Shown: positions 1 through 6,401 of the stretch, one piece after another
Position numbering within the stretch: the first letter of the stretch is position 1
How the letters are laid out: the number at the start of each line of letters is the position of its first letter
From: a bacterium
GTDB taxonomy: Bacteria > Coprothermobacterota > Coprothermobacteria > Coprothermobacterales > JAADFF01
Length of the DNA: 6,401 nucleotides
Reading direction: 5' to 3'
Assembly: GCA_027063755.1 (NCBI GenBank)
Contig: JAMORD010000110.1
Location: forward strand, 1 to 6,401
Program-made: the position numbers and the translations under genes
Notes under the pieces: model-generated
Seen by the model: the letters and a program-made list of their open reading frames with translations, nothing else
Databases searched by the model: none
Told to the model about the DNA's origin: nothing

Positions 1-396
1 CAGATAGCCTTTATTGTACCACTTTAAATGCTCTAAGGGATATAGTTTGCTTTTGATGTACACATAGTGAGAAAGAAGGTTGTAGTTGTGGCAGGAGTAA
101 TCAAATCCCGATATGGTGTTTTTATATGATGCGACTTTTTTAAAATAATCGTTAGGATTCCACTTCATCCATGGAAGTCTTTGGGGGATACCGGCACTGT
201 GGGTAACGAGTTTTATAATATCAATGCCAAATACGGTATCGTCTTTCTCATAGTATTGCAGAACATATTTCAATGTAATAAGGGGTTTGGTAAGTGATGC
301 AAGGTCAAATATTGTATTTTCGCTAAGTCGATTTGTAAATATACGATACCTATTTATATCTCCAATTGCTGCTACAAAGGGTATATGCGTTTTCAT
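1..396 (-). CDS. Beta-lactamase-fold serine hydrolase, N-terminal part (truncated at window edge)
   Basis: An open frame of 132 residues reads on the minus strand from ATG at 396 down to base 1 without a stop, so the C-terminus lies outside the window. Residues 31-37 read DLASLTK, the SxxK motif of class C beta-lactamase / penicillin-binding-protein-like hydrolases, with Ser34 as predicted nucleophile and Lys37 as general base. Residues 65-70 (THSAGI) match the family's THTSG element. YSCHNY at 100-105 sits where YSNxNY is usual, so Tyr100 is present but the motif Asn is Cys102. Only about 26 residues separate SLTK from the THSAG element, shorter than usual, so the core looks compact. There is no signal peptide; a cytoplasmic esterase or peptidase-like role is possible but the substrate cannot be predicted. 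The third motif (K/H-x-G) would be off-window. The ATG is the only start before SxxK and has no clear ribosome binding site. Confidence 0.8.
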
Positions 397-401
397 ACTC
401 T

Positions 402-407
402 TATAAT
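402..407 (+). promoter_or_regulatory. Possible -10 element for yjbQ
   Basis: A perfect TATAAT on the + strand overlaps the opposing minus-strand -10 box in the symmetric stretch TTATAATAA. No acceptable -35 hexamer lies 16-18 nt upstream. A transcript from it would begin at about 414, exactly at the ribosome binding site. It may be a true divergent -10 element or a by-product of the sequence symmetry. Confidence 0.25.
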
Positions 408-431
408 AACAGTGGAGGTGATGTTTGTGAA
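403..431 (-). promoter_or_regulatory. Candidate promoter of the serine hydrolase gene
   Basis: On the minus strand, TTCACA (431-426) is followed after 17 nt by TATTAT (408-403). Each hexamer matches the sigma-70/sigma-A consensus at 5 of 6 positions. The -10 box ends only 6 nt before the ATG at 396, so the predicted transcription start falls on or next to the start codon. This agrees with the lack of a Shine-Dalgarno sequence and suggests a leaderless mRNA. The -35 box lies over the first codons of yjbQ. This is a match by eye only. Confidence 0.45.
414..422 (+). promoter_or_regulatory. Ribosome binding site that decides the yjbQ start
   Basis: GGAGGTGAT is fully complementary to the 16S 3' end. 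It contains the in-frame ATG at 421, which therefore cannot be the start. GTG at 427 has the same spacing as the starts of rpsB and frr in this window (10 nt from the second GG of the site). Confidence 0.8.
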
Positions 432-867
432 GATATATGAGGGAAGTAAGGTTAGAGCATATACAGAATATTTGTGGTTTAATACCAAGAAAAGGAGGGA
501 GCTTATTAATATTACGGAGACTGTTAGAGATATAGTGAAAAAGAGTGGGGTAAAAGATGGGTATGTGCTTGTCTCCGCCATGCATATCACGGCAGGGGTT
601 TTTGTCAACGATGATGAAGAGGGATTATGGCAAGATATATGGGAATGGCTTGAGAAACTTGCACCATATCGTCCCGATTATAAGCATCATCTAACTGGAG
701 AAGATAATGGTGATGCCCATTTGAAGAGTTTGCTTATTCACCACGAGGTTATTGTTCCTATTACCGATGGTGACCTTGACCTCGGACCGTGGCAGCAGAT
801 TTTCTATGCCGAATTTGATGGTCAGAGACGTAAACGTGTTATTGTCAAAGTGTTTGGCATAGTGTAG
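427..867 (+). CDS. yjbQ: YjbQ family (UPF0047) protein
   Basis: A 146-residue protein if read from GTG 427, close to the roughly 138 residues of E. coli YjbQ. The family is a small, probably metal-binding cytoplasmic fold. E. coli YjbQ has been linked to a weak thiamine-phosphate synthase activity, and the true role is unsettled. Family landmarks are present in order: MHITAG at 52-57 followed by Asn61; GDAHLKSLL near 95-103 with the conserved His; LDLGPWQQI near 117-125; EFDGQRRKR near 129-137. Two positions differ from what I recall as usual: Gln in the DGxR stretch where Pro is common, and LLIHHE where a Gly is common. An upstream in-frame ATG at 385 would add 14 residues but lies inside the divergent gene and has no ribosome binding site. 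The gene is co-directional with the rpsB operon, but a promoter lies between them, so co-transcription is optional. No terminator follows it. Confidence 0.88.
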
Positions 868-883
868 TTTTATATGATATACT
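854..883 (+). promoter_or_regulatory. Promoter of the rpsB operon
   Basis: TTGGCA (854-859, 5 of 6) is followed after 18 nt by TATACT (878-883, 5 of 6). TGA at 875-877 directly precedes it and forms an extended -10 element (TGn). The expected transcription start is about 889-891, giving a leader of about 88 nt before the rpsB start codon. The -35 box lies within the last codons of yjbQ. This is the best promoter seen in the window and suits a highly expressed ribosomal-protein operon. Confidence 0.65.
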
Positions 884-898
884 TCATAAGTAAAAACT

Positions 899-971
899 CA
901 CACCCTCTATATGTTGGGTGTCCCCGTTGGGGGTGCACTAAGAGGGTGGAGGAAAAACCCAACAGGAGGTG
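899..971 (+). promoter_or_regulatory. Structured rpsB mRNA leader (candidate S2 autoregulatory pseudoknot)
   Basis: Three perfect or near-perfect pairings can be drawn. The outer stem CACCCTCT (901-908) pairs with AGAGGGTG (941-948), 8 bp. A nested hairpin GTGTCCCC (918-925) pairs with GGGG-bulged T-GCAC (930-938) around a GTTG loop. GTTGGGT (913-919), inside the outer loop, pairs with ACCCAAC (957-963), 7 bp downstream of the outer stem, which makes an H-type pseudoknot (it competes with the nested hairpin only at 918-919). The pseudoknot's 3' strand ends one base before the ribosome binding site. S2 represses its own mRNA through leader structures in proteobacteria; that this leader does so is inference. 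Confidence 0.6.
964..971 (+). promoter_or_regulatory. Ribosome binding site of rpsB
   Basis: AGGAGGTG with 8 nt between GGAGG and ATG 978. Its last bases create an in-frame GTG at 969 that would add three residues (MQN), but that codon is part of the site itself. A second GGAGG at 948-952, next to the leader stem, is too far from the start to serve it and may act as a decoy. Confidence 0.8.
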
Positions 972-977
972 CAAAAT

Positions 978-1808
978 ATGCCTATCGTAACATTGAAGCA
1001 GCTTTTGGAAGCTGGTGTACACTTTGGTCACCAGACTCGCAGATGGAACCCTAAGATGAAGAAGTTTATCTACACTGAGCGCAATGGTATTTACATTATT
1101 GACCTTCAGAAGACTGTCCAGCAGCTTGAGAAGGCTTATGAGTTTGCCAAAGACATTGCTTCTCGTGGAGGAACGATTCTTTTTGTAGGTACCAAGAGAC
1201 AGGCACAGAGGGTTATTGCCGATGAGGCAAAGCGAGCTGGTATGCCTTATGTTAATCAGAGATGGGTTGGTGGATTTCTTACCAACTTCCAGACAGTGAA
1301 GAACAGCATTAGAAAACTTAGAGAGCTCAAGAAGATGCAGGAAGAGGGACTACTTGATAACATTCCATTGAAGGAGCGCAACCGTATCATAAGAAGAATG
1401 AACAAGCTTGAGAAGTATTACGGCGGTGTTATAGACATGGAACGTCTTCCCGACGCTATCTTTGTTGTTGATACCCGGAAAGAGTCTATTGCCGTTGCTG
1501 AGGCCAACAAGCTTGGTATTCCTATCATTGCTATGGTAGATACCAACTGTGATCCCGATGAGGTTACTGTCCCTATTCCGTCTAACGACGATGCTATCAG
1601 GGCTGTTAAACTCATTACCAGCAAGATAGCCGATGCCGTCATTGAGGGTAATGAAGGCCGCGCAGGGGCAGCTGCTGAGATGGAGCAGGCTCTGGAGCAG
1701 GTAGAAGGTGAAGAGGAAGAAGTTCCTCAGAATGTCAAGAAGCTTGAAGATGCCGTTGAGAAATTTGGCGATTTATATGCAGAAAATGAACAGGGGGGCG
1801 ATGAGTAA
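978..1808 (+). CDS. rpsB: 30S ribosomal protein S2
   Basis: A 276-residue S2, near the usual bacterial length, that binds late to the 30S subunit and is needed for S1 recruitment where S1 is present. Hallmarks in order are [11 protein letters not shown] (9-19), [11 protein letters not shown] (67-77), [12 protein letters not shown] (93-104), a charged helical insertion near 110-150, VVDTRKE (about 164-170), VDTNCDPD (187-194) and [12 protein letters not shown]. The last 35 or so residues form an acidic tail with a run of Glu, which varies between lineages. The start is ATG 978, giving the family-like beginning [13 protein letters not shown]. The stop TAA overlaps the tsf ATG by one base (TAATG), so the two are likely translationally coupled. 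Transcription probably starts at about 890, and the leader offers a site for feedback control by S2. Confidence 0.98.
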
Positions 1809-2407
1809 TGCAGATAACAGCACAGATGGTTAAGCAGCTGAGAGAGATGACCGGTGCCGGTATGATGGATTGTAAGAAAGCACTACAGGAAGCAGATGGT
1901 GATTTTGATAAGGCGGTAAAGATTCTACGTGAGCGTGGTCTTGCCAAGGCAGCCAAGAAGGCAGGCAGGGCTGCCAAAGAGGGTATTATTCATGCCTATA
2001 TTCATGGTGGTGGCCGTATCGGTGTTATGGTAGAAGTTAATTGTGAGACAGACTTTGTAGCTCGTACCGATGACTTTAAGAATCTTGTTAATGATATTGC
2101 CCTTCATATTGCCGCTTATGCCCCCAGATGGGTTAAGAGAGAAGATGTTCCCGAAGATATTATAGAGCAGGAGAAGGAAATCTATCGCAAGCAAGCCCTT
2201 CAGGAAGGTAAACCTGAGCATGTTGTTGAGAAGATTGTTGAAGGTAAGATGAAAAACTTCTATAAGGAAAATGTTCTTCTTGAGCAGCCTTTTGTTAAAG
2301 ACGAAGATAAGACAGTAGAAGAGGTTATCAAAGAGGCTATTGCAAAGATTGGGGAAAACATTGTAGTTCGTAGATTTGTACGCTGGGAGCTTGGAGAGGA
2401 GTCCTGA
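1808..2407 (+). CDS. tsf: Elongation factor Ts (short form)
   Basis: A 199-residue guanine-nucleotide exchange factor for EF-Tu, which releases GDP from EF-Tu in the cytoplasm. The N-terminal UBA-like domain carries the conserved [12 protein letters not shown] (about 15-26), followed by a Lys/Arg/Ala-rich linker. The core has [12 protein letters not shown] (near 78-89), which contains the TDFVAR signature that contacts EF-Tu. It is much shorter than the 283-residue E. coli protein and lacks part of the dimerisation region. It matches the short type described in Thermus, which works as a dimer. The ribosome binding site is a G-rich AGGGGGG (1792-1798) inside the end of rpsB rather than the usual GGAGGTG, so expression may depend on ribosomes finishing rpsB. 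It ends with tandem stops TGA TAG (2405-2410). Confidence 0.97.
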
Positions 2408-2412
2408 TAGCC

Positions 2413-3129
2413 ATGGTGGTCCGCTCAGCATATAGTTCTATACTTCTAAAATTGAGCGGTGAAATTCTGGCAGGTGAAAGGGGCTGGGGTTATTCTTCCC
2501 AGTCCCTTTTTTCTATTTTGAATGTCATCGCCGCTTTGTGGAAAGAGGGTATCCGTATCGGTATTGTGGTAGGTGGTGGTAATTTTTGGCGTGGACGTAT
2601 GCATGGAGATATAGGCCTTAGTCGGGTTGTTGCCGATCAAGTTGGTATGCTTGCCACAGTAATGAATGCTTTGGTACTTCAAGATAAACTTCGTCAGCTC
2701 AATGTCAAAACCCGTGTTGTGGGAGCTATGAACTTTGGCAACTTTGCACCCTCTATGTCCCCTGTAGAAGCTGCTAAATTATATCGCGCTGGTGAACTGC
2801 TTATATTTGCTGGAGGTACTTCTAATCCATTCTTTACAACAGATACTGCAGCAGTGCTTCGTGCCGCAGAGGTGGGAGCTGAAGTTGTAATAAAGGGTAC
2901 TAAGGTTGATGGTGTTTATGATAAAGATCCGACAAAGCACCCTGATGCTAAGAGATATTCTTCTATTAGTGTTGAAGAAGTGCTCGAGCGCAGGCTTGAG
3001 GTTATAGACATGACTGCTGCCTCTCTTCTTAGGGATGTGGGACTCAAAATGATAGTATTTAATATAGGCAAGCCTGAAAACCTTGCTAAAATTGTTGCAG
3101 GAGAAGATATCGGAACACTTATATACTAA
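2413..3129 (+). CDS. pyrH: Uridylate kinase (UMP kinase)
   Basis: A 238-residue bacterial-type UMP kinase of the amino-acid kinase fold. It phosphorylates UMP to UDP with ATP and is normally a hexamer regulated by GTP and UTP. Motifs are LLKLSGE (11-17, phosphate-binding Lys13), GIVVGGGNFWRGR (near 50-62), DQVGMLATVMNAL, GGTSNPFFTTDTAAVLRA (UMP-binding region), KGTKVDGVYDKDP (nucleotide-binding lid) and the C-terminal DMTAASLLRD / IVFN. All are intact and length is normal. The start ATG 2413 follows AGGAG (2397-2401) at 11 nt, a slightly long spacing; GTG 2416 is less likely. It begins 5 nt after the tsf TGA stop. An intrinsic-terminator-like hairpin lies within codons 22-34 and another stem lies just before it, which could make downstream transcription depend on pyrH translation. 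Confidence 0.97.
   Translation: MVVRSAYSSILLKLSGEILAGERGWGYSSQSLFSILNVIAALWKEGIRIGIVVGGGNFWRGRMHGDIGLSRVVADQVGMLATVMNALVLQDKLRQLNVKTRVVGAMNFGNFAPSMSPVEAAKLYRAGELLIFAGGTSNPFFTTDTAAVLRAAEVGAEVVIKGTKVDGVYDKDPTKHPDAKRYSSISVEEVLERRLEVIDMTAASLLRDVGLKMIVFNIGKPENLAKIVAGEDIGTLIY
2421..2459 (+). other. Hairpin in the first codons of pyrH
   Basis: CCGCTCA (2421-2427) and TGAGCGG (2453-2459) are perfect 7-bp inverted repeats around a 25-nt loop, which itself can pair TATA (2431-2434) with TATA (2439-2442). The right arm encodes the conserved Leu-Ser-Gly of the kinase; the left arm encodes the variable N-terminus. It lies 17 nt before the terminator-like hairpin and could act as a pausing hairpin. It does not cover the pyrH ribosome binding site. 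Confidence 0.5.
2477..2514 (+). terminator. Intrinsic-terminator-like hairpin inside pyrH
   Basis: GGGGCTGGG (2480-2488) pairs with CCCAGTCCC (2498-2506) in 9 bp with one G-U, around a 9-nt loop (2489-2497). AAA at 2477-2479 can extend the stem into the following T6 run (2507-2512), then CT. This has every part of a Rho-independent terminator (A-tract, GC-rich stem, U-tract) yet lies within codons 22-34 of a fully open pyrH frame. Translating ribosomes would be expected to mask it; when pyrH is poorly translated it could stop transcription of the whole distal operon. Termination activity is inferred from structure only. Confidence 0.6.
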
Positions 3130-3133
3130 CTGA

Positions 3134-3141
3134 GGAGGTGG
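3134..3141 (+). promoter_or_regulatory. Ribosome binding site that decides the frr start
   Basis: GGAGGTGG lies 4 nt after the pyrH stop. It contains an in-frame GTG at 3138, and further in-frame GTG codons follow at 3144 and 3147. GTG 3147 has the same spacing as the yjbQ and rpsB starts and gives a protein of the standard 185 residues. Confidence 0.7.
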
Positions 3142-3146
3142 CAGTG

Positions 3147-3704
3147 GTGAAGAATGATCCGCATGTTAAGGAAGCAAGACGGCATATGCAGAAGACCATA
3201 GATGTTTTTAAGGAGGAACTTGGAGGTATTAGGGCAGGTAGAGTTTCTCCTACTCTCATTGAAAAGGTTGAGGTTATGGCTTATGGTCAACCTATGGAGC
3301 TGAGACAGGTGGCCCTTATATCTGTCCAGGGTTCTACAACACTTGTTGTTCAACCATTTGATCAGTCTACTCACGATGCTATTTTTAAGGCACTAGAGAT
3401 GGCTAACCTTGGAGCGATGCCTACTTCTGATGGTAGGATTATTCGCATTAATTTCCCGCCGATGAGTCAGGAACGTCGTGCGGAAATGATAAAAATCGTT
3501 CATAAATTTGCTGAAGAGGCAAAGGTAGCTATTCGTAATATTAGAAGAGAACTCAACAAACAGGTTGATGCTAAGCAGAAAGATGGAGAGTATTCGGAAG
3601 ATCAGGCAAGAAGGGTAAAAGATGAAATTCAGAAGGTAACAGATGAATTTATTTCAAAAATAGACGAGATGGTGAAACACAAAGAGCAGGAGATTATGGA
3701 GTAA
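3147..3704 (+). CDS. frr: Ribosome recycling factor
   Basis: A 185-residue protein from GTG 3147, the usual length for the family. With EF-G it splits the post-termination 70S complex so that the subunits and mRNA can be reused. The long three-helix bundle is seen in the N-terminal helix with ELGGIRAGRVSP (about 24-35) and in the charged C-terminal helices, including IRNIRRELNK with the conserved Arg pair and KDGEYSEDQARR. The middle beta domain reads YGQPMELRQVALISV through MPTSDGRIIRINFPP. No truncation or unusual substitution was seen. It begins 17 nt after the pyrH stop, and its own stop is only 2 nt before the ferredoxin start. Its order after pyrH is the standard bacterial arrangement. 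Confidence 0.97.
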   Translation: MKNDPHVKEARRHMQKTIDVFKEELGGIRAGRVSPTLIEKVEVMAYGQPMELRQVALISVQGSTTLVVQPFDQSTHDAIFKALEMANLGAMPTSDGRIIRINFPPMSQERRAEMIKIVHKFAEEAKVAIRNIRRELNKQVDAKQKDGEYSEDQARRVKDEIQKVTDEFISKIDEMVKHKEQEIME

Positions 3705-3706
3705 AG

Positions 3707-3889
3707 GTGTATTATGAGATAACGACTTCCTGTGTCAATTGTGGAATTTGCGTGGCGGTGTGTCCTGTAAATGCAATAGAGGAAGGGGAACACCGCCCTT
3801 TTATTAATATTAATGCATGTATTTTGTGTGATTTGTGTAGAAAAGAATGCCCTATTTCGGAGGCTATCGTGGTGAAAAATGATGAATAA
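3707..3889 (+). CDS. 2x[4Fe-4S] ferredoxin (clostridial type)
   Basis: A 60-residue protein with two complete CxxCxxCxxxCP motifs: Cys9, 12, 15, 19 followed by Pro20, and Cys38, 41, 44, 48 followed by Pro49. This is the small bacterial ferredoxin that carries low-potential electrons through two [4Fe-4S] clusters in the cytoplasm. The two halves are separated by 18 residues with a GEHRP turn, slightly longer than the most compact clostridial forms. GTG 3707 is the only start before Cys9; GGAG at 3698-3701 serves it at 5 nt. It starts 2 nt after the frr stop and its last codons overlap cdsA, so it is surely part of the operon. It fills the position that uppS holds in many bacteria. The redox partner is not shown by the sequence; the MEP-pathway iron-sulfur enzymes IspG and IspH, which use ferredoxin in many organisms, are a reasonable guess because dxr is nearby. 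Confidence 0.93.
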   Translation: MYYEITTSCVNCGICVAVCPVNAIEEGEHRPFININACILCDLCRKECPISEAIVVKNDE

Positions 3890-4739
3890 AGCGACCTTTA
3901 AAAATTGGCTTGTGTTGATAAAAGAGACGGCCTTTCGTTCCTCTATTGGTATCATCTATGTTGCCATTGTGCTTGGTGCCGTTTTTCTTGGAGGGGAATA
4001 CTTGTATGGTTTGCTATCGTTTATGGCTCTTGTAACTGTTTATGAGATTGTAGATATGGAATTTAAAGGGAAACAGTGGTGGAAAAAAGCTATTTATGGA
4101 GCTATTGGTGTACTCTTGTGGCTTGTATTATATTTCTTCTCACTTAGGGTGTTTCTTGTCTTATTATTTGTTATTTTCTTTTTATGGTTTTTTGTGTATG
4201 CAGTGATTCTAAAAAAGGAGGAAGAGATGTTTTCTTCTTCTTACTATATGTTCTTCTTTCTCATCATGTATGTTCTTGTGGGGTTATATATTGGCATAGA
4301 GCTATATGAGCAAGTGGGAAAAATGTCTTTTACATCTTTACTCGTTATGGTATGGACGTTTGATGTGTTTAGCTATGTAGGTGGTAAAACGATGGGGAAA
4401 ACCAAACTTGTTCCTACTATTAGTCCTGGTAAGACATGGGAAGGATTTATTACCGGTTGGCTGTCGTTGGCAATACTGGAGGTGTTACTTTGGATTTCCA
4501 ATATCTGGAAGGTAGAGCCATATACACTTGGTATTTCTGTTATTCTCCTTGCCCCCGTTCTTCTTACAGGTGACTTGGTAGAATCTGTTGTAAAAAGAAA
4601 GGCTGGAGTGAAGGATTCGGGCTTTATCATTCCTGGTCATGGTGGTATGTGGGATAGAATAGACAGCACCATCGCTGCATTCTATATTATGTGGTTGCTT
4701 GAATACCTGGAGCAGGTGATTGGCAGTGTCAAGATGTAA
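3882..4739 (+). CDS. cdsA: Phosphatidate cytidylyltransferase
   Basis: A 285-residue integral membrane enzyme that makes CDP-diacylglycerol from phosphatidic acid and CTP, the branch point for phospholipid synthesis. Several hydrophobic helices are visible (about 22-57, 71-110, 122-140, 150-168, 190-208, 216-229, 263-275). The family region FDVFSYVGGKTMGKTKL (about 160-176) leads to SPGKTWEGF (181-189), and the signature SVVKRKAGVKDSG ... PGHGGMWDRIDS (about 236-262) holds the conserved Lys/Asp and the final DR-D metal and substrate residues. The start is ambiguous: ATG 3879 and ATG 3882 are adjacent, and GGTGA (3871-3875) fits 3882 better by comparison with dxr. It overlaps the ferredoxin gene by 8 nt, and its last codons overlap dxr by 14 nt. 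A lysine/glutamate-rich cytosolic loop near 111-116 creates an internal ribosome-binding-like sequence, which is probably chance. Confidence 0.96.
   Translation: MNKATFKNWLVLIKETAFRSSIGIIYVAIVLGAVFLGGEYLYGLLSFMALVTVYEIVDMEFKGKQWWKKAIYGAIGVLLWLVLYFFSLRVFLVLLFVIFFLWFFVYAVILKKEEEMFSSSYYMFFFLIMYVLVGLYIGIELYEQVGKMSFTSLLVMVWTFDVFSYVGGKTMGKTKLVPTISPGKTWEGFITGWLSLAILEVLLWISNIWKVEPYTLGISVILLAPVLLTGDLVESVVKRKAGVKDSGFIIPGHGGMWDRIDSTIAAFYIMWLLEYLEQVIGSVKM
4714..4720 (+). promoter_or_regulatory. Ribosome binding site that decides the dxr start
   Basis: AGGTGAT matches the anti-Shine-Dalgarno complement and precedes GTG 4726 by 5 nt. The in-frame TTG at 4720 overlaps this site and would add two residues; it is less likely but could be served by GGAG at 4709-4712. 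Both candidates lie within the end of cdsA. Confidence 0.55.
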
Positions 4740-5808
4740 GCTGGCTATACTTGGCATTACAGGTTCTATCGGTTCTCAAACTGTTCAGGTGGCACAGCAT
4801 CTTGGTTGTGATATTGTAGCTGCATCTGCTGGTAGACGTATAGAAAAGCTTCAAAGTTTAAAAGATGTACTTGGTATTGATGTTATTTATTCACCATATG
4901 GCAATTTTGATAGAAAGGCTTTTGAGGAGGCTGTGTATTCTGCAGATGCCATCATGGTAGCTTTGTCAGATGTTTCCGAAATGCCATTGGTTTTAAAACT
5001 CCTGGAAAGTGGTAAGCGTGTTGCCATTGCCACGAAAGAAATGCTTATTTTGGGGCATGATTTATTTGCACCGTATAGGTGGAAAAACTTGTATCCTGTA
5101 GACTCTGAACATGCAACAGTGTATATACTGATGAGACCGTATGTTCCTTTGGTGAAAGAGATATATCTAACTGCGTCGGGGGGGGCTTTTAGAGATTTAT
5201 CGCTGCAAGAAATAGATAATCTTTCACCAAAGGATGCGTTAAAACATCCTGTGTGGAGTATGGGATACAAGATTACCGTTGATTCTGCGACCTTGGCTAA
5301 TAAGGGTATAGAGCTCTTAGAGGCTAGGGTGCTGTTTGATATTCCGCCTTCTAAATTGAAAGCGGTAATGCATAGAGAGGTTATTGTCCACGCCATGGTT
5401 GTGCTCCACGATAACTTTACACTTATGGGAGCATATAAACCCTCTATGCTTCTTCCAATACAGTTTTCACTGACATATCCCAACCTTAAAGCGTCTTTAC
5501 TGAAATCTGTCAATTGGCATGAGCAGACTCTTCATTTTCAGGATATTCCGATAGATAAGTACGGTATGTATAAGTTGGCCATAGATGTATTGAAGACAGA
5601 CGATAAAAAACTGTATATGCTATATCTCATAGCAGATGATATTGTTGTTGAGAGATATATGAAGGAAGAAATAAAGTTTTCTCAGATGCCTGTACTTGCT
5701 GAGAAGATAATAAATACCCTATCAGATAGTGATATACCTACCTATCCAGAAGATAGGGTGGAGTGGTATAGACAGATGAAAGAGAGAGCGAAGGAGGTAG
5801 CAATATGA
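4726..5808 (+). CDS. dxr: 1-deoxy-D-xylulose 5-phosphate reductoisomerase
   Basis: A 360-residue enzyme (E. coli has 398) that converts DXP to 2-C-methyl-D-erythritol 4-phosphate with NADPH and a divalent metal, the committed step of the MEP isoprenoid pathway. The NADPH loop is LAILGITGSIG (near 6-16). Catalytic positions are kept: Lys104 (ATKE), Asp126-Ser127-Glu128 (VDSEH), Ser151 (TASGGAFRD), His174 and Trp177 (HPVWSMG) and the metal/substrate stretch ITVDSATLANKGIELLEA (about 183-200). The C-terminal part is divergent: HPQSIVHSM, usual in the family, reads HREVIVHAM near 216-224, the GxPDMRxPI loop reads GAYKPSMLLPI near 235-245, and the NAANE-like stretch is replaced near 302-306. It is probably still a reductoisomerase because all catalytic residues I can align remain. 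A run of 8 G bases encodes the Ser-Gly-Gly. The gene overlaps cdsA by 14 nt and rseP by 4 nt (ATGA). Confidence 0.9.
   Translation: MSRCKLAILGITGSIGSQTVQVAQHLGCDIVAASAGRRIEKLQSLKDVLGIDVIYSPYGNFDRKAFEEAVYSADAIMVALSDVSEMPLVLKLLESGKRVAIATKEMLILGHDLFAPYRWKNLYPVDSEHATVYILMRPYVPLVKEIYLTASGGAFRDLSLQEIDNLSPKDALKHPVWSMGYKITVDSATLANKGIELLEARVLFDIPPSKLKAVMHREVIVHAMVVLHDNFTLMGAYKPSMLLPIQFSLTYPNLKASLLKSVNWHEQTLHFQDIPIDKYGMYKLAIDVLKTDDKKLYMLYLIADDIVVERYMKEEIKFSQMPVLAEKIINTLSDSDIPTYPEDRVEWYRQMKERAKEVAI
5178..5185 (+). repeat. Homopolymer run of eight G inside dxr
   Basis: Eight consecutive G span the codons TCG GGG GGG GCT, which encode Ser151-Gly-Gly-Ala of the active site. It is the longest G run in the window and uses GGG codons that its neighbours seldom use. 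Slippage here, by polymerase or in sequencing, would shift the frame and remove the C-terminal 60% of the enzyme. Confidence 0.9.
5792..5798 (+). promoter_or_regulatory. Ribosome binding site of rseP
   Basis: AGGAGGT lies within the last codons of dxr, 6 nt before ATG 5805. The start overlaps the dxr stop as ATGA, an arrangement typical of translational coupling by re-initiation. Confidence 0.8.
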
Positions 5809-6401
5809 ATATACTGCTAGCAATTATTGCATTGCTTATTATGGTAACCATTCACGAAACCGGGCATTATCTTGCAGCTATTAAGAGTGGACTAACTGTT
5901 GAAGAGTTTTCCATTGGATTTGGTCCACTGATATATAAGAAAGATATTTTTGAAGTAAGACTTATTCCCCTTGGTGCCTATGTCATGATAAAAGAACTGG
6001 AAGACCCTGAGTATGATGGAGAAGATATCCCCATAGGTGCCAAGATTAATACCCTCATTTGGGGGCCTCTTTCCAATATACTACTGGGCATAGTGTTATT
6101 TGCCCTTGTGTTTATGATAGGTAATGTCTACTATCCTGCTGTGGTTTATGTACCTGCAGATTCTCCATCTTACAAGGCCGGTATTCGTACAGGAGACACT
6201 GTCATTAGTATAGATAAGCATTCTATAAAACAGTTTAATGATATTACATCGTATATGATGATGAATTATGAGCCACCTCGTTCTGTCAATGTTGAAGTAA
6301 AGCGTGATGGTAAAACACTCATGTTTACTGTAACTCCAACGCAAGCAGATGATGGTAGATATATTATTGGTGTGGCCTTATATTATCCACCTATTGTTGG
6401 T
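5805..6401 (+). CDS. rseP: Site-2 protease RseP/RasP family membrane zinc metalloprotease, N-terminal part (truncated)
   Basis: A 199-residue N-terminal portion that runs off the right edge; the family is usually about 350-450 residues. It is an intramembrane protease that cuts anti-sigma factors and leftover signal peptides within the membrane. The first transmembrane helix carries the zinc motif HETGH (17-21, usual form HExGH), with Glu18 as catalytic base. FSIGFGPLIY (near 36-45) and IPLGAYVMI (near 54-62) follow, then GPLSNILLGIVLFALVFMI (near 88-106) as the second helix with the GPxxN motif. A PDZ domain begins near 115, with SPSYKAGIRTGDTVISID as its carboxylate-binding-loop region. The third helix with the catalytic Asp (LDG-type motif) lies outside the window. 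It follows dxr by a 4-nt overlap, as in many bacteria, where ispG often comes next. Confidence 0.95.
   Translation, partial: MNILLAIIALLIMVTIHETGHYLAAIKSGLTVEEFSIGFGPLIYKKDIFEVRLIPLGAYVMIKELEDPEYDGEDIPIGAKINTLIWGPLSNILLGIVLFALVFMIGNVYYPAVVYVPADSPSYKAGIRTGDTVISIDKHSIKQFNDITSYMMMNYEPPRSVNVEVKRDGKTLMFTVTPTQADDGRYIIGVALYYPPIVG

Follow-up and report, generated by a model that had tools for sequence, protein, structure and literature searches.

The question raised by this locus is why an intact coding sequence should carry what looks like a transcription stop signal. We analyzed a 6,401-nt stretch of DNA (the window) that contains, all on the forward strand, rpsB (978 to 1808; TIGR01011), tsf (1808 to 2407; TIGR00116), pyrH (2413 to 3129), a block comprising frr, a small ferredoxin-like ORF (fdx), cdsA, and dxr (3147 to 5808), and rseP from about position 5805. 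The tsf stop codon lies 5 nt before the pyrH start. The small ORF in the interval between frr and cdsA (3703 to 3889, forward strand) is cysteine rich and ferredoxin-like, and it is absent from the E. coli operon. The initial annotation had described pyrH as intact and ordinary, and the UMP kinase that it encodes indeed gave a full-length match to TIGR02075 (pyrH_bact) at 1e-78.

Structure of the hairpin inside pyrH

A scan of the sequence identified the hairpin much as first described, with 14 pairs in total (7 of them G-C) and a 7-nt loop, at positions 2476 to 2510 of the forward strand and within pyrH codons 22 to 33. The 5' arm (2476 to 2489) is GAAAGGGGCTGGGG, the loop (2490 to 2496) is TTATTCT, and the 3' arm (2497 to 2510) is TCCCAGTCCCTTTT. 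The 9-bp core pairs 2480-2488 with 2498-2506, including one A-U and one G-U pair, and three A-U and two G-U pairs extend the stem beyond this core. A run of six T's (2507 to 2512) is followed by CTATTTTG; together they form the U-tract TTTTTTCTATTTT (T6CTATTTT; 2507 to 2519, forward strand), of which the first four T's are paired with the foot of the stem. Measured to the first base of the stem, the distance is 63 nt from the A of the pyrH ATG (2413) and 69 nt from the tsf stop codon (2405 to 2407). Because the KLSGE motif is encoded upstream of the hairpin, the true pyrH start cannot be 3' of it.

The predicted fold of 2465-2520 has an energy of −25.4 kcal/mol (z = −4.38), and none of 200 shuffled sequences was equally stable. 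Compared with hairpins located after genes in G001, the sole congener available, the pyrH hairpin has a higher stem score (30.5, versus a median of 27) and a U-tract score above the 75th percentile (5.04, versus 4.22). A stable G-C-rich hairpin with a U-tract directly 3' of the stem is the structure expected of an intrinsic terminator, and by structure the pyrH device is one, with putative terminator activity.

No Rfam family scored above its gathering threshold anywhere in the window, which rules out a known Rfam cis-regulatory RNA; at 2380-2560, there were only subthreshold matches, mostly to microRNA families. Elsewhere in the window, the rpsB leader (879 to 958, forward strand) resembles t44 (RF00127), an RNA that precedes rpsB in E. 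coli, over the full model (30 bits, against a gathering score of 44; E = 6.3e-5). This leader is well conserved in G001, and it may be an autoregulatory leader for S2 in a lineage far from the gammaproteobacteria.

A second hairpin is predicted over the pyrH start codon (2410 to 2471, forward strand, in a fold of 2385-2520). It is conserved in G001, where both arms of its 7-bp core, CCGCTCA/TGAGCGG, are unchanged, and it may possibly couple translation of pyrH to that of tsf.

Conservation of the pyrH hairpin

When the codons of pyrH were shuffled synonymously with the protein kept, 20 of 3000 shuffles (0.7%) yielded an equally good stem in the region. The genus is represented by two genomes, that of the window (G000) and G001, and across 4747 aligned nucleotides these share 85.8% identity; the hairpin and its tail, by comparison, are 100% identical. 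A relative that encodes the same protein but lacks the stem would have counted against the initial annotation; in G001, the stem is retained. All 13 pyrH synonymous sites within the hairpin and tail are unchanged, versus 140 of 206 outside, and 68% of the other conserved pyrH codons are identical. A permutation of the longest identical run within pyrH gave only a marginal result (P = 0.06), and the conservation of pyrH by itself thus provides moderate evidence that the hairpin is maintained.

All five genomes of another family of the order (f2; G002 to G006, loci L112 to L116) have a perfect 13-bp pyrH hairpin at the homologous place, made of unrelated sequence. It takes the form AGCGGAGAAAA-nnn-TTTTCTCCGCT with small variations and directly follows the codons for KLSGELL; its outermost pair is A-U in three genomes and G-C in two. 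Per genome, between 0 and 4 of 3000 synonymous shuffles were as good, and when the same null was applied to 131 pyrH sequences, all seven members of the order ranked first. The pyrH genes of two f3 genomes from the same phylum lack such a hairpin. Outside this group, the unrelated genome G010 (L119) has a 9-bp pyrH hairpin, GGGCGAAA..TTTCGCCC, spanning the codons for KLTGE, matched by 43 of 3000 synonymous shuffles.

The U-tracts in f2 are weaker than those in the genus of the window, and that of G003 is poor, so that the hairpin is shared while the strength of termination may differ. A stem retained beside a weak U-tract is what would be expected if the hairpin shielded processed rpsB-tsf mRNA at its 3' end or blocked nucleases, with no termination involved, and in Clostridium, stem-loops do set operon stoichiometry through RNA stability (PMC8219983). 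Within the genus of the window, however, the U-tract is retained, and the one in pyrH is stronger than those of most terminators located after genes; we therefore regard a role in stability or processing as improbable.

Terminator-like hairpins in other coding sequences

We surveyed 680 kb of G001 (about half of the genome; 656 genes) using a simple coding-score gene caller, which also set the gene starts. Ten terminator-like hairpins with a U-tract were found 60 to 180 nt into coding sequences, versus 0.9 to 1.3 in synonymous shuffles; the same scan found two on the antisense strand and three in the roughly 395 kb of coding sequence more than 300 nt past a gene start. At a stem score of ≥24, there were nine at 60 to 180 nt, versus 0.3 in the shuffles and none either on the antisense strand or beyond 300 nt. 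Control loci from other bacteria contained one such hairpin in about 111 kb of the 60-to-180-nt zone (Fisher P = 0.0002 versus G001).

The host genes in G001 include secA, plsX, rnhB, rlmH, radA, mutS2, comEA, recG, and pyrH, among others, and from reading of the sequence, we take two further hosts to be ruvC and hutH. Besides the pyrH hairpin, which starts within the first 100 nt of its gene, embedded hairpins occur in the first 6 to 230 nt of coding sequences (L124, L126, L130, L131, L136, L137, L138, L227, L241, and L242), mostly at 60 to 175 nt. The set in the genus comprises at least 12 embedded terminators, in pyrH and at least 11 other genes, with termination predicted from their structure.

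Having picked the set in G001, we then compared it to the genome of the window, in which all 12 comparable hairpins still form a terminator-like hairpin. In the 11 gap-free alignments, 4 of 137 pairs are broken, whereas both positions have changed in 3 pairs and a single position in 8; identity across these loci is 92% in the hairpin and tail, versus 81% in the flanks. The twelfth locus is a SAM hydrolase gene whose hairpin coincides with the beginning of the gene as called; there, most of the stem sequence has been replaced, but a stem forms again. In 11 of 11 genes, synonymous sites within the hairpin are better conserved than those elsewhere (Mantel-Haenszel z = 6.4).

These results bear on whether the pyrH hairpin reflects chance or constraint on the protein. 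For pyrH alone, the synonymous null of 0.7% and the marginal longest-run test leave some room for such an origin; however, the set as a whole shows position bias, retention, and synonymous conservation, and the pyrH hairpin recurs in f2. With the synonymous null, these properties rule out chance and coding constraint, which we consider vanishingly improbable as explanations.

In f2, G002 has three hairpins at 60 to 120 nt, versus 0.15 expected, and 200 kb of G003 contains no embedded hairpin by the U-tract criterion. Among the f2 orthologues of host genes that were compared (pyrH, plsX, and recG), only pyrH has a strong hairpin. A strong terminator-like hairpin also lies about 80 nt into a gene at 4435-4465 of G002 locus L189; this gene presumably encodes triosephosphate isomerase.

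Each embedded hairpin follows a co-directional gene, at a distance of ≤26 nt in all but two cases. From reading of the proteins, we take the upstream and host genes to include the pairs rplS/rnhB, hpf/secA, Clp ATPase/radA, yebC-like/ruvC, and leuS/comEA. Using adaptation to ribosomal-protein codon usage as a stand-in for expression, we found a median drop of 27.5 percentiles across the hairpin junctions, versus −1 in a comparison set of 434 other closely spaced pairs (P = 0.0017); tsf and pyrH of G001 are at percentiles 97 and 63, respectively, and no drop is seen at 2 of the 12 junctions scored. By this proxy, the hairpins separate highly expressed from less expressed genes within an operon. 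Genomes of the genus are 95% coding, and 74% of co-directional gaps are ≤30 nt. The stop-to-stem distance, considered as a possible index of runaway transcription, did not differ in a small E. coli sample.

Predicted effect on the rpsB-tsf-pyrH operon

The reading that we consider likely is that the hairpin in the pyrH coding sequence is an intrinsic terminator that acts as a partial stop behind rpsB-tsf and sets stoichiometry within the operon. Some of the polymerases that have transcribed tsf would be released at about 2510-2516, such that rpsB-tsf mRNA would exceed pyrH-frr-fdx-cdsA-dxr-rseP mRNA, and expression of the later genes would be lowered. The terminator would be located in the pyrH coding sequence because the 5-nt gap between tsf and pyrH leaves no intergenic space. 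Since total termination would leave essential genes unexpressed, readthrough must be assumed; we infer its partial extent from the essential downstream genes together with the missing gap. In E. coli, a Rho-independent terminator is located behind rpsB-tsf, with readthrough into pyrH-frr (PMC6131387), and of 93 other bacteria that we compared, 19 have a terminator between tsf and pyrH. In the simplest model, this lineage would retain the tsf-pyrH valve of other bacteria, written into pyrH for want of a gap. That rpsB-tsf is separated from pyrH-frr and the later genes by a genuine-looking terminator under selection, as initially proposed, is supported by the conservation and the synonymous null.

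The earlier proposal that termination is conditional found less support. Its restriction to cases in which ribosomes lag behind is doubtful, as E. coli terminators positioned up to 100 bp into a coding region are efficient despite translation of the ORF (Li et al., PMC4824070). By analogy, partial termination is likely to be the default state here; a site about 65 to 100 nt past the pyrH start would be effective since the first ribosome would still be behind the polymerase. A related possibility is a translation-gated attenuator, in which a prompt ribosome start on pyrH would open the terminator, and downstream expression would follow initiation, coupled to tsf through the start-codon hairpin. 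The pyrH start codon does lie within a predicted hairpin only 5 nt from the tsf stop, and for several embedded hairpins the stem begins more than 100 nt into the gene, a position at which ribosomes would interfere in E. coli (PMC4824070). The pyrH hairpin, in contrast, falls in the first 100 nt, a zone in which ribosomes do not suppress terminators in E. coli (PMC4824070), and we identified no pause site; we consider gating by translation unlikely at this locus.

The initial annotation had also likened the device to the E. coli pyrBI attenuator, with UTP level setting ribosome-polymerase spacing. The two resemble each other in that the terminator lies about 100 nt into a translated frame and upstream of a pyrimidine gene, and pyrH is itself a pyrimidine gene with a start-codon distance similar to that of the pyrBI leader. 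However, there is no leader peptide here, the frame being that of the PyrH enzyme, and the region before the stem (2413 to 2475) lacks a U-rich pause tract, with 32% U and a longest run of 2. Moreover, the device recurs in many genes that have no connection with pyrimidines, with at least 11 other hosts and no pyrimidine gene among those identified. UTP sensing is accordingly not supported as the basis of the device, and we judge it very unlikely. A polarity device of a lineage without Rho was also rejected, as Rho is present in seven of nine genomes of the phylum, including both members of the genus.

Extending the preferred reading, a partial stop within pyrH, to the whole set, we lean toward the view that intrinsic terminators within protein-coding sequence form a class spread across the genome and would act as dosage valves, 60 to 180 nt inside the gene that follows a highly expressed one. 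An RNA signal would then have shaped synonymous codon choice, and perhaps the amino acid sequence, in pyrH and other essential genes, and translation of the host gene may tune how much readthrough occurs.

Relation to known systems and implications

A terminator at the tsf-pyrH junction is already known. The E. coli element (PMC6131387) occupies the same junction and likely has the same effect, with rpsB-tsf exceeding pyrH-frr through readthrough; it is, however, intergenic, whereas the one described here lies within the pyrH coding sequence. The early-ORF terminators of Li et al. (PMC4824070) share its position relative to the start codon and terminate efficiently in E. coli, but those were engineered, and the ones here are natural, conserved, and present in many genes. 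Mapping of 3' ends in E. coli (PMC7815308) and Borrelia (PMC10319736) identified RNA ends within coding sequences, some with features of intrinsic terminators like those predicted here from sequence, although intrinsic ones are a minority there.

In the open-licence literature, we found no description of a conserved, position-biased set of coding-sequence terminators that follow highly expressed genes. Terminator surveys have often set aside intragenic matches: the forerunner of TransTermHP took intragenic structures as background, and a Mycoplasma survey skipped predictions in coding regions (PMC1852404, PMC4411717).

If the hairpins terminate transcription, they would constitute a natural, conserved set for testing ribosome-polymerase spacing in early coding sequence, and the coding sequences of essential genes would be subject to a constraint at the RNA level. 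In a genome without room between genes, the embedded stop probably lowers the output of the later genes; a compact genome would thereby stay nearly gap-free and step expression down via a stop signal placed in the next protein.
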